Source of the DNA: Tersicoccus sp. Bi-70
Lineage (GTDB): Bacteria > Actinomycetota > Actinomycetes > Actinomycetales > Micrococcaceae
Length of the DNA: 64,000 nt
Assembly (NCBI RefSeq): GCF_001968825.1
Contig: NZ_MIEU01000014.1
Location: 1-64,000 of the forward strand
Reading direction: 5' to 3'
Positions within the stretch are counted from its first letter, which is position 1. Each line of letters begins with the position of its first letter. The translations under genes were made by a program, and so were the position numbers. Below, one piece after another: positions 1 to 64,000 of this stretch. The notes under the pieces are model-generated. The model ran no database searches. It was not told where the DNA came from and was given only the letters and a program-made list of their open reading frames with translations.

Positions 1-2
1 GG

Positions 3-155
3 GCCTACGCCCGCTTCTACCCCACCGAAACCGAACGACGAGAAGCCCTACCGGGCTGGCTCCACTTCTACAATCACCATCGACCCCACACCGCAACCGG
101 AGGCCAACCACCCATCACCCGACTGACCAACCTCCCTGAACACCACATCTATTGA
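3..155 (+). pseudogene. IS481-like transposase, C-terminal fragment cut by the window edge
   Basis: An open frame enters from the left edge and ends at TGA 153-155. Its last ~50 residues contain WLHFYNHHRPHTATGG followed by [13 protein letters not shown], which is the C-terminal signature of DDE integrase-core transposases of the IS481 group (the HRPH segment lies next to the catalytic Glu helix). The stop codon lies inside the palindromic sequence CATCTATTGACGAGCTGGC, as expected where a transposase gene runs into its own terminal inverted repeat. Only the end is visible, so whether the element is intact upstream is unknown. Family assignment is by motif recall, not by a search. Confidence 0.72.
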
Positions 156-164
156 CGAGCTGGC
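146..164 (+). repeat. Terminal repeat of the IS481-like element
   Basis: CATCTATTGACGAGCTGGC overlaps the transposase stop codon and recurs, near-perfectly, at both ends of the two 71-bp palindromic elements at 6131-6201 and 7811-7881. I read it as the right end of the insertion sequence. The left end is outside the window, so target duplication cannot be tested. Confidence 0.65.
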
Positions 165-216
165 AGGGTCTCGGGATGGCGGGGCCGCGTTCATCCCGCC
201 GAAACACCCGGTCGAG

Positions 217-222
217 TATCCT
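217..222 (+). promoter_or_regulatory. Candidate -10 box for the glycine riboswitch/gcvPTH transcript
   Basis: TATCCT lies about 55 nt upstream of the first riboswitch aptamer, within otherwise featureless sequence between the IS end and the riboswitch (165-277). No convincing -35 hexamer is visible, so the call rests on position and the -10 match only. Confidence 0.3.
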
Positions 223-277
223 GATGTGACGCAGGACGCCCCGCCGCCAACGGGTGTCGTCCGGCAGGCTGTGATCC

Positions 278-478
278 GCGGCGGGAGAGTCCCGCATCCG
301 TGGGCGCCGAAGGAGCAATTTCCTCCCCGGGAATCTCTCAGGCACCTGTACCGCCGTGGCGAGCCACCTCTGGAAAGCAGCCCCCACGGGCTCACCGACG
401 GTGCAAGCCGGCCCAGGTCGATCATCCTGGGCCCGGCGGAATCTCTCAGGTCCGATACAGAGCGGGGAGGGACCCGTC
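278..478 (+). promoter_or_regulatory. Tandem glycine riboswitch (gcvT element)
   Basis: Two consecutive aptamers carry the glycine-riboswitch core twice. The first has GGCGGGAGAG, then GGCGCCGAAGGAGCAA, then AATCTCTCAGGCA (about 278-385). The second has CACCGACGGTGCAAGCC, then GGCGGAATCTCTCAGG and a closing AGAGCGGGGAGGGACCCG (about 386-478). The repeated ATCTCTCAGG and the GCCGAAGG or GACGGTGCAAG partner strands are diagnostic. The element ends 41 nt before the gcvP start, whose SD (GGAG at 510-513) sits in the self-complementary CTCCGGAG. Known members of this family activate gcv genes when glycine is high; that mode is inferred here, and whether it acts on translation or termination cannot be seen. 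Confidence 0.93.
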
Positions 479-519
479 CGTACCGGCACGCGCCGGCTGA
501 CCGACCTCCGGAGTTCCTC

Positions 520-3381
<2,862 letters not shown>

Positions 3382-3439
3382 CGTTCTCGAACCGCTGCCT
3401 CGACCCCTCACGCCGACCCTTCTCCGACGGAGTACTCCC

Positions 3440-4603
3440 ATGACCGAGACCACCACCGTTCCCACCCAGCGCTTCACCGCGCTGTACGGCATCCACGCCG
3501 AGCTCGGCGCCTCCTTCACCGACTTCGGCGGCTGGCAGATGCCGCTGAAGTACGGCTCGGAGCTCGCCGAGCACCGGGCGGTCCGCTCCACCGCGGGCCT
3601 GTTCGATCTCTCCCACATGGGCGAGATCCAGGTGCACGGGCCGCGCGCCGGCGCGTTCCTCGACCACGCGCTGGTGGGGAAGCTGTCCGCGGTCGCCGTC
3701 GGCAGGGCGAAGTACTCGCTGATCTGCGCCGAGGACGGCGGCATCATCGACGACCTGATCGTCTACCGGCTCGGCGAGGACGAGTACCTCGTCGTGCCGA
3801 ACGCGGGCAACGCGGCCACCGTCGCGTCGGAATTGTCGACCCGGCTGGCCGGGTTCACGGGCATCGAGGCCGACGGTGTGACGCTGACCGACGTCTCGGC
3901 GCAGACCTCGCTGATCGCCGTCCAGGGCCCGAACGCGGAGGCCATCGTCCGCGCCGTCGTCCCGGCGGAGCAGGCGCAGGCCGTCACGGACCTGCGGTAC
4001 TACGCGGCCGTGCGGGTCACCGCCGCGGGGGTGCCCGTGCTGCTGGCCCGCACCGGGTACACGGGTGAGGACGGGTTCGAGCTGTTCCTCGCGAACGACG
4101 ACGCGGCCGGGCTGTGGGCCGCGCTCCGGACCGCCGGCGAGGACCAGGGACTCGTGCCGTGCGGCCTGGCGGCGCGGGACTCCCTGCGTTTGGAGGCCGG
4201 GATGCCGCTCTTCGGCAACGAGCTCTCCCGCGAGCGCACCCCGTTCGCGGCCGGCCTCGGCGGTATCGTCGCCCTGACGTCCAAGGAGGACGAGTTCGTC
4301 GGCCGCACCGCGCTGCAGGCGGCGAAGGACGCCGGCGAGGGCGTCACCTCCGGCCGGCGGCTGGTCGGGCTGAAGGGCCTCGGCCGCCGGTCCGCCCGCT
4401 CCCACTACGCGGTGCTGCAGGACGGCGCGCAGGTCGGCGAGGTCACCTCCGGCCAGCCCAGCCCCACCCTCGGGTATCCGGTCGCGATGGCCTACGTCGA
4501 CGTCGCCCTGGCCGAACCGGGCACCCGCCTGGACGTGGACCTGCGCGGCAAGGCCGAACCGTTCGAGGTCGTCGCCCTGCCGTTCTACCGGCGCGCACAG
4601 TAG
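3440..4603 (+). CDS. gcvT: Aminomethyltransferase, T-protein of the glycine cleavage system
   Basis: 387 residues. T-protein moves the methylene carbon from H-protein-bound aminomethyl to tetrahydrofolate and releases ammonia. Family landmarks are visible in order: [13 protein letters not shown] near residue 30, FDLSHMGEI near 55, the folate-binding-domain segment [15 protein letters not shown] near 205, and the C-terminal barrel with [20 protein letters not shown] 3440 follows GACGGAG at a 7-nt spacing. It is the second gene of gcvPTH and would share the glycine riboswitch upstream of gcvP. Nothing unusual in length or motifs. Confidence 0.96.
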
Positions 4604-4644
4604 TCCTCCCCCGCCTTCCCCGCCCGCACGAACAGAGGAACCCC

Positions 4645-5028
4645 ATGAGCACTGCTGTGCAGACCGGCCTGCGCTATTCCGAGGAACACGAGTGGATCGA
4701 CACCGACGCGGCCCCCGCGAAGGTGGGCGTCTCGAAGGTCGCCGCCGACGCGCTCGGTGACGTCGTCTACGTCGACCTGCCCGAGGTGGGCGCCACCGTG
4801 ACCGCGGGCGAGACCTGCGGCGAGATCGAGTCCACCAAGAGCGTCTCCGACCTCTACTCCCCCGTCACCGGCACGGTCACGACCGTCAACGACGACGTCG
4901 CCGACAACCCCGCCCTGGTCAACGAGGACCCGTACGGCGCCGGCTGGCTCTTCACCGTCGAGGTGGAGACGGAGGGCCCGCTGCTGTCGGCCGAGGAGTA
5001 CGCGCAGAAGAACGACGTGACGCTGTAG
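4645..5028 (+). CDS. gcvH: Glycine cleavage system H-protein
   Basis: 127-residue lipoyl carrier that shuttles the aminomethyl intermediate among P-, T- and L-proteins. The hallmark EEHEWID near the N terminus and the lipoylation motif [17 protein letters not shown] are present, with the modified Lys at residue 65. The start ATG has AGAGGAA 5-6 nt upstream. It closes the gcvPTH operon, 41 nt after gcvT, and is followed by a strong hairpin (5052-5091). Confidence 0.97.
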
Positions 5029-5051
5029 TCCGTCTGTTCCGGCGCGCCCAA

Positions 5052-5091
5052 GCCGGTGACGCCGTCGCCTTTCGGGCGGCCCGTCACCGGC
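5052..5091. terminator. Hairpin terminator between gcvH and the convergent polymerase-domain gene
   Basis: GCCGGTGACG (5052-5061) and CGTCACCGGC (5082-5091) are perfect reverse complements around a 20-nt loop that itself can pair (GCCGTCGCC..GGGCGGC). It sits between convergent genes, so it could serve both strands. There is no long T-tract, as is common in high-GC actinobacteria. Confidence 0.65.
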
Positions 5092-5123
5092 CTGTCTCGT
5101 TCCCGGGGCCGCTCCTCCGGCCG

Positions 5124-6107
5124 TCAGGGCTTTGCGCCCTCCTCGGGTTCCGGCGGGGTCTCCTTGCCGGCGGCCTCGTCGCGGTCCGCCCACTCCAGCA
5201 GCGGGGCGATGTCGAAGACGGCGTCGTCGATGCCCTCGTGCAGATCGCCGAGCTCGGCGAACCGGGCCGGCATCGTCGCGATGGTGAAGTCGCCCGGCTC
5301 GGCGTCGTCGATCTCGTCCCAGCGCAGCGGCGCCGAGACCGTGCCGACGTCGTTGCCGCGCACCGAGTAGGCGCACGCGATCGTGTGGTCGCGGGCGTTC
5401 TGGTTGAAGTCGACGAAGACCGCGGACGGGTCGCGGTCCTTGCGCCACCAGGTCGTCGTCACGTCCTCGGGCAACCGCCGCTCGACCTCCCGGGCGAACG
5501 CGAGGGCACCGCGGCGGACGTCGCCGAACCCGTGCTCGGGCGCGATCCGGACGTAGACGTGCAGGCCGTCCCCGCCGCTGGTCTTGGGCCAGCCGGTGGC
5601 GCCGAGCTCGTCGAGGATCTCGTGCGCGACGTGCGCGGTCTTCCGCACGTCCGCCCAGGTCGCGTCCGGCATCGGGTCGATGTCGATGCGCCATTCGTCG
5701 GGCTTCTCGGTGTCCGCGCGGCGGCTGTTCCACGGGTGGAACTCGACGGTGCTCATCTGCACGGCCCAGACGACGTCGGCCAGCTTCGTCACGCACAGCT
5801 CGTCGGCGTGCAGGTTCCAGCGCGGGAAGTGCAGGCGCACGGTCTCCACCCACGGCGGGGCACCCCGCGGCAGCCGCTTCTGGTGCACCTTCTTCCCGGC
5901 CGCGCCGTCGGGGAACCGGTGCAGCATGCACGGGCGGTCCCGCAGCGCACGCACGATGCCGGGCCCGACGCTGCGGTAGTACGCCGCCAGGTCCCGCTTG
6001 GTCTCCCCGCGCGCGGCGAAGTAGATCCGGTCGGGGCTGGAGAGCCGGACGTCGAACCCGTCCACGTCGAGCACCACCGGATCGCCGAAATCGCCTCTGC
6101 TGGACAT
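5124..6107 (-). CDS. Stand-alone LigD-type polymerase/primase domain protein
   Basis: 327 residues matching the polymerase domain (PolDom, archaeo-eukaryotic primase fold) found in LigD. Visible motifs are DRIYF near residue 23, the metal-binding WRIDIDPMPDATW, SGGDGLHVYVRI, RDHTIACAYSVRG and the VSAPLRWDEI block. Such proteins add (ribo)nucleotides at DNA ends in actinobacterial break repair. No ligase or nuclease domain is fused, and no Ku gene is in the window. The frame extends 26 codons upstream into the 71-bp palindrome; I prefer ATG 6107, which has GGAG upstream and begins before the conserved region. It lies just downstream of the ATP-dependent ligase gene on the same strand, suggesting a joint end-repair role, but a repeat separates them. 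Confidence 0.85.
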   Translation of the reverse strand: MSSRGDFGDPVVLDVDGFDVRLSSPDRIYFAARGETKRDLAAYYRSVGPGIVRALRDRPCMLHRFPDGAAGKKVHQKRLPRGAPPWVETVRLHFPRWNLHADELCVTKLADVVWAVQMSTVEFHPWNSRRADTEKPDEWRIDIDPMPDATWADVRKTAHVAHEILDELGATGWPKTSGGDGLHVYVRIAPEHGFGDVRRGALAFAREVERRLPEDVTTTWWRKDRDPSAVFVDFNQNARDHTIACAYSVRGNDVGTVSAPLRWDEIDDAEPGDFTIATMPARFAELGDLHEGIDDAVFDIAPLLEWADRDEAAGKETPPEPEEGAKP

Positions 6108-6130
6108 GTCCCCACGCTCCGTCACCGCAG

Positions 6131-6201
6131 GCCAGCTCGTCAATAGGTGTCCCATCCGGGCCGGCGCAACCGCTTGCGTCGACATCTATCGACGAGCTGG
6201 C
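6131..6201. mobile_element. 71-bp MITE-like palindromic element, copy 2
   Basis: Begins GCCAGCTCGTCAATAG and ends CTATCGACGAGCTGGC, forming near-perfect ~20-bp terminal inverted repeats identical to the IS end at 146-164. Reverse-complemented, it aligns without gaps to the copy at 7811-7881: the first 36 bases differ at one position and the right arm is also conserved, while the middle varies. It lies between the ligase stop and the polymerase-domain start. No target duplication is obvious. It is non-coding and probably a passenger of the IS481-like transposase, though a REP-like structural role is possible. Confidence 0.7.
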
Positions 6202-6218
6202 CCCAGGTGGGGCGGGTG

Positions 6219-7754
6219 CTACTCCCGGAGCAGGGATCGCAGCGTGCCGATGGTGTCGGCGTCCCCCGGCTGCTTGTCCTCGCGGTACCGCTTCACCCGG
6301 GCGAAGCGCAGCGCGACTCCGCCGGTGTAGCGGGTCGAGGACTGCACGCCGTCGATGGCGATCTCGACGACCGTGACGGGCTCGACGTACACGGTCTGCG
6401 CCGTGCGGCGGGTCTCGATCGCCTGGAACCGTTCGGTCTGCCAGCGCAGCAACTCGTCGGTCAGCCCCTTGAACGTCTTGCCGACCATCACGTACCCGCC
6501 CGGCTCGCCGAACTCCCCGTCCGGGTCCAGCGCTCCCAGGTGCAGGTTGGACAGCCACCCCTCCCGCCGGCCGGATCCCCATTCGCAGGCCAGGACGACG
6601 AGGTCGTAGGTGTGCACCGGTTTGACCTTGATCCAGCTCGACCCGCGCCGGCCGGCGGCGTAGGGCGAATCGATCGCCTTGACCACGACGCCTTCCTGTC
6701 CGGCGGCGAGCGCGTCGGCAGCGACCTGCTCGGCGGTCGCGGCGTCGTCCGTGACGGTCCCGGGCACCCGGAGCTCCGGGGCGATGCGCTGCAGTTCGGC
6801 GATCCGGACGGACAGCGGTTCGTCGAGCAGATCGCGCCCGTCCACGTGCAGGACGTCGAAGAACCACGGCGTCAGCACCGTCTCGCGCGCCGTCGCGGAG
6901 TCGGCCATCGTGCCGAAGCGCGACATCGTCTGCTGGAACGGTCGGGGCGCACCGGCCTCGTCGAGGGCCAGGGTCTCGCCGTCGAGGATGACGTCGCGCA
7001 CGGGCAGCGCCCGGACGGCGTCGACCACGTCGGGCAGCCGGTCCGTCACCTCGGCCAGACTCCGGGTGAAGACGTGCACGTCGTCGCCGGCGCGGTGCAC
7101 CTGGATGCGGGCGCCGTCGAGCTTGTACTCCACGGACGCCTCCGCCGTCGTGGTCAGCGCGTCGGTCGGGGTGGCCGCGGTCGCGGCGAGCATGGGCAGC
7201 ACCGGGCGGCCGACGACGAGCCCGACGGCGGCGAGCGCCTCCTCGCCGTCGGTGAGCGCGAGGCGGGCGGTGCCGCCGAGGTCGCCGGAGAGCATCACGG
7301 CGCGCCGCACGAGGGCCGCCGGGTGGCCGGAGGCGGCGACGATCGCATCGGTGAGCACGCCCTCCAGCGCTCCGGTACGGACCTCGCCGAGCAGGACGCG
7401 GGCGATGAAGTCCTGCTCGCCGGCCGTCGCCCGCGTCATCAGGCCGGCCAGGTCGCGGGCGCGGACCGCGTCGGAGCCGGAGCCCGTCGTCGTCAGCAAC
7501 CGGTCGAGGAAGGCGTCGAGGTCGGCGACCGTCAACGTCGATGCGGCGGCGGGATCGCCCGTGATCGCGCCGATGCTGCGGTAGCCGACCCCGACCCGGC
7601 CCTGCCGTGGCCGGCCGATCAGGAAGCCGACGGCGGGCGCGACGTCGTCGGGCTCCAGACGGCGGAGCAGGTCCGCGAGCGCGTCGACCTTGGCCAGGCG
7701 GGAGCGGGTGGCGGTGACGGTCGCGGCGGTGGTGACGAGGTCATCGAGGAGCAC
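6219..7754 (-). CDS. ligB: ATP-dependent DNA ligase (LigB type)
   Basis: 511 residues, the size of mycobacterial LigB. An N-terminal DNA-binding domain (about 1-200) precedes the nucleotidyltransferase motif I EYKLDGARIQVHR, with the adenylated Lys at residue 211. Later motifs are FTRSLAEVT (III-like), VILDGETLA (IIIa), EGVVVKAIDSPYAAGRRG (IV), WIKVKPV (V), and an OB-fold domain ending with FARVKRYREDK. It seals nicks using ATP; the essential replicative ligase in these bacteria is the NAD-dependent LigA, so this one is probably accessory repair. It is flanked on both sides by the 71-bp palindromic elements in opposite orientation. Confidence 0.93.
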   Translation of the reverse strand: MLLDDLVTTAATVTATRSRLAKVDALADLLRRLEPDDVAPAVGFLIGRPRQGRVGVGYRSIGAITGDPAAASTLTVADLDAFLDRLLTTTGSGSDAVRARDLAGLMTRATAGEQDFIARVLLGEVRTGALEGVLTDAIVAASGHPAALVRRAVMLSGDLGGTARLALTDGEEALAAVGLVVGRPVLPMLAATAATPTDALTTTAEASVEYKLDGARIQVHRAGDDVHVFTRSLAEVTDRLPDVVDAVRALPVRDVILDGETLALDEAGAPRPFQQTMSRFGTMADSATARETVLTPWFFDVLHVDGRDLLDEPLSVRIAELQRIAPELRVPGTVTDDAATAEQVAADALAAGQEGVVVKAIDSPYAAGRRGSSWIKVKPVHTYDLVVLACEWGSGRREGWLSNLHLGALDPDGEFGEPGGYVMVGKTFKGLTDELLRWQTERFQAIETRRTAQTVYVEPVTVVEIAIDGVQSSTRYTGGVALRFARVKRYREDKQPGDADTIGTLRSLLRE

Positions 7755-7810
7755 GCGCTCAGTCTGTCACCGGCCCCCGACGGAACCACCGGCGGCGGCG
7801 CCCAACCCAC

Positions 7811-7881
7811 GCCAGCTCGTCAATAGATGTCGACGCAAGCGGTTGCGAGCGCCTCGATGGAGCATCTATTGACGAGCTGGC
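7811..7881. mobile_element. 71-bp MITE-like palindromic element, copy 3
   Basis: Exactly 71 bp from GCCAGCTCGTCAATAG to CTATTGACGAGCTGGC with an 18-20 bp inverted repeat at the ends and an internal GCAAGCGGTTGC. It is the inverted homologue of 6131-6201. It sits between the ligase start (7754) and the upp stop (7906), so the intergenic gap is almost entirely this element. It could fold into a long hairpin in the upp transcript and act as a terminator. Confidence 0.7.
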
Positions 7882-7905
7882 GAAGAGGGAACGGGGAGGG
7901 ACGTG

Positions 7906-8544
7906 TCAGTCGACGACGCCGTAGAGGCGGTCGCCGGCGTCCCCGAGGCCCGGCACGATGTAGCCGTTCTCGTCGAGCTTCTCGTCGATCGAGGCGAGCA
8001 CGATGGTGACCCGGTCGTTGTCGCCGAGCTTCTCCTCGAGCGCGGCCAGACCCTCGGGCGCGGCCAGGAGGCAGATGCAGGTGACGTCCTCCGCGCCGCG
8101 GGCGAAGAGGAAGTTGATCGCCTCGCGCAGGGTGCCGCCGGTGGCGAGCATCGGGTCGAGGACGAACACCTGGCGGCCGGTCAGGTCGTCGGGCAGGCGC
8201 TCGGCGTAGGTCACGGCCTCGAGGGTCTGCTCGTTGCGGGCCATGCCGAGGAAGCCGACCTCGGCGGTGGGCACCAGCCGCGTCATGCCCTCGAGCATGC
8301 CGAGGCCCGCGCGCAGGATCGGCACGACGAGCGGGGTCGGCTTGTCCAGCCCGGTGCCCGTGGTGGTCGCGACGGGCGTGGTCACCTCAACGTCGTGCAC
8401 CCGGACGTTGCGCGTGGCCTCGTAGGCCAGCAGCGTCACCAGTTCCTCGGTCAGCTGCCGGAAGACCGGCGAGTTGGTGCTCTGGTCGCGGAGCACCGAG
8501 AGTTTGTGGGCGACGAGGGGGTGGTCGACGAGGCTGACGCGCAT
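7906..8544 (-). CDS. upp: Uracil phosphoribosyltransferase
   Basis: 212 residues. It makes UMP from uracil and PRPP in pyrimidine salvage. Family landmarks are [10 protein letters not shown] at the N terminus, [11 protein letters not shown] near residue 80, the PRPP loop [16 protein letters not shown] near 130 and the C-terminal [16 protein letters not shown]. The upstream frame stays open to 9054 antisense to tadA, but the family starts at [15 protein letters not shown] (8552-8557 on the complement) lies 7 nt before ATG 8544 with no SD, so the mRNA is probably leaderless. It diverges from tadA. Confidence 0.97.
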
Positions 8545-8577
8545 GGTGCCCAAACTATCAGCGGGCACAATGGCCTC
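8545..8577. promoter_or_regulatory. 33-bp divergent promoter region shared by upp and tadA
   Basis: Only 33 bp separate the two start codons. TAGTTT precedes the upp ATG by 7 nt on the minus strand. CACAAT precedes the tadA ATG by 6 nt on the plus strand. Both -10 boxes fit leaderless starts, which means each promoter's -35 region lies inside the other gene. The upp box is the stronger match. Confidence 0.5.
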
Positions 8578-9060
8578 ATGCCGCTGCCCGCCCCCTCTCA
8601 CGTCGCACGTGAGCGCCATGACGCGTGGATGGGGTTGGCCCTGACGGAGGCGGCCGCGGCCCTGGCGCACGACGACGTGCCGATCGGCGCCGTCGTCGTC
8701 GGTCCGGACGGCACCGTACTCGGCGCGGGCCACAACCGGCGGGAGGCCGACGCCGACCCGACCGCCCACGCCGAGGTGCTCGCGATCCGTGCGGCGGCGG
8801 CGCGGCTCGGCCGCTGGCGGCTGGAGGACTGCACCCTCGTCGTCACCCTGGAGCCGTGCGCGATGTGCGCCGGGGCCACCGTGCTCGCGCGCATCCCCCG
8901 CGTCGTCTTCGGGGCCTGGGACGATAAGGCGGGCGCCGCCGGATCCGTGTTCGAGGTGCTGCGCGAGCGCCGATTGAACCACTGGGTGGAGGTCTACCCC
9001 CGGGTCCGGGAGCAGGAGTGCGCCGCCCTGCTGCGGGACTTCTTCGCCGCGCACCGGTGA
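8578..9060 (+). CDS. tadA: tRNA(Arg) adenosine-34 deaminase
   Basis: 160 residues of the cytidine/deoxycytidylate deaminase fold. It converts wobble A34 of tRNA-Arg(ACG) to inosine. The zinc and proton-shuttle motif HAEVLAIR is near residue 64 and the second zinc motif [10 protein letters not shown] near 98. The N terminus could alternatively begin at a downstream Met ([12 protein letters not shown]). The next feature is a tRNA-Ser gene, a neighbourhood typical of actinobacteria. Confidence 0.93.
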
Positions 9061-9112
9061 GACCCGCGCCGATTCGTCTCCGGAGCCGCCCAGCCGGTAC
9101 AGTGTCCGGGTT

Positions 9113-9203
9113 GGTGACGTGTCCGAGCGGCCGAAGGTGCAACACTCGAAATGTTGTTTGGTGTCAAAGCCAACGTGGGTTCAAATCCCACCGTCACCGC
9201 CAT
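9113..9203 (+). tRNA. tRNA-Ser (anticodon CGA)
   Basis: A class II cloverleaf. The acceptor GGTGACG (9113-9119) pairs with CGTCACC (9193-9199). The anticodon stem CAACA/TGTTG encloses the loop CTCGAAA, giving anticodon CGA for UCG codons. A long variable arm follows, then a T arm with GGGTTCAAATCCC. The 3' CCA is encoded. A TACAGT -10 box (9098-9103) lies 9 nt upstream of the 5' end. Confidence 0.96.
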
Positions 9204-9221
9204 CTGATGCGACGCATCTGC

Positions 9222-9255
9222 GAAGGGCTCCGACCACACGGTCGGGGCCCTTCGT
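9222..9255 (+). terminator. Terminator of the tRNA-Ser gene
   Basis: CGAAGGGCTCCGACC and GGTCGGGGCCCTTCG form a long stem around ACAC, starting 19 nt after the tRNA. A single mismatch interrupts it. The rest of the gap to the next gene (9256-9399) shows no further feature beyond the next gene's SD. Confidence 0.75.
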
Positions 9256-9399
9256 GCGTTCCCGAGGAGGTGCCTCTCCGGCGACGGAGCCCCCCGCCCC
9301 GTTGTGACCCAGATGACACGGTATAGCGTGGGAGGAGTGTCGTGACCTGAGGAAGGCCGGGTGCGGCCACCATCGATCGGACCCTCGAAGGGACATCTC

Positions 9400-10431
9400 A
9401 TGGAATACCGCACACTCGGGAGCAGCGGCGCCGTCGTCTCCTCCTACGCCCTCGGCACCATGACCTTCGGGGCGGAGGCCGACGTCGAGACGTCGCACGC
9501 CCTTCTCGACGTCTTCGTCGACGGCGGCGGCACCTTCATCGACACCGCCGACGTCTACACCCGCGGCACCTCCGAGGAGATCATCGGCGCCTGGTTCGCC
9601 GCCGACCACGCCCGCCGGGACCGCGTCGTCCTCGCCACCAAGGGCCGCTTCCCGATGGGCGAGGGCCCGAACGACCTCGGCACCTCCCGACGGCACCTGC
9701 GCCGGGCGCTCGAGGACTCGCTGCGCCGGCTCCAGGTCGACCACATCGACCTGTACCAGATGCACGCCTGGGACCCGATCACCCCGCTCGAGGAGACCCT
9801 GCAGTTCCTCGACGACGCCGTCACCGCCGGGCACATCGGCTACTACGGCTTCTCCAACTACACCGGCTGGCAGCTGACGAAGGCCGTCCACGTGGCGAAG
9901 GCGCACGGCTGGCACCCGCCGGTCACCCTGCAGCCGCAGTACAACCTGCTCGTGCGCGGCATCGAGGCGGAGATCGTGCCCGCGGCGCTCGACGCCGGCA
10001 TCGGCCTGCTGCCCTGGTCGCCGCTGGCCGGCGGCTGGCTGACCGGCAAGTACCAGCGGGACACCGCGCCGACCGGTACCAGCCGCCTGGGCGAGAACCC
10101 GAAGCGCGGCATGGAGGCGTACGAGGCGCGCAACGCGGACGAGCGCACGTGGCGGGTCATCGACGCCGTCACCGGCATCGCGAAGGACCACGACGTCAGC
10201 CCCGCCCAGGTGGCGCTCGCCTGGCTCGCCGCCGCCCCGGCGGTCACCTCCGTCATCCTCGGCGCCCGCTCCCTCGAGCAGCTGCACGACAACCTCGGGG
10301 CCGCGGACCTGGTGCTGACCGAGGACGACCTGGGCGTGCTGACCGCCGCGAGCGATCCCACGTGGCCCGACTACCCGTACGGCGTCCCCGGCCAGGAGCA
10401 GCGCGCCCGGAAGATCGAGGGCGGGCGGTGA
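9400..10431 (+). CDS. Aldo/keto reductase
   Basis: 343 residues of the AKR (beta/alpha)8-barrel family, NAD(P)H-dependent carbonyl reduction with unknown substrate. Start MEYRTLGSSGAVVSSYALGTMTFG is the family N terminus. The catalytic tetrad is visible as Asp/Tyr in DTADVYTRG, Lys in LATKGRF and His in LYQMHAWDP. The cofactor region VTSVILGARSLEQL is near the C terminus. ATG 9400 is preceded by AAGGGA at 6 nt; an in-frame GTG at 9361 lacks family support. The stop overlaps the next gene's GTG by GTGA, so the two are co-translated. Confidence 0.9.
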   Translation: MEYRTLGSSGAVVSSYALGTMTFGAEADVETSHALLDVFVDGGGTFIDTADVYTRGTSEEIIGAWFAADHARRDRVVLATKGRFPMGEGPNDLGTSRRHLRRALEDSLRRLQVDHIDLYQMHAWDPITPLEETLQFLDDAVTAGHIGYYGFSNYTGWQLTKAVHVAKAHGWHPPVTLQPQYNLLVRGIEAEIVPAALDAGIGLLPWSPLAGGWLTGKYQRDTAPTGTSRLGENPKRGMEAYEARNADERTWRVIDAVTGIAKDHDVSPAQVALAWLAAAPAVTSVILGARSLEQLHDNLGAADLVLTEDDLGVLTAASDPTWPDYPYGVPGQEQRARKIEGGR

Positions 10432-11204
10432 CCGTGCCGTCCCGGGTGCGGCGGCTGATCCTGGCGCGGCACGGCGAGAGCGAGGCGAACCGGGCGGTCG
10501 CCGAGGCCGACGCCGCCGGCGCCGACCGGATCGCCGTGCCGGCCCGGGACGCCGACGTCGAGCTCTCCCCGACCGGCCGGGAGCAGGCCGAGGCGCTGGG
10601 ACACCACCTCGCGTCCGGAGATCAGGCAACGGACGACGCGGCCTTCACGCCCGACGCGATCTGGGTCTCGCCCTACGTGCGGGCGCGGCAGACCACCGCG
10701 ATCGCGCTGGACACCGCGGGCCTGGACCTGACGCCGCGGGTCGACGAGCGGCTCCGGGACCGGGAGCTGGGCATCCTCGACGCCCTGACCGGCCGGGGCG
10801 TGCGCTCCCTGTACCCGGACGAGGCGGACCGCCGGCAGTACCTCGGCAAGTTCTACTACCGGGCGCCCGGCGGGGAGTCCTGGGCGGACGTCGCCCTGAG
10901 GATCCGGTCCGTGCTGGCCGACGTCGAGGCGACGGACGCCGAGACCGTGATGATCGTGTGCCACGACGCCGTGATCTCGCTCATCCGCTACGTGTGCGAG
11001 CGGATCGAGGAGGCGGACCTGCTCGAGGACGCCCGCGTGAACCCGATGCCGAACGCGGCCGTGACCGTGCTGGAGCGCGTCGACGACGGCTCCGGCACCG
11101 GCCCGGACTGGCGGGCCGTCCTCGTCAACGACGTCGCCCACCTCGAGCGGCACGACGCCGCCGTCACCCGGCACAGCGGAGAGTCCGATGACACGACGCC
11201 CTGA
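10428..11204 (+). CDS. Histidine phosphatase superfamily protein
   Basis: 258 residues with the phosphohistidine motif LILARHGESEANR near residue 10, the second-arginine segment SPYVRARQTTAIAL and the C-terminal catalytic His in VMIVCHDAVISLI. Members remove phosphate from sugars, nucleotides or proteins, so the substrate is not predictable. GTG 10428 overlaps the stop of the aldo/keto reductase and its own 3' end overlaps nnrD by 17 nt, so three genes form one translationally coupled unit. Confidence 0.88.
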   Translation: MTVPSRVRRLILARHGESEANRAVAEADAAGADRIAVPARDADVELSPTGREQAEALGHHLASGDQATDDAAFTPDAIWVSPYVRARQTTAIALDTAGLDLTPRVDERLRDRELGILDALTGRGVRSLYPDEADRRQYLGKFYYRAPGGESWADVALRIRSVLADVEATDAETVMIVCHDAVISLIRYVCERIEEADLLEDARVNPMPNAAVTVLERVDDGSGTGPDWRAVLVNDVAHLERHDAAVTRHSGESDDTTP

Positions 11205-12039
11205 CCCCGTCACCCCGCGTCTGCTGCGACGCCACCCGCTGCCGACGGCGAGCGGAGGCAAGCGCCAGCGCGGGTCCGTCCTCGTGGTCGGCGGTTCCCG
11301 CCGGACCCCGGGCGCCGCCGCGCTCACCGGCCTCGCCGCCCTGCGCGTCGGCGCCGGACGGCTGACCCTGGCGATGGCCGCGTCGGTCTCCCCCGTCGTC
11401 GCCGTCTCCTTCCCCGAGGCCGGCGTCGTGGGACTGCCCGAGGACGACGACGGCTCGGTCCTGGGCGACTGCGCCGACACCCTGCTCGAGGAGGACGCCG
11501 ACGCGATCGTCATCGGCCCCGGCCTGACCGACATCGACCAGACGACGATCATGCTGCAGGGGCTGCTGCCCCGGCTCTCATCGGACACCGCCGTCGCCCT
11601 CGACGCCTTTGCGCTCGGTGCCCTCGCGAACCACCCCGAGCTCGCCGAACCCGTCGCCGGCCGCCTGCTGCTCACCCCGAACTCGACGGAGGTCGAGCTG
11701 CTGCTCGGCCGGGAGCCGAAGGACGACGCGACCGGCGCCCGGGAGACGGCGGAGAAGTTCGGTGCGGTCGTGTGCGCCGGCGGCATCGTCGCCGGTCCCG
11801 ACGGCCTGGTCGAGGTGCGCGCCGGCGGTCCGGGCCTGGGCACCTCCGGCAGCGGCGACGTGCTCGTCGGCGCGGCCGCCGGCCTGCTCGCCCGGGGCGC
11901 CTCACCGCAGACCGCCGGGATGTGGGCCACCTGGCTGCACAATTCCGCCGGCGAGCGGATCGCCCGTGAGGTCGGCCCGATCGGCTTCCTCGCCCGTGAG
12001 CTGGCCGACGGCCTCCAGCACCAGCTGTCCGCGATCTGA
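11188..12039 (+). CDS. nnrD: ADP-dependent NAD(P)H-hydrate dehydratase
   Basis: 283 residues of the YjeF C-terminal (ribokinase-like) fold. It repairs hydrated NAD(P)H by ADP-driven dehydration. Landmarks are HKR-like GGKRQRGSVLVVGGS near residue 25, the glycine-rich VIGPGL near 105, LLTPNSTEV near 150 and the nucleotide-binding GTSGSGDVLVGAAAG near 213. The epimerase half (YjeF N domain) is absent, so this is the stand-alone dehydratase. It overlaps the preceding phosphatase gene, suggesting co-expression. Confidence 0.9.
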   Translation: MTRRPDPVTPRLLRRHPLPTASGGKRQRGSVLVVGGSRRTPGAAALTGLAALRVGAGRLTLAMAASVSPVVAVSFPEAGVVGLPEDDDGSVLGDCADTLLEEDADAIVIGPGLTDIDQTTIMLQGLLPRLSSDTAVALDAFALGALANHPELAEPVAGRLLLTPNSTEVELLLGREPKDDATGARETAEKFGAVVCAGGIVAGPDGLVEVRAGGPGLGTSGSGDVLVGAAAGLLARGASPQTAGMWATWLHNSAGERIAREVGPIGFLARELADGLQHQLSAI

Positions 12040-12124
12040 CCCGGGTCCGGGTCCCGGCGGCGGACCCGGACGGTTCAGACCATCGGCGCATCGTCGGCGG
12101 ACACGACCGAGACGGAGGAGAGGC

Positions 12125-12619
12125 ATGGCCGACGGACCGCACATCTACCACCCGGAGTCCCGGCACATCCCCGAGCTGGCGGACCTGATGGCCGGCTGGA
12201 AGCCGGGCAAGACGGCGTCGCTGGGTCCGCAGACCCCGAACCTGCCGGTCACGGTCGCGGAACTGGACGGCCGACTGGTCGGCTTCCTCACCGGCCACCA
12301 CCGGTTCCGTGACTGGAACGCCCTCGTCGACCTGCGGCACCTCGCCGGCACGGACGGATCCTGGCTCGCCGAACTGTTCGTGCACCGCGAGCGCCGTCGC
12401 ACCGGGATCGGCGCGGCCCTGGTGCGTCACTTCGTCGGCGAGTCCATCGCGGCGGGATGCAGCGCCGTCGTGGTCCGCCCCGATGCGAGCGACACCGTCG
12501 AGGAGCAGGAGGTACGGAAGGCCTTCTTCCTCGAGCTGGGATTCCGGCCGCTGCACCTCGACCCCACGATCCGCTTCCTCCCCGACTGGCTGATGGGCCG
12601 GCCCAACGATCTCGGCTGA
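12125..12619 (+). CDS. GNAT-family N-acetyltransferase
   Basis: 164 residues. The acetyl-CoA-binding motif A is readable as ELFVHRERRRTGIGAALVRHF near residue 86 (R/Q-x-x-G-x-G/A). The substrate cannot be predicted. ATG 12125 is preceded by GGAGGAGAGG. It follows nnrD after 85 nt on the same strand and may be the last gene of that unit. Confidence 0.8.
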   Translation: MADGPHIYHPESRHIPELADLMAGWKPGKTASLGPQTPNLPVTVAELDGRLVGFLTGHHRFRDWNALVDLRHLAGTDGSWLAELFVHRERRRTGIGAALVRHFVGESIAAGCSAVVVRPDASDTVEEQEVRKAFFLELGFRPLHLDPTIRFLPDWLMGRPNDLG

Positions 12620-12701
12620 CGGCCCTCCGACCTGCATGAACATCCGATAACGACACGCGCCGGTCGTTGACCCGGGTATGCCGGACCAGAACACTGGACC
12701 C

Positions 12702-13448
12702 ATGACATCGAAGAAGTCGACGTCCGCGGTGGTTCTGGGGATCACCGCGGTCGCCCTGGCTCTGAGCGCGTGCGCCCCCAGCTCCACCACCGGCACCGCC
12801 GCCTCCTCCGACAGCGCGGGAGCCTCCGTCAGCGCATCCTCGGCGTCCGCGGCACCGGTCTCCGTCAGCGGGTCCTCGTCCGCGGCACCGGCGTCCACGA
12901 CCGCGCCGAGCTCACCGTCGGCGTCCGCGTCCGCGTCGCCCTCCCCCTCGGCCTCCGCCTCGTCCGCCCCGGCGAGCAGCGGGTCCACCGCCGCCCCGTC
13001 GACCCCGTCCGCCGGCGACCTGCCGCTGTGCACGGCGTCCCGGCTCTCCGGCTCCGCTGCGGCCCTGCCCGGCGGCGGTGCCGCCGGCAGCATCTACGCC
13101 GGCGTGACGGTGAAGAACACCTCGGACGCCGCCTGCAAGCTCGCCGGCTACCCGGGGGTCTCGTTCGTCGGCGGCGGTACCGGTGAGCAGGTCGGCGTGC
13201 CCGCCCAGCGGGACACGTCCCAGGCGCCCGTGGCGATCACGCTGAAGCCCGGTCAGAGTGCGCAGGCCCGCCTGCAGATCACCCGCGCGGAGAACTACGG
13301 GCAGGTGTGCAACCTCCAGCCGGCCGACGGTTTCCGCGTCTTCCCGCCGAGCGCCACCGACGCCCTGTTCCTGCCGTACACCGCCAACGCCTGCGGCAAC
13401 CCGAAGATCGTCCTGCTGCACGTCGGCGCGTTCCAGCCCGTCCGCTGA
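12702..13448 (+). CDS. Secreted DUF4232-type lipoprotein
   Basis: 248 residues. A signal peptide with hydrophobic core VVLGITAVALAL ends in a lipobox LSAC, predicting lipidation of the Cys near residue 25. A Ser/Ala/Pro-rich linker (about 28-110) follows, then a DUF4232 domain with paired cysteines (CTASRLSG, CKLAGYPGVSFVG, QVCNL, NACGNP). ATG 12702 fits the signal peptide better than the in-frame ATG 12678. The domain is common in actinobacterial envelope lipoproteins; function is unknown. Confidence 0.85.
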   Translation: MTSKKSTSAVVLGITAVALALSACAPSSTTGTAASSDSAGASVSASSASAAPVSVSGSSSAAPASTTAPSSPSASASASPSPSASASSAPASSGSTAAPSTPSAGDLPLCTASRLSGSAAALPGGGAAGSIYAGVTVKNTSDAACKLAGYPGVSFVGGGTGEQVGVPAQRDTSQAPVAITLKPGQSAQARLQITRAENYGQVCNLQPADGFRVFPPSATDALFLPYTANACGNPKIVLLHVGAFQPVR

Positions 13449-13460
13449 TCCGTCCCCCGT

Positions 13461-13496
13461 CCACCCCGCCGGCGAGTTCTGTCGGTGGCGGGGTGG
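13461..13496 (+). terminator. Terminator after the DUF4232 lipoprotein gene
   Basis: CCACCCCGCC (13461-13470) pairs perfectly with GGCGGGGTGG (13487-13496). The stem ends only 11 nt before the GTG proposed for lhr, so lhr must be transcribed from within or just after this hairpin, or by read-through. Confidence 0.6.
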
Positions 13497-13507
13497 ATGA
13501 TGGATCC

Positions 13508-16500
13508 GTGGACGTCCTCGACCGGTTCAGCCCCGCGACCAGCACCTGGTTCCGCGGTGCCTTCCCGGCGCCCACGGCCGCCCAGGAGGGCGCCTGGGAC
13601 GCGATCTCCGGCGGCCAGCACGCGCTCGTCGTCGCTCCCACCGGCTCCGGCAAGACGCTCGCCGCCTTCCTCTGGGCCCTCGACTCGTTCCTCGGCCGCA
13701 CCGGCGACGCCCCGCGGAGCACGCCTGCGGCCGGCGGGTCCGGCGGGTCCGACGACGACGGTCGCACCGGCACCCGCGTCCTGTACATCTCCCCGCTGAA
13801 GGCCCTCGGCGTCGACGTCGAGCGGAACCTGCGGGCGCCCCTGATCGGCATCACGCAGACGGCGCGCGGCCGCGGTGAGACCCCGCCGGAGATCAGCGTG
13901 GGGGTGCGCAGCGGCGACACGACGGCCGCGGACCGCCGGCAGCTGCTCTCCCACCCGCCGGACATCCTCATCACCACCCCCGAGTCGCTGTACCTGATGC
14001 TCACCTCCCGGGCGAAGGACACGCTGACCGACGTGCACACGGTGATCATCGACGAGGTGCACGCCGTCGCGGGCACCAAGCGCGGCGCCCACCTCGCACT
14101 GACCCTCGAACGCCTCGACGCGCTGCTCGACCGGCCCGCGCAGCGGATCGGCCTGTCCGCGACCGTGCAACCGCGCGAGACCGTCGCCCGGTTCCTCGGA
14201 GGCAACGCCCCCGTCACGATCGTCGCGCCACCGTCCGGCAAGTCCTGGGACCTCACGGTCACCGTTCCCGTCGAGGACATGACGGAACTCGGGCCCGCCC
14301 CGGTGATGGAGGGATCCTCCGCCGGCACGACGCCGCAGGCCTCCATCTGGCCGCACGTGGAGGAGAAGGTCGTCGACCTGATCGAGGCGAACCGGTCGAC
14401 CATCGTCTTCGCCAACTCCCGGCGCCTCGCCGAACGGCTCACCGCCCGGCTGAACGAGATCCACGCGGACCGCCAGCTCGCCGCGCAGGCCGAGGAGGAG
14501 GTGTGGGCCACCGGCACGGACGGCGAGCCCCTGCCCGAACGGGCCGCCGGACGCACGCAGGAGCGCGCGCAGGGCGGCACCCGCACCGCCACGGCGCCGC
14601 CGGCCCAGGTGATGGCCCAGGCCGGGTCGACGTCCGGCGCCGAACCCGTGCTCGCCCGGGCGCACCACGGCTCGGTCAGCAAGGACCAGCGGGCACTGAT
14701 CGAGGACGACCTGAAGTCCGGCCGGCTGCGCTGCGTCGTCGCCACCAGCTCCCTGGAACTGGGCATCGACATGGGCGCCGTGGACCTGGTCGTCCAGGTC
14801 GAGTCACCGCCGTCGGTGGCCAGCGGTCTGCAGCGCGTCGGCCGCGCCGGGCACCAGGTCGGTGAGATCTCCCGCGGCGTGCTGTTCCCCAAGCACCGGG
14901 GCGATCTCGTCAACAGCGCCGTCACGGTGGAGCGGATGGTCGCGGGTGCGATCGAGTCCCTGACCATCCCGGCCAACCCGCTGGACATCCTCGCGCAGCA
15001 GACGGTGGCGGCCTCCGCGCTCGGCACCATCGACGTCGAGGAGTGGTTCGACACCGTCCGCCGCAGCGCCCCCTTCGCCACGCTGCCGCGCTCCGCGTTC
15101 GACGCGACCCTGGACCTGCTCGCCGGCCGCTACCCGTCGGACGAGTTCGCCGAGCTGCGGCCGCGCATCGTCTGGGATCGCACCGAGGGCACCATCACGG
15201 GCCGGCCCGGCGCGCAGCGGCTCGCCGTCACGAGCGGTGGCACCATCCCCGACCGGGGGCTCTTCGGCGTCTTCATCGTCGGCGAGGAGGCGGGGAAGAA
15301 CCCGCGCCGCGTCGGCGAACTGGACGAGGAGATGGTGTACGAGTCCCGCGTCGGCGACGTGTTCGCCCTCGGGGCCACCAGCTGGCGGATCGAGGACATC
15401 ACCTACGACCGGGTGCTCGTCTCCCCTGCATTCGGCCAGCCCGGCAAGGTGCCCTTCTGGAAGGGCGACTCACTCGGACGCCCGGTGGAGCTCGGCCGCG
15501 CCCTCGGCGCGTTCGTCCGGGAGCTGTCCGCGGCCCCCGAGGAGGAGGCGCGCGCCCGGCTGACGGCCAACGGCCTGGACACGTGGGCGTGCGACAACCT
15601 GCTGGCCTACCTCGGGGAGCAGAAGGAGGCCACCGGCCAGGTCCCCGACGACCGCACCCTCGTCGTCGAACGGTTCCACGACGAGCTCGGCGACTGGCGG
15701 ATCGTGCTGCACTCCCCCTTCGGGATGCCCGTGCATGCGCCGTGGGCCCTCGCCGTGGGCGCCCGGCTGCAGGAGCGGTACGGCCTCGACGGCGCCGCGA
15801 TGGCCAGCGACGACGGGATCGTCCTCCGGGTGCCGATGATGGAGGACGACCCGCCCGGGGCCGAGCTGTTCCTCTTCGAGGAGGACGAGCTCGACGGGCT
15901 GATCACCGCCGAGGTGGGCGGCTCCGCCCTGTTCGCGTCCCGCTTCCGGGAGTGCGCCGCCCGCGCGCTGCTGCTGCCCCGCCGCAACCCCGGCAAACGC
16001 TCCCCGCTGTGGCAGCAGCGGCAGCGCTCCGCCCAGCTGCTCGACGTCGCCCGCAAGTACCCGACGTTCCCGATCATCCTCGAGACCGTGCGCGAGGTGC
16101 TGCAGGACGTGTACGACGTCCCGGCCCTGAAGGCGCTCAGCGCGCAGGTCGCCCGCCGGGAGCTGCGGATGATGGAGGTGACCTCCCAGCAGCCGTCCCC
16201 GTTCGCGCGGTCGCTGCTGTTCGGTTACATCGCCGGGTTCCTGTACGAGGGCGACAGCCCGCTGGCCGAGCGCCGCGCCGCCGCCCTGTCGCTGGACCCG
16301 ACCCTGCTGAACGAGCTGCTGGGCCGGGCCGAACTGCGCGAGCTGCTCGATCCGGGGGTGATCGAGCAGACCGAGGCGCAGCTGCAGCACGTCGCCCCCG
16401 GGTGGCGCATGCGCGGCGCGGAAGGGGTCGCGGACCTGCTGCGGCTGCTCGGTCCGCTGACCGCCGAGGAGCTCGCCGCTCGCACCGAGGACCCCGCCGC

Positions 16501-18514
16501 GACGGCCGGGAGCGCTCCCGCCGGCAGCGCCGCATCGGACGTCGCCGCCCTGGCGAACTCCGCCCCGGCGTCCGGTGCCGACCCGTCCGAGGACGCCGAG
16601 CCGGAATCCGCCCCGACGCCGACCGCGCCGGTCGCCACCGTCACGGCGTGGGCGGACGAGCTGGTCCGCGCCAACCGCGCCCTCGCGGTGACCATCGCCG
16701 GGGTCGCCCGCTACGCGGCCGTCGAGGACGCCGCCCGGCTCCGGGACGCCGCGGGCGTGCCGCTGCCGATGGGCGTGCCCACCGCCTTCATCGAACCGGT
16801 GCCGGATCCGCTCGGCGACCTGGTCGGGCGCTTCGCGCGCACCCACGGCCCGTTCCTCGCCGCGGAGGCCGCGCAGCGCCTCGGCCTCGGCGTCGCCGTC
16901 GTCGCCACCGCCCTCGCCCGGCTTGCCACCGAGGGCCGGGTGGCCGAGGGCGAGTTCCGGCCGTCCTCCCTGCAGCCCACCGGCTCGGCCGGAGTCACCG
17001 AGTGGTGCGACGTCGAGGTGCTCCGACGCATCCGCCGCCGCTCGCTCGCGGCACTGCGGCACGACATCGAACCGGTCACCCCCGCGGTGTACGCCCGGTT
17101 CCTGCCCGCCTGGCAGCACATCGGCCCGGACCGCGGGAGCCTGCGCGGCCTGGACGGGGTGCTCACCGTGGTGGACCAGCTCGCCGGGGTGCCCGTGCCC
17201 GCGAGCGCGTGGGAGCCGCTGGTGCTCGCCGGCCGGGTCTCCGACTACGCCCCCGCGATGCTCGACGAGCTGATGGCCACCGGCGACGTGCTGGTCAGCG
17301 GTGCCGGGGAACTGGCCGGCAACGACGGGTGGCTGAGCCTGCACCTGGCGGAGTCGGCCGACCTCACCCTCACCCGGCAGCCCCTGTTCGTCCCCACCGG
17401 GCTGCAGCAGGCCATCATCGACTTCCTCACCCGGGGCGGCGCCTGGTTCTTCCGGCAGCTCGCCGACGCCGTGCGCGGAGCCGCGGGCGCCGTCGTCGCC
17501 CCGGACGCGTCCGACGGCGCGTCCCCGGAGACGGGCGCCGGCCGTCCCGCGACCGACGACGAGGTCGCCGCCGCGCTGTGGGGGCTCGTGTGGGCCGGGG
17601 TCGTCGGCAACGACACCTACGCCCCCGTCCGGTCCCTGCTGGCCGGCGGTCACACCGCGCACACCGCCAAACGCACTCCGGCGCGTGCCCGCACGAGCGG
17701 CGGTCGCTTCGGGCGAGCCCGGCTCTCGGGCCACCGACCGGGCCGCGACGGCCTGGCTGCCGTCGGACGGGACTCGTCGCTGGGCCGGGGCCCGGACCTG
17801 CGCTCCTCGGCGATCCGCAACCAGACGTCCCGCCCCTCGGCCCTGCCGACGACCGCCGGCCGGTGGTCGCTGCTGCCCGAGTCGTCGCTGGACGCGACGG
17901 TGCAGGCCCACGCCATGGCCGAGCTGCTGATGGACCGCTACGGCGTGCTCACACGCGGCTCGGTGGCGGTCGAGGGCACGCCCGGCGGCTTCGGCACCGT
18001 CTACAAGGTGCTCAGCCGGCTGGAGGAGATGGGCCAGGCCCGGCGCGGCTACTTCATCGACGGCCTCGGCGCGGCCCAGTTCTCGGTGCCCGCCACGGTC
18101 GACCGGCTCCGCTCCTTCTCCGAGGAGACCGAGGTGTCGCGGCGCGACCCGGTGGCCCTCTGCCTGGCGGCCACCGACCCGGCCAACCCCTACGGCTCGG
18201 CCCTGGCCTGGCCGTCCCTGGAGGGCACCGGCCACCGGCCCGGGCGGAAGGCCGGGGCGCTCGTCGCGCTCGTCGACGGCGTGCTCGTGCTGTACGTCGA
18301 ACGCGGCGGCAAGACCCTGCTGGTGTTCGACGAGGACCCTGACGTCCTGGCGCTGGCCGCGCAGGCGCTGGTCGGCGTCGTCCGCCGCGGGGCGGTGGAC
18401 AAGCTCGCCATCGAGAAGGTCAACAGCCGGTCCGTGCTGGACACCCCGACCGGGTCCGCCCTGGCCGGCGCCGGCTTCTACTCCACACCGAGAGGGTTGA
18501 GGATCCGTGCCTGA
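13508..18514 (+). CDS. lhr: Lhr-type large ATP-dependent DNA helicase
   Basis: 1668 residues, a little longer than mycobacterial Lhr (~1500). The helicase core includes Walker A APTGSGKT (Lys 49), motif Ia ISPLKALG, Walker B IIDEVHAVAGTKRG, motif III LSATVQPRETV and motif VI LQRVGRAGHQVGE. A C-terminal Lhr core with winged-helix and beta-barrel modules follows (about 600-1668), including a Pro/Ala-rich insert near residues 1000-1040. Such proteins unwind RNA:DNA hybrids 3'-5' and belong to DNA repair. The start is uncertain: GTG 13508 gives the family N terminus, and an in-frame GTG lies six codons upstream. nei2 overlaps its last 8 nt, the same pair as in Mycobacterium. Confidence 0.93.
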   Translation: MDVLDRFSPATSTWFRGAFPAPTAAQEGAWDAISGGQHALVVAPTGSGKTLAAFLWALDSFLGRTGDAPRSTPAAGGSGGSDDDGRTGTRVLYISPLKALGVDVERNLRAPLIGITQTARGRGETPPEISVGVRSGDTTAADRRQLLSHPPDILITTPESLYLMLTSRAKDTLTDVHTVIIDEVHAVAGTKRGAHLALTLERLDALLDRPAQRIGLSATVQPRETVARFLGGNAPVTIVAPPSGKSWDLTVTVPVEDMTELGPAPVMEGSSAGTTPQASIWPHVEEKVVDLIEANRSTIVFANSRRLAERLTARLNEIHADRQLAAQAEEEVWATGTDGEPLPERAAGRTQERAQGGTRTATAPPAQVMAQAGSTSGAEPVLARAHHGSVSKDQRALIEDDLKSGRLRCVVATSSLELGIDMGAVDLVVQVESPPSVASGLQRVGRAGHQVGEISRGVLFPKHRGDLVNSAVTVERMVAGAIESLTIPANPLDILAQQTVAASALGTIDVEEWFDTVRRSAPFATLPRSAFDATLDLLAGRYPSDEFAELRPRIVWDRTEGTITGRPGAQRLAVTSGGTIPDRGLFGVFIVGEEAGKNPRRVGELDEEMVYESRVGDVFALGATSWRIEDITYDRVLVSPAFGQPGKVPFWKGDSLGRPVELGRALGAFVRELSAAPEEEARARLTANGLDTWACDNLLAYLGEQKEATGQVPDDRTLVVERFHDELGDWRIVLHSPFGMPVHAPWALAVGARLQERYGLDGAAMASDDGIVLRVPMMEDDPPGAELFLFEEDELDGLITAEVGGSALFASRFRECAARALLLPRRNPGKRSPLWQQRQRSAQLLDVARKYPTFPIILETVREVLQDVYDVPALKALSAQVARRELRMMEVTSQQPSPFARSLLFGYIAGFLYEGDSPLAERRAAALSLDPTLLNELLGRAELRELLDPGVIEQTEAQLQHVAPGWRMRGAEGVADLLRLLGPLTAEELAARTEDPAATAGSAPAGSAASDVAALANSAPASGADPSEDAEPESAPTPTAPVATVTAWADELVRANRALAVTIAGVARYAAVEDAARLRDAAGVPLPMGVPTAFIEPVPDPLGDLVGRFARTHGPFLAAEAAQRLGLGVAVVATALARLATEGRVAEGEFRPSSLQPTGSAGVTEWCDVEVLRRIRRRSLAALRHDIEPVTPAVYARFLPAWQHIGPDRGSLRGLDGVLTVVDQLAGVPVPASAWEPLVLAGRVSDYAPAMLDELMATGDVLVSGAGELAGNDGWLSLHLAESADLTLTRQPLFVPTGLQQAIIDFLTRGGAWFFRQLADAVRGAAGAVVAPDASDGASPETGAGRPATDDEVAAALWGLVWAGVVGNDTYAPVRSLLAGGHTAHTAKRTPARARTSGGRFGRARLSGHRPGRDGLAAVGRDSSLGRGPDLRSSAIRNQTSRPSALPTTAGRWSLLPESSLDATVQAHAMAELLMDRYGVLTRGSVAVEGTPGGFGTVYKVLSRLEEMGQARRGYFIDGLGAAQFSVPATVDRLRSFSEETEVSRRDPVALCLAATDPANPYGSALAWPSLEGTGHRPGRKAGALVALVDGVLVLYVERGGKTLLVFDEDPDVLALAAQALVGVVRRGAVDKLAIEKVNSRSVLDTPTGSALAGAGFYSTPRGLRIRA

Positions 18515-19331
18515 GGGGGACACCGTGTGGCGCAGTGCCCGCAACCTGAACCGGGCGCTGGCCGGTCAGGTGATCACGCGCTGCGACCTGCGGGTGCCGT
18601 CCGTCGCGACCGTCGACCTGACCGGGCAGACCGTGCACGAGATCGTCTCCCGCGGCAAGCACCTGCTGATGCGGATCGGCGAGAGCACCGTCCATTCCCA
18701 CCTGAAGATGGAGGGCTCCTGGCACCTCTACCCCGTCGACGGGCGGTGGCGGCGGCCGGCGTACTCGGCCCGCGCGGTGCTCGGGACGGAGTCGGCCACG
18801 ATCGTCGGCTTCTCCCTCGGCAAGCTCGAGGTCTTCCCCACCGCGGAGGAGGAGGACCACGTCGGCTATCTCGGTCCGGACCTGCTCGGGGCCGACTGGG
18901 ACGCCGACGAGGCGCTCGCGCGGCTCCGGTCCCGGCCCGAGCGCACGATCGGGCAGGCCCTGCTGGACCAGCGCAACCTCGCCGGCATCGGCAACATCTA
19001 CCGCTGCGAGGTGTGCTTCCTCACCGGCGTTCACCCGCTCACCGCCGTGGCCGACGTCAAGGACCTGCCCCGAGTGGTCGACCGCGCGTACCGGCTGCTG
19101 CAGCTGAACCGGGAGAGCGCGGTGGCCATCGTCACCACCGGCAACACCCGGCGCGGTGAGGAGAACTGGGTGTACGGGCGGGCGGGGCGGCCCTGCCGGC
19201 GCTGCCGGACGCCCATCGTCCGCGCCGAGGTGGGCAACACGGAGCTGGACGTGCGGGAGTACTACTTCTGCCCGCGGTGCCAGCCGGTCCCGGAGCACCC
19301 CGGCGACGCCGTGGTGCCGGCCACCGACTGA
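18507..19331 (+). CDS. nei2: Fpg/Nei-family DNA glycosylase, Nei2 type
   Basis: 274 residues. It excises oxidised bases and cleaves the abasic site. After Met removal the catalytic Pro and Glu are in PEGDTVWR. A Lys in RGKHLLMRI and the helix-two-turn-helix LLDQRNLAGIGNIYRCEV are visible. A C-terminal zinc finger has CRRCRTPI and YFCPRCQ. GTG 18507 overlaps the lhr stop, placing helicase and glycosylase in one repair operon. The PEGDTVW start is typical of Nei2 rather than MutM. Confidence 0.92.
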   Translation: MPEGDTVWRSARNLNRALAGQVITRCDLRVPSVATVDLTGQTVHEIVSRGKHLLMRIGESTVHSHLKMEGSWHLYPVDGRWRRPAYSARAVLGTESATIVGFSLGKLEVFPTAEEEDHVGYLGPDLLGADWDADEALARLRSRPERTIGQALLDQRNLAGIGNIYRCEVCFLTGVHPLTAVADVKDLPRVVDRAYRLLQLNRESAVAIVTTGNTRRGEENWVYGRAGRPCRRCRTPIVRAEVGNTELDVREYYFCPRCQPVPEHPGDAVVPATD

Positions 19332-19444
19332 ACCACCGACCGAACCACCGACCGGGCGGCGGCCGGGTTACACGACCCACGCCGGGCCCGCGCCGAGCGC
19401 CGGCACCCGCCGGCTCGACCGCCGGGCCCACCTAGACTGGATCG

Positions 19445-20374
19445 GTGATGTCCTCGCCGCTGCCCGTGCGCAACGGCGTCAACGCCACCCGGGTGCGACT
19501 GCCGGACGACGGCCCCTGGGCGACGGCCCTGGACTACCTGCTGGACCGGTGGGGGCACGTGGACCCGGACGGCATCCGCGCCCGCTTCGACGCCGGGGAG
19601 GTCGCGGCCCTCGACGGGACCCGCCTCACCGCCGCGACACCGCTGAGCGAGCACACCTTCATCTGGTACTACCGGGACCTGCCCACCGAGACCCCGATCC
19701 CGTTCGACGTCGACATCCTCCACGAGGACGACCACCTCCTCGTCGCCGACAAGCCCCACTTCCTGCCCACCACTCCCGGCGGCGGCTACGTCAGCGAATC
19801 GGCGCTGGTCCGGCTGCGGGTCCGCACCGGCATCGACGACCTCACCCCGGTGCACCGGCTGGACCGGATGACCGCGGGCGTCGTGCTGTTCGCCAAGGAC
19901 CCCGCCACCCGCGGCCGCTACCAGGTGCTGTTCGAGCGGCGGCAGGTGCGCAAGGAGTACGAGGCCCTCGCCCGGGTGCGGGACGACCTCGAGCTGCCGG
20001 TCACCGTGCGCAGCCGCCTCGAGAAGTCCCGCAGCTACCTGCTCGCCCGCGAGGTGCCCGGCGAGCCCAACGCGGAGACCGTCGTCGAGCTGGCCGAGGT
20101 GCTCGACCGCAACACCCTCGCCGGTAGTGCCCTCGAGAGCGAAGCGGTCGGTCGCTACCGCCTGCTGCCCCACACGGGCAAGACCCACCAGCTGCGCGTG
20201 CACATGGCGTCGCTCGGTCTGGGCATCCTCGGGGACCGGTACTACCCGGTGCTGCAGGACGAGGCACCGGACGACCACGAACGGCCGCTGCGCCTGCTCG
20301 CCCGGTCGATCGCGTTCACCGATCCGATCACCGGCCGCGACGTCACCTGGACCAGCCGACGCACCCTGATCTGA
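19445..20374 (+). CDS. RluA-family 23S rRNA/tRNA pseudouridine synthase
   Basis: 309 residues. The catalytic Asp is in VHRLDRMTAGVVLFAK near residue 140, and later family segments LLPHTGKTHQLRVHMASLG and ILGDRYYP are intact. It isomerises uridine in structured RNA; the exact target site is not inferable. GTG 19445 is immediately followed by ATG 19448. TAGACT (19433-19438) lies 6 nt before the GTG and there is no SD, which predicts a leaderless transcript starting at the codon itself. Confidence 0.9.
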   Translation: MMSSPLPVRNGVNATRVRLPDDGPWATALDYLLDRWGHVDPDGIRARFDAGEVAALDGTRLTAATPLSEHTFIWYYRDLPTETPIPFDVDILHEDDHLLVADKPHFLPTTPGGGYVSESALVRLRVRTGIDDLTPVHRLDRMTAGVVLFAKDPATRGRYQVLFERRQVRKEYEALARVRDDLELPVTVRSRLEKSRSYLLAREVPGEPNAETVVELAEVLDRNTLAGSALESEAVGRYRLLPHTGKTHQLRVHMASLGLGILGDRYYPVLQDEAPDDHERPLRLLARSIAFTDPITGRDVTWTSRRTLI

Positions 20375-20411
20375 CGACCGGCACCCAGCGAACGGCCCTA
20401 TAGTCGTCACC

Positions 20412-21050
20412 GTGGATCCGGGTGTGCTGGCGTCGTTCCTGCCGGTGCTGTACCCGGCGATCCTCGTGGCGGTCGCCCTGGATGCGTTCATCCCGCCGCT
20501 GCCCGCCGAGATCCTCACCATCACCGCCGGGGCGATGAGCGCGCACGGCGATGCGAACCTCCCGCTGGCGTGGCTGGCGGCCTTCCTCGGCTGCTGGGCC
20601 GGGGATCTCGCCGTCTACCTGCTGTTCCGCCGCGAACTGACCGGGCTGCTCGTGCGGTGGCGCTGGGGTCGGGCCGTGCAGCGGCAACTGGACGCGGCGA
20701 TCGTCCGCGCGGGCCGGTCCGCGACCGACGCCGCCCTGATCGCCGTCCGCTTCCTGCCCGGCGGCCGTACCGCGTCGATGGCCGCCGCCGGCCTCAGCGG
20801 CGTCCCCCCGCGCCGGGTCGTGCTGCTCGACGGCGTCGGCTCCGCCCTGTGGGCACTCTGGACGGTCGGGCTCGGCTTCGTCACCGGCAGCACCGCGGAC
20901 CTGCCCACCTGGGCCGGGGCGGCGCTCGGCAGCGTCATCGGCCTGACCAGCGGCGCCCTGATCGCGGGCGTCCTCGCCTGGCGGGCCCGGCACCGCCGGC
21001 ACGACGGCGTGCGGCCCGACGCCGACGAGCGGGACGCCGAACAGCGCTGA
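20412..21050 (+). CDS. DedA-family membrane protein
   Basis: 212 residues with about five hydrophobic segments. The family motif FLPGGRTASMAAAGLSG near residue 115 and the early acidic segment PPLPAEI are present. DedA proteins are linked to undecaprenyl-phosphate and phospholipid flipping and to envelope stress resistance. TATAGT (20399-20404) precedes GTG 20412 by 7 nt, again a leaderless arrangement. Confidence 0.87.
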   Translation: MDPGVLASFLPVLYPAILVAVALDAFIPPLPAEILTITAGAMSAHGDANLPLAWLAAFLGCWAGDLAVYLLFRRELTGLLVRWRWGRAVQRQLDAAIVRAGRSATDAALIAVRFLPGGRTASMAAAGLSGVPPRRVVLLDGVGSALWALWTVGLGFVTGSTADLPTWAGAALGSVIGLTSGALIAGVLAWRARHRRHDGVRPDADERDAEQR

Positions 21051-21135
21051 GACGAGGCCGGCGGCGCCGAACAGACCCGCCGATACCGGTCCGCCCGACG
21101 AGACGCGGGATGCCGCCCGCCGATACGCTCGTCCC

Positions 21136-22050
21136 ATGAGCTCGACGCCGGACCGGTACGCCTCCACCCAGGTCGACCCGGGCCGCCGCCCGGGCCGCAC
21201 CGGACGCCGGTCGGACTTGACCCGCCAGATGGTGGTGCTCGTCTGTCTCGTCCTCGCGCTGGTCGGCTCGGCCTTCGGATCCGGGGCCTTCGGCGGGACC
21301 GGCATCCAGAACGCCGCCAGCGGCGCGCTCGGCCCGGACGCCACCCTGCTCGCTCCCGCACGCCCCGCCTTCGCCATCTGGAGTGTCATCTACCTGGGTC
21401 TGCTGCTGTACGCCGTCTGGCAGGCGCTCCCCCGGCACCGCAGGGATCCCCGGCAGCGCGACACCGGGTACGCGGCCGCGGTGTCGATGCTGCTCAACGC
21501 CGCATGGATCCTCGTCGCCCAGGCCGGCTGGCTGCCCCTGACCGTCCCGGTGATCGTGGCCCTGCTGGTGACGCTGATCGTCCTCTACCGGCGGCTGGTG
21601 ACCGGGCCGGACCCCCGGGCCGTCGAGGCCGTCCTCGTCGACGGCACCTTCGGGCTGTACCTCGGCTGGGTCAGCGTCGCGACGACCGCGAACATCACGG
21701 CCGCCCTCGCCGGCCCGCTCGCGCCCGTGGGCGTGGACCTCGACGGGGGCGCCGTCTGGTGGGCGATCCTCGTCCTCGCGGTGGTCGCCGTCGTCGGCGC
21801 CGGCCTCGCCCTGGCCGGTGACGGCCGCGTCGCCCCAGCCCTCGCCCTCGGCTGGGGCCTGGCCTGGATCGCCGTCTCGCGGCTGGACGGCGCGCTGCGG
21901 TCGACGCCGACGGCCGTCACCGCGATCGCGGCAGTGGTGCTCATCGTCGGCTGGACGGCGATCGTCCGGACGCTGATCTCCCGGCGCCGTCGGCCCGGCT
22001 CGACCGGCCCCGTCAACCCGACAGCAGCTGACTCTCGTACCGGGCGTTGA
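21136..22050 (+). CDS. TspO/MBR-family tryptophan-rich membrane protein, extended
   Basis: 304 residues, nearly twice the usual TspO length (~160). Recognisable segments are PRPAFAIWSVIYLGLLLYAVW, AAWILVAQAGWL and DGTFGLYLGWVSVATTANI. About eight hydrophobic stretches are present; the extra C-terminal membrane segments have the tspO-domain fusion style seen in actinobacteria. TspO proteins bind porphyrins and are implicated in stress control. TACGCT is 6 nt upstream of the ATG. The last 38 nt overlap the 3' end of the convergent SRPBCC gene. Confidence 0.8.
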   Translation: MSSTPDRYASTQVDPGRRPGRTGRRSDLTRQMVVLVCLVLALVGSAFGSGAFGGTGIQNAASGALGPDATLLAPARPAFAIWSVIYLGLLLYAVWQALPRHRRDPRQRDTGYAAAVSMLLNAAWILVAQAGWLPLTVPVIVALLVTLIVLYRRLVTGPDPRAVEAVLVDGTFGLYLGWVSVATTANITAALAGPLAPVGVDLDGGAVWWAILVLAVVAVVGAGLALAGDGRVAPALALGWGLAWIAVSRLDGALRSTPTAVTAIAAVVLIVGWTAIVRTLISRRRRPGSTGPVNPTAADSRTGR

Positions 22051-22579
22051 GCCGCTCCCAGAGCGGGTACCAGTCGTCCCACCAGGTCTCCCACCGCACC
22101 GGGTGACCGTCCAGGGCGTCGTGCAGGTGCTCCAGGTGCAGGTGCCAGCCGGCCATCACCGTCGCCACCTCCAGCGGCGCGAGCGCCACCTCGTCCGTGA
22201 AGCGCAGCCGGGCTCCGCCGTCGTTCGCGGCGGCGAGGTCGAACGTCAGCCGCCCGTGCTCGCTGTTGGTGATCGCGAACACCGCGTCCTCATGGGCGGT
22301 GAGCACGGTGCCCTCCCACCAGGGCAGCGGGTCGGGCCGGCCGTTGAGCCAGTGCAGGTCGAAGGTCGCCCCCTCGCGAGCCTCCCCGCGCGCCTGCGCC
22401 CACCACCGGGCGGTGTAGGCGGGGTCGGAGACCATCCGCCACACCTCGTGCACGTCGTGCAGGTAGTCCCGCTCGAACTCGAGGCTGACCATGCCGCCCG
22501 GCCGCTCGGTCACCGTGCCGAGCGGGTGGCGGTTGACCAGGGGCTGCAGGCGCGAGACTCCTCCGTCGCCGGCACTCAC
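22013..22579 (-). CDS. SRPBCC-fold (START/AHSA1-like) protein
   Basis: 188 residues with a helix-grip pattern: [19 protein letters not shown], a central strand series ending in [15 protein letters not shown], and a C-terminal helix [12 protein letters not shown]. Members bind small hydrophobic ligands. GTG 22579 overlaps the stop of the upstream SDR gene (GTGA); an internal ATG (MVSLEFERD) about 29 codons in is an alternative start. Co-transcribed with the SDR gene. It overlaps tspO tail-to-tail. Confidence 0.8.
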
Positions 22580-23349
22580 CGCGGCGCCATCCGGATGGCA
22601 CCGTCGAGGCGGATCGTCTCGCCGTTGAGCATCGCGTTGGCCACGATGTGCTCGACGAGCGCGGCGTACTCGGCCGGCTTGCCCAGCCGCGACGGGTGCG
22701 GCACCTGCGCGCCGAGGGAGTCCTGGGCGGCCTGCGGGAGGCCGGCCACCATCGGGGTCTCGAACACGCCGGGGGCGATGGTCATGACGCGCACGAGCGA
22801 GCGCGCGAATTCGCGGGCCAGCGGCAGGGTCATCGCGGCGACGCCGCCCTTGGACGCGGCGTAGGCCGGCTGTCCGATCTGTCCGTCGAACGCCGCGACG
22901 GAGGCGGTGTTGACGATGACGCCGCGTTCCGGGCCGAAGGGACCGTCGACGGGCTCGACCGCGGTCATCGCCTCGGCGGCGAGCCGGATCACGTTGAAGG
23001 TGCCGATCAGGTTGACCTGGATGACCCGGGTGAACCGCTCCAGCGGCAGCACGCCCTCCTTGCCGAGGACCTTGCCGGGGGTGCCGATGCCGGCGCAGTT
23101 GACGACGATGCGCAGCGGACCGAGTTCTCCGGCGGCGGCGACCGCGGCGGCGACCTGCGCCTCGTCGGTCACATCGGCGGCCACGAAGCGCGCCCGCTCC
23201 CCGAGCGCGGCGGCGGCCTCCTCCCCGCGCGAGGTCGGCAGGTCGACGAGGACGACGGAGGCGCCCGCGTCGTACAGGGTCTGCGCGGTCGCGGCGCCCA
23301 GGCCGGATGCACCACCCGTGATCAGCGCGACGGAACCCTCGATCTGCAT
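22576..23349 (-). CDS. SDR dehydrogenase, 3-hydroxyacyl-CoA dehydrogenase (HSD10) type
   Basis: 257 residues of the classical short-chain dehydrogenase family. The cofactor motif TGGASGLG is near residue 11, NCAGIG near 85, the catalytic Ser in VNTASVAAF near 145 and Tyr/Lys in YAASKGGV near 162. The C-terminal segments [15 protein letters not shown] and [16 protein letters not shown] closely resemble type-2 hydroxyacyl-CoA dehydrogenases, which use NAD and act in fatty- or branched-acid oxidation. The substrate is inferred from resemblance only. Confidence 0.87.
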
Positions 23350-23522
23350 GCCATCCCCTTCGATGTCGTTGATCCGGGCGCCGTCGGGCGGCCGGTCGCG
23401 GGCGCCCCTGGGCCACCCGCCGCTGTCAGCCTAACGCCGGTCGGTGCGGCGTCCCGTCGACGCGTGGGGCCATCCGGGGCGCGCGACGGTCCGGCCGGCG
23501 GCCCGTCCGTAGGCTGGGCCCC

Positions 23523-24683
23523 ATGAGCGCCTCCACGAGCAGTCCCGCACCGGTGCGGGCCGCCGTCGCCGCGGGATCCGTCACCACCCTGTTCGGGCAC
23601 CGCCTGCTGCACCTGCCCGGCACGCACCTGGCCGCCGTGCGCTGGCCGCGGCACCGGGCGTCCGACCTGCGCGGGCCCTGGCACTACTGGTGGCAGGCCC
23701 ACTACCTCGACTGTCTCGTCGACGCGGGCTGGCGGGAGCACCGGGCGGGACTGCCGTCGACGTCGCTGCACCGGGGCCAGCAGCTGCTGCTCGGCATCCG
23801 GCTGCGCAACCTGTTCCGCTACCCGAACCACTACTACGACGACATGGCCTGGCTCGCCCTCGCCGCGGAACGGCTGGACGAGCTGACCCGGGCGGTCACC
23901 GGCTCCGCGGGCGGCCGGTGCCGGGCCGTGGTCACCGCGCTCGGGCCGCGGCTGATCAGTGCGAGCACCGACGACGCCGGCGGTGGCGTCTACTGGAACA
24001 CGAAGCGCACCTTCAAGAACACGCCCGCGACGGCGCCGGCCGCGCTGTTCTTCGCCCGCGCCGGTCAGCCCGACCGCACCCGGGCGCTCACCGACTGGCT
24101 GCGCGACCGCCTGCTCGATGCCGAGTCCGGCCTCTACCTCGACGGGCTCCAGCTCGGTGGCGCGCGGGTCGAGACCGTCCGCGACCGCTACACCTACAAC
24201 CAGGGCCCGGTGCTGGGCGCGCTGCTGGCCCTCGGCCGGCCGGACGACCTGACCGCCGCGGCGCAGCTGATCCACGCCGTCGACGCCGGGTTGACGCGCC
24301 CGTCGAACGGTGCCCTCCGGGTGCTGATCACGCACGGCGACGGGGACGGCGGGCTGTTCACCGGCATCCTGACCCGGTATCTCGCCACCGCCGCCACCGA
24401 CGCCCGGCTGGACCCCGCGGCCCGGGCGACGGCGGCGCGGCTGGTCACGGACACGGCCGACGCGCTCTGGGCCGGCCGACGGCGGGTCGGGGCGGAGGAG
24501 TCGCCGTCGTGGGCGGCCGGGGGGCCGGACACGGGTGCGCTGGTCTTCTCGGCCGACCCGCTGGTGGATGCCGCAGCGGCGTATCCGGTGGGCACTCCCG
24601 TCGAGCTGTCCACCCAGCTGCAGGCGTGGATGGCTCTGGAGGCCGCCGCGGTGTGCGCCGACGGGACGGATCCCGCCGCCTGA
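23523..24683 (+). CDS. Glycoside hydrolase family 76-like protein
   Basis: 386 residues. The GH76 alpha-1,6-mannanase pattern is visible: HYWWQAHYLDCLVDAG, the catalytic Asp pair in NHYYDDMAWLALAAERL near residue 110, GGVYWNTKRTFKNTP and YTYNQGPVLGALLAL. No signal peptide is present, so it acts in the cytoplasm or on lipid-linked or internal mannans. TAGGCT (23510-23515) lies 7 nt before the ATG, predicting a leaderless mRNA. It converges with the PAP2 gene. Confidence 0.83.
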   Translation: MSASTSSPAPVRAAVAAGSVTTLFGHRLLHLPGTHLAAVRWPRHRASDLRGPWHYWWQAHYLDCLVDAGWREHRAGLPSTSLHRGQQLLLGIRLRNLFRYPNHYYDDMAWLALAAERLDELTRAVTGSAGGRCRAVVTALGPRLISASTDDAGGGVYWNTKRTFKNTPATAPAALFFARAGQPDRTRALTDWLRDRLLDAESGLYLDGLQLGGARVETVRDRYTYNQGPVLGALLALGRPDDLTAAAQLIHAVDAGLTRPSNGALRVLITHGDGDGGLFTGILTRYLATAATDARLDPAARATAARLVTDTADALWAGRRRVGAEESPSWAAGGPDTGALVFSADPLVDAAAAYPVGTPVELSTQLQAWMALEAAAVCADGTDPAA

Positions 24684-24700
24684 CGCTCGCCCGCGTCAGG
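24679..24700. terminator. Hairpin between convergent GH76 and PAP2 genes
   Basis: CCTGACGC (24679-24686) pairs with GCGTCAGG (24693-24700) around TCGCCC, overlapping the GH76 stop. GCGTCAGG occurs again at 24727-24734. The intervening GGTTGAAAAAGTG is the only A-rich run nearby. Confidence 0.5.
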
Positions 24701-24728
24701 GCCGTGTCCGGTTGAAAAAGTGAGCGCG

Positions 24729-25571
24729 TCAGGCCGGATCGGGACGACCCGGATCGGGACGGCTCGGATCGGGACGGCTCGGGTCGGATCGGCTCGCGTC
24801 GGAGCGGCTCGGGTCCCCGGCCGGCTCCCCGCCGCGCCGCCCCGTCGGACGCCAGGTGTCGATCCCGACGACGACGCCGAGGATGGCGACGGCGAGCAGG
24901 GCGGACGCCGTGACGTCGGTGAGCCAGTGGTAGCCGAGGTAGAGCCGGCTGAACGCGACGACGAACACCGCGACGAGCGCCCCGGCCAGTGCCACCCACC
25001 GGCCGGCACCCCGGCGTCGGCCCGCCGTCGTCGCCCCGTGACGGAAGAACAGCAGGTAGACGAGCACGAAGGTGAAGGTCGCGGTGCCCAGGGTGTGCCC
25101 GGACGGGAACGAGTAGGAGGCGTCGGCGCCCATCAGCATGTCCGCCACGGGCGGCCGCCCGCGACCGGCGATCGACTTGATGCCGACGATGCAGGCCACG
25201 GCCACGGCCATCGCGCCGGCGAGCAGCACGGGCCGCCACCAGTGCCGGCTGCGCGCCAGCCACACCACCACGGTGACGAGACTGATGATGATCATCCCGG
25301 TCGGGGCGGTGATCGTGGTGATCACCTCGAGCGTGGTGGTCAGCGGCGGAATGCGGTGCTGCAGCAGCCAGGCCAGCAGGGGGATGTCCCAGCGCGAGAG
25401 GTCCTCCTTGTGCGTCCACCAGTCCCAGATGCGGGTGAACATGAGCAGGCCGCCGACCACCAGGATCGCGGCGACGACGAGGCGGGTGCGCCGGGGACCG
25501 GCCATCGGAGGCTCGGCGAAGCGGTCGGCGAGGGAGATCGGCTGCCGGCGCAGCGGCGCGGAGGAGGACAC
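24729..25571 (-). CDS. PAP2-family phosphatase with repetitive C-terminal tail
   Basis: 280 residues, about six membrane helices. The three PAP2 phosphatase motifs are present: KSIAGRGRPP, SYSFPSGHTLGT and SRLYLGYHWLTDV. Members dephosphorylate lipid phosphates at the membrane. TACGCT lies 6 nt before GTG 25571, supporting that start and a leaderless mRNA. The C terminus ends in about 25 residues of SRPDP/GRPDP repeats encoded by 15-bp DNA repeats (24736-24810), probably a dispensable tail. Confidence 0.87.
   Translation of the reverse strand: MSSSAPLRRQPISLADRFAEPPMAGPRRTRLVVAAILVVGGLLMFTRIWDWWTHKEDLSRWDIPLLAWLLQHRIPPLTTTLEVITTITAPTGMIIISLVTVVVWLARSRHWWRPVLLAGAMAVAVACIVGIKSIAGRGRPPVADMLMGADASYSFPSGHTLGTATFTFVLVYLLFFRHGATTAGRRRGAGRWVALAGALVAVFVVAFSRLYLGYHWLTDVTASALLAVAILGVVVGIDTWRPTGRRGGEPAGDPSRSDASRSDPSRPDPSRPDPGRPDPA
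24736..24810. repeat. 15-bp tandem repeat in the PAP2 C-terminal tail
   Basis: Five units of GGATCGGGACGGCTC-like sequence; units 2 and 3 are identical and the others differ at a few bases. 15 bp keeps frame, so copy changes would only lengthen or shorten the polar protein tail. Confidence 0.75.
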
Positions 25572-25670
25572 AGGGGAAGCGTAGGCCACCCGGCTCGGAG
25601 GCCCCCGTGTGCGGCCGGTCGGCTGCGTGGCGGTGGGGCGCCCGGCCCCCGATCGGATAGAACAGAGGAC

Positions 25671-26213
25671 ATGAGCAACGTGCGCACGCCCGACCCGTAC
25701 CCCGGATGGCTCTCTCCGGAGGACCTCCACGAGGCACGCCAGCGGCTACCCATGGTGTACGTGGAGGCCCTGCCGGTCCGCGTCGACACCCTCGGTTATG
25801 TGACCGAGATCGGGTTGCTGCTGACCGCGAGCGACGAGGGCGAGATGGTCCGCACCTTCGTCTCCGGCCGCGTCCTGTACCGGGAGTCGATCCGCGCGGC
25901 GCTGCTGCGCCACCTCGAGAAGGACCTCGGCCCGTTCGCGCTGCCGCAGATCCCGCCGTCGCCCGTGCCGTTCACGGTCGCCGAGTACTTCCCGTCGCCG
26001 TCGCCCTCGCCCTACACGGACGACCGGCAGCACGCCGTCGCGCTCGCCTATGTCGTACCGGTGACCGGGGAGTGCACTCCGCGCCAGGACGCCCTGCAGC
26101 TGTCATGGCTGACGCCGGACGAGTGCCTGAGCGACGGCGTGCAGGCGGAGTTCGTGGGCGGCCGCGGGAACCTCGTCCGGCAGGCGCTGGCCCACGTCGG
26201 CTGGGGTCGCTGA
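25671..26213 (+). CDS. DUF4916/NUDIX-like hydrolase
   Basis: 180 residues matching the actinobacterial DUF4916 group, which has a NUDIX-like fold. Recognisable are the N-terminal GWLSPEDLHEARQRLPMVYVEALP, the Nudix-helix-like stretch GRVLYRESIRAALLRHLEKDLGP and VALAYVVPVTGECTPRQDALQLSWLTPDE. A canonical Nudix box (GX5EX7REUXEE) is not complete, so enzymatic activity is uncertain. TAGAAC sits 7 nt upstream of the ATG, overlapping an SD-like GAGGA. It is separated from the convergent FUSC gene by two bases. Confidence 0.72.
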   Translation: MSNVRTPDPYPGWLSPEDLHEARQRLPMVYVEALPVRVDTLGYVTEIGLLLTASDEGEMVRTFVSGRVLYRESIRAALLRHLEKDLGPFALPQIPPSPVPFTVAEYFPSPSPSPYTDDRQHAVALAYVVPVTGECTPRQDALQLSWLTPDECLSDGVQAEFVGGRGNLVRQALAHVGWGR

Positions 26214-26215
26214 CC

Positions 26216-27250
26216 TCAGCCCTGCGGTGCCCGCTGCCGGCGGATCCGTTCCACCACCGGGCTGAGCACCACGACGACGGCCACCGCCACGGCGGCACCG
26301 ATCACCGTCTCGATCGCCCGGCTGAACACCAGCTGCTCGACCGGCATCGGGTTGCCCAACTGCACCATGCACAGGGCCAGGGGCGTGATGAAGATCAGGG
26401 CCGTGGCGTAGTGCCGGATGACGAACAGCTCGCCGAGGAACTGCAGGACGATGACGACGATCGCCAGCGGCCACGGGCTCGGGTGGAAGCCGAGGATGAC
26501 GGCGGTCAGCGCGACACCGGCGAGGGTGCCGACCACGCGGTGGATCGCCCGGCTGACGCGGGCGGGCGCGTCCGGGGCGGCGATCGCGGCGATGCCGGCG
26601 ACCATCGCCCAGTTGCTGTGCCCGGCGCCGGAGAGCTGACCGAGCAGGCCCGCGACCAGCGCGACGACGAGGAACTGACTGCCGTGCCACGCGAGCTGGG
26701 CGGGGCTGAAGGAGCCGCCGGGCAGGGCGGCGCCGTCGCCCATGCCGGGGAGGACACGCGAGAGCACCCCCAGCAGCACGCAGAAGACGACGGTCGCGAC
26801 GGCGACGCCAAGGCCCGACAGGAACGACGGGGGCGTCGGCAGCGCCGCGATCGACGTGAACGCGAAGACGAAGAACACCGAGCCGCTGGGCTTGAAGCCG
26901 ACGGCGGCGGCCACGACCGCGCCCAGGGCGGCGACGACCGCGCCGATCAGCACGATGCTCAGCCCGCTGACCTGCGCGTGCGCACTCGACAGGCCGAGGG
27001 CCAGGCAGATGAGGATGATGACGCCGGCGAGGGACTGGTGGACGACCCGGCGGCGCAGCGTCTCCCGCTTGGCGTAGATGCCGGTGAACGAGCCGAAGGC
27101 CGCGAACACGGCCAGGTCGGCCCGTCCCAGGATCATCACGAGCAGCAGCGGCACCGCGATACCGACGGCGATCCGCGCTGCCGAGAGGTGATCGGCCTGC
27201 GCGGGACCGAACCTGAAGAAGTCGCGAACACCCGTCACGTCATCCAGCAC
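26216..27250 (-). CDS. FUSC-family membrane protein
   Basis: 344 residues with about nine to ten hydrophobic helices in two blocks. The FUSC signatures FAAFGSFTGIYAKRETLRRR near residue 52 and the second-half RVSRAIHRVVGTLAGVALTAVIL near 230 are present. Related proteins (AaeB, YccS) export aromatic acids or are of unknown function. The start is GTG 27250; no SD or clear -10 is visible, and a GTG six codons downstream (VRDFFRFG) is an alternative. It precedes the bacteriocin locus but is separated from its last gene by 108 nt. Confidence 0.82.
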   Translation of the reverse strand: MLDDVTGVRDFFRFGPAQADHLSAARIAVGIAVPLLLVMILGRADLAVFAAFGSFTGIYAKRETLRRRVVHQSLAGVIILICLALGLSSAHAQVSGLSIVLIGAVVAALGAVVAAAVGFKPSGSVFFVFAFTSIAALPTPPSFLSGLGVAVATVVFCVLLGVLSRVLPGMGDGAALPGGSFSPAQLAWHGSQFLVVALVAGLLGQLSGAGHSNWAMVAGIAAIAAPDAPARVSRAIHRVVGTLAGVALTAVILGFHPSPWPLAIVVIVLQFLGELFVIRHYATALIFITPLALCMVQLGNPMPVEQLVFSRAIETVIGAAVAVAVVVVLSPVVERIRRQRAPQG

Positions 27251-27358
27251 ATCACACCGGCGGGACGGAAGACCTGGATCGGGGCGGTTCCGTCGCGGAT
27301 CTCACGCCCGCCGGGATCAGCCGGGAGGCGCCTCAGCGTCCGGCGCCCCGCGCCGCGG

Positions 27359-27586
27359 TCAGTGGCCGGTGCCCGTGCCCGACGGGCGACCGCGCCGGGT
27401 GACGACGGCGTGCGTGACACCCGCCGCGGCCAGCCCGACGACGATGCTGATGATGGCCCGCACCACCACGGGCAGCTCGGTGCCGACCGCGAGCAGAACG
27501 GCGACGGCGGTGATGGCCAGGATCAGGGCAGCGGTGGCGGCACGGTCGGCGGTCTTGTTCTTCACGGTGGTGGTCCTGTTCGTCAC
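27359..27586 (-). CDS. Small membrane protein, last gene of the bacteriocin locus (putative immunity accessory)
   Basis: 75 residues starting at GTG 27586, preceded by GAAGGA at 9 nt. Two hydrophobic helices, ALILAITAVAVLLAVG and VVVRAIISIVVGLAAAGVTHAVV, are separated by a short turn, with a basic Arg/Lys-Thr N terminus and a polar GRPSGTGTGH tail. I do not recognise a family. Its position, 68 nt after the ABC permease on the same strand, suggests it belongs to the bacteriocin self-protection module; small two-helix proteins do occur in leaderless bacteriocin loci. This is inference from context. Confidence 0.6.
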   Translation of the reverse strand: MTNRTTTVKNKTADRAATAALILAITAVAVLLAVGTELPVVVRAIISIVVGLAAAGVTHAVVTRRGRPSGTGTGH

Positions 27587-27654
27587 GGTGATCGGTCCTT
27601 CGCGGTGGTCGCTGCTGTGCGGTGGTCGATGCTGCGGGTTCGTCACGAGCGGGC

Positions 27655-28470
27655 TCACGCGTCCTGGCGACGGAAGCGGACGAGCGCCAGCAGGGCCACA
27701 CCGAGCCCCCAGACCGCCAGGCCCGCCTGACCGGTGAGCATCGATCCCACCCCGGTGGACGGGAGCGCGGTGACCCCGATGGCTCGGAACATCAAGGGCG
27801 TCGGCGTCGCCTCGACGGTACCGCCGACGATGTCCTGCAGCTGCGGTGGCAGCGCCGCGCCGAGCGCCCCGAGCGCGAGAGGCAGGATGACCAGCACGCC
27901 GAGCAGGATCAGCACGGCGCCCGAGGACCGTCCCACGAGCGAGGCGGCACCGAAGGCGAGCAGCGTCAGGCTCGAGGACGCGACCACCACGAGCAGCACG
28001 CCGAGCGCGACCCACGGCGCGGCCTCCAGCGTTCCCACGAGGCAGCCGATCCCGCCGACCAGCGCCGCCGGGACCGCGGCCGCGACGGCGCCGAGGACGA
28101 CGTGGGCGAGGGCGCGGGCCAGGAAGAGGCGTCGCCGGTCCGGCACGAGCGTCAGGGCGACGCGCACGTGGCCGCCGGTGTCCCGGCCGACGCCGAGCGC
28201 CGTGCCGATGGCGACGGAGAGTGCCGCGAGGAACCCGGACACCTCGAGCGGCAGCGTCGCCACCTGCCGCGGCACCGTCTCGGTGATGAACAGGATGACG
28301 GCGAGCGTGCCGAACCCTCCCAGGACGGCCAGCGCCGTCGCGGTGATCAGGGTCCCCCGCAGGCCTCCCCGGCGGGTGAGCCGGCGCAGTTCGGCCCGGG
28401 CGACCAGGAGCAGGTCCTGCGGGGCCGGCCTCCCGGACGCGGCCTCGATCGCCGCGGCGGTCTGACTCAT
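27655..28470 (-). CDS. ABC transporter permease of the bacteriocin locus
   Basis: 271 residues, ABC-2-like integral membrane subunit with about six hydrophobic segments, including GTLITATALAVLGGFGTLAVILF, LAHVVLGAVAAAVPAALVGGI and SGAVLILLGVLVILPLALGALGA. The early motif ARAELRRLTRRGGLRGTL is typical of actinobacterial ABC-2 permeases. It overlaps the ATPase gene by 4 nt (stop/start coupling). By analogy with the LnqEF-type exporters of lacticin Q, it would export the mature bacteriocin and/or remove it from the membrane. No protease domain is needed, because the peptide has no leader. Confidence 0.83.
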   Translation of the reverse strand: MSQTAAAIEAASGRPAPQDLLLVARAELRRLTRRGGLRGTLITATALAVLGGFGTLAVILFITETVPRQVATLPLEVSGFLAALSVAIGTALGVGRDTGGHVRVALTLVPDRRRLFLARALAHVVLGAVAAAVPAALVGGIGCLVGTLEAAPWVALGVLLVVVASSSLTLLAFGAASLVGRSSGAVLILLGVLVILPLALGALGAALPPQLQDIVGGTVEATPTPLMFRAIGVTALPSTGVGSMLTGQAGLAVWGLGVALLALVRFRRQDA

Positions 28471-29369
28471 CGGAGCCGCTCCCCTTCCGGTTCGGTCAGC
28501 AGGTCGAAGTAGGTCTCCTCCAGGGAGCGGGACACCGCGGCGAGGTGGCTCAGGCCGGCACCGCACGCGAACGCGATCCGGCCGACCTCGGTGGCGGCCA
28601 GTCCCTGGACGAGGACGCCCGCCCCGTCGGGACGGTGCTCCACTCCGCGCTGCCGTAGCTGGTCGAGCACGCGGGGCAGGTCGGGCGACTCCAGATAGAC
28701 GCTCGAGACCGTCGCCCCCGTGGACACGAACTCGTCGAGCGTTCCCTGCGCCGCCACCCGCCCCTCACGCAGCATCACCACGCGGTCGGCGACCATCGAC
28801 AGTTCGCTCATGTGGTGCGAGGAGAGCAGGACGGTGGCGCCGTCCCGGGCCATCTGGGCGATGAACGAGCGGAACCACTGGATGCCGTCGGGGTCCAGCC
28901 CGTTGACCGGCTCGTCGAGCACGAGGATCCGGGGGTGGCACACCGTGGCCGCGGCGATCCCGAGCCGCTGCCGCATCCCGAGGGAGAAGGTGCGGACGGG
29001 TGCGGATCCGACGTGGTCCAGCCCGCTGAGCGTCAGCGCCCCCCGGGCTCGGGCCCGCGTCACCGCCTGGGTGTCGCAGACGTACTCGAGGAAGCCGAGC
29101 GCGCTCACCTGCGGCGGGATCCACTCGGCCGACAGGAACACGCCCATCAGCAGCCCCGGGTGGGACGCGGAGCCGGGCTCGCCGCCGTCGATCATGACCC
29201 GGCCCGCATCGGGCCGGGCCAGGCCCGTCACCATCCGCAGCACCGTCGTCTTGCCCGCCCCGTTCGGTCCCACGAAGCCCGTCACGGCGCCCGCGGGTGC
29301 CGTGAAGGAGACGTCCGTGACGGCGGCACGGGTGCCGAAGGACTTGCTGACCCCCCTCACCTCGATCAT
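28467..29369 (-). CDS. ABC transporter ATP-binding protein of the bacteriocin locus
   Basis: 300 residues. Walker A GPNGAGKTTVLRM is near residue 38, the Q-loop segment LSAEWIPPQ near 80, signature TFSLGMRQRLGIA near 130, Walker B ILVLDEPVNGLDPDG near 155 and the switch His in LLSSHHMSEL near 185. The C-terminal extension (about 215-300) is typical of multidrug/antibiotic-type ABC-2 ATPases. The ATG overlaps the stop of the PH-domain gene (ATGA), and the permease overlaps its own end, so the four genes behave as one translationally coupled unit. Confidence 0.88.
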   Translation of the reverse strand: MIEVRGVSKSFGTRAAVTDVSFTAPAGAVTGFVGPNGAGKTTVLRMVTGLARPDAGRVMIDGGEPGSASHPGLLMGVFLSAEWIPPQVSALGFLEYVCDTQAVTRARARGALTLSGLDHVGSAPVRTFSLGMRQRLGIAAATVCHPRILVLDEPVNGLDPDGIQWFRSFIAQMARDGATVLLSSHHMSELSMVADRVVMLREGRVAAQGTLDEFVSTGATVSSVYLESPDLPRVLDQLRQRGVEHRPDGAGVLVQGLAATEVGRIAFACGAGLSHLAAVSRSLEETYFDLLTEPEGERLR

Positions 29370-30910
29370 GATGCTGCGCTCGCTCTCTCGCGTCGTTCCC
29401 GAGCCAGGGGCAGGGATGTGCGGCTGATGGAGGCGCCGAGGGCACTGCTCACGGCGGGACGGGCGGTGACGGCGGTGAGCGCGCGGGAGCGGGCCGCCCA
29501 GTAGTGGGCGCGGACCAGCCGCACCCCGTGCTCGCCCGGGCCGAACGCGGTCACCAGATGCACCGATCGTGCGGAGACGATCAGCTCGGTCTCCACCAGG
29601 TGGCGGACCGTCCACACCGCGGAGGCGTCCCGGAGGGCGAGCCGCGCGGTGATCAGCCGGCCGGCGAGGAGCAGCAGGGCGACCACCAGCAGCCCGGCGG
29701 CCAGCGACACCGCGAGCGGGAAGCCCCGGTCCCGGACGGCCAGCACCACCGGCACCGGGATCGCGGCGACGGCGAGCAGGACGACGGCAGCACGCGGGAA
29801 GGACCGGCGGCCGGAGGCGGCCAGCAGGTCGATGGGCGCCTGCCCCGGGAAGAGCGCGTGCACGATGGCGGTCACCGTGGGGCGAGGCAGCGAGGGCAGC
29901 ACCAGGTTGGTCCCCAGCTGGGCGGTGGAGTCGGCGGTGATCAGCGAGACGCGGACCCGGTCCGCCAGCATCTCGACGGCATTCCGGTGCGCCCGCACCC
30001 CCACCACGGTCGAGGCGCGGATCTCCCGCTCGTGGCGCTCGATCAGTCCGTAGCGGATGGTGATCAGGTCCCGTCCCGCGTACACCTCGAACCCGTGGAA
30101 CCGCACGAGGGTCATCAGGAATCCGAGGCCGAGGGCGACGACGACCAGGGCCACCGCCAGCAGCGGGCCCGAGGCCACCATCGTCAGGGTCTGGTCCAGC
30201 AGTCCGGCCTGGTCCACCAGGTCCATCATCGCGGCCGCAGCGGTGGTGCCCAGCACGACGAACTGTCCGTAGGCGAGGCTGGCGACCAGCAGTTCCCCGG
30301 AGCTCGCCCGGTAGACCAGCCGCCCGGCGGCGGGACCCAGCGCCTCGCCCGCGCCGGACCCGGGTTCGGGCGCCACGGCGGTCTGCTCGTCGGGCCCGGG
30401 CCCGGCGTCGGGAACCAGCGGTCCGGCGTCGGCTCCGACGTCAGCTCCGGCGTCGGCATCGACCCCGGCGACGGGACCGCGATGCGCCTGCACGGCGGCG
30501 GACCACGCGCGGATCGTGGCGTCGGGCAGTCCGTTGAGCGTGAGCACGGTGTCGTCGTCCCCGCCCACGCGCAGCGACACGATGCCGAGCCGGAGCAGTC
30601 GGTGGGACCAGGGCGCCTCGATGTCCAGGACGACGACGCTGTGCCAGCCGATGGTCCGGGAGGTGCGCACCACCAGGCCGGTGCGCAACCGCAGCTGGTC
30701 CGCCGTGCTCGACCAGGTGGTGGTCAGCCAGGAGTACAGGGGATGGATCAGGCGCGCCGCCAGCAGCAGCCCGATGATCACCCAGGCCCATCGGCCCGGC
30801 CACAGGTCCGGCTCGAGGCCGTAGATCACCGCGGCGGACACCAGGCCCGCGATGCTGGGCAGGTAGTGCAGATACGCCGCGAGCAGGGCGGAGGCGGGCA
30901 GTCGCGTCAT
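29366..30910 (-). CDS. Large multi-PH-domain membrane protein (YdbT-like), bacteriocin locus
   Basis: 514 residues with three repeats of the bacterial PH (bPH2/DUF304) plan, each a hydrophobic pair followed by a beta-rich domain. The units are about 20-140 (LRLRTGLVVRTSRTIGWHSVVVLDI), 190-350 (FEVYAGRDLITIRYGLIERHEREI) and 385-500. A Pro/Gly/Asp-rich linker near 145-190 separates the first two. In aureocin A53/lacticin Q clusters, two such PH proteins accompany the ABC exporter and contribute to secretion and self-immunity. It begins 4 nt after the smaller PH gene and overlaps the ATPase gene. ATG 30910 is the first in-frame start. Confidence 0.83.
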   Translation of the reverse strand: MTRLPASALLAAYLHYLPSIAGLVSAAVIYGLEPDLWPGRWAWVIIGLLLAARLIHPLYSWLTTTWSSTADQLRLRTGLVVRTSRTIGWHSVVVLDIEAPWSHRLLRLGIVSLRVGGDDDTVLTLNGLPDATIRAWSAAVQAHRGPVAGVDADAGADVGADAGPLVPDAGPGPDEQTAVAPEPGSGAGEALGPAAGRLVYRASSGELLVASLAYGQFVVLGTTAAAAMMDLVDQAGLLDQTLTMVASGPLLAVALVVVALGLGFLMTLVRFHGFEVYAGRDLITIRYGLIERHEREIRASTVVGVRAHRNAVEMLADRVRVSLITADSTAQLGTNLVLPSLPRPTVTAIVHALFPGQAPIDLLAASGRRSFPRAAVVLLAVAAIPVPVVLAVRDRGFPLAVSLAAGLLVVALLLLAGRLITARLALRDASAVWTVRHLVETELIVSARSVHLVTAFGPGEHGVRLVRAHYWAARSRALTAVTARPAVSSALGASISRTSLPLARERRERASAAS

Positions 30911-30914
30911 CGGG

Positions 30915-31451
30915 TCACGCCTCGGCCGACGGCTCGTCGTCCGCGTCCAGGTACGCGGAGAGGGCGCGGGAACGCACGGACTCCGCCTCGGCCACGGTCA
31001 GAGGCCCGAGGGGTTCGACCTCGCTGATGCAGGTGAAGGTGACGCGCGCCAGTCCCCAGTGGCGCAGCAGCGGACCCTCGTTCACGGTGACGTTCAACAG
31101 TTGTGCCGTGGCGATCGTCGTTTCCCGCACGAGAAGACGGCCGTGCCGGATACGCACACTCGAGGCGTCGACGGAATACCGGGTATTGCGGACGGACCAC
31201 CGATTGAACAGACACAGATCGGCGACCGTTCCCACCACCACGACGACAAGAAGAATACCGAGCACGAGGAATCGCCACGATTCCGGCAGGAAGAGAAGAA
31301 TGCCCGCGGAGAGTACCGCCGTCACCGGCAGGACGGTGAGGAGCGACCGGATGGTGGTGTAGCGCAGGGCCACCGGTGGCAGCGTCGACCCGGGCAGCGC
31401 CTGACGGCGGGACGGCCCCTCCGTCACCGCTGTGCTCTGCTGTGTCTGCAT
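30915..31451 (-). CDS. Small PH-domain membrane protein (YdbS-like), bacteriocin locus
   Basis: 178 residues. Two membrane helices (about 35-56 and 59-82, LVLGILLVVVVVGTVADL) precede one bPH2 domain with TRYSVDASSVRIRHGRLLVRETTI and LLNVTVNEGPLLRHWGLARVTF. This is the YdbS architecture, normally paired with a YdbT-like partner as here. The SD GAGGAAGG lies 5 nt before ATG 31451. Parts of the gene (31080-31320) are visibly less GC-rich than neighbouring housekeeping genes, consistent with horizontal acquisition. Likely role: production or immunity for the bacteriocin encoded just upstream. Confidence 0.83.
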   Translation of the reverse strand: MQTQQSTAVTEGPSRRQALPGSTLPPVALRYTTIRSLLTVLPVTAVLSAGILLFLPESWRFLVLGILLVVVVVGTVADLCLFNRWSVRNTRYSVDASSVRIRHGRLLVRETTIATAQLLNVTVNEGPLLRHWGLARVTFTCISEVEPLGPLTVAEAESVRSRALSAYLDADDEPSAEA

Positions 31452-31476
31452 GAGACCTTCCTCGTCGAATGCCGAC

Positions 31477-31510
31477 GAGCGGCCGGGCGCCGTGAGGCAC
31501 CCGACCGCTC
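31477..31510 (-). terminator. Hairpin between the bacteriocin gene and the PH/ABC genes (possible attenuator)
   Basis: On the minus strand GAGCGGTCGGGTGCC (31510-31496) pairs with GGCGCCCGGCCGCTC (31491-31477) around TCAC; two pairs are G-U, so the RNA stem is complete over 15 bp. It lies 18 nt past the bacteriocin stop and 26 nt before the next start. There is no U-tract, so partial termination or 3'-end stabilisation of a short bacteriocin mRNA is more likely than full termination. Confidence 0.6.
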
Positions 31511-31527
31511 ACCGTGCGTCGCTGGCG

Positions 31528-31713
31528 TCAGGCCAGGCCGAGGTGCTGCAGGATCCAGTGCAGGATCGTGCCGTAGGCGATCCCCCGGTCCAGCCACTTC
31601 AGCACGGTACGCCAGTTGTTCTTCGCCCAGCTGGCGGCCTTCGCGACCTTCGAAGCCCCGTACTTCCATGCCTGCTTCAGCACCCAGGCGACGAATTTCA
31701 AGACTCTCCACAT
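31528..31713 (-). CDS. Leaderless class II bacteriocin, aureocin A53/lacticin Q-like
   Basis: 61 residues, no signal peptide, no double-Gly leader and no cysteine. Seven Trp (2, 10, 16, 29, 34, 40, 53), seven Lys and three Arg against one Asp give about +9 charge. The order of features matches aureocin A53 and lacticin Q: an N-terminal LKFVAW/LKQAWKYG segment, a central Ala/Lys helix, then VLKWLDRG and a C-terminal W-x-L-x-x-L helix ending GL. Such peptides are made in active form and permeabilise target membranes. The SD AAGGGGA sits 8 nt before ATG 31713. Gene context (PH pair, ABC pair, regulator, phased operator) agrees. It is about ten residues longer than the type members (51-53). Assignment is by recalled alignment, not a search. 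Confidence 0.82.
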   Translation of the reverse strand: MWRVLKFVAWVLKQAWKYGASKVAKAASWAKNNWRTVLKWLDRGIAYGTILHWILQHLGLA

Positions 31714-31779
31714 TGGCTTTTCCCCTTGCTTGAACGACTGCTCGAGACCCGATTCCTTGAACCCCTCGGGCTGTGTTCA

Positions 31780-31808
31780 ACGCTAGGTTTGCCGCCCATT
31801 CCTGCCTA
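31780..31808 (-). promoter_or_regulatory. Predicted bacteriocin promoter with weak -35
   Basis: TAGCGT (complement of 31780-31785) is a reasonable -10, giving a start near 31773 and a ~60-nt 5' leader. The -35 position 17 bp upstream reads TAGGCA, a poor match to TTGACA. The first of four phased repeats begins right next to it. A weak -35 with adjacent upstream sites is the pattern of an activator-dependent promoter. Confidence 0.5.
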
Positions 31809-31890
31809 TTGGTCGTTCGTCTCGACCTGGTGGCCATTCGTCGCGATCCGCTGGCCTTTCGTCGGGTCCGGTCAGCCGTTCGTCTCGACG
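31807..31890. repeat. Four direct repeats at exact 21-bp spacing upstream of the bacteriocin gene
   Basis: TTCGTC occurs at 31816, 31837, 31858 and 31879, exactly 21 bp apart, embedded in a wider consensus TGGYCNTTCGTCKCGAYC (18 positions). Flanking GG..C and G..CC halves give each site partial dyad symmetry, clearest in copy 1 (GGTCG-N7-CGACC). 21 bp is two helical turns, so four proteins would stack on one face of DNA immediately upstream of the -35 region. Best explained as binding sites of the regulator encoded at 31959-32636 or a similar activator. Confidence 0.78.
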
Positions 31891-31958
31891 CCGTCGACGC
31901 GAGTAGGTCCGACATAGCCGGAAGTCGACACCGAGCACCGCCGTGAGGCCGGGACCGG

Positions 31959-32636
31959 TCAGCTCCGCACGGCGTCATGCTCCACGACCCCCGCCCCGAT
32001 CGCCCGGATGACCACCTGCACCCGGTCCCGGGCGTTCCACTTCGACATCACGCGACTGAGGTGTGCCTTGACCGTGGCCTCGGCGATGTGGAGTGACTGG
32101 GCGATCTCGGTGTTCGTCGACCCCTTCATCAGCTGCGTCACGACGGCGTGCTCCCGTTCCGAGAGCGTCTCGTGCTGCCGCAGGGGCGAGCGGCTCCCGG
32201 AGCTGAGGTACTGGCTGACCATCTCGAGCGTCAACCGCATGATGGTCCGGGACGCGTACACGTGGCCCGCGGAGACCTCCCGGACCGCTGCGACCAGCTC
32301 CTCCGCGGTGGCGTCGGCGCCGACGACCCCGCGGGCGCCGGCGGCGAACATCCGCGCCGTCGCATCCGCGCACCGCACGGTGACCACGGCGATCACCTGG
32401 ACGTCCGGGCTGCCGCGCAGCAGGTCCACCACGTCCAGGGCGCTGGCCAGCGCGTCCGCGCGGGCGTCGAGGAGGACGAGCGGGGCTGCCCGGGACCGGC
32501 ACGCCGTGGCGAGGTCCAGTCCGTCGGCGAGGTGGACCTCGGCGGCATCGATGTCGTCCTGATGGGCGAGCAGCCCGGACAGGGCACAGCACATCAAACT
32601 CTCCGAGGACGCGACCAGGACCCGAGTCGACGACAT
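31959..32636 (-). CDS. Orphan LuxR-type regulator with degenerate receiver domain
   Basis: 225 residues, NarL/FixJ layout. The receiver-like domain (1-120) keeps the phospho-acceptor position D57 (LVLLDARAD), but the acidic pair at the start of the fold is S10-S11 (VLVASSESL) and the conserved Lys of the fifth strand is replaced (ARGVVGADAT). Normal aspartyl phosphorylation is therefore doubtful. The HTH (about 150-215) is complete: LSEREHAVVTQLMKGSTNTEIAQ..ATVKAHLSRVMSKW. No histidine kinase is nearby. It lies directly upstream of the bacteriocin operator array in the same orientation, so it is the obvious candidate to bind the 21-bp repeats. Confidence 0.85.
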   Translation of the reverse strand: MSSTRVLVASSESLMCCALSGLLAHQDDIDAAEVHLADGLDLATACRSRAAPLVLLDARADALASALDVVDLLRGSPDVQVIAVVTVRCADATARMFAAGARGVVGADATAEELVAAVREVSAGHVYASRTIMRLTLEMVSQYLSSGSRSPLRQHETLSEREHAVVTQLMKGSTNTEIAQSLHIAEATVKAHLSRVMSKWNARDRVQVVIRAIGAGVVEHDAVRS

Positions 32637-32638
32637 CG

Positions 32639-32654
32639 TCTATCCCCCCATAGA
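32639..32654 (-). promoter_or_regulatory. Small palindrome overlapping the regulator's ribosome-binding site
   Basis: TCTAT-N6-ATAGA brackets the run GGGGGG (minus strand) that serves as the SD just before ATG 32636. It could be an operator for autoregulation or a hairpin hiding the SD. The rest of the gap to tgt (32655-32817) shows only the tgt promoter-like CAGAAT. Confidence 0.4.
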
Positions 32655-32817
32655 TGGTGTGGTCCGCACGGCCGACAGGATCCGACGGCGCGAACCCGAT
32701 CAACATAGCCTCCTCCTGCACCACCCCGCACCTGTCGCTGCAGAAAGTTGCAGAGGTGCAACGCGGGCCGTCCCGCGGCAGCGCGGGCGCCGAGCTGCCC
32801 GCTGGCAGAATGGACCG

Positions 32818-34101
32818 ATGCCTCACGACGACTTCTCCTTCCGCGTCACCGCCCGCCTGAACGAGACGACGTCGTCGGCCGGGGCGGGGCGCGCGGGCGT
32901 CATCGACACCCCGCACGGGCCGATCCGCACCCCCGCCTTCATCCCCGTCGGGACGCAGGCCGCGGTCAAGGCCGTGCTGCCCGAGGCGATCGCCGAGCTC
33001 GGCGGCCAGGCCGTCCTCGCCAACGCCTACCACCTCTACCTGCAGCCCGGCGCGGACATCGTCGACGAGGCGGGTGGGCTCGGCCGGTTCATGAACTGGC
33101 CCGGTCCCACGTTCACCGACTCCGGCGGCTTCCAGGTGATGAGCCTGGGCAGCGGCTTCAAGAAGGTCATCTCGATGGACCTGCCGGCCGGCGACCAGGG
33201 CGTCGACGACGCCGTCGCTCCCGGCAAGGAGCGGCTGGCGGACGTCGACGAGGACGGCGTCTGGTTCCGCTCCCACCTCAACGGCGACCGCCACCGGTTC
33301 ACGCCCGAGGTGTCGATGGGCATCCAGCACCAGCTCGGCGCGGACATCATGTTCGCCTTCGACGAGCTGACCACCCTGATGAACTCGCGCGGCTACCAGG
33401 AGGAGTCCCTCGAACGGACCCGCCGCTGGGCACAGCGCTGCCTCGACGAGCACGCCCGGCTCACCACGGAGCGGACCGGCAGGCCCTACCAGGCCCTGTT
33501 CGGCGTCATCCAGGGCGCCCAGTACGAGGACCTGCGCCGCAAGGCCTGTACCGACCTGGCGGAGATGCGCGCGGCGACAGCCGGCGGGGACGGCCACGGC
33601 TTCGACGGCTACGGCATCGGCGGCGCGCTGGAGAAGGAGAACCTCGGCACGATCGTCGGCTGGTGCGCCCAGGAGCTGCCCGAGGACCGGCCGCGCCACC
33701 TGCTCGGCATCTCCGAGCCGGACGACGTGTTCACCGCGATCGAGAACGGCGCCGACACCTTCGACTGCGTCTCCCCCACCCGCGTCGCCCGCACGTCCGC
33801 GGTCTACACCCGGGACGGCCGGATCAACCTGGCCGGTGCAAGGTACAAGCGCCAGTTCACGCCCATCGACGAGACCTGCGACTGCTACACCTGCGCCCAC
33901 TACACGGTCGCGTACCTGCGGCACCTGTTCAAGGCGAAGGAGATGAACGCCTCCACGCTGGCGTCGATCCACAACGAGCGGTTCGTGGTGCGGATGGTCG
34001 ACGACGCGCGGCGGGCGCTGGAGGACGGCTCGTTCCTCGACCTGAAGACCGAGGTGCTGGGCCGCTATTACGGCACGCGGATGACGACGCCGGCCGGCTG
34101 A
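32818..34101 (+). CDS. tgt: Queuine/preQ1 tRNA-guanine transglycosylase (TGT)
   Basis: 427 residues. It exchanges G34 of GUN-decoding tRNAs for a queuosine precursor. Landmarks are PVGTQAAVKAVLP, TDSGGFQVMSLG (nucleophile region), the variant substrate-site FAFDELTT, FGVIQGAQYEDLR, YGIGGALEKE and the zinc site CDCYTCAHYTVAYLRHL. Between FQV and FRSH an insert of ~25 residues (KKVISMDLPAGDQGVDD...) enlarges the protein relative to E. coli TGT. CAGAAT lies 6 nt before ATG 32818, again a leaderless-type start. A queuosine-precursor transporter is encoded 3 kb downstream. Confidence 0.92.
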   Translation: MPHDDFSFRVTARLNETTSSAGAGRAGVIDTPHGPIRTPAFIPVGTQAAVKAVLPEAIAELGGQAVLANAYHLYLQPGADIVDEAGGLGRFMNWPGPTFTDSGGFQVMSLGSGFKKVISMDLPAGDQGVDDAVAPGKERLADVDEDGVWFRSHLNGDRHRFTPEVSMGIQHQLGADIMFAFDELTTLMNSRGYQEESLERTRRWAQRCLDEHARLTTERTGRPYQALFGVIQGAQYEDLRRKACTDLAEMRAATAGGDGHGFDGYGIGGALEKENLGTIVGWCAQELPEDRPRHLLGISEPDDVFTAIENGADTFDCVSPTRVARTSAVYTRDGRINLAGARYKRQFTPIDETCDCYTCAHYTVAYLRHLFKAKEMNASTLASIHNERFVVRMVDDARRALEDGSFLDLKTEVLGRYYGTRMTTPAG

Positions 34102-34117
34102 GGCGGGTCGCTCCCCC

Positions 34118-35701
34118 TCAGGACGTGATCGGCGGGGTGGTCGCGATGAGGACGACGACGAGCACCACGACGGCCTGCGCCACGATCAGCAGCGGCGCGG
34201 TCGCGCCGATCACCAGGGCGACGACGACGGGGACCAGCACGACGACGGCGAGGTCCGGCCCCTGTGACATCGTGGCGAGCGCGGAGGACGGCAGGTAGCC
34301 GAACGGGGTCGGGATCGGTGGTGCGGAGAAGTCCACGGGTGGCCGGTACGCCGATCGGACGGCGCAGGCTCCCAGCCCGAGGCCCGCGATCGCTCCGACG
34401 GCGATGAGACCGGGATCCGCGGCGCCGAGCAGGACCAGGCCGGCGCACAGCACCGTCATCATGCCCCCGAGCAGCAGGGCGGGGACCGCGGCGTGGAGCT
34501 GCCGGGTGCGCGCGGCCGAGAGCGGGAGCAGGCCGTCGAGCTCGGTCATCGCCGCGCCGGCACGCACCGTCCGGGCGGCCGTGGCCATCCCAGCGAGCGC
34601 CGTGAGCACGAGTACCAGCGCGACCGGCACCAGGCCGTTCGCCCCGACGATGAACGCCGGCGACCAGGCCGCCGCCGGCAGCACCGCGAGGGTCCACGAG
34701 CCGCGCTGCCGCACGGCGCTGATCGCGTCCGCGGCCAGCAGCGCGCCGACGGCGGTACGGACGCGGGCGATCCACCGGTGTGCCCGCGTGGTCGAGGCGA
34801 CGGCAGACGGTCCCGTCCGCACCAGCTCGTCGGCGCCACCCGTGATGGCCCAGAGCTGCAGCATCTGGACGGCGCCACCACCGCGGGCGAGTTCGGACGT
34901 CGTGATGGTGCCGAGCCGACGACGTACCGCGAGCCACCCGACGGCGACGACGGCCGCGAGCGCCACCGGGGGCCACACCGCGCCGCCGGCGGCGATGACG
35001 AACCACCCGGTCGGCGCCGCGGTGAGGACGCCCGCGATCATCGGGACCCCGGTGGGCAGCAACCACCCGGACAGCACCAGGGCGAGACCGGCCGCGGCGG
35101 CGGCCACCCCCAGCCCGGCCGTCACCCGGCGCATCAGCGGGACGCGCCCGGCGGCCTGAGCGGCGACGGCGACCTCGGCGGCGAGCGCGGCCAGCAGCCC
35201 ACCGGTGATCGCCCCGAGCACCAGTCCGGGACCGAGGGTGAGGACCGCGAGCACCGGCAGGAGGCACAGCGCGCCCACGGCCGCGGCCGCCAGCACCCGG
35301 CTCGCGCCCTGACGCGCCAGCAGGCCCGCGCGGGGAACGGGGGCCCACAGCCACCACGCCAGCTGGGCACGGTCCGGTCCGACGGGCCCGAGCCGCAGGG
35401 CGGCACCGAGCGCCGCGGTCGTGAGGATCAGCCCCAGCAGGGGCAGACACGTCGCGGCGGGCAGCACCGCCGCGGCCGGGTCGGTCACCGGGCGCACGAC
35501 GGTCACGGCACCGAGCTGGTGGTTCAACGCCGTCAGCAGGCCGTAGCCGAACAGCCCGGCGACGCCCACCGAGAGCACCGCGGTGTAGCCGTCGAGGAGC
35601 GCCGACGCGGCCGATCGGGTCCGGTGCCGCCGCGAGGCACGTCGGGTGAACGCGGCGGGATCGAATCCGGTGACCGCACCGGCGTCCAGGGTCGCGCTCA
35701 C
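34118..35701 (-). CDS. Multi-helix ABC transporter membrane protein
   Basis: 527 residues with about twelve hydrophobic segments (for example AVLSVGVAGLFGYGLLTAL, ALVLVLTALAGMATAA, LVPVVVALVIGATAPLLIVA). There is no recognisable family signature beyond an ABC-exporter-like arrangement. The start GTG 35701 overlaps the stop of the ATPase gene, which makes it that ATPase's membrane partner. Substrate unknown. It converges with tgt, 16 nt apart. Confidence 0.75.
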   Translation of the reverse strand: MSATLDAGAVTGFDPAAFTRRASRRHRTRSAASALLDGYTAVLSVGVAGLFGYGLLTALNHQLGAVTVVRPVTDPAAAVLPAATCLPLLGLILTTAALGAALRLGPVGPDRAQLAWWLWAPVPRAGLLARQGASRVLAAAAVGALCLLPVLAVLTLGPGLVLGAITGGLLAALAAEVAVAAQAAGRVPLMRRVTAGLGVAAAAAGLALVLSGWLLPTGVPMIAGVLTAAPTGWFVIAAGGAVWPPVALAAVVAVGWLAVRRRLGTITTSELARGGGAVQMLQLWAITGGADELVRTGPSAVASTTRAHRWIARVRTAVGALLAADAISAVRQRGSWTLAVLPAAAWSPAFIVGANGLVPVALVLVLTALAGMATAARTVRAGAAMTELDGLLPLSAARTRQLHAAVPALLLGGMMTVLCAGLVLLGAADPGLIAVGAIAGLGLGACAVRSAYRPPVDFSAPPIPTPFGYLPSSALATMSQGPDLAVVVLVPVVVALVIGATAPLLIVAQAVVVLVVVLIATTPPITS

Positions 35702-36387
35702 GTGCGGGTGCCGGAGATGAGCGCCGCGCCGTCGGCGACCGGGACGAGGCGGACCTCGTCGTCGATCACCAGGCACGTGGTCGCCGTCGCGAGCAGGAGG
35801 TCGGGAGCGTGGGTGACGACGACGACGGCACCTCCGTCGCCCGCCCGGTCACGGATCCGGCCGCCCAGGAGTTCGCGCATCACCGGATCGAGCCGCTGCT
35901 CCGGTTCGTCCAGCACCAGCAGGTCGGCGGGACGGATGAACCCGGCGGCCAGGAGCAGGCGCCGCCGCTGGCCGGAGGACAATTCCGTGGGCAGGGCGTC
36001 GGCGACGGCGGTGATGCCGAAGGCGTCGAGTTCGCGGGCGACCGCCTCGACGGGCTCGCGCATCCCGTGGCCGCGGGCCACCAGTTCGAGGTGCTCCGCG
36101 GCGGTCAGGGAGGGGAAGAACGCGTCCTCGTCGAACACGCAGGAGACGGCCGCCCGGAACGCGGCGGCACGGTCGTCGACGAGGAGTCCGCGGAACCGGC
36201 ACTCGCCGTCGAGGGGAGGCTGGCGGCCGATCATGGTGCGCACCACGGTCGACTTGCCCGCTCCGTTGAAGCCGACGATGCCGAGGACCTCGCCGGGTGA
36301 CACCGAGGCCGTCACCGGCCCGCACACCGGCGTCGTCCCGTACCCGCAGCTCAGGTCACGGACGCTCAGGATCGCGGTTCCGCTCAT
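35698..36387 (-). CDS. ABC transporter ATP-binding protein
   Basis: 229 residues. Walker A GFNGAGKSTVVRT, signature LSSGQRRRLLLA (SSGQ rather than SGGQ), Walker B DLLVLDEPEQRLDP and the switch region VVVVTHAPDLL are present. TAGCGT (36395-36400, complement) lies 7 nt before ATG 36387 with no SD, predicting a leaderless mRNA. Coupled by GTGA overlap to the membrane-subunit gene. It is a second, unrelated ABC system about 5 kb from the bacteriocin exporter; a connection between them is not indicated. Confidence 0.87.
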   Translation of the reverse strand: MSGTAILSVRDLSCGYGTTPVCGPVTASVSPGEVLGIVGFNGAGKSTVVRTMIGRQPPLDGECRFRGLLVDDRAAAFRAAVSCVFDEDAFFPSLTAAEHLELVARGHGMREPVEAVARELDAFGITAVADALPTELSSGQRRRLLLAAGFIRPADLLVLDEPEQRLDPVMRELLGGRIRDRAGDGGAVVVVTHAPDLLLATATTCLVIDDEVRLVPVADGAALISGTRT

Positions 36388-36455
36388 GAGCGGCACGCTA
36401 TCAACCCGGGAGGTCCGGACGGGGGCGAGACGATCCCCGGCAGGCGCGCGACCGC

Positions 36456-37049
36456 TCAGGCCGCCGACCGCGCCCGTCGCCGCCGACGGAAGTCCCGGTA
36501 CAGCAGGGCGAGCCCGACCGCGGCGACGATCAGGATCACCACGACGAGCACCGGCAGCAGGACCGCGGCGATCGAGAGGGCCAGGGCGGAGGCGTCCTCG
36601 GCGGTGCTGAGGACGGGGGCAGCGGTGCCGACGGATGCGGCGTTCGCGACGGGCCGGGCGGTCGCCTTGACGACGTGGACCGCGAGCGCGGTCACCACCC
36701 CCACGACGATCGGCACCCACTGCTGGGACGTGAAGAACGACGCCGGGTCCGTGACCGTCGCGGTCTGGGAGGCCGAACCGGCGCCGAAGACGATGCCACC
36801 GGACGTCGGCCGCACGACGGTCTGGATCCAGTCGTTCACCGAGTCCACCGCGGGGATCTTGTCCGCGACCACCTCGAGCACCAGCAGCACCCCGAGGATC
36901 CCGAGCACCCAGCCGTTGGAGAGCCAGCCGAACCCGGACGGCAGCGTGACCAGGCCGGTGAACCGGTCGAGCAGCCCGAGCACGAGCAGCGGGATGTAGG
37001 CGTTGAGGCCGGAGGACGCGGCCAGCCCGGCCCCGGTCAGGATCTCCAT
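36456..37049 (-). CDS. DUF4126 membrane protein
   Basis: 197 residues, four to five hydrophobic helices. The N-terminal ILTGAGLAASSGLNAYIPLLVLGL and central DWIQTVVRPTSGGIVF are characteristic of DUF4126, a widespread membrane family of unknown function. The C terminus is very basic ([14 protein letters not shown]). The SD GAGGGGAG is 6 nt before ATG 37049. It stands alone between the ABC pair and the queuosine-precursor transporter. Confidence 0.8.
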   Translation of the reverse strand: MEILTGAGLAASSGLNAYIPLLVLGLLDRFTGLVTLPSGFGWLSNGWVLGILGVLLVLEVVADKIPAVDSVNDWIQTVVRPTSGGIVFGAGSASQTATVTDPASFFTSQQWVPIVVGVVTALAVHVVKATARPVANAASVGTAAPVLSTAEDASALALSIAAVLLPVLVVVILIVAAVGLALLYRDFRRRRRARSAA

Positions 37050-37123
37050 GCCGCGCTCCCCTCGCCGGCCCCGGCGGACTCGTCCGGCCCCGTCGGGGCG
37101 TGCCGTCTGGGCTCAGGGTAACC

Positions 37124-37840
37124 TCAGGCGGCCGGCGGCGTGGCGTAGTCGGGCTCGCGGCGCTTGATCGCCCGGATGACGACCATGGTCAGCGGGCTGA
37201 CGACGATCTCCACGAGGCACTTGTACAGGTAGCCGGCGATCACGTAGTTGATGAACTGGCCGGTGTCGGCGATGCCGATGACGGGGGCGGCGATCGAGCA
37301 GAAGATGAGGGTGTCCGCGAACTCGCCGACCCCGGTGGAGCCGATCAGCCGGCCCCACAGCGCCGACTCCCCGGTGCGCTCCTTCAGCCGCACCAGCACC
37401 CACGAGTTGAGCAGCTGCCCGACGACGTAGCCGGCCATGCTGGCGAGCACGATCTGCGGCACCTGGCCCAGGGCGCCTTCGAGCGCACTCTGCTTGGCAA
37501 CGCCGTAGTCGTCGGTGAACCCGGGCAGGGCGATGATGATGACGAAGGCGAGGGAGGCGAGCAGCGAGAGGGCGAAGCCCGTGATGACGGTCCGCCGGGC
37601 GGCCGCAAAGCCGTAGACCTCGCTGAGCACGTCGCCGAGGATGTAGGCGAGCGGGAACAGGAAGAAGCCGCCGTCGGTGACGATGGTGAAGTCGCCGAAC
37701 ACCGGCCCGATCAGCACGCCCTTGGACGCCCCGATGTTCGAGAGGATCAGGATGACGCAGAACAGCGCCACGATGATGTCGAAGAACCGGCGGTTGCGGG
37801 TGGCGAACGCGGCGCGGTGGGGCGTGACGGCGACGCTCAT
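37124..37840 (-). CDS. Queuosine-precursor transporter (YhhQ/QPTR family)
   Basis: 238 residues, about six helices. Family segments are VILILSNIGASKG, GGFFLFPLAYILGDVLSEVYGF (the hallmark DVLSEVYG), GYVVGQLLNSWVLVRLKERTG, GEFADTLIFCSIA and a C-terminal VEIVVSPLTMVVI. These proteins import 7-deazaguanine bases, and TGT encoded at 32818-34101 would use them. No queuosine biosynthesis genes are visible, so salvage is the likely route. The SD-like CAGGG/AGAGG lies upstream of ATG 37840. Confidence 0.87.
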   Translation of the reverse strand: MSVAVTPHRAAFATRNRRFFDIIVALFCVILILSNIGASKGVLIGPVFGDFTIVTDGGFFLFPLAYILGDVLSEVYGFAAARRTVITGFALSLLASLAFVIIIALPGFTDDYGVAKQSALEGALGQVPQIVLASMAGYVVGQLLNSWVLVRLKERTGESALWGRLIGSTGVGEFADTLIFCSIAAPVIGIADTGQFINYVIAGYLYKCLVEIVVSPLTMVVIRAIKRREPDYATPPAA

Positions 37841-38077
37841 GGCAGGGTGACCTCTCGGGTTCGGTGACGGCACCCGTGCGACGGCGCCGCTGCGGTGCGG
37901 ACGCCGCGGGGTGCGGTGAGGGCCGGCCGCGGGGGACCGCCGACCGGGTGCGAGGGTGCGCCGGACCGCCTGCCACCCGGCCGGTGCGCGCCCGTGGAAC
38001 GGGCAGAGTCATTCTGTCACGCGACGGCTGCTGCCGCTCCTTTCCCGGGTGGCTGCCCCGGGGTGAAGAATGGACGC
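37841..38077. other. Divergent intergenic region between the queuosine transporter and PdxK/ThiD genes
   Basis: 237 bp without a gene. On the plus side GAAGAAT ends 6 nt before the kinase ATG. On the minus side GACAGAATGAC near 38013 is a candidate -10, leaving a GC-rich ~160-nt leader ahead of the transporter that can form several hairpins (for example GCGGCGTCCGCACCGC). No known preQ1 riboswitch consensus was recognised. Confidence 0.4.
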
Positions 38078-38932
38078 ATGGCTCAGCTCACCACCGCACC
38101 CGACGCGTCCACCCCCGATTCCTCCGAACCCGGGCGGCCGCCCGTCGTCCTGACCATCGCCGGATCGGAGGCCACCGGTGGCGCCGGCGCCCAGACCGAC
38201 CTGAAGACCTTCCAGCAGTCACGCGTGTTCGGCATCGCGGCCCTGACCTGCATCGTCTCGTTCGATCCGAAGGACAACTGGAACCACCGGTTCGTGCCGG
38301 TGGACCCGCAGGTGATCGCCGACCAGCTGGAGGCCATCGCGGCGGCCTACACGATCGACACGGTCAAGATCGGCATGCTGGGCACGCCCGCGACCATCGA
38401 GGTCGTCGCCGGCTGGCTGGCGGACCGGAAGCCGAGGACCGTGGTGCTGGATCCGGTGCTGATCTGCAAGGGCCAGGAGCCCGGCGCCGCCCTGGACACC
38501 GACCAGGCGCTCCGGCGGCAGATCCTCCCCCACGCGACGTTCGTGACGCCCAACCACTTCGAGTCCGAGCAGCTCTCCGGCGTGGACGACATCGGCTCGG
38601 TCGAGGACCTGACCGAGGCCGCCCGCCGGATCCACGAGGCGAGCGGGGCGGTGGTCCTGGCCAAGGGCGGCGTGCGCCTGGCCGGCTCGCAGGCCCAGGA
38701 CGTGTTCTACGACGGCAGCCGGGTGGACGTGCTGACCGCCCCGAAGATCGGCGAGGTGGCCGTCAGCGGCGCGGGATGCACGCTCGCCGCGGCCGTCGCG
38801 GCCGAACTGGCCAAGGGCGCCGATCCGCTGACGGCGGCCCGCTCGGCCAAGTCGCTGGTGACGGCGTCGATCCAGGGCAGGATCACGTCGAACGCGCCGT
38901 TCGACGCCGTGTGGCAGGGCGCCGCAGGCTGA
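38078..38932 (+). CDS. PdxK/ThiD-type vitamin kinase
   Basis: 284 residues of the ribokinase fold. TIAGSEATGGAGAQTDLKTF matches the substrate-site motif of hydroxymethylpyrimidine/pyridoxal kinases, although the usual SD-S/T-GGAG reads SEATGGAG. VKIGMLGTPATIEVV, VVLDPVLICKG and the active-site VSGAGCTLAAAVAAELAKG are intact. It phosphorylates pyridoxine/pyridoxal or HMP. The VLDPVLICKG form resembles Bacillus-type PdxK more than ThiD, so vitamin B6 salvage is slightly favoured. No thiamine genes are adjacent. AAGAAT precedes the ATG by 6 nt. Confidence 0.8.
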   Translation: MAQLTTAPDASTPDSSEPGRPPVVLTIAGSEATGGAGAQTDLKTFQQSRVFGIAALTCIVSFDPKDNWNHRFVPVDPQVIADQLEAIAAAYTIDTVKIGMLGTPATIEVVAGWLADRKPRTVVLDPVLICKGQEPGAALDTDQALRRQILPHATFVTPNHFESEQLSGVDDIGSVEDLTEAARRIHEASGAVVLAKGGVRLAGSQAQDVFYDGSRVDVLTAPKIGEVAVSGAGCTLAAAVAAELAKGADPLTAARSAKSLVTASIQGRITSNAPFDAVWQGAAG

Positions 38933-38970
38933 AGGCAGCGCCGCAGGCTGGAAAGCAGCGCCGCTGGAAG
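38914..38970. repeat. About 20-bp tandem repeat across the kinase stop codon
   Basis: Units GCAGGGCGCCGCAGGCTGAA, GGCAGCGCCGCAGGCTGGAA and AGCAGCGCCGCTGGAAG follow one another. The first contains the stop codon of the kinase gene; the others are downstream, so the gene's 3' end appears to have been duplicated. Confidence 0.6.
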
Positions 38971-38982
38971 CCCCGTGACGCA

Positions 38983-39019
38983 CATCGGCGCGGGAACCGT
39001 GACGGTTCCCGCGCCGATG
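38983..39019. terminator. Strong bidirectional terminator between convergent genes
   Basis: CATCGGCGCGGGAACCGT (38983-39000) and its exact complement (39002-39019) flank a single G. In RNA the tip opens to a loop around GTGAC, leaving a perfect stem of about 15 bp. It lies between the kinase (+) and hydrolase (-) genes. Confidence 0.85.
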
Positions 39020-39048
39020 TCGCGCCTGCATGGGGGCGCCCCCCGGTG

Positions 39049-39885
39049 TCAGCGACCGAGGAAGTCCAGCACGACGCGGTTCCACTCGTCGGCATGGCTG
39101 ACGTTGACGCCGTGCGGGGCGCCGGCGACGACGTACAGCTCGCTGCCGGTGATGGCGGCGTGCGTGCGAGCGCCGGAGCCCTCGAAGGGGACGGTGGCGT
39201 CACCGTCGCCGTGGATGACGAGCGTCGGTACGGTCACGGCGGTGAGGTCGTCGCGGAAGTCGGTGGTGCCGAACGCCGTCATGCAGGCCAGAGCGGCCTT
39301 CTTGTCCGACTGCAGCGCCAGCGCCAGCGCCTTCTGACGCTCCTCCTCCGAGACCTTCAACTGACCGTCCACGGAGAAGAACTCGGTGGTGAACTGATCG
39401 TAGAACTTCTCCTGGTCCGCCGTCAGCGAGGCCGTCATCTCGGCCGCCTGCTTCTTGGTCAGCGGACCGTCCGGGTTGTCGGAGCCCTGCATCATGTACG
39501 GCGTGACGGCGGAGGCGAGGACGACGCTGCGCACCCGCTCCGCACCATGGCGCGCGAGATGACGGACGACCTCGCCGCCACCCATCGAGAAGCCGACGAT
39601 CGTGGCGTCGCGGACGTCGAGCGCCTCGAGCAGAGTGTTCAGGTCCTCGGCGAGGGTGTCGTAGGTGTATCCCGTCAGCGGCTTGTCGCTGCGGCCGAAG
39701 CCACGCCGGTCGTAGGTGATGACGCGGTAGCCGGCGTCGGCGAAGGCGCCGACCTGGTGCTCCCAGGACTCGCCGGAGAGCGGCCAGCCGTGGATGAGCA
39801 CGACCGGGCGGCCGGAGCCCCCAGTGTCGTCGACGTGCAGGTTCGTGTCCTTGAACAGACCGTGGTGAGCAGTGATCTCGGCCAA
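39049..39885 (-). CDS. Alpha/beta hydrolase, non-heme haloperoxidase/perhydrolase type
   Basis: 278 residues. LIHGWPLSGESWEHQ, the nucleophile elbow GFSMGGGEVVRH, RSVVLASAVTPYM, and the catalytic Asp and His in VIHGDGDATVPFE and AGAPHGVNVSHAD are typical of cofactor-free haloperoxidases/esterases. The likely start is TTG 39885 (LAEITAHHG), 7 nt after a good SD GGAAGGAG; no ATG or GTG fits the family N terminus. Substrate unknown. It diverges from the secreted protease gene. Confidence 0.83.
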   Translation of the reverse strand: MAEITAHHGLFKDTNLHVDDTGGSGRPVVLIHGWPLSGESWEHQVGAFADAGYRVITYDRRGFGRSDKPLTGYTYDTLAEDLNTLLEALDVRDATIVGFSMGGGEVVRHLARHGAERVRSVVLASAVTPYMMQGSDNPDGPLTKKQAAEMTASLTADQEKFYDQFTTEFFSVDGQLKVSEEERQKALALALQSDKKAALACMTAFGTTDFRDDLTAVTVPTLVIHGDGDATVPFEGSGARTHAAITGSELYVVAGAPHGVNVSHADEWNRVVLDFLGR

Positions 39886-40237
39886 TGGTGCTCCTTCCGT
39901 CGTCGCCGGCCCGGTCGGGCCCGCGTGGGCGTCCCGGCACTTGCCGGCGCACGTGTGAATGATTCGGAACCGGCCCCGCCGACGGATGGGAGAATTCGAC
40001 AGCAGGCTTGTTTTCAGCATCACGGCAGGTCACGGCATGGTCAAGATCTGGTCACGCCTCGTTGACATGTGACCGATTCGACACGAGGGTGGTCTCAACC
40101 ACTGTCGTTCCCTCGGCGGTGGCCACCGGATCTTCTTCCGGGTCATCACCGCATGCGAGCAGAACTTCCCCGTCGCGCCGCTGCGTCCCGATCGGACGAA
40201 CGGCGCGATGTTCTGCCCGCCCTCTTCGAGGAGAACC
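39886..40237. promoter_or_regulatory. Divergent intergenic region with a sigma70-like promoter for the subtilase
   Basis: 352 bp without a gene. TTGACA (40062-40067) and GAGGGT (40085-40090) are separated by 17 bp, a convincing housekeeping promoter reading towards the protease gene with a ~140-nt leader. The tract 40000-40100 is less GC-rich than the surroundings. On the other strand an A-rich CTGAAAAC near 40015 could belong to the hydrolase promoter, without a clear hexamer pair. Confidence 0.55.
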
Positions 40238-43200
40238 ATGAAAAGAGCGCGCAATCGGGCCCTGGGACGGGCCCTGCTGGCAGGCTTGACCGGTGCCGCA
40301 CTCGTCACGAGTTTCGCGACACCCGCCATGGCCGACCAGAAGCCCGACCCGACCAACCCGGCGCAGGGGCTGAAGTCCCAGCCCGTCAAAGCCTCCAAGA
40401 TCTCGCCCCGGCTCGCCAGCGCGTCGGGGCAGATTTCTGTCTTCGTCCAGTTCACCGGGCAGGGCGCGTTCGACCGCACCCAGCCCGCCGCCGTCAAACA
40501 GGGCACCCAGAAGCCCCTCGCGAAGGCGGCCGAGGTGCGGGCCATCCGCGCGTCCATCACGGCAGCGGCGCAGGCCGCGGCCGGTGCGGCCCGGGCGACC
40601 ACGCTCTACACCACGACGAACACCATCCCCGGTGTCGCCCTGCGCGGTGACGCCGCGGCCCTGCGAGCGCTCGCCCAGCAGGCCAACGTCGTCAAGATCA
40701 CCCCGCTGGTCACCAAGCGGATCGACAACAAGGGAACGGACATCGACACCCGCGCCCTCGACTCGTGGGTGCAGACCAAGGCCACCGGTGAGGGCACGAC
40801 GATCGCGGTGATCGACACCGGTCTTGACTACACCCACACCGACTTCGGTGGCCAGGGCACCGCGGCGGCGTTCGCGGCGGCCAAGGCGTCCCCGACCATC
40901 CCGGCCGGTTCCTTCGACGCCGCCAAGTTCGCCGGGGGCTACGACCTGGTAGGCGACGACTACGACGCCGACCCGAGCTCGTCGACCTACCAGCCGGTCC
41001 CGAAGCCGGATGCTAACCCGCTCGACTGCAACGGGCACGGCTCCCACGTGGCCGGCACCGCGGCCGGCTACGGCGTCAACAGCGACGGGTCGACCTTCAC
41101 CGGCGACTACAGCGCGCTGAACGCCGCCACGGTCAACGGCATGCGGATCGGCCCCGGCTCGGCCCCGAAGGCCAAGCTGGTCTCGCTGCGCGTGTTCGGC
41201 TGCAACGGTTCCTCCGACGTCGTGGGCGAGGCCCTCGACCGCGTCCTGGACCCCAACGGCGACGGCGACTTCAGCGACCGCGCCCAGATCGTCAACATGT
41301 CCCTCGGCAGCGACTGGTCCCCGACCGATGATCCCGAGAACGCCATCGTCGACAACCTGACGGACCAGAACATCCTCTCGGTGGTCGCCTCCGGCAACGC
41401 CGGCGACAGCTACGACATCGGCGGTTCCCCGGGCAACGCGAAGTCCTCGCTGACCGTCGCGAACAGCGTCGGCTCCCAGGTCACGCTCGACCGGGTCGAC
41501 GTGCTCGCCCCGTCCGACGTGGCCGGCCAGGCGCAGGGCCAGTACTCGGCGAACTTCGACTACAACGCCTCGACCGTCACCCCGGAGCAGCTGACCGGCA
41601 CCGTGGTGCTGCCGGCCAACGTGGCGACCAACAAGTTCGGCTGCCAGCCGTTCCCCGCCGGTTCGCTGACCGGCAAGTGGGTGTGGCTGCAGTGGGAGGA
41701 GAACGGTGCCTTCCCGTGCGGCTCGGGCGTGCGGTTCAACAACGCGAAGGCGGCCGGCGCCACGGGCGTCGTGCTCGACTCGCCTCGTGACGTGTTCGAC
41801 GCCGGCATCGCGGGCAACACCACGATCCCCGGTGTCCAGCTGAACCGGACCTCCTCGGACAAGCTGCGGGCGGCGGCCACCGCCGGCACGCTGCAGGTGC
41901 GGCTGAGCCCGGACTACATCGGCACCGCGGACGGTCCGTCGGGTCAGAAGGACCAGCTCAACTCCAGCTCCTCGCGGGGTGTGCACGGCTCCAACGGCAT
42001 CATCAAGCCCGACATCGCCGCCCCCGGCACCCTGATCGGATCCGCCGCGGTCGGCAGTGGCAACAAGCCGAACGTCAAGACCGGCACCTCGATGGCGACC
42101 CCGCACGTGGCCGGCATCGCGGCGCTGGTACGCGGCAAGTACCCGTTCCTCACCGCGACGCAGACCAAGGCGCTCGTGATGAACACGGCCAACCACGACG
42201 TGGTGACCGCGAACGGTGCCGTGTACGGCCCGAACCGGGTCGGCTCCGGCCGGGTCGACGCCCTCGACGCGCTGAACACGCCGACCTACGCGTTCGCCGC
42301 GCAGGACCCGACGCTGACCAGCGTCAGCTTCGGCGTTCTCGAGGTGGGCACCCAGCCGGTGACCGTGACCAAGAACGTCACCGTCCGGAACAACACGACG
42401 TCCCCGATCACCTACGCCGCCGCCTACAAGGCGTCCAGCGAGGTCCCGGGCGTCGCGTACTCGGTGCCGGCCACCGTGGCCGTCCCGGCCGCCGGTTCGG
42501 CGACCGTTCCGGTCACCCTGACGATCGCGAACCCGGCCGCCCTGGCCAAGTCGGAGGACCCGTCCCTGGAGGCCACGCAGAGCGACATCGCGCGGCAGTT
42601 CATGGCCGAGGCCGCCGGCCGGCTCACCCTGACCGCCGCCGGCAAGCCGAACCTGCGGGTTCCGGTGTACGCGTCGGTCAAGCCGGTGTCGGCGATGTCG
42701 GCCGGTACGGTCGCGTTCGGCGCCAACCCGACCAGCACCCTGGTGCCGCTGTCGGGCCGGGGCAACTCGCAGACCGGCTTCGGCGCGATCGTCGGTGGTT
42801 TCCAGCTCGGTGCCTCGAGCACCAAGCTGCCGGCGTCGGCCCAGCCGCAGCGTGACGTCCTCGACCTGCAGTACGTCGGGGCGAACAGCTCCGTCCCGGC
42901 GGTCTCCGCCGCGGGCGGGAACAGCGACAACGCGCTGGTGAACTTCGGCATCTCCACCTGGGCCAACACCCCGGTGATCTCCGGAGGCACCGAGTACGAC
43001 GTCGAGGTGGACACCAACGGGGACGGCAAGGCCGACTTCGTCACCTTCACGACCCGCATCCCCGACGTCGACCTGCCCGTGGCGGCCACCTACCCGATCG
43101 TCAACGGCGCCCTGGGCGACCAGGTCGACCTGCAGGCCGTCAACGGCCAGACCGGCGCCGTGGACACCAACACCTTCGACACCAACGCCTTCACCATCCC

Positions 43201-44287
43201 GGTGCAGGCGAAGGCGTACGGCCTGGATCTGACGAAGTCCGCCCCGATCCAGTACCGGGTGTCCAGCTACAACAGCTACAGCAGCGCCGCGGTCGACTCG
43301 ACCAGCTGGATCGCGTACAACGTGAGCCAGCCGAACGTCGCCTTCGGCAACTCGGACGGCAACGTCCTGTTCAACGACGTGCCGGGAACCGGTCTGCCGG
43401 CCCAGCGCGCGGCCTCCGGTGGTGCGGCGCAGGCGCTGTTCCTGCACCTGCACAACGCGACCGGCGACCTGTCGGGCAAGGCGACCACGGGTGACGCGGA
43501 CGGCGGCCGGGCGCAGGTGGTGCCGGTGACGGTGGCCACCGCTCCGGCGGCGAAGCCGTCCATCCCGTCCGTCTCGACGGTCACCACCGTCGACCCGGCC
43601 GGCAACCTGTGGGCCTACCCGGCCGACGGGAACGGCAAGCTCGGCGCCCGCACGAAGATCGGCTCCGGTTGGCAGAACACGAAGTCGACCTCCGTCGTCG
43701 ACTGGAACGGCGACAAGGTGCTCGACGTCGTCGCCCAGTGGAAGGACGGCCACGTGTCGGTCTACCCGGGCCGCAGCAGCGGTGGGTTCGCTCCCGCCGT
43801 GACCCTGGCCTCCTCGGGCTGGGCCGGCAAGACGGTGCTCGCCACCCAGTGGACCCGCACCGGCACGCCGGGCATCCTCGCCATCGAGAGCAACGGCGAA
43901 CTCCGCTACTACCCGAACACCAGTGGTCGGCTCGGCACGAGCGCGGTGATCGGACGCAGCGGCTGGACCGGGTACGAGCTCAGCGACGCGGACTGGGACA
44001 AGGACGGCTCGACCGACCTGGTGGCCCGCAACCGCGCCGGTGACCTGATCCTCTACCGGGGCAACGGTGCCGGCAGCTTCGTCTCCGAGACCCGTCCGGT
44101 GATCGGGCGGGGCTGGAACGGTCTGTCCTCGATCGTGGCGCGCGCCGACTTCTCCGGCGCCGGGTCGCTCAGCGTGCTCGCGATCGACGCGAACGGTCAG
44201 CTGCGCAACTACCCGGTGGTCAGCAAGTCGATCCGCCCCGCGATCATCGTGGGCGGCGGCTGGGCCGGGTACCGCCTGAGCGAGTGA
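40238..44287 (+). CDS. Large secreted subtilisin-like (S8) serine protease with C-terminal FG-GAP-like repeats
   Basis: 1349 residues. A Sec signal peptide (RALLAGLTGAALVTSFATPAMA) ends near residue 35. A propeptide follows (about 36-160), then the S8 domain with triad Asp193 (AVIDTGLDYTHTDF), His267 (NGHGSHVAGTAAGYG) and Ser618 (GTSMATPHVAGIAAL). A PA-like insert (FNNAKAAGATGVVLDSP) lies before the Ser. Fn3-like regions span about 690-1100. The tail (about 1115-1349) has repeats such as DWNGDKVLDVVAQ and DWDKDGSTDLVARNRAGDLILYRG, an FG-GAP/VCBS-type propeller common on actinobacterial secreted hydrolases. ATG 40238 follows GAGGAGAA. Likely role: extracellular protein digestion. Confidence 0.92.
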   Translation: MKRARNRALGRALLAGLTGAALVTSFATPAMADQKPDPTNPAQGLKSQPVKASKISPRLASASGQISVFVQFTGQGAFDRTQPAAVKQGTQKPLAKAAEVRAIRASITAAAQAAAGAARATTLYTTTNTIPGVALRGDAAALRALAQQANVVKITPLVTKRIDNKGTDIDTRALDSWVQTKATGEGTTIAVIDTGLDYTHTDFGGQGTAAAFAAAKASPTIPAGSFDAAKFAGGYDLVGDDYDADPSSSTYQPVPKPDANPLDCNGHGSHVAGTAAGYGVNSDGSTFTGDYSALNAATVNGMRIGPGSAPKAKLVSLRVFGCNGSSDVVGEALDRVLDPNGDGDFSDRAQIVNMSLGSDWSPTDDPENAIVDNLTDQNILSVVASGNAGDSYDIGGSPGNAKSSLTVANSVGSQVTLDRVDVLAPSDVAGQAQGQYSANFDYNASTVTPEQLTGTVVLPANVATNKFGCQPFPAGSLTGKWVWLQWEENGAFPCGSGVRFNNAKAAGATGVVLDSPRDVFDAGIAGNTTIPGVQLNRTSSDKLRAAATAGTLQVRLSPDYIGTADGPSGQKDQLNSSSSRGVHGSNGIIKPDIAAPGTLIGSAAVGSGNKPNVKTGTSMATPHVAGIAALVRGKYPFLTATQTKALVMNTANHDVVTANGAVYGPNRVGSGRVDALDALNTPTYAFAAQDPTLTSVSFGVLEVGTQPVTVTKNVTVRNNTTSPITYAAAYKASSEVPGVAYSVPATVAVPAAGSATVPVTLTIANPAALAKSEDPSLEATQSDIARQFMAEAAGRLTLTAAGKPNLRVPVYASVKPVSAMSAGTVAFGANPTSTLVPLSGRGNSQTGFGAIVGGFQLGASSTKLPASAQPQRDVLDLQYVGANSSVPAVSAAGGNSDNALVNFGISTWANTPVISGGTEYDVEVDTNGDGKADFVTFTTRIPDVDLPVAATYPIVNGALGDQVDLQAVNGQTGAVDTNTFDTNAFTIPVQAKAYGLDLTKSAPIQYRVSSYNSYSSAAVDSTSWIAYNVSQPNVAFGNSDGNVLFNDVPGTGLPAQRAASGGAAQALFLHLHNATGDLSGKATTGDADGGRAQVVPVTVATAPAAKPSIPSVSTVTTVDPAGNLWAYPADGNGKLGARTKIGSGWQNTKSTSVVDWNGDKVLDVVAQWKDGHVSVYPGRSSGGFAPAVTLASSGWAGKTVLATQWTRTGTPGILAIESNGELRYYPNTSGRLGTSAVIGRSGWTGYELSDADWDKDGSTDLVARNRAGDLILYRGNGAGSFVSETRPVIGRGWNGLSSIVARADFSGAGSLSVLAIDANGQLRNYPVVSKSIRPAIIVGGGWAGYRLSE

Positions 44288-44294
44288 GTCGGCC

Positions 44295-44320
44295 GGCGGC
44301 CCCTCCCCGGAGGGGCCGCC
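44295..44320 (+). terminator. Terminator of the subtilase gene
   Basis: GGCGGCCCCT and AGGGGCCGCC form a perfect 10-bp stem around CCCCGG, starting 7 nt after the protease stop. Confidence 0.8.
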
Positions 44321-44340
44321 GAACCGGATGATCGAACGAC

Positions 44341-44375
44341 CCGAGGGCCGGTGGCATCACGCCACCGGCCCTCGG
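44341..44375. terminator. Second hairpin, terminator for the convergent LytR_C gene
   Basis: CCGAGGGCCGGTGGC and GCCACCGGCCCTCGG form a perfect 15-bp stem around ATCAC, 21 nt from the stop of the minus-strand gene. Probably bidirectional backup for the protease terminator. Confidence 0.82.
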
Positions 44376-44396
44376 TGCGTCCGGGGACTGCGGCGG

Positions 44397-45035
44397 TCAG
44401 CTCCCGCAGCGCAACCGGCCGGCGTGCGTCGTGTCGACGGCACGGGCGTCGGCCATGTGCCGGAAGCCGGTGCCGATCACCAGGTCGACGGCGCTGCCGG
44501 CGCGCGGATCCTCCCGGTAGAGGGAACCGGGGAGCTGGCGCTGCACGGCGAGCGCCGCGGACCGCCCGGCCCGGCCCGCGACGACCGTGGTGGTCGCCGG
44601 CTCCGCGACGGTGCGGTTGCCGATGCCCGTCACGACCATGCCGCGTTCGCGCAGCCGGGCGGCGACGGTGCCGGCGAGCCCCGGCGTCGACGTCGCGTTG
44701 AACACGCCCACCTGGACCCGGTTCGCGGCCGCGGGGACGACCGGCACGGTGGGGCACCCCGCCGCGTTGACCGTCGGCGTCGGCTTCGCCGTCGCGGCCG
44801 CGGTGCGGACGGGCTCGGGGAAGGGCCGGTAGCCCTGCAGCATCGCGAGCACGAGGACGAGCGCCGAGGCGAGGACCACGAGCGCGAGGATCAGCACCAG
44901 CCCGTGCAGCAGGCGGCGGCGGTGCCGGGCCCGCTCACGGTCGGCCTCGTCGGCGTCCAGGGTCCTGGCCAGCTCCTCGTTGGTGACGATGTGGAGGCCG
45001 TGCAGGTCGAGGGGGTCGATCGGGCGTCGTGCCAC
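44397..45035 (-). CDS. Membrane-anchored LytR_C-domain protein
   Basis: 212 residues. A cytoplasmic N terminus (about 1-42, many Arg), one membrane helix (LVLILALVVLASALVLVLAML, about 46-67), a linker, then an extracytoplasmic LytR C-terminal-like domain: VQVGVFNATSTPGLAGTVAARLRERGM and LVIGTGF. The LytR catalytic domain is absent. The small gene upstream on the same strand ends 29 nt before it, the same pair as in streptomycetes. Confidence 0.83.
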   Translation of the reverse strand: MARRPIDPLDLHGLHIVTNEELARTLDADEADRERARHRRRLLHGLVLILALVVLASALVLVLAMLQGYRPFPEPVRTAAATAKPTPTVNAAGCPTVPVVPAAANRVQVGVFNATSTPGLAGTVAARLRERGMVVTGIGNRTVAEPATTTVVAGRAGRSAALAVQRQLPGSLYREDPRAGSAVDLVIGTGFRHMADARAVDTTHAGRLRCGS

Positions 45036-45064
45036 AGGATCCGCCTTTCAGCTGTCGGTCCGGC

Positions 45065-45364
45065 TCAGTCGTCGATCTCGAGCACCCGGGCGTGCATCAC
45101 CGCACGCCGGTGCAGCGCGGAACGGACCGCCCGGTGCAGCCCGTCCTCGAGGTACAGCCGACCCTGCCACTTCACCACGTGCGGGAACAGGTCGCCGTAG
45201 AAGGTGCTGTCCTCGGCGAGCAGCGCCTCCAGGTCCAGCGTCCGCCGGGTGGTGACCAGCTGGTCGAGGCGCACCTGCCGCGGCGGGACCGCGGCCCAGT
45301 CCTTCGGTGTGGCCAGGCCGTGGTCAGGATAGGGCCGGCCCTCACCGACCGCCGCGAAGATCAT
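45065..45364 (-). CDS. Small conserved actinobacterial protein, often annotated as VapB-family antitoxin
   Basis: 99 residues. YPDHGLATPKDWAAVPPRQVRLDQLVTTRRTLDLEALL followed by FYGDLFPHVVKWQGRLYLEDGLHR is a strongly conserved actinobacterial pattern. Databases often label it VapB antitoxin, but no PIN-domain toxin is adjacent, and its constant partner is the LytR_C gene, so that label is doubtful. TAGCAT (45372-45377, complement) lies 7 nt before ATG 45364, a leaderless-type promoter. It diverges from the HAD gene across a 13-bp tandem repeat. Confidence 0.75.
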   Translation of the reverse strand: MIFAAVGEGRPYPDHGLATPKDWAAVPPRQVRLDQLVTTRRTLDLEALLAEDSTFYGDLFPHVVKWQGRLYLEDGLHRAVRSALHRRAVMHARVLEIDD

Positions 45365-45389
45365 GGGGACCATGCTAGGCAATGCCGCA

Positions 45390-45433
45390 GGCGGGACGGA
45401 CAGGCGGGACGGACAGGCGGGACGGACAGGCGG
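45390..45433. repeat. 13-bp tandem repeat in a divergent promoter
   Basis: GGCGGGACGGACA occurs three times exactly (45390-45402, 45403-45415, 45416-45428) and continues as GGCGG. It fills the space between the -10 boxes of the two divergent leaderless genes, so copy-number change would alter their -35 spacing. Confidence 0.85.
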
Positions 45434-45450
45434 CTGCCAGACTGGGGGCC

Positions 45451-46365
45451 ATGAGCCCCGTCCCGAGCACTCCCCTGCCGTTCGCGTCCTCACCTCCCCC
45501 GTTCGGCCTGCTCCTCGACGTCGACGGGCCGATCGCGAACACCGTCACCCGCACCATCGCGGTCCCGAGCATCGTGACCGACCTCGTCGCCCTCGGCGGG
45601 GCGGGCGTGCCCGTGGTGTTCAACACCGGCCGCTCGGCCGACTTCCTGTGGCGGGAGGTCCTGCCCCCGCTGCGGGACGCGGGCCTGGACCCGCGGGCAC
45701 GCGTGCACGCCGTCGGCGAGAAGGGCGGCACCTGGTTCAGCTTCACCGAGCCCGCCGGTGCGGTGCACGTGGACCCCTCCGTGCAGCTGCCGGCCGTGGT
45801 GGCCGAGCTGGTCCGGCCGCTGCTGGCGGGCCGGTACGGCGCGCACATGTTCCTCGACGAGACGAAACTGGCGATGGTCTCCCTCGAGCAGTCCACCGCG
45901 GTGTCCAACGACGCCTACCTGCGGGTGCAGCCGGACTTCGAGGCCGAGCTGCTGGCGGCGCTGACCCGTGAGGGTCTCGGCTGGATCCACGAGGTGTACG
46001 ACCGGCGCTTCCACCCGGACGAACACGGTGCGACCCCGGTCCGCGTCGAGCCGACCATCATCTCCACCGACATCCAGCACGAGCGGTCCGGCAAGGCGCT
46101 CGGGGCCGAGCGCGCGCTGACGCTGCTCGGCGCGGACGGGGCGATGCCGCGGCGGTGGTACACCGTCGGCGACACCCCGTCGGACTACGCGATGGCCGAC
46201 TGGCTGCACGAGCACGGGCACGACGTCGTGCACGTGGACGTGCGGCCGGTGCCCCGCCGGGAGGACCCGCCCTACGCGGTGGACCTGGTGGACGACGTCG
46301 AGCCGGACCTCGCCACCGCGCGGTTCCTGGCCGCCCGCGTGGCCGAGGTGGGCGCCACGCGCTGA
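45451..46365 (+). CDS. HAD-family phosphatase
   Basis: 304 residues. The catalytic Asp motif LLLDVDGPIANT is near residue 22, motif II in VVFNTGRSADFL, a Lys in SGKALGAERAL and the metal-binding YTVGDTPSDYAMADWL near 235. Cap type and size resemble sugar-phosphate phosphatases of the Cof/trehalose-phosphatase kind; substrate unknown. CAGACT precedes ATG 45451 by 7 nt, with no SD. Confidence 0.83.
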   Translation: MSPVPSTPLPFASSPPPFGLLLDVDGPIANTVTRTIAVPSIVTDLVALGGAGVPVVFNTGRSADFLWREVLPPLRDAGLDPRARVHAVGEKGGTWFSFTEPAGAVHVDPSVQLPAVVAELVRPLLAGRYGAHMFLDETKLAMVSLEQSTAVSNDAYLRVQPDFEAELLAALTREGLGWIHEVYDRRFHPDEHGATPVRVEPTIISTDIQHERSGKALGAERALTLLGADGAMPRRWYTVGDTPSDYAMADWLHEHGHDVVHVDVRPVPRREDPPYAVDLVDDVEPDLATARFLAARVAEVGATR

Positions 46366-46375
46366 GGGCCGGCCC

Positions 46376-47266
46376 TCAGTACTTGCGCAGGTCGACGCCG
46401 GCCTGACCGGTCCAGGCGGCGCGCAGGTCGTCGACGACGGCGAGGAGTGCCGCGCTCACCGTCTCGGTGGAGTCCCCGAGCACGCGCAGGACCATCCCGG
46501 GCACGGCCAGCGCCGTCGCGCCGCCGATGAGCCCGAGGCGCGCGGCCAGCTGGGCGCGGGCGGCGTCGACCTGCTCGGCGCCCACCCGGGGGTCGACGAC
46601 GAGCAGGGTGCCGACGTGGGTGCGCCCCTCGAGCAGCCCGGGTCCGGCCGTGCCGGCGTCCCCGTCCCCGTCGCCGCTGCCCAGCTGCAGGTTGTCCACG
46701 ACGACGGGCCTGCCGCCCATCGTCACGGCCGTGCGCAGCCGCAGCGCGTCGTACCGGAAGGGGATGCCGTTCGGGGACCAGCCCGGGGTGATGACGTCCG
46801 CCAGGACGAGGGAGGCCTGCGGGTCCATCGCGATGCGGGTGTCCTGCCGGTACCGGGCACCGCGGTAGGCGATCAGCTGGTCGGGCAGGTACTCCAGCCG
46901 GCTGCCCGCAGCGAGCCGGGCGGTGAACGTCTGCGTCGCGCCCGTGTGCGGCGTCCGGTACACCTTCGTGGCGGACTGGGTGGTGAGCAGCAGCTCCGCC
47001 CCCGGCGCCAGCGTGAGCCCGAGCCGGTACCGGTCCCCGTCCAGGTAGGCCCCGCCCGGGTTGACGACCACGTAGGTCACCTGCCCCGAGGCGTCCAGGT
47101 ACAGGGGGCGCAGCACACGCAGCGCGCCCCGGTGGTACTGGTGGACCGCCACCGACCGGCCGTGCCGCGGCTCGACCGTCAGGTCCAGCTCGCCGCGGAA
47201 GCGCTCGGGCTCGCGGGCGACGCCGGCGGCCGTGCGAGGGGCGGCGGGGATCGCCGGGACGCTCAC
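46376..47266 (-). CDS. ureD: Urease accessory protein UreD (UreH)
   Basis: 296 residues. UreD bridges UreFG and apo-urease during nickel insertion. Family segments are [61 protein letters not shown] and [14 protein letters not shown]. It is the last gene of the urease operon; GTG 47266 overlaps the ureG stop. Confidence 0.92.
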
Positions 47267-47874
47267 GCCAGGTCGAGCATCAGGACGTCGTGCCGCAGCC
47301 AGTGGATGACCCGGTCCAGCCCGTCGTCGGTCTTCAGATTGGTGAAGCAGAACGCCTTCTCGCCGCGGAAGTCCTTCGAGTCGGCCTCCATCACCGCCAG
47401 GTCGGCACCCACGTGGGGTGCGAGGTCGGTCTTGTTGATGATGAACAGGTCGGACTTGATCATGCCCTGCCCGGCCTTGCGCGGGATCTTCTCCCCCTGG
47501 GCCACGTCGATGATGTAGATCGAGAAGTCCACCAGCTCGGGGCTGAACGTCGCGGAGAGGTTGTCGCCACCGGACTCCACGAAGATCACCTGCAGGTCGG
47601 GGTGAGTGGCGATCAGCTCGTCGATCGCCGCCTGATTCATCGACGTGTCCTCGCGGATCGCGGTGTGCGGGCAGCCGCCGGTCTCGATGCCGACGATCCG
47701 GTCCAGCGGCAGCACACTGGTGCGGGCCAGGATCCTCGCGTCCTCGATCGTGTAGATGTCGTTCGTGATCGCGGCCATCGAGATGTCCTCGCTCAACGCC
47801 CGGCTGAGCCGTTCGATCAGCGCGGTCTTGCCCGCGCCGACCGGCCCGCCGATGCCGATCTTCACCGGTGTCAT
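47263..47874 (-). CDS. ureG: Urease accessory GTPase UreG
   Basis: 203 residues. GTPase that drives nickel delivery. P-loop [16 protein letters not shown] is near residue 8, [15 protein letters not shown] near 38, the Ni-binding [13 protein letters not shown] near 66, [19 protein letters not shown] near 95 and the guanine motif [11 protein letters not shown] 47874 begins at the family start; an ATG further upstream in frame has no family support. Confidence 0.96.
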
Positions 47875-47938
47875 GGTGTGTCCTCTCCGTCGTGGTCGTC
47901 GTGTCCTGGGCAGGGCAGCCCGCTCGGAATGAAGCAAC

Positions 47939-48799
47939 TCAGCTCATGAACATGCGCGCCCGCTGCGTCTCGTGTTGCATCTGGGCGATCTCCAGGCCCG
48001 GCGGCACCGCCCCGAGGTCCTCGACCGTCAGCTCCGCGACCCGCCGCGTCGCGGCCAGGACGGCGGGACGCATCCGGGCCAGTACCCGCTGGCCGGCGTT
48101 CTGCCCGAGCGGGATGCCGCGCACCGCGTTCTGCGTCAGCGTGCCCACGGTCGAGAAGAGGTAGGCGGGGACGAGGACCGACGCCGACGCCCCCTGGTCG
48201 ACGCCGATCAGGGCGAAGGCGATCGACGGGTGGGCGTGGCACCGGCCGGATTCCACGAGTGCCGCGTAGGCCGCGAGCCGCGGACCGCGCAGCGCCTCGC
48301 GTCCGATCTCGACGAGCCGCCGTCCCATGGTCACGCCGGCCTGGCGGACCTGGGCCGGCAGCGCCTGAGCGTGCATGAGGGCGTCCAGCTCCACGATCCG
48401 GTCGACGAACCCGTCCGGCAGGTCGTCGGCCACCGCGGTCGGCGGCGCATCCGCCGGTTCGGCCGTCCGCTCGGCCGTCGGTTCGGCCGTCGGATCCGGC
48501 GCGGACGCCCGGCACGCCTCGACCGTCAGGCGCACGGCGAGCCCGTCCGCGGGCACGAGCTGGAGGTCGAGGAACCGCTCGAGCCAGCGCGCGAACGACG
48601 CCTCGTCCGTGACGGTGCCCCGGTGCAGATACGTCTCGAGGCCGAAGGTGTGGGCGAAGGCGCCGGTGGGCAGCGCGGAGTCGCTCAGCTGCTGCAGAGC
48701 CAGCAGGGCGCCGACGGGCAGGAGCTCCCCCTCGTCGTCGCGCGGGAGCACCGGGTCGCGCTGAGTCACCGGGTCGTTCAGGGTCATCGGGTCGTTCAT
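47939..48799 (-). CDS. ureF: Urease accessory protein UreF
   Basis: 286 residues, longer than usual (~225). Segments [27 protein letters not shown], the helical middle and [18 protein letters not shown] at the C terminus are characteristic. The extra length is an N-terminal extension of about 25 residues and an acidic, repetitive [18 protein letters not shown] insert near residue 105, probably a disordered loop. It starts 5 nt after the ureE stop. Confidence 0.92.
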
Positions 48800-48804
48800 G
48801 GGCA

Positions 48805-49290
48805 CTAGTGCGTGTGCTCCGCGTGCCGGAACGGCACCGGCATCACCCGCTGCTGCCGCTCGAACGGCACCCCGTGGTGCTCGAGCCAGTCCTGCACGGT
48901 GTGGTCGTACTGGACGACCATCACGTCGGCGCCGTACGCGGAGTCGGCGTCGAAGAACTGGGACTGCAGGTGCCGGTTGCCCAGGGAGTGCGCCGTCACA
49001 CCCATCTGCAGGACGGAGGTCGGGGCGATGACGAGCACGTCGGTGGGAAGCACCGCGACCGCGACCAGTCCGGCGTCCTCGCGCAGCAGGATGTCGCCGT
49101 CCTTCAGGTCGCCGTCCCGGCCCGGCGCCGCCTTCAGCCGCAGCCCGAGTTCGCGGCCGTGGTCGGTGGTCACCCGCTGGATCCGCTTGACGAGGTCGGC
49201 GCTGGGCAGCATTACCCGCTCGACGTGCACGCGGGCGCGCTCCTCGTCCGTCAGCTCGGCCAGGTTGCCGGCGATCTCCTCCACGATCAT
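48805..49290 (-). CDS. ureE: Urease nickel metallochaperone UreE
   Basis: 161 residues. LKDGDILLREDAGLVAVAV, TAHSLGNRHLQSQFF and VQDWLEHHGVPFERQQRVMPVPFRHAEHTH match UreE. The C-terminal His tail is short (HAEHTH) compared with Klebsiella-type UreE. It lies between ureC and ureF. Confidence 0.93.
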   Translation of the reverse strand: MIVEEIAGNLAELTDEERARVHVERVMLPSADLVKRIQRVTTDHGRELGLRLKAAPGRDGDLKDGDILLREDAGLVAVAVLPTDVLVIAPTSVLQMGVTAHSLGNRHLQSQFFDADSAYGADVMVVQYDHTVQDWLEHHGVPFERQQRVMPVPFRHAEHTH

Positions 49291-49351
49291 GCGGTGTTCT
49301 CCTCCGTCGTCGTCGTGCTGCTGTCATCCGACCCGCTCGGGACCGGCCGGC

Positions 49352-51079
49352 TCAGAACAGGAAGTACCGCTGGGCCATCGGCAGGACGTCGACGGGGTCG
49401 CAGGTGACCCGCTCCCCGTCCACCCGCACCTCGTACGTCTCCGGATCGACCTCGATGTCGGGGGTGGCGCCGTTGTGCACCAGATCGGACTTGCGCAGCG
49501 TCCGGATGCCGTGCACGGCGCGGATCTGCTTGCGCAGACCGAGCTGCTCGGGCACCCCGGCGTCGACCGCGGCCTGCGAGAGGAACGTGATGGACGAGGC
49601 GTGCACGGCCGTGCCCATCGCGCCGAAGGACTCGCGCATCAGCTGCGGCTGGGGCGTGGGGATCGACGCGTTGGGATCGCCCATCAGGGATGAGACCGCC
49701 TGACCACCCTTGAACACGAGGTACGGCTTGACGCCGAAGAACGCCGGCTCCCACAGCACCAGGTCGGCGAACTTGCCGACCTCGACGCTGCCCACCTCGT
49801 CGGCGATGCCGTGAGCGAGGGCGGGGTTGATCGTGTACTTGGCGATGTAGCGCTTCAGCCGCATGTTGTCGCCCCGCTCCGTGTCGCCGCCGAGCTTGCC
49901 GCGCTGCTGCTTCATCTTGTCCGCGACCTGCCAGGTGCGCAGCACCACCTCGCCGACCCGGCCCATGGCCTGCGAGTCGGACGACGTGATGGAGAAGACG
50001 CCCAGGTCCTGCAGCACGTCCTCGGCCGCGATGGTCTCCGGCCGGATCCGCGAATCGGCGAACGCGACGTCCTCGGGGATGTCCGGGTTGAGGTGGTGGC
50101 ACACCATGAGCATGTCCAGATGCTCTTCCTCGGTGTTGCGCGTGTAGGGCAGCGTGGGGTTGGTCGACGCGGGCAGCACGTTGGGCAGGCCGGCGATTCG
50201 GATGATGTCCGGCGCATGCCCGCCCCCGGCGCCCTCCGTGTGGTACGTGTGGATCACGCGGCCGTCGATGGCCCGGATCGTGTCCTCGACGAAGCCGCCC
50301 TCGTTCAGGGTGTCCGTGTGGATGGCGACCTGCACGTCGTACTCGTCGGCCACCCGCAGGGCGTTGTCGATCGACGACGCCGTCGAGCCCCAGTCCTCGT
50401 GGATCTTCAGGCCGATCGCCCCGGCCTCGACCTGCTCGGCGAGCGGTGCGGTCGTCGCCGCGTGACCCTTGCCGAGGAACCCGACGTTCATGGGCACGTT
50501 CTCGACGGCGCGGAGCATGTTCGCGAGGTTCCAGCGCCCGGGGGTGACGGTGGTCGCCTTCGTCCCCTCCGCGGGCCCGGTGCCGCCGCCGATCATCGTG
50601 GTGATGCCGGAGTTCAGGGCGGTGGCGAACTGGTCCGGGCTGATGAAGTGGATGTGGGAGTCGATGCCGCCGGCGGTGAGGATCCGCCCCTCCCCCGCCA
50701 CGGCCTCCGTGGCCGGACCGATGACGATGTCGACGCCGTCCATGATGTTCGGGTTGCCGGCCTTGCCGATGCCGAGGATGCGGCCGTCGCGCAGCCCGAC
50801 GTCCGCCCGGTAGATGCCCGAGTGGTCCAGCACGATGACGTTGGTGATCACGGTGTCCGCCACGGGCGCCTCGCCCGGGCCGCCGTCGCGCACCGCGGTA
50901 CCGTCCTGGCCCATCCCGTCACGGATCACCTTGCCGCCGCCGAAGACCACCTCGTCGCCGTGGGTGGTCAGGTCCCGCTCGACCTCGAGGAACAGGTCGG
51001 TGTCCGCCAGGCGCACGGCGTCGCCGGTCGTCGGGCCGTACAGGTCGGCGTACTGGCGCCGGCTCATCGAGAAGCTCAT
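49352..51079 (-). CDS. ureC: Urease alpha subunit
   Basis: 575 residues, catalytic subunit hydrolysing urea to ammonia and carbamate. The nickel ligands and carbamylated Lys are in place: [26 protein letters not shown] (carbamyl-Lys), [14 protein letters not shown] and [16 protein letters not shown]. The active-site flap VCHHLN is intact. ATG 51079 ([17 protein letters not shown]) is favoured over upstream codons; MSRRQYADL would be an alternative a few codons in. Confidence 0.97.
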
Positions 51080-51101
51080 GGTGTCCTTCCGCGGTGACGG
51101 A

Positions 51102-51410
51102 TCAGTCGAGGGGGCCGTCGACGGCACCGGTGAAGCCGTGGACGGAGCGCGCCCCCGCCATCGCCACGAGGCGGACGGACTTCCGGTCGCCGGGCTCGAA
51201 CCGCACGGCGGTACCGGCGGGGATGTCGAGGTGGAACCCGCGGGTGGGTGCCCGGTCGAACGCCAGCGCCGGGTTGACCTCGAAGAAGTGGAAGTGGGAG
51301 CCGACCTGGACGGGACGGTCCCCCGTGTTGGTCACCTCGGTCTCGAGGGTCTCGCGGCCCTCGTTGCCGACGATCGGTTCGTCGCGCAGCACGTACTCGC
51401 CGGGGATCAT
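51102..51410 (-). CDS. ureB: Urease beta subunit
   Basis: 102 residues with the family pattern [63 protein letters not shown] separate ureB as in most bacteria (no ureAB fusion). ureC begins 22 nt later. Confidence 0.95.
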
Positions 51411-51421
51411 CGCGTCCTCCG

Positions 51422-51724
51422 TCAGCGGATGGGGTGGTGGACGGTGACGAGCTTGGTGCCGTCGGGGAAGGTCGCCTCGATCTGCACGTCGGCGACCATC
51501 TCGGGCACGCCCTCCATCACGTCGTCCCGGGTGAGGATCGTCGTGCCCCAGCTCATCAGGTCGGCCACCGTGCGGCCGTCCCGGGCCCCCTCCATCAGTT
51601 CGTAGCTGATGATGGCCACCGCCTCGGGGAAGTTCAGCTTCAGGCCACGGCCCTGCCGGCGGCGTGCCAGGTCCGCGGCGACGACGATCTGCAGCTTCTC
51701 CTGCTCGCGGGGTAACAGATGCAT
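51422..51724 (-). CDS. ureA: Urease gamma subunit
   Basis: 100 residues: [63 protein letters not shown] and a C-terminal [10 protein letters not shown]. First gene of ureABCEFGD. GAAGGA lies 5 nt before ATG 51724. Confidence 0.96.
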
Positions 51725-51759
51725 GGAAGTCCTTCGGGACGCGGGGTCGAGGTGATCCA

Positions 51760-51765
51760 ACCCTA
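51760..51765 (-). promoter_or_regulatory. Candidate -10 box of the urease operon
   Basis: TAGGGT on the minus strand, giving a start near 51753 and a ~29-nt leader containing the ureA SD. No strong -35 and no recognisable NikR or GlnR site was seen. Confidence 0.4.
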
Positions 51766-51805
51766 GGCCCGCGCACCGACACGGCGCGATGCTGTCCACC
51801 GACGC

Positions 51806-51839
51806 GAAGAGCCCCTTCCTGGCGAGGAAGGGGCTCTTC
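51806..51839 (-). terminator. Terminator of tRNA-Ser(GGA)
   Basis: GAAGAGCCCCTTCCT and AGGAAGGGGCTCTTC form a perfect 15-bp stem with a GGCG loop, 25 nt beyond the tRNA 3' end. It also insulates the ure promoter. Confidence 0.88.
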
Positions 51840-51863
51840 GGGTGTCGGTATCGACACCGGCCG

Positions 51864-51948
51864 CGGAGGATGGGGGATTTGAACCCCCGAGGGCGTTAAC
51901 CCAACACGCGTTCCAGGCGTGCGCCATAGGCCGCTAGGCGAATCCTCC
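51864..51948 (-). tRNA. tRNA-Ser (anticodon GGA)
   Basis: On the minus strand the acceptor GGAGGAT pairs with ATCCTCC, the anticodon loop CTGGAAC gives GGA for UCC/UCU, the variable arm is long (class II), and the T loop reads GGGTTCAAATCCC. CCA is not encoded, unlike the tRNA-Ser at 9113. Confidence 0.96.
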
Positions 51949-52112
51949 TGGTGGCACTCGCGAACGAGCACGCCTCAGGCTACCCGATGGCCACGCCGCC
52001 GGACCAATCGACGCGCGATCGCCGCCGGCCACCGGCCGGGGCAGCGTCCTGGCGACGGTGAGGACGAGGGTGAGGCCGGCAGGGAGGGGGCGCCGGATCC
52101 GCTAGACTCGTC

Positions 52113-52205
52113 TGCAGCCCCTCGTGCGGCGTCATCCTGTTGAACTCCCCCAGGACCGGAAGGTAGCAAGGGTAAACGGGCTCTGGCGGGTGTACGAGGG
52201 GTCTC
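52113..52205 (+). ncRNA. ffs: Signal recognition particle 4.5S RNA
   Basis: The stem CCCCTCGTGC..GTACGAGGGG (52118-52201) encloses the SRP core: CCAGGACCGGAAGGTAGCAAGGG with the GGAA tetraloop and asymmetric AGCA bulge that binds Ffh. TAGACT at 52103-52108 is a fitting -10. Exact ends are approximate. Location just upstream of dnaX is common in actinobacteria. Confidence 0.93.
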
Positions 52206-52289
52206 TACGTTCTCCGCCCGTGCCGGCCCCTCGCGGGCGTCCACACCGGCCGGCCAGTTCCGTCAGTGCCAGTCGATAGGGTTTCATCC

Positions 52290-55200
52290 GTGAGCACCGC
52301 CCTGTACCGCCGCTACCGTCCCGAGACGTTCGCCGACGTCATCGGGCAGGAACACGTCACCGAACCGCTGATGACGGCGCTGCGCAAGAACAGGGTCAAC
52401 CACGCCTATCTCTTCTCCGGCCCGCGCGGCTGCGGCAAGACGACGTCGGCCCGGATCCTCGCCCGCTGCCTGAACTGTGCCCAGGGCCCCACGGATGTTC
52501 CGTGCGGCGTGTGCGACAGCTGCGTCGAGCTGGCCCGTGACGGGTCCGGCAGCCTCGACGTCATCGAGATCGACGCGGCGAGTCACGGCGGTGTGGACGA
52601 CGCACGGGATCTGCGCGAGCGGGCGACCTTCGCTCCCGTGCGCGACCGCTACAAGGTGTTCATCATCGACGAGGCCCACATGGTCACCTCGGCGGGCTTC
52701 AACGCCCTGCTGAAGATCGTCGAGGAGCCGCCCGAGCACATCCTCTTCATCTTCGCGACCACGGAGCCGGACAAGGTGATCGGCACCATCCGGTCGCGCA
52801 CGCACCACTATCCGTTCCGCCTCGTCCCCCCGGAGCCGTTGCTGGCCTACCTCGAGCGGCTGTGCGCCGAGGAGAACGTCCCGGTGGCGCCCGGCGTCCT
52901 CTCCCTGGTCATCCGCGCGGGCGGCGGCTCGGTGCGCGACACCCTCTCCGTCCTGGACCAGCTGATGGCCGGCGCCGGCGACGAGGGCCTGAGCTACGAG
53001 ATGGCGATCGACCTGCTCGGCTACACCCACGCCTCGCTGCTCGACGACGTCGTCGATTCCCTCTCCGCCGGGGACGCGTCCACGGTATTCGGGGCGGTGG
53101 ACCGCGTCATCCAGACCGGGCACGACCCGCGCCGCTTCGTCGAGGACCTGCTCGAACGGTTCCGCGACCTGATCATCGTCGGCGCCATGGAGGAGTCCGC
53201 CCGGCACGTGCTCCGCGCGGTGCCCGAGGACGCGATCGCCCGGATGCAGAACCAGGCGCGACAGCTCGGGCGCGGCGAGCTCTCCCGCGCCGCCGACATC
53301 ACCAACGCCGCCCTCACCGAGATGACCGGGGCCACCTCGCCCCGCCTGCACCTGGAGCTGCTGTGCGCCCGCCTGCTGCTGCCCGGCGCGGACGCCGGCG
53401 AGCGGGGCGTCGCCGCCCGGGTGGACCGGATCGAACGGCGGCTGAACTACGCCGCACCCGAGGCCGGACGCGGACCGGCCAGCGCGATCGCCGGCGTCGA
53501 GCACGGCACCGAACACGTCGGCCTCACTCCCGCCGCCGGTGCTCCTCCGGCCGCCGCGACGGACGGTGCGCGCGTCGGTGCTGCCCGCGAGGACGGTGTT
53601 CGAGGTGACGGTGCCCGGGGCGACGGTGCTCGAGGCGACATCCGATCGGGCGGCGCCGACGCGGAGACCCGTGCAACGGCGGCACGGCCCGCCCCCACAA
53701 CGTCAGGAGCCGCTCGACCGGCACCCGCCCGACCCGCACCGGCGACACCCGATTCGTCGACCTCCACGTCCGGTCCGGGCGGCCGGTCCACCGACGGACC
53801 GCCCGCCGGGTCGGCACCCGCACGGCCGGCACCCGCTCGTGCGAGGGAGACGACGCCGGACTCGCTGGCGACGCCCGCGTCGTCGGAGGAACGGACGGCG
53901 CCGGAGGAGCGCACCGCTCCCGAGCAGAACGCGGCCGTCGAGGACGAGTCGGTCGAGCTGACCGCGCCGGTCGATGACCGGGACGTGCCCACCGACCACG
54001 ACGAGTCCCCGGTCGCGGCGGCGCCGGTCGACCCGGCGGACCTGCCCGAGCCCCCGCCCTCCCGGCAGCCCGGCGGCAACGCCGCCGCCGAGGACGACGA
54101 GCTCGTGGAAGCGGCCCAACCCGGCGATGCCGGCGCCGACGCGCCTCCGGCCCCTGCGCCCGCCCCTGCACCCGCGGCCACCGACGGCGGCTCGTCCGAC
54201 GTCGACATGGTGCGCCGCGCGTGGCCCGAGGTGCTCGAGGCGCTCGGCCGCAGCAAGAAGGTCGCGTGGATCCTGGTCTCCCAGAACGGCACCGTGCGCG
54301 CCCTGCGGGAGAACACCCTCTACCTCGAGTTCCCGACGCCGGGCATCGCCGAGCAGTTCGGCCGGCACGAGGAACACCTGCGCGAGGCGCTCGGCTCGGT
54401 CCTCGGCCTGCAGGTGCGCGTCGTCGCCGTCCACCCCGGGTCGGCACCCACCGCCGGCGGTCAGGAAGCACCCCGGCCCACCGGTGACCCCGCGAACGGT
54501 GGCGGCCGCCCAAAAGCACCCTCTGAATCCGCCGGCCGCCCCGGGCGTCCGGCCGATCGCGAGCGTGCCGCCTCCGCCGACGGCGCGGTGACGGACGGCG
54601 CGGTGACGGACGGCGCCGTGACGGACGGCGCGGTGACGAACGGCGCCCCCCGCCAGGGACGCCCGACCGCAGACCGCGATGCACGCCGCGCGGAACAGCC
54701 TGCCTCACCGCGCGACGCCGACCCCCGCGGTGACCGGACTCGCGGCACCGGCCCGGGAGGCATGCGATCGCCCGGTTCCGGGCCGAGTGCGTCCGGCGCG
54801 TCCAGTGCGCCGTCGTCGGCCGAGCCGGTGGCGAATCCGCGGGAGCGGGTGTGGTCACCCTCCGGGCCGACCACCGCGCCCGCACCCGGGTCCGCCCGCA
54901 GCGAGGCGCCCTCGTCCGCGCGGCCCACGCCGACGCGTCCCCCGCGCGACACCGACGAATTGACCACCGGCGATTCGAGCACCGGCCGATCGCGCGATGA
55001 TCAGGCCCGTGCCGGTCGATCGGCCACCGATCGGCCGGATTCCGACCAGCCGAACGAGATTCAGGCGAGTGCCGACCGGCCGAGCCACCGGCCGTCGTCC
55101 GCCGCTCCGGCTCCGGCGGCGACCCGGGAACGAGCAGCCGCTGAACGAGTGACCTCGGATCCGGCGACCACCGCGCCATCGGGCGCGGATCGGGAGAGTA

Positions 55201-56399
55201 CCGCTCCGTCGGGAGCGGATGAGTCGACCAGCGAATCGCCGGACCGGGAGCGGTCGGACGCGGGTCCATCGACTCCGCATCGGTCGACAGATGGATCCCA
55301 GGACCGAGATCGGTCGGACACGGCTGCCTCGACGCCGGCGTCGCCTGCGGCGGGCACCGATCGGGCCACGACCCGGCCGTCTACAGCGGCAATCCCGGGG
55401 CCGGGCGCCCGAGCGGATGCGGTCACCCCCACGGCTCCGTGGGACGACGAACCGCCCCTACCGGACGAGCCCGACCTGGACGAGCCTCCGTTCCCCGACG
55501 ACGAGTACGCCGGGGGCGGACGCGGGCCCTCGCGTTCCCGCTTCTCGAGTCCGGGTCCGTCGGGTCGCGATGCGGGCGGCCGACAGCAGACCGCCCCGGC
55601 TCGCGGCGAGGGGCCGGCGCGCTCCGCTGCGGACACGTCCCCGCCCGGCACCCCGGGACGTCCGGTTCCAGCCGCCGCCTCGGCCGACACGTCCGGCAGC
55701 GCCGGCGTCCCCGCGCGCCCGGCACCGGGAACATCCGCCGGCGCTCCCGCACGTCCCGCTCCCGGCTCGACCGACGCACCCGCACGTCCCGCACCCGCCG
55801 GCGCTCCCGCACGTCCCGCTCCCGGCTCGACCGACGCACCCGCACGTCCCGCACCCGCCGGCGCTCCCGCACGTCCCGCTCCCGGCTCGACCGACGCACC
55901 CGCACGCCCCGCACCCGGCACCACCGGCTCGACCGAGGCACCCGCACGCCCCGCACCGGGTTCGTCGTCGGCCGCGGCTCGCCCGGCACCGGCCGCCTCG
56001 GTCGAGACGTCGGCGCGCCCGGCGCCCGGCACGCGCAGCGACGGCGCCCGTCCCGACACGAGTACGCCCGACTCCCCGAGCCCGTCCAGGACCCCGGCAC
56101 CGGAATCCACGGAGCCGGGCCGCCAGCGACACGGCGCGCCGGTCGGCATCCCGAACGGCGCCGAACCGAGTGCAGCCTCGCCGGACGGCACTCCGTCCCG
56201 TGGCGCTGCGTCCCACAGCACTGCGTCCGACGGCGTCGCGGCCAGCGGTACCGCGCCCGCGCCCGTGCCCACGCCGATGGAGGACGTCCCCAGCGAGGAC
56301 GACCAGGTGCTCGAGGACTCCGGGCGTGCCGGTCGTGCCGCCGCCGAGCGGGTGCTCGGCGCCCAGCTCATCGACGAACGCGAATTGCTGCGGGACTGA
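52290..56399 (+). CDS. dnaX: DNA polymerase III gamma/tau subunit with giant disordered tail
   Basis: 1369 residues, about twice the common size. Clamp-loader ATPase: STALYRRYRPETFADVIGQEHV start, Walker A SGPRGCGKTTSAR near residue 45, a zinc site C..NC..CGVC..C, DEAH in FIIDEAHMVTSAGFNALL and RAGGGSVRDTLSVLDQL. A conserved tau-like block (VRRAWPEVLEALGRSKKVAWIL to LGLQVRVVAVHPG) is at about 645-720. The remaining ~640 residues are Pro/Ala/Ser/Arg/Asp low complexity, including GAVTD x4 and 20-residue repeats, ending in a conserved ERVLGAQLIDERELL. GTG 52290 lies 7 nt after TAGGGT, predicting a leaderless mRNA. Confidence 0.95.
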   Translation: MSTALYRRYRPETFADVIGQEHVTEPLMTALRKNRVNHAYLFSGPRGCGKTTSARILARCLNCAQGPTDVPCGVCDSCVELARDGSGSLDVIEIDAASHGGVDDARDLRERATFAPVRDRYKVFIIDEAHMVTSAGFNALLKIVEEPPEHILFIFATTEPDKVIGTIRSRTHHYPFRLVPPEPLLAYLERLCAEENVPVAPGVLSLVIRAGGGSVRDTLSVLDQLMAGAGDEGLSYEMAIDLLGYTHASLLDDVVDSLSAGDASTVFGAVDRVIQTGHDPRRFVEDLLERFRDLIIVGAMEESARHVLRAVPEDAIARMQNQARQLGRGELSRAADITNAALTEMTGATSPRLHLELLCARLLLPGADAGERGVAARVDRIERRLNYAAPEAGRGPASAIAGVEHGTEHVGLTPAAGAPPAAATDGARVGAAREDGVRGDGARGDGARGDIRSGGADAETRATAARPAPTTSGAARPAPARPAPATPDSSTSTSGPGGRSTDGPPAGSAPARPAPARARETTPDSLATPASSEERTAPEERTAPEQNAAVEDESVELTAPVDDRDVPTDHDESPVAAAPVDPADLPEPPPSRQPGGNAAAEDDELVEAAQPGDAGADAPPAPAPAPAPAATDGGSSDVDMVRRAWPEVLEALGRSKKVAWILVSQNGTVRALRENTLYLEFPTPGIAEQFGRHEEHLREALGSVLGLQVRVVAVHPGSAPTAGGQEAPRPTGDPANGGGRPKAPSESAGRPGRPADRERAASADGAVTDGAVTDGAVTDGAVTNGAPRQGRPTADRDARRAEQPASPRDADPRGDRTRGTGPGGMRSPGSGPSASGASSAPSSAEPVANPRERVWSPSGPTTAPAPGSARSEAPSSARPTPTRPPRDTDELTTGDSSTGRSRDDQARAGRSATDRPDSDQPNEIQASADRPSHRPSSAAPAPAATRERAAAERVTSDPATTAPSGADRESTAPSGADESTSESPDRERSDAGPSTPHRSTDGSQDRDRSDTAASTPASPAAGTDRATTRPSTAAIPGPGARADAVTPTAPWDDEPPLPDEPDLDEPPFPDDEYAGGGRGPSRSRFSSPGPSGRDAGGRQQTAPARGEGPARSAADTSPPGTPGRPVPAAASADTSGSAGVPARPAPGTSAGAPARPAPGSTDAPARPAPAGAPARPAPGSTDAPARPAPAGAPARPAPGSTDAPARPAPGTTGSTEAPARPAPGSSSAAARPAPAASVETSARPAPGTRSDGARPDTSTPDSPSPSRTPAPESTEPGRQRHGAPVGIPNGAEPSAASPDGTPSRGAASHSTASDGVAASGTAPAPVPTPMEDVPSEDDQVLEDSGRAGRAAAERVLGAQLIDERELLRD
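54509..54526 (+). promoter_or_regulatory. Candidate -1 frameshift site in dnaX
   Basis: The heptamer C-CCA-AAA (54509-54515) is in the zero frame. A -1 slip reads CCC AAA AGC ACC CTC TGA, stopping at 54524-54526 and giving a ~745-residue product that ends just after the conserved tau-like block. CGGCCG..CGGCCG (54533-54555) could form a downstream stem, though its 17-nt distance is longer than typical. Runs of four A are rare in this gene. E. coli dnaX makes gamma by -1 slippage; activity here is inference. Confidence 0.4.
54587..54650 (+). repeat. 15-bp in-frame repeat in dnaX (GAVTD units)
   Basis: Four consecutive 15-bp units of GGCGCGGTGACGGAC type encode GAVTDGAVTDGAVTDGAVTN. Near-identical units in the disordered tail. 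Confidence 0.85.
55741..55919 (+). repeat. 60-bp tandem repeat in dnaX
   Basis: Three 60-bp units (55741, 55801, 55861). The first two are identical and the third differs at a few bases near its end. Each encodes APARPAPGSTDAPARPAPAG, and shorter variants continue to about 56000. The length is a multiple of three, so copy change would keep frame. Confidence 0.93.
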
Positions 56400-56450
56400 C
56401 TCGCCGCACCTGGTACCCCCGACTGCTGCTCACGCGCGCCGCATCAGCCC

Positions 56451-56485
56451 GACCCGACCCGACCCGACCCGACCCGACCCGACCC
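56451..56485. repeat. Pentanucleotide (GACCC)7 tract upstream of recR
   Basis: Seven perfect GACCC units end 18 nt before the recR GTG, just ahead of its SD (AAGGATAAGG). The tract occupies the place of a -10/-35 region or the leader; a 5-bp unit is out of phase with both helix and codon. Confidence 0.9.
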
Positions 56486-56503
56486 GAAGGATAAGGTGAC
56501 CCC

Positions 56504-57097
56504 GTGTACGAAGGAGCCGTCCAGGAGCTGATCGACGAGCTCGGTCGCCTTCCCGGCATCGGCCCCAAGTCGGCCCAGCGCATCGCCTTCCACATCCTCG
56601 AGGCGGACACCGCGGACATGCGCCGGCTCGCCACCGCCATCACCGACGTCAAGGATCGCGTCAAGTTCTGCTCGATCTGCGGCAACGTCTCCGAGTCGGA
56701 CACGTGCTCGATCTGCCGCGACTCCCGCCGCGACCCGAGCGCCATCTGCGTCGTCGAGGAGTCCAAGGACGTGATGGCCATCGAGCGCACCCGTGCCTTC
56801 CGCGGCCGATACCACGTGCTCGGCGGCGCGATCAATCCGATCGGCGGTGTCGGTCCCGAGCAGCTGCGCATCCGCGAACTGCTCAACCGGCTCTCCGACG
56901 ACACCATCACCGAGGTCATCATCGCCACCGATCCCAATCTCGAGGGCGAGGCCACCGCCACGTACCTCGGGCGCATGCTCGCCACCCTGGGCATCCGCGT
57001 CACCCGCCTCGCCTCGGGACTGCCCGTGGGCGGCGATCTCGAGTACGCCGACGAGGTCACCCTCGGCCGCGCCTTCGAGGGCCGCCGCACCCTCTGA
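56504..57097 (+). CDS. recR: Recombination mediator protein RecR
   Basis: 197 residues. It acts with RecO in loading RecA at gaps. The N-terminal helix-hairpin-helix ([20 protein letters not shown]), zinc finger ([18 protein letters not shown]), Toprim domain ([30 protein letters not shown]) and C-terminal [21 protein letters not shown] are complete. GTG 56504 matches the family start MYEG. It follows dnaX, the usual dnaX-recR order (without the intervening ybaB). Confidence 0.96.
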
Positions 57098-57258
57098 CCC
57101 GGCCGTCGCGCACCGAGAACGACGGGCGACCCCCGGCGGCCACACTGCGGACGCAATTGAAGGCCGATCCGGGCCGCGGACTACACTTTCCGTGGCGTCC
57201 GCGCGCCTCCGCGCGTGACCCGTCCCGTGTCCGTGAACCCGGCAGGAGCGCACCACCC

Positions 57259-58542
<1,284 letters not shown>

Positions 58543-58567
58543 GGCGCCGCGCCGACCGGACCCCCTC

Positions 58568-59527
58568 ATGCGCGTGACCGGCCCGGTCCAGGAACCGGGC
58601 CTCGCCGGCGTCCCGCTCGTCGTCGTGCCCGCCGACGACGCGAGCGACCGCGCCGGCCGTCATCTCGCGCACGCTGCTCGGTTCACCGAGCCGTTCCGGG
58701 CGCGGCGATCGGCCGGGATCGAACACCCCGTCGAGGACTTTCTCTTCACCTACTACGCGCTCAGCCCGGGCAAGCTCGCGCGGTGGCATCCCGGCGCCGG
58801 CGCCGTGCTCACCGGGGCGGCCGCGGAGGAACGCGCCGGCTGGAAGGACTACCGGGCGCTCGACGCCACCGAGCGGGCCGCGCTCGGGCTCGCGACGGAC
58901 GACCCGGCGGTGACCGCCGACGCGGGCGGTTTCCTCGCCCGGCGTTCGGCGACGGTCGCCTTCGTCCGGCGGCTGCTCGGTGCGACGGCGTCGCGTCCGG
59001 GTCAGTTCGGCTGCTTCGGCCTGCACGAGTGGGCCATGGTCTACCGGCAGGGCGCCGACGAGCGACGGCACGAGGCGCTACCGCTGCGGCTGAGCGCCGA
59101 GCAGACCGACGCCGTCGTCGAGGGCCACCGGATCCGCTGCTCCCACATCGACGCCTTCCGGTTCTTCACGCCCGAGGCGACGGGACGCAACGAACTGCAG
59201 CCCACCCGCCACACGCAGCCCGACCTCGAACAGCCCGGCTGTCTGCACGCCACGATGGACCTCTACAAGTGGGCGTTCACGCTGCTGCCGCTCGTGCCGA
59301 GCGAGCTGGTGCTGACGGCGCTCGACCTGGCCGCGGACGTCCGCGAGGTCGACATGCGGGCCTCGCCCTACGACCTCGCCGGCCACGGCCTGACGCCGAT
59401 CCGGATCGAGACACCCGCCGGCAAGGCCGAGTACGTCGCCGCGCAGCGGAGCTTCGCCGAGCGTGGCGCGGACCTGCGCCGGCGCCTGCTCGCCGAACTC
59501 GAACGGGTCGACGCCCGCGCGAGGTGA
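58568..59527 (+). CDS. Uncharacterised actinobacterial protein often named 3-methyladenine DNA glycosylase
   Basis: 319 residues. EHPVEDFLFTYYALSPGKLARWHPG, GQFGCFGLHEWAMVYR, RCSHIDAFRFFTPEA and ELQPTRHTQPDLEQPGCLHATMDLYKWAFTLLPL are highly conserved in actinobacterial homologues that databases often call 3-methyladenine DNA glycosylase. I see no HhH-GPD, AlkA or Mpg signature, so the name is unsupported by motif. The many His/Tyr/Trp residues suggest an enzyme. The start is ATG 58568; a GTG at 58526 overlapping lysC is possible. It follows lysC closely. Confidence 0.7.
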   Translation: MRVTGPVQEPGLAGVPLVVVPADDASDRAGRHLAHAARFTEPFRARRSAGIEHPVEDFLFTYYALSPGKLARWHPGAGAVLTGAAAEERAGWKDYRALDATERAALGLATDDPAVTADAGGFLARRSATVAFVRRLLGATASRPGQFGCFGLHEWAMVYRQGADERRHEALPLRLSAEQTDAVVEGHRIRCSHIDAFRFFTPEATGRNELQPTRHTQPDLEQPGCLHATMDLYKWAFTLLPLVPSELVLTALDLAADVREVDMRASPYDLAGHGLTPIRIETPAGKAEYVAAQRSFAERGADLRRRLLAELERVDARAR

Positions 59528-59540
59528 CGCGACGGGTCGG

Positions 59541-59759
59541 TCAGGCCGGCCGGTCGGTAGCGGACGGGGTAGCGGGGTCCGGACGGCGCAGCGGGTGGTC
59601 CCCGTGCCGCTCCTGGGCCGCCCGCAGCGTCTCCTGCACCCGGCGGCGACGCTCCTCCTCGCGCTGGCGCCGCGCCTGGGAGAACAGGATCCCGCCGAGC
59701 CCCACCGCGACGGCGCCGGCCATGATGAACGGCAACGCTGACTTCGATTCCTCACCCAT
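59541..59759 (-). CDS. Small single-helix membrane protein
   Basis: 72 residues: a short N terminus, one hydrophobic helix (ALPFIMAGAVAVGLGGILFS, about 8-27), then a strongly basic and acidic helix (RRQREEERRRRVQETLRAAQERHG) and a polar tail. It resembles small actinobacterial membrane proteins of unknown function. Start ATG 59759; the frame is open further upstream but into the next gene's promoter. Confidence 0.6.
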   Translation of the reverse strand: MGEESKSALPFIMAGAVAVGLGGILFSQARRQREEERRRRVQETLRAAQERHGDHPLRRPDPATPSATDRPA

Positions 59760-59841
59760 GACTTCAGCGTAGTCGCGCACACCGACGGTGATCCCGGCAG
59801 GATGGGGGGTGAGACCGACGGCACCACCGGCGAAAGGCATC

Positions 59842-61464
59842 ATGAGCGCGACCCTCTACACCGCGGCGACCATCCACACCCTGACCGCCTCCGACGGCGG
59901 CACCGGCGGGGACGCGCCACCCGTGCGCGGCATCCTGGTGGATGACGAACGGGTGGTCGCCACCGGCGACCCGGCGGAACTGGCGGCCCATGCCCCGGCC
60001 GGCACCCGCACCGTCGACCTGGGCGACGCCGTCGTCGTGCCCGGACTGACCGACGCGCACGTGCACCTGACGCACCTGGCGGACGAGCTCGCCGGCGTCG
60101 ACCTGCGCTCGGCAACCTCCGAGGACGAGTGCGTGCGCCGGGTGGCCGCCCACGTCAGCACGCTGCGCCCCGGGACGTGGGTGTTCGGCGGGTTCTGGAA
60201 CATCAACCGGTGGAGCACGCCCGAGTCGCCGAGCCGCCGCAGCCTCGACGCCGTCACCGGGGACCACCCGGTGGCGCTGGTCAGCTCCGACGCGCACACC
60301 ATCTGGGCGAACAGCGCCGCCCTCGCCGCGCTCGGCATCACCCGGGACACCCCGGACCCGGCGGGCGGGGCGATCGCGCGCGACGCCGACGGCGAGGCGA
60401 CCGGGGTGCTGCGCGAGTCCGCGGTGTTCCCCGTGCGCGCACTGCAGGACGGCCCTGCCGGCGGAAACCCGGACGACCGGTTCACGCGCGTGCAGCGGCA
60501 CCTGCTCGCCCAGGGCCTGACCGGCGTCCACGACGTCGACGGCATGACCGTGCTGACCTCCGCCCAGCGACTGCGGGACCGCGGCGAGCTGGACCTGCGC
60601 CTGGTCAAGCTGCTGCCGGTCGCCGCGCTCGACGAGCACATCGCCGCCGGCCGGCGCACCGGCGACGGTGACGCCTGGATCCGGATCGGCCCGGTCAAGA
60701 TCTTCGCCGACGGGGCGCTCGGGTCGCACACGTGCCTGATGAGCCACCCGTTCCCGGCCGGGGACCCGCGCGTCACCGTCGAGCCGAGCGCCGCCCACGG
60801 CGTCGAGGTCACCGGTCCCGCGGCGCTGGACGCCCTGCTCTCCCGACTGGTCGGCAACGGCCTGGCCGCCGCCGTGCACGCCATCGGCGACCGCGCCAAC
60901 GCCCAGGTGCTCGACGCCTTCACCCGCGCCGAGCCGGCCACCCGCGCCGCCGGGCTGCGGCACCGGATCGAGCACGTCCAGTTCCTCCGCCGCGACGACC
61001 TGCCCCGGCTGGCCGAGCTCGGCGTCATCGCCTCGATGCAGCCGCAGCACTACGTCGCGGACCTGATGCTGCAGGACCTCGTGCCGGACCCGGCGATCGC
61101 CGCCTACGCCTGGCGGTCCGTGCACGACGCCGGCGCCACCCTCGCGTTCGGCTCGGACGCCCCCGTCGAACCGCCCCGGCCGCTGCACGGCATCGCCGCG
61201 GCCATCGCGCGCTGGGACCCCGAGGGCGTCCCCGGTGCATGGCAGCCGGACGAGGGGCTGACCGCCCGGCAGGCCCTCGCCGCCTACACGACCGGTGCCG
61301 CGGCCGCCTCCGGGGAGAGCGCGATCAAGGGCACCCTCGCTCCCGGCATGCTCGCCGATCTGACCGTGCTCGACGTCGACCCGTTGACCGCCCACCCCGA
61401 GGCGATCCGGGACGCGACCGTGCTCGCCACCGTGGTCGGCGGCCGGGTCCGCCACGAGGCGTGA
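59842..61464 (+). CDS. Metal-dependent amidohydrolase, YtcJ type
   Basis: 540 residues. The amidohydrolase metal site is visible as LTDAHVHLTHLADEL near residue 70. Further landmarks are WVFGGFWNINRW, SSDAHTIWANSAALAALGI, VKIFADGALGSHTCLM (with the carbamyl-type Lys position), AVHAIGDRANAQVLDAF, RIEHVQFL and AFGSDAPVEPPRPLHGIAAA. YtcJ/LAF3 proteins act on N-acyl or related amides; substrate unknown. ATG 59842 follows AAAGG at 4 nt. Confidence 0.88.
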   Translation: MSATLYTAATIHTLTASDGGTGGDAPPVRGILVDDERVVATGDPAELAAHAPAGTRTVDLGDAVVVPGLTDAHVHLTHLADELAGVDLRSATSEDECVRRVAAHVSTLRPGTWVFGGFWNINRWSTPESPSRRSLDAVTGDHPVALVSSDAHTIWANSAALAALGITRDTPDPAGGAIARDADGEATGVLRESAVFPVRALQDGPAGGNPDDRFTRVQRHLLAQGLTGVHDVDGMTVLTSAQRLRDRGELDLRLVKLLPVAALDEHIAAGRRTGDGDAWIRIGPVKIFADGALGSHTCLMSHPFPAGDPRVTVEPSAAHGVEVTGPAALDALLSRLVGNGLAAAVHAIGDRANAQVLDAFTRAEPATRAAGLRHRIEHVQFLRRDDLPRLAELGVIASMQPQHYVADLMLQDLVPDPAIAAYAWRSVHDAGATLAFGSDAPVEPPRPLHGIAAAIARWDPEGVPGAWQPDEGLTARQALAAYTTGAAAASGESAIKGTLAPGMLADLTVLDVDPLTAHPEAIRDATVLATVVGGRVRHEA

Positions 61465-61614
61465 GGACGCGGGGTTGGCGCCCGTCACACCCGGCCGGAC
61501 GCCCGCCGGCCGGACGATAGACTGACCCGGCAAGCTCGCGGAGCGCCGACTCGGCGTGAGACGGCACCGCCAGCGAGCGTTCCCGGATTCCCCCCAGCCG
61601 CAGGAGTCGCCCGC
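61465..61614 (+). promoter_or_regulatory. Promoter and structured leader of the purSQL operon
   Basis: 150 bp without a gene. TAGACT (61518-61523) is a likely -10. The predicted ~85-nt leader can pair GCTCGC (61533-61538 region) with GCGAGC (61572-61577 region) around an inner CGCCGA..TCGGCG hairpin. It does not match a riboswitch that I recognise. Confidence 0.45.
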
Positions 61615-61884
61615 ATGCAGCGGATCGTCGTCGAAGTCATGCCCAAGCCCGAGATCCTGGACCCCCAGGGCAAGGCCATCGTGAACGCCCTCCCCCGGAT
61701 CGGCATCGAGGCGTTCAGCGGCGTCCGTCAGGGGAAGCGGTTCGAGCTGACGGTCGACGGCGAGGTGACCGACGCGGACCTGGCCGCCGCTCGGGAGGCC
61801 GCCGAGACCCTGCTCTCCAACCCGGTGATCGAGGACGTCGTCTCCGTGTACGCGGTCGACGCCGCCGCGGACGCCACGCGATGA
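61615..61884 (+). CDS. purS: Phosphoribosylformylglycinamidine synthase subunit PurS
   Basis: 89 residues. Small subunit that couples PurQ to PurL in the fourth step of purine synthesis. [28 protein letters not shown] and [13 protein letters not shown] are characteristic. GGAG lies 8 nt before ATG 61615. It overlaps purQ by 4 nt. Confidence 0.96.
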
Positions 61885-62639
61885 GCACCCCCACCGACCT
61901 GCCCCTGATCGGGAACTACGCCACCGGCGGCCCCGAGCTGACGGACGCACGCATCGGCGTCGTCACCTTCCCGGGCACGCTCGACGACCGGGACGCGGCC
62001 CGCGCCGTGCGCCTGGCCGGTGCCACCCCGGTGTCCCTGTTCCACGCCGACGCGGACCTGCAGGGGGTCGACGCCGTGGTGCTGCCCGGCGGCTTCTCCT
62101 ACGGCGACTACCTGCGCGCCGGCGCCATCGCCCGGTTCGCGCCGCTGATGGAACGCCTCGTCGACGCCGCGAGCGGCTCCGGCTCCTCCGCCGGCGGCCC
62201 GCTGCCGGTGCTCGGCATCTGCAACGGTTTCCAGATGCTCACCGAGGCGCACCTGCTGCCCGGGTCGATGATCAAGAACGACCACCTGCACTTCGTCTGC
62301 CGCGACCAGGCCCTGCGCGTCGAGAACACCGACACCGCCTGGACCGGTGCCTTCGAACGCGGCCAGCGCATCGTCGTGCCCCTGAAGAACCAGGACGGCC
62401 AGTACGTCGCCGACGACGCCACCGTCGAGATGCTCGAGGGCGAGGGGCGGGTCGTGTTCCGCTACCTCGACGTCAACCCCAACGGCTCGCGCCGCGACAT
62501 CGCCGGCATCACCAACGCCGCCGGCAACGTCGTCGGACTCATGCCCCACCCCGAGCACGCCGTGGAGGACGGGTACGGCCCGTCCCTGGACGGGCTCGGC
62601 CTGTTCACCTCCGTGCTCACCACGCTCGTCCACGCCTGA
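61881..62639 (+). CDS. purQ: Phosphoribosylformylglycinamidine synthase, glutaminase subunit PurQ
   Basis: 252 residues, class I glutamine amidotransferase. [37 protein letters not shown], the nucleophile Cys in [10 protein letters not shown] and the catalytic His/Glu in [11 protein letters not shown] are intact. ATG 61881 overlaps the purS stop. Confidence 0.96.
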
Positions 62640-62656
62640 GGAGAACCCGCTCCCCC

Positions 62657-64000
62657 ATGTCCGAAGACACTGCCGAGAACGTCACCGAGACCATCGCCGC
62701 GGCGCCCGAGACCAGCGCGCCGGACACGTCCCGCGCCTTCAACCTGGACACCGTCGAGCACGCCGCCACCACCCCGGACACCGAGCTGCCCTGGGCCGAG
62801 CTGGGCCTGAAGGAGGACGAGTTCGCGCGCATCGGGCAGATCCTCGGCCGCCGGCCCACCGCCGCCGAGCTGGCCATGTACTCGGTGATGTGGTCCGAGC
62901 ACTGCTCCTACAAGTCCTCCAAGATCCACCTGCGCCAGTTCGGCGACAAGGTCACCGACGCCATGAAGGAGCACCTGCTCGTCGGCATCGGCGAGAACGC
63001 CGGCGTCGTCGACATCGGGGACGGCTGGGCGGTGACCTTCAAGGTCGAGTCGCACAACCACCCGTCGTTCGTCGAGCCCTACCAGGGCGCCGCGACCGGC
63101 GTCGGCGGGATCGTCCGCGACATCATCTCGATGGGTGCCCGCCCGGTCGCCGTGATGGACCCGCTGCGCTTCGGCGCCATCGACCACCCGGACACCGCCC
63201 GGCTGGTGCACGGCATCGTCGCCGGCATCGGCGGGTACGGCAACTCCCTCGGCCTGCCCAACATCGGCGGCGAGCTCGTGTTCGACCCGGTCTACCAGGG
63301 CAACCCGCTGGTCAACGCCCTCGCGGTCGGCGTGCTGCGGCACGAGGACATCCGCCTGGCCAACGCCTCGGGCAAGGGAAACAAAGTCGTCCTCTTCGGG
63401 GCACGGACGGGAGGCGACGGCATCGGCGGCGCCTCCGTGCTCGCCTCCGAGTCCTTCGAGGGCTCCGGCAAGCCGGCCAAGCGGCCCGCGGTGCAGGTCG
63501 GCGACCCGTTCGCCGAGAAGGTGCTCATCGAGTGCTGCCTCGAGCTGTTCGCCGGCGGCGTCGTCGAGGGCATCCAGGACCTCGGCGCGGCCGGGATCTC
63601 CTGCGCCACCAGCGAGCTGGCGTCCAACGGCGACGGCGGCATGCACGTCGAGCTGACCGACGTGCTGCTGCGCGACCCGTCCCTGACGCCCGGCGAGATC
63701 CTCATGAGCGAGTCGCAGGAACGCATGATGGCGGTCGTCGCGCCCGAGAACGTCGCCGCGTTCGAGGCGATCATGGGCCGCTGGGCCGTCGAGTACTCCT
63801 GGCTCGGCGAGGTGACCGACACCGGCCGGCTCGTGATCGAGTGGGACGGCGAGGTGATCGTCGACGTCGACCCGCGCACCGTCGCGCACGAGGGGCCCGT
63901 CTACGACCGGCCGCAGGCCCGTCCGGACTGGCAGGACGCGACCCAGGCCGACCGGTTCGCCGGCTCAGCCGCGGACACCGACCGGCCCACCGGTGCCGCG
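62657..64000 (+). CDS. purL: Phosphoribosylformylglycinamidine synthase subunit PurL (3' end outside window)
   Basis: 448 codons of the large synthetase subunit are visible before the window ends; the full protein is usually ~750 residues. After a ~45-residue acidic/Thr-Ala extension comes [50 protein letters not shown], then the ATP-site [26 protein letters not shown] and [20 protein letters not shown] 62657 lies 17 nt after purQ. Smaller-subunit architecture (purSQL) rather than the large fused E. coli PurL. Confidence 0.96.

Follow-up and report, generated by a model that had tools for sequence, protein, structure and literature searches.

A receiver-degenerate NarL-type regulator adjoins a predicted leaderless bacteriocin cluster in Tersicoccus sp. 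Bi-70 and may work without phosphorylation

The window, by which we mean the whole 64,000-nucleotide stretch of Tersicoccus sp. Bi-70 DNA that was analysed, carries on its minus strand a run of genes in the order regulator, bacteriocin, bPHs, bPHb, ABC ATPase and presumed permease. The features of this locus are:

31959..32636, minus strand: regulator, 225 aa with an ATG start, a degenerate receiver followed by a GerE/LuxR helix-turn-helix (HTH)
32262-32636 (about residues 1-125), minus strand: receiver part of the regulator, degenerate
32004-32168 (residues 157-211), minus strand: GerE/LuxR HTH of the regulator, 63.7 bits (cut-off 23.5)
31789..31888, minus strand: candidate operator of four direct repeats at 21 bp, between regulator and bacteriocin, with predicted binding
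31778..31791, minus strand: core-promoter-like motif CAAACCTAGCGTTG, just downstream of the array, with putative function
31528..31713, minus strand: leaderless bacteriocin of the aureocin A53 family, 61 aa, NF033881 36.6 bits (cut-off 27)
30915..31451, minus strand: bPHs, small bPH_2 membrane protein, PF03703 31.8 bits (cut-off 22)
29366..30910, minus strand: bPHb, large bPH_2 membrane protein, PF03703 42.9 bits
28467..29369, minus strand: ABC transporter ATPase, PF00005 89.3 bits, start set at an ATGA overlap with bPHb
27655..28470, minus strand: presumed ABC permease, named from its position and hydrophobic sequence, start at an ATGA overlap with the ATPase gene, no match in Pfam or NCBIfam

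The peptide scores above the NF033881 cut-off and has bPH_2 and ABC genes adjoining it, which identifies the locus as an aureocin A53-type cluster, and the regulator probably controls this small antibacterial peptide gene. Across 396 genomes of the order, NF033881 found no match outside the strain's own genome. The cluster is flanked by a TGT (queuine tRNA-ribosyltransferase) gene, divergent to the regulator (32659-34101, plus strand, PF01702 402.7 bits), and on the other side by a FUSC_2 gene (26216-27250, minus strand). G+C content drops to ~65% at 31000-31999, whereas the remaining 500-bp steps of 25000-35999 range from 70 to 80%. A GGGGGGA stretch is present 5′ of the regulator gene.

The C-terminal GerE/LuxR HTH, with its score above cut-off, places the regulator among NarL/FixJ (LuxR-type) proteins. 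Against Pfam Response_reg the receiver scored 17.5 bits, below the cut-off of 30.2, and direct reading of its pocket positions gave S10, S11, D57, V85 and A107. One of five receiver catalytic residues (D57) is left; the acidic pair, the Thr and the Lys are replaced. The initial annotation had proposed that Ser10-Ser11 replace the acidic pair, that Asp57 is retained and that the strand-5 Lys is missing, and each of these was borne out, with beta1 ungapped in phmmer alignments to LiaR and VraR and the LiaR Lys aligned with A107. In the same alignments the catalytic Thr of LiaR and VraR falls on V85 rather than T86, revealing a fourth catalytic loss that the annotation had overlooked. Of the acidic pair, Asp, Thr and Lys expected in a functional two-component protein, the regulator thus has the Asp alone, and with four of five key phosphotransfer residues lost from a receiver fold it matches a pseudo-receiver protein in this respect. 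The D+4 Pro, D+8 Gly and K-3 aromatic are likewise missing, and these are positions at which pseudo-receivers as a class differ from receivers, according to excerpts of PMC12632262.

Relatives were sought at two levels. Within the family, 175 of 295 genomes matched at E 1e-20, loci being taken from the best places only; within the phylum, 59 of 396 genomes matched at E 1e-25, giving 29 loci besides the window. Residues were counted over 61 rows (58 distinct), leaving aside the window protein and its ortholog; three proteins of the strain's own genome, the paralog L003 and the large LuxR proteins L004 and L005, were excluded before counting. Asp at the first acidic position, the phospho-site Asp, the Thr and the Lys were each present in 61/61 relatives, and the second acidic position held Asp in 59/61 and Asn in 2/61. 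Acidic residues at shifted positions, which the annotation had named as grounds for rejecting its reading, were looked for and none was found. E12 aligns with the residue following the acidic pair, and in the structure model it lies between beta1 (4-10) and alpha1 (13-24), where it does not rescue the pair. D108 was ruled out as a substitute for the Lys, being the K+1 Asp found in 58/61 relatives, and T86 was ruled out as the catalytic Thr because position 85 is Thr in 61/61 relatives, in agreement with the LiaR and VraR alignments. The excluded paralog L003 (C18:44796-45272; L003:1285-1983, plus strand) is a response-regulator-like frame with Asp, Thr and Lys regions, whose N-terminal beta1 part, which would carry the acidic pair, is missing or replaced.

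AlphaFold2 modelled the regulator as an alternating five-strand, five-helix receiver plus HTH (mean pLDDT 90.8), a prediction that leans on intact relatives, since these make up 30 of the 32 rows of its alignment. The best Foldseek chains for this model were LiaR, VraR, spr1814 and DesR. Full-length superpositions were poor (rmsd mostly >12 Å), as expected from domain swivel, and the receiver alone superposed on the DesR receiver at 2.7 Å (TM 0.83 of target). LiaR, VraR and DesR are the closest solved structures by sequence and fold and have the NarL-type architecture in common with the regulator; they differ from it in that their pocket is intact and a partner kinase exists.

The sole other degenerate protein among the relatives examined was the nearest ortholog, at locus L039 in genome G055, which belongs to another genus of the family. 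It has lost all five catalytic residues, the positions reading S, K, A, V and S (Ala at 57), and gave no match to the Pfam receiver model at E 0.01. The two proteins form one clade (100/100; 26 full-length rows), on a long branch and with an unusual letter make-up in the L039 protein, and they share 20 residues that each occur in at most two of the 61 relatives. The single clade and these rare shared residues suggest that most of the residue loss predates the split of the window and G055 proteins, and from this comparison D57 would have been lost in the G055 line, after most other losses.

Identity between the two degenerate proteins is unevenly distributed, at 22.3% over residues 4-97, 61.8% over residues 98-131 (beta5-alpha5) and 70.3% over residues 156-219 (HTH). 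Not one of 1830 pairs among the 61 relatives had a receiver front of such low identity, and control pairs with an HTH identity of 67-74% (n=218) averaged 57.4% in the receiver (minimum 44.1%) and 64.0% in beta5-alpha5. This pattern indicates release or redirection of the phosphorylation half, with constraint persisting on alpha5, the start of the linker and the HTH, and it favours a DNA-binding dimer without input from the receiver front over a conserved ligand pocket.

The annotation had also remarked that no histidine kinase is nearby. For the HisKA_3 class this holds genome-wide, as the sole such kinase adjoins another response regulator, L002, leaving the window regulator without a cognate HisKA_3 kinase. 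L039 shares the gene neighbourhood, in the order two peptides, regulator, bPHs and bPHb, with the regulator gene overlapping bPHs by 4 bp. The peptides (8122-8304 and 8323-8505, plus strand) score 26.2 and 26.4 bits with NF033881, slightly below the cut-off of 27, and the nearest ABC-ATPase match is at the far end of the 16-kb stretch. The second peptide also scores 23.7 bits with AMEP412_fam (cut-off 45), and the two families may be related. A search of this 16-kb stretch for a kinase H-box motif returned nothing but an ‘ELHDL’ frame, which was ruled out as a kinase because it has no Pfam match and is antisense to a long frame, presumably purL.

We identified three further related clusters, two from Arthrobacter (L049 and L050, apparently NZ_SSWH01000023.1 and NZ_CANLSZ010000015.1) and one from a Micrococcus MAG (L053, JAUNTT010000030.1). 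In all three, homologues of bPHs and bPHb (bPHb tblastn 2e-40, 4e-43 and 3e-25, respectively) are accompanied by a regulator with an intact pocket and, on the opposite strand, a HisKA_3 kinase (50.3, 50.8 and 35.0 bits; cut-off 24). Past its regulator, L049 additionally encodes an ABC ATPase. Their peptides of 58-71 aa match the window peptide at 31-40% over 33-54 aa in a short BLAST against a tiny database, and with no NF033881 match above cut-off (best 11.6 bits) they are presumed bacteriocins. The bPH_2 genes, the gene order and this short peptide similarity suggest that the three belong to the same cluster family as the window. Across the five clusters, kinase and intact pocket thus occur together in three (two genera), the window has neither an intact pocket nor a spare HisKA_3 kinase, and L039 combines a lost pocket with the lack of an adjoining kinase. 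Since both degenerate cases are one clade, this contrast amounts to one loss event at best. By bPHb the cluster is sporadic, occurring in 1/3 genomes of the window genus, 1/2 of the G055 genus and 2/38 of the Arthrobacter genus. Plasmids searched with the regulator, the bacteriocin and bPHb gave no match, nor did genome contigs searched with a two-row bPHb alignment, and the search of viral contigs was empty. Two genomes with bPH_2-type pairs (G907 and G804) were dropped as extra clusters for want of a convincing peptide or regulator match.

In a tree of beta5-alpha5 plus HTH (55 rows) the degenerate pair fell within an 18-row group (98/94) that also holds the intact cluster regulators and other kinase-linked regulators. 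Descent of the degenerate regulators from an intact regulator is well supported by these comparisons, and that ancestor may have been the bacteriocin cluster's own regulator. A narrower clade of the pair and its ten closest intact rows, a group picked after the first tree, was not rejected (p-AU 0.285), which establishes no clade.

Between the regulator and bacteriocin genes, the repeat core ACGAANG recurs at 31883, 31862, 31841 and 31820 (first base of each copy, minus strand). The 21-bp self-match of the array extends to 43/63 positions, a value that 0/300 dinucleotide shuffles equalled (largest 33), and its two-core pattern is unique within the genome. Single 13-bp units with at most two mismatches occur in the window no more often than chance would give (10 versus 14.0 expected), so the array alone is meaningful; a fifth copy, out of register, is not claimed. 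The region 5′ of the L039 peptides matches the motif CAAACCTAGCGTTG at 13/14 positions, about as far from the start codon as in the window, and 6/1000 shuffled pairs score equally high. If CCTAGC is taken as the −10 hexamer, the repeat centres lie near −43, −64, −85 and −106 from the putative start site. We found neither a terminator nor a consensus sigma-70 promoter in 31400-32850, the latter being expected to be lacking at an activator-dependent promoter. The array was not detected 5′ of the L039 peptides (best lag 36; 6/300 shuffles at span 42, 104/300 at span 63) or, by shuffle test, in L049 and L050, which counts against a conserved binding site. Neither the array nor the kinase-bearing sister clusters had figured in the initial annotation.

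We consider it somewhat probable that the window protein is a cluster-situated regulator of NarL type, exerting control over the bacteriocin operon by binding to the array, independently of phosphorylation and probably through its own level and dimerisation. Such a regulator would once have been an ordinary two-component response regulator that lost its phosphorylation chemistry and kinase partner. The sequence comparisons strongly suggest that it works without phosphorylation, as the annotation had supposed: four of the five residues are missing, the ortholog lacks every one of them and the genome has no spare HisKA_3 kinase, which makes phosphorylation control very unlikely. We have moderate confidence that the regulator would bind the four 21-bp repeats, which would lie on one helix face in a class II activator geometry, and similarly moderate confidence that, once array-bound, it would activate the bacteriocin-bPHs-bPHb-ABC genes from the putative start site. 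The weakest step is that the on/off state may be set by regulator level, by dimerisation via the conserved alpha5 side and by cooperative array binding. Retention of D57 in the window protein counts against this reading, as does support from just two known degenerate sequences of a single clade; an Asp of this type matters for dimerisation in some atypical regulators, according to excerpts of PMC12632262.

Alternatively, DNA binding may be switched when the pseudo-receiver is occupied by the bacteriocin, by a metabolite or by a partner, for example a bPH_2 protein. Such gating has precedent in antibiotic clusters, where end products act on JadR1 and RedZ (PMC12632262, in excerpt), and the overlap of the regulator and bPHs genes in L039 makes a partner link conceivable. 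However, small molecules act on JadR1 and RedZ, whereas the predicted product of the window cluster is a peptide for export, and receiver fronts this divergent show no shared pocket. Orthologs tuned to different ligands would diverge equally, so the low identity would be compatible with separate ligands in the window and L039 proteins. The ligand switch put forward by the annotation is thus possible but unsupported, and we judge it rather unlikely; control by regulator level, another of the options it had listed, fits better.

A decaying regulator, whose receiver drifts because the protein is unimportant while the operon is constitutive or otherwise controlled, would account for the very fast receiver divergence and for a window array with no counterpart in L039. 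We find this doubtful, because the open frame and the HTH identity have been maintained across two genera, beta5-alpha5 has diverged at a normal level, and the regulator stays beside the peptide genes in both clusters. Residual phospho-control at D57, through acetyl phosphate or a distant kinase, could appeal to the retained Asp and to a kinase search that covered the HisKA_3 class, but it is highly improbable given the loss of both acidic residues, Thr and Lys from the window protein, the Ala at 57 in the ortholog, and the role of the Asp of GlnR and RamR in dimer formation rather than phosphorylation (excerpts of PMC12632262).

Returning to the phosphorylation-independent regulator, we tentatively suggest, as a wider scenario that is on balance unlikely, that a kinase-plus-regulator bacteriocin operon was rewired in one Micrococcaceae lineage, with the kinase lost and the receiver kept as a structural pseudo-receiver, giving a concentration-driven switch that acts via an array of four helically phased sites. 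Within one bacterial family, clusters whose membrane-protein genes are homologous would then be served in some cases by an intact regulator with a kinase and in others by a pseudo-receiver without one. Such rewiring, if true, would offer a naturally occurring comparison, before and after, of how pseudo-receivers originate and function. Its compact output and candidate operator make the window system suited to testing pseudo-receiver action, and the protein may represent a candidate class of regulator for the leaderless bacteriocins of actinobacteria.

Antibiotic clusters with orphan pseudo-receiver regulators have been described before. RedZ, JadR1, PapR6 and VmsT are likewise cluster-situated, with a degenerate receiver and a DNA-binding output, but they belong to Streptomyces small-molecule pathways in which end products inhibit JadR1 and RedZ, as excerpted from PMC12632262; the window system differs in having a leaderless peptide cluster, in Micrococcaceae, and kinase-bearing sister clusters. 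WhiI and BldM are orphan atypical response regulators of Streptomyces development, of which WhiI is similarly missing the Lys and one member of the acidic pair; they differ as developmental regulators that form a heterodimer, with no bacteriocin link in the excerpts of PMC4125116. Excerpts of PMC6131525 name LnqR (TetR family) and AurR as known regulators of leaderless bacteriocins, with no common mechanism seen. Leaderless bacteriocin clusters of Actinomycetota described in parts of PMC11580447 resemble the window in combining an A53-type peptide, a PH-domain protein and ABC transport. A53-type clusters are also named there in Brevilactibacter and Blastococcus, and one Brevilactibacter cluster is said to include a DNA-binding response regulator; those parts of the text hold no LuxR or histidine kinase mention and no pocket analysis. 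We did not find the leaderless-bacteriocin setting or the kinase/no-kinase contrast in open-access full-text literature, and as the search was limited to open access and mostly to listings, novelty is provisional.

Two of the sister clusters hold further sequence of note. In L049, a sub-cut-off NF033881 match (6336-6422, plus strand, 24.2 bits) lies beyond the 71-aa peptide frame; the surrounding frame is interrupted by stops and gives no clean ORF. A second peptide gene, now broken, may lie here. In L053, the region 5′ of the Micrococcus MAG peptides (8205-8620) shows a weak 24-bp periodicity with CCTTCGGCCC-like units (1/300 shuffles at span 63, 33/300 at span 42), possibly an operator for the intact regulator.
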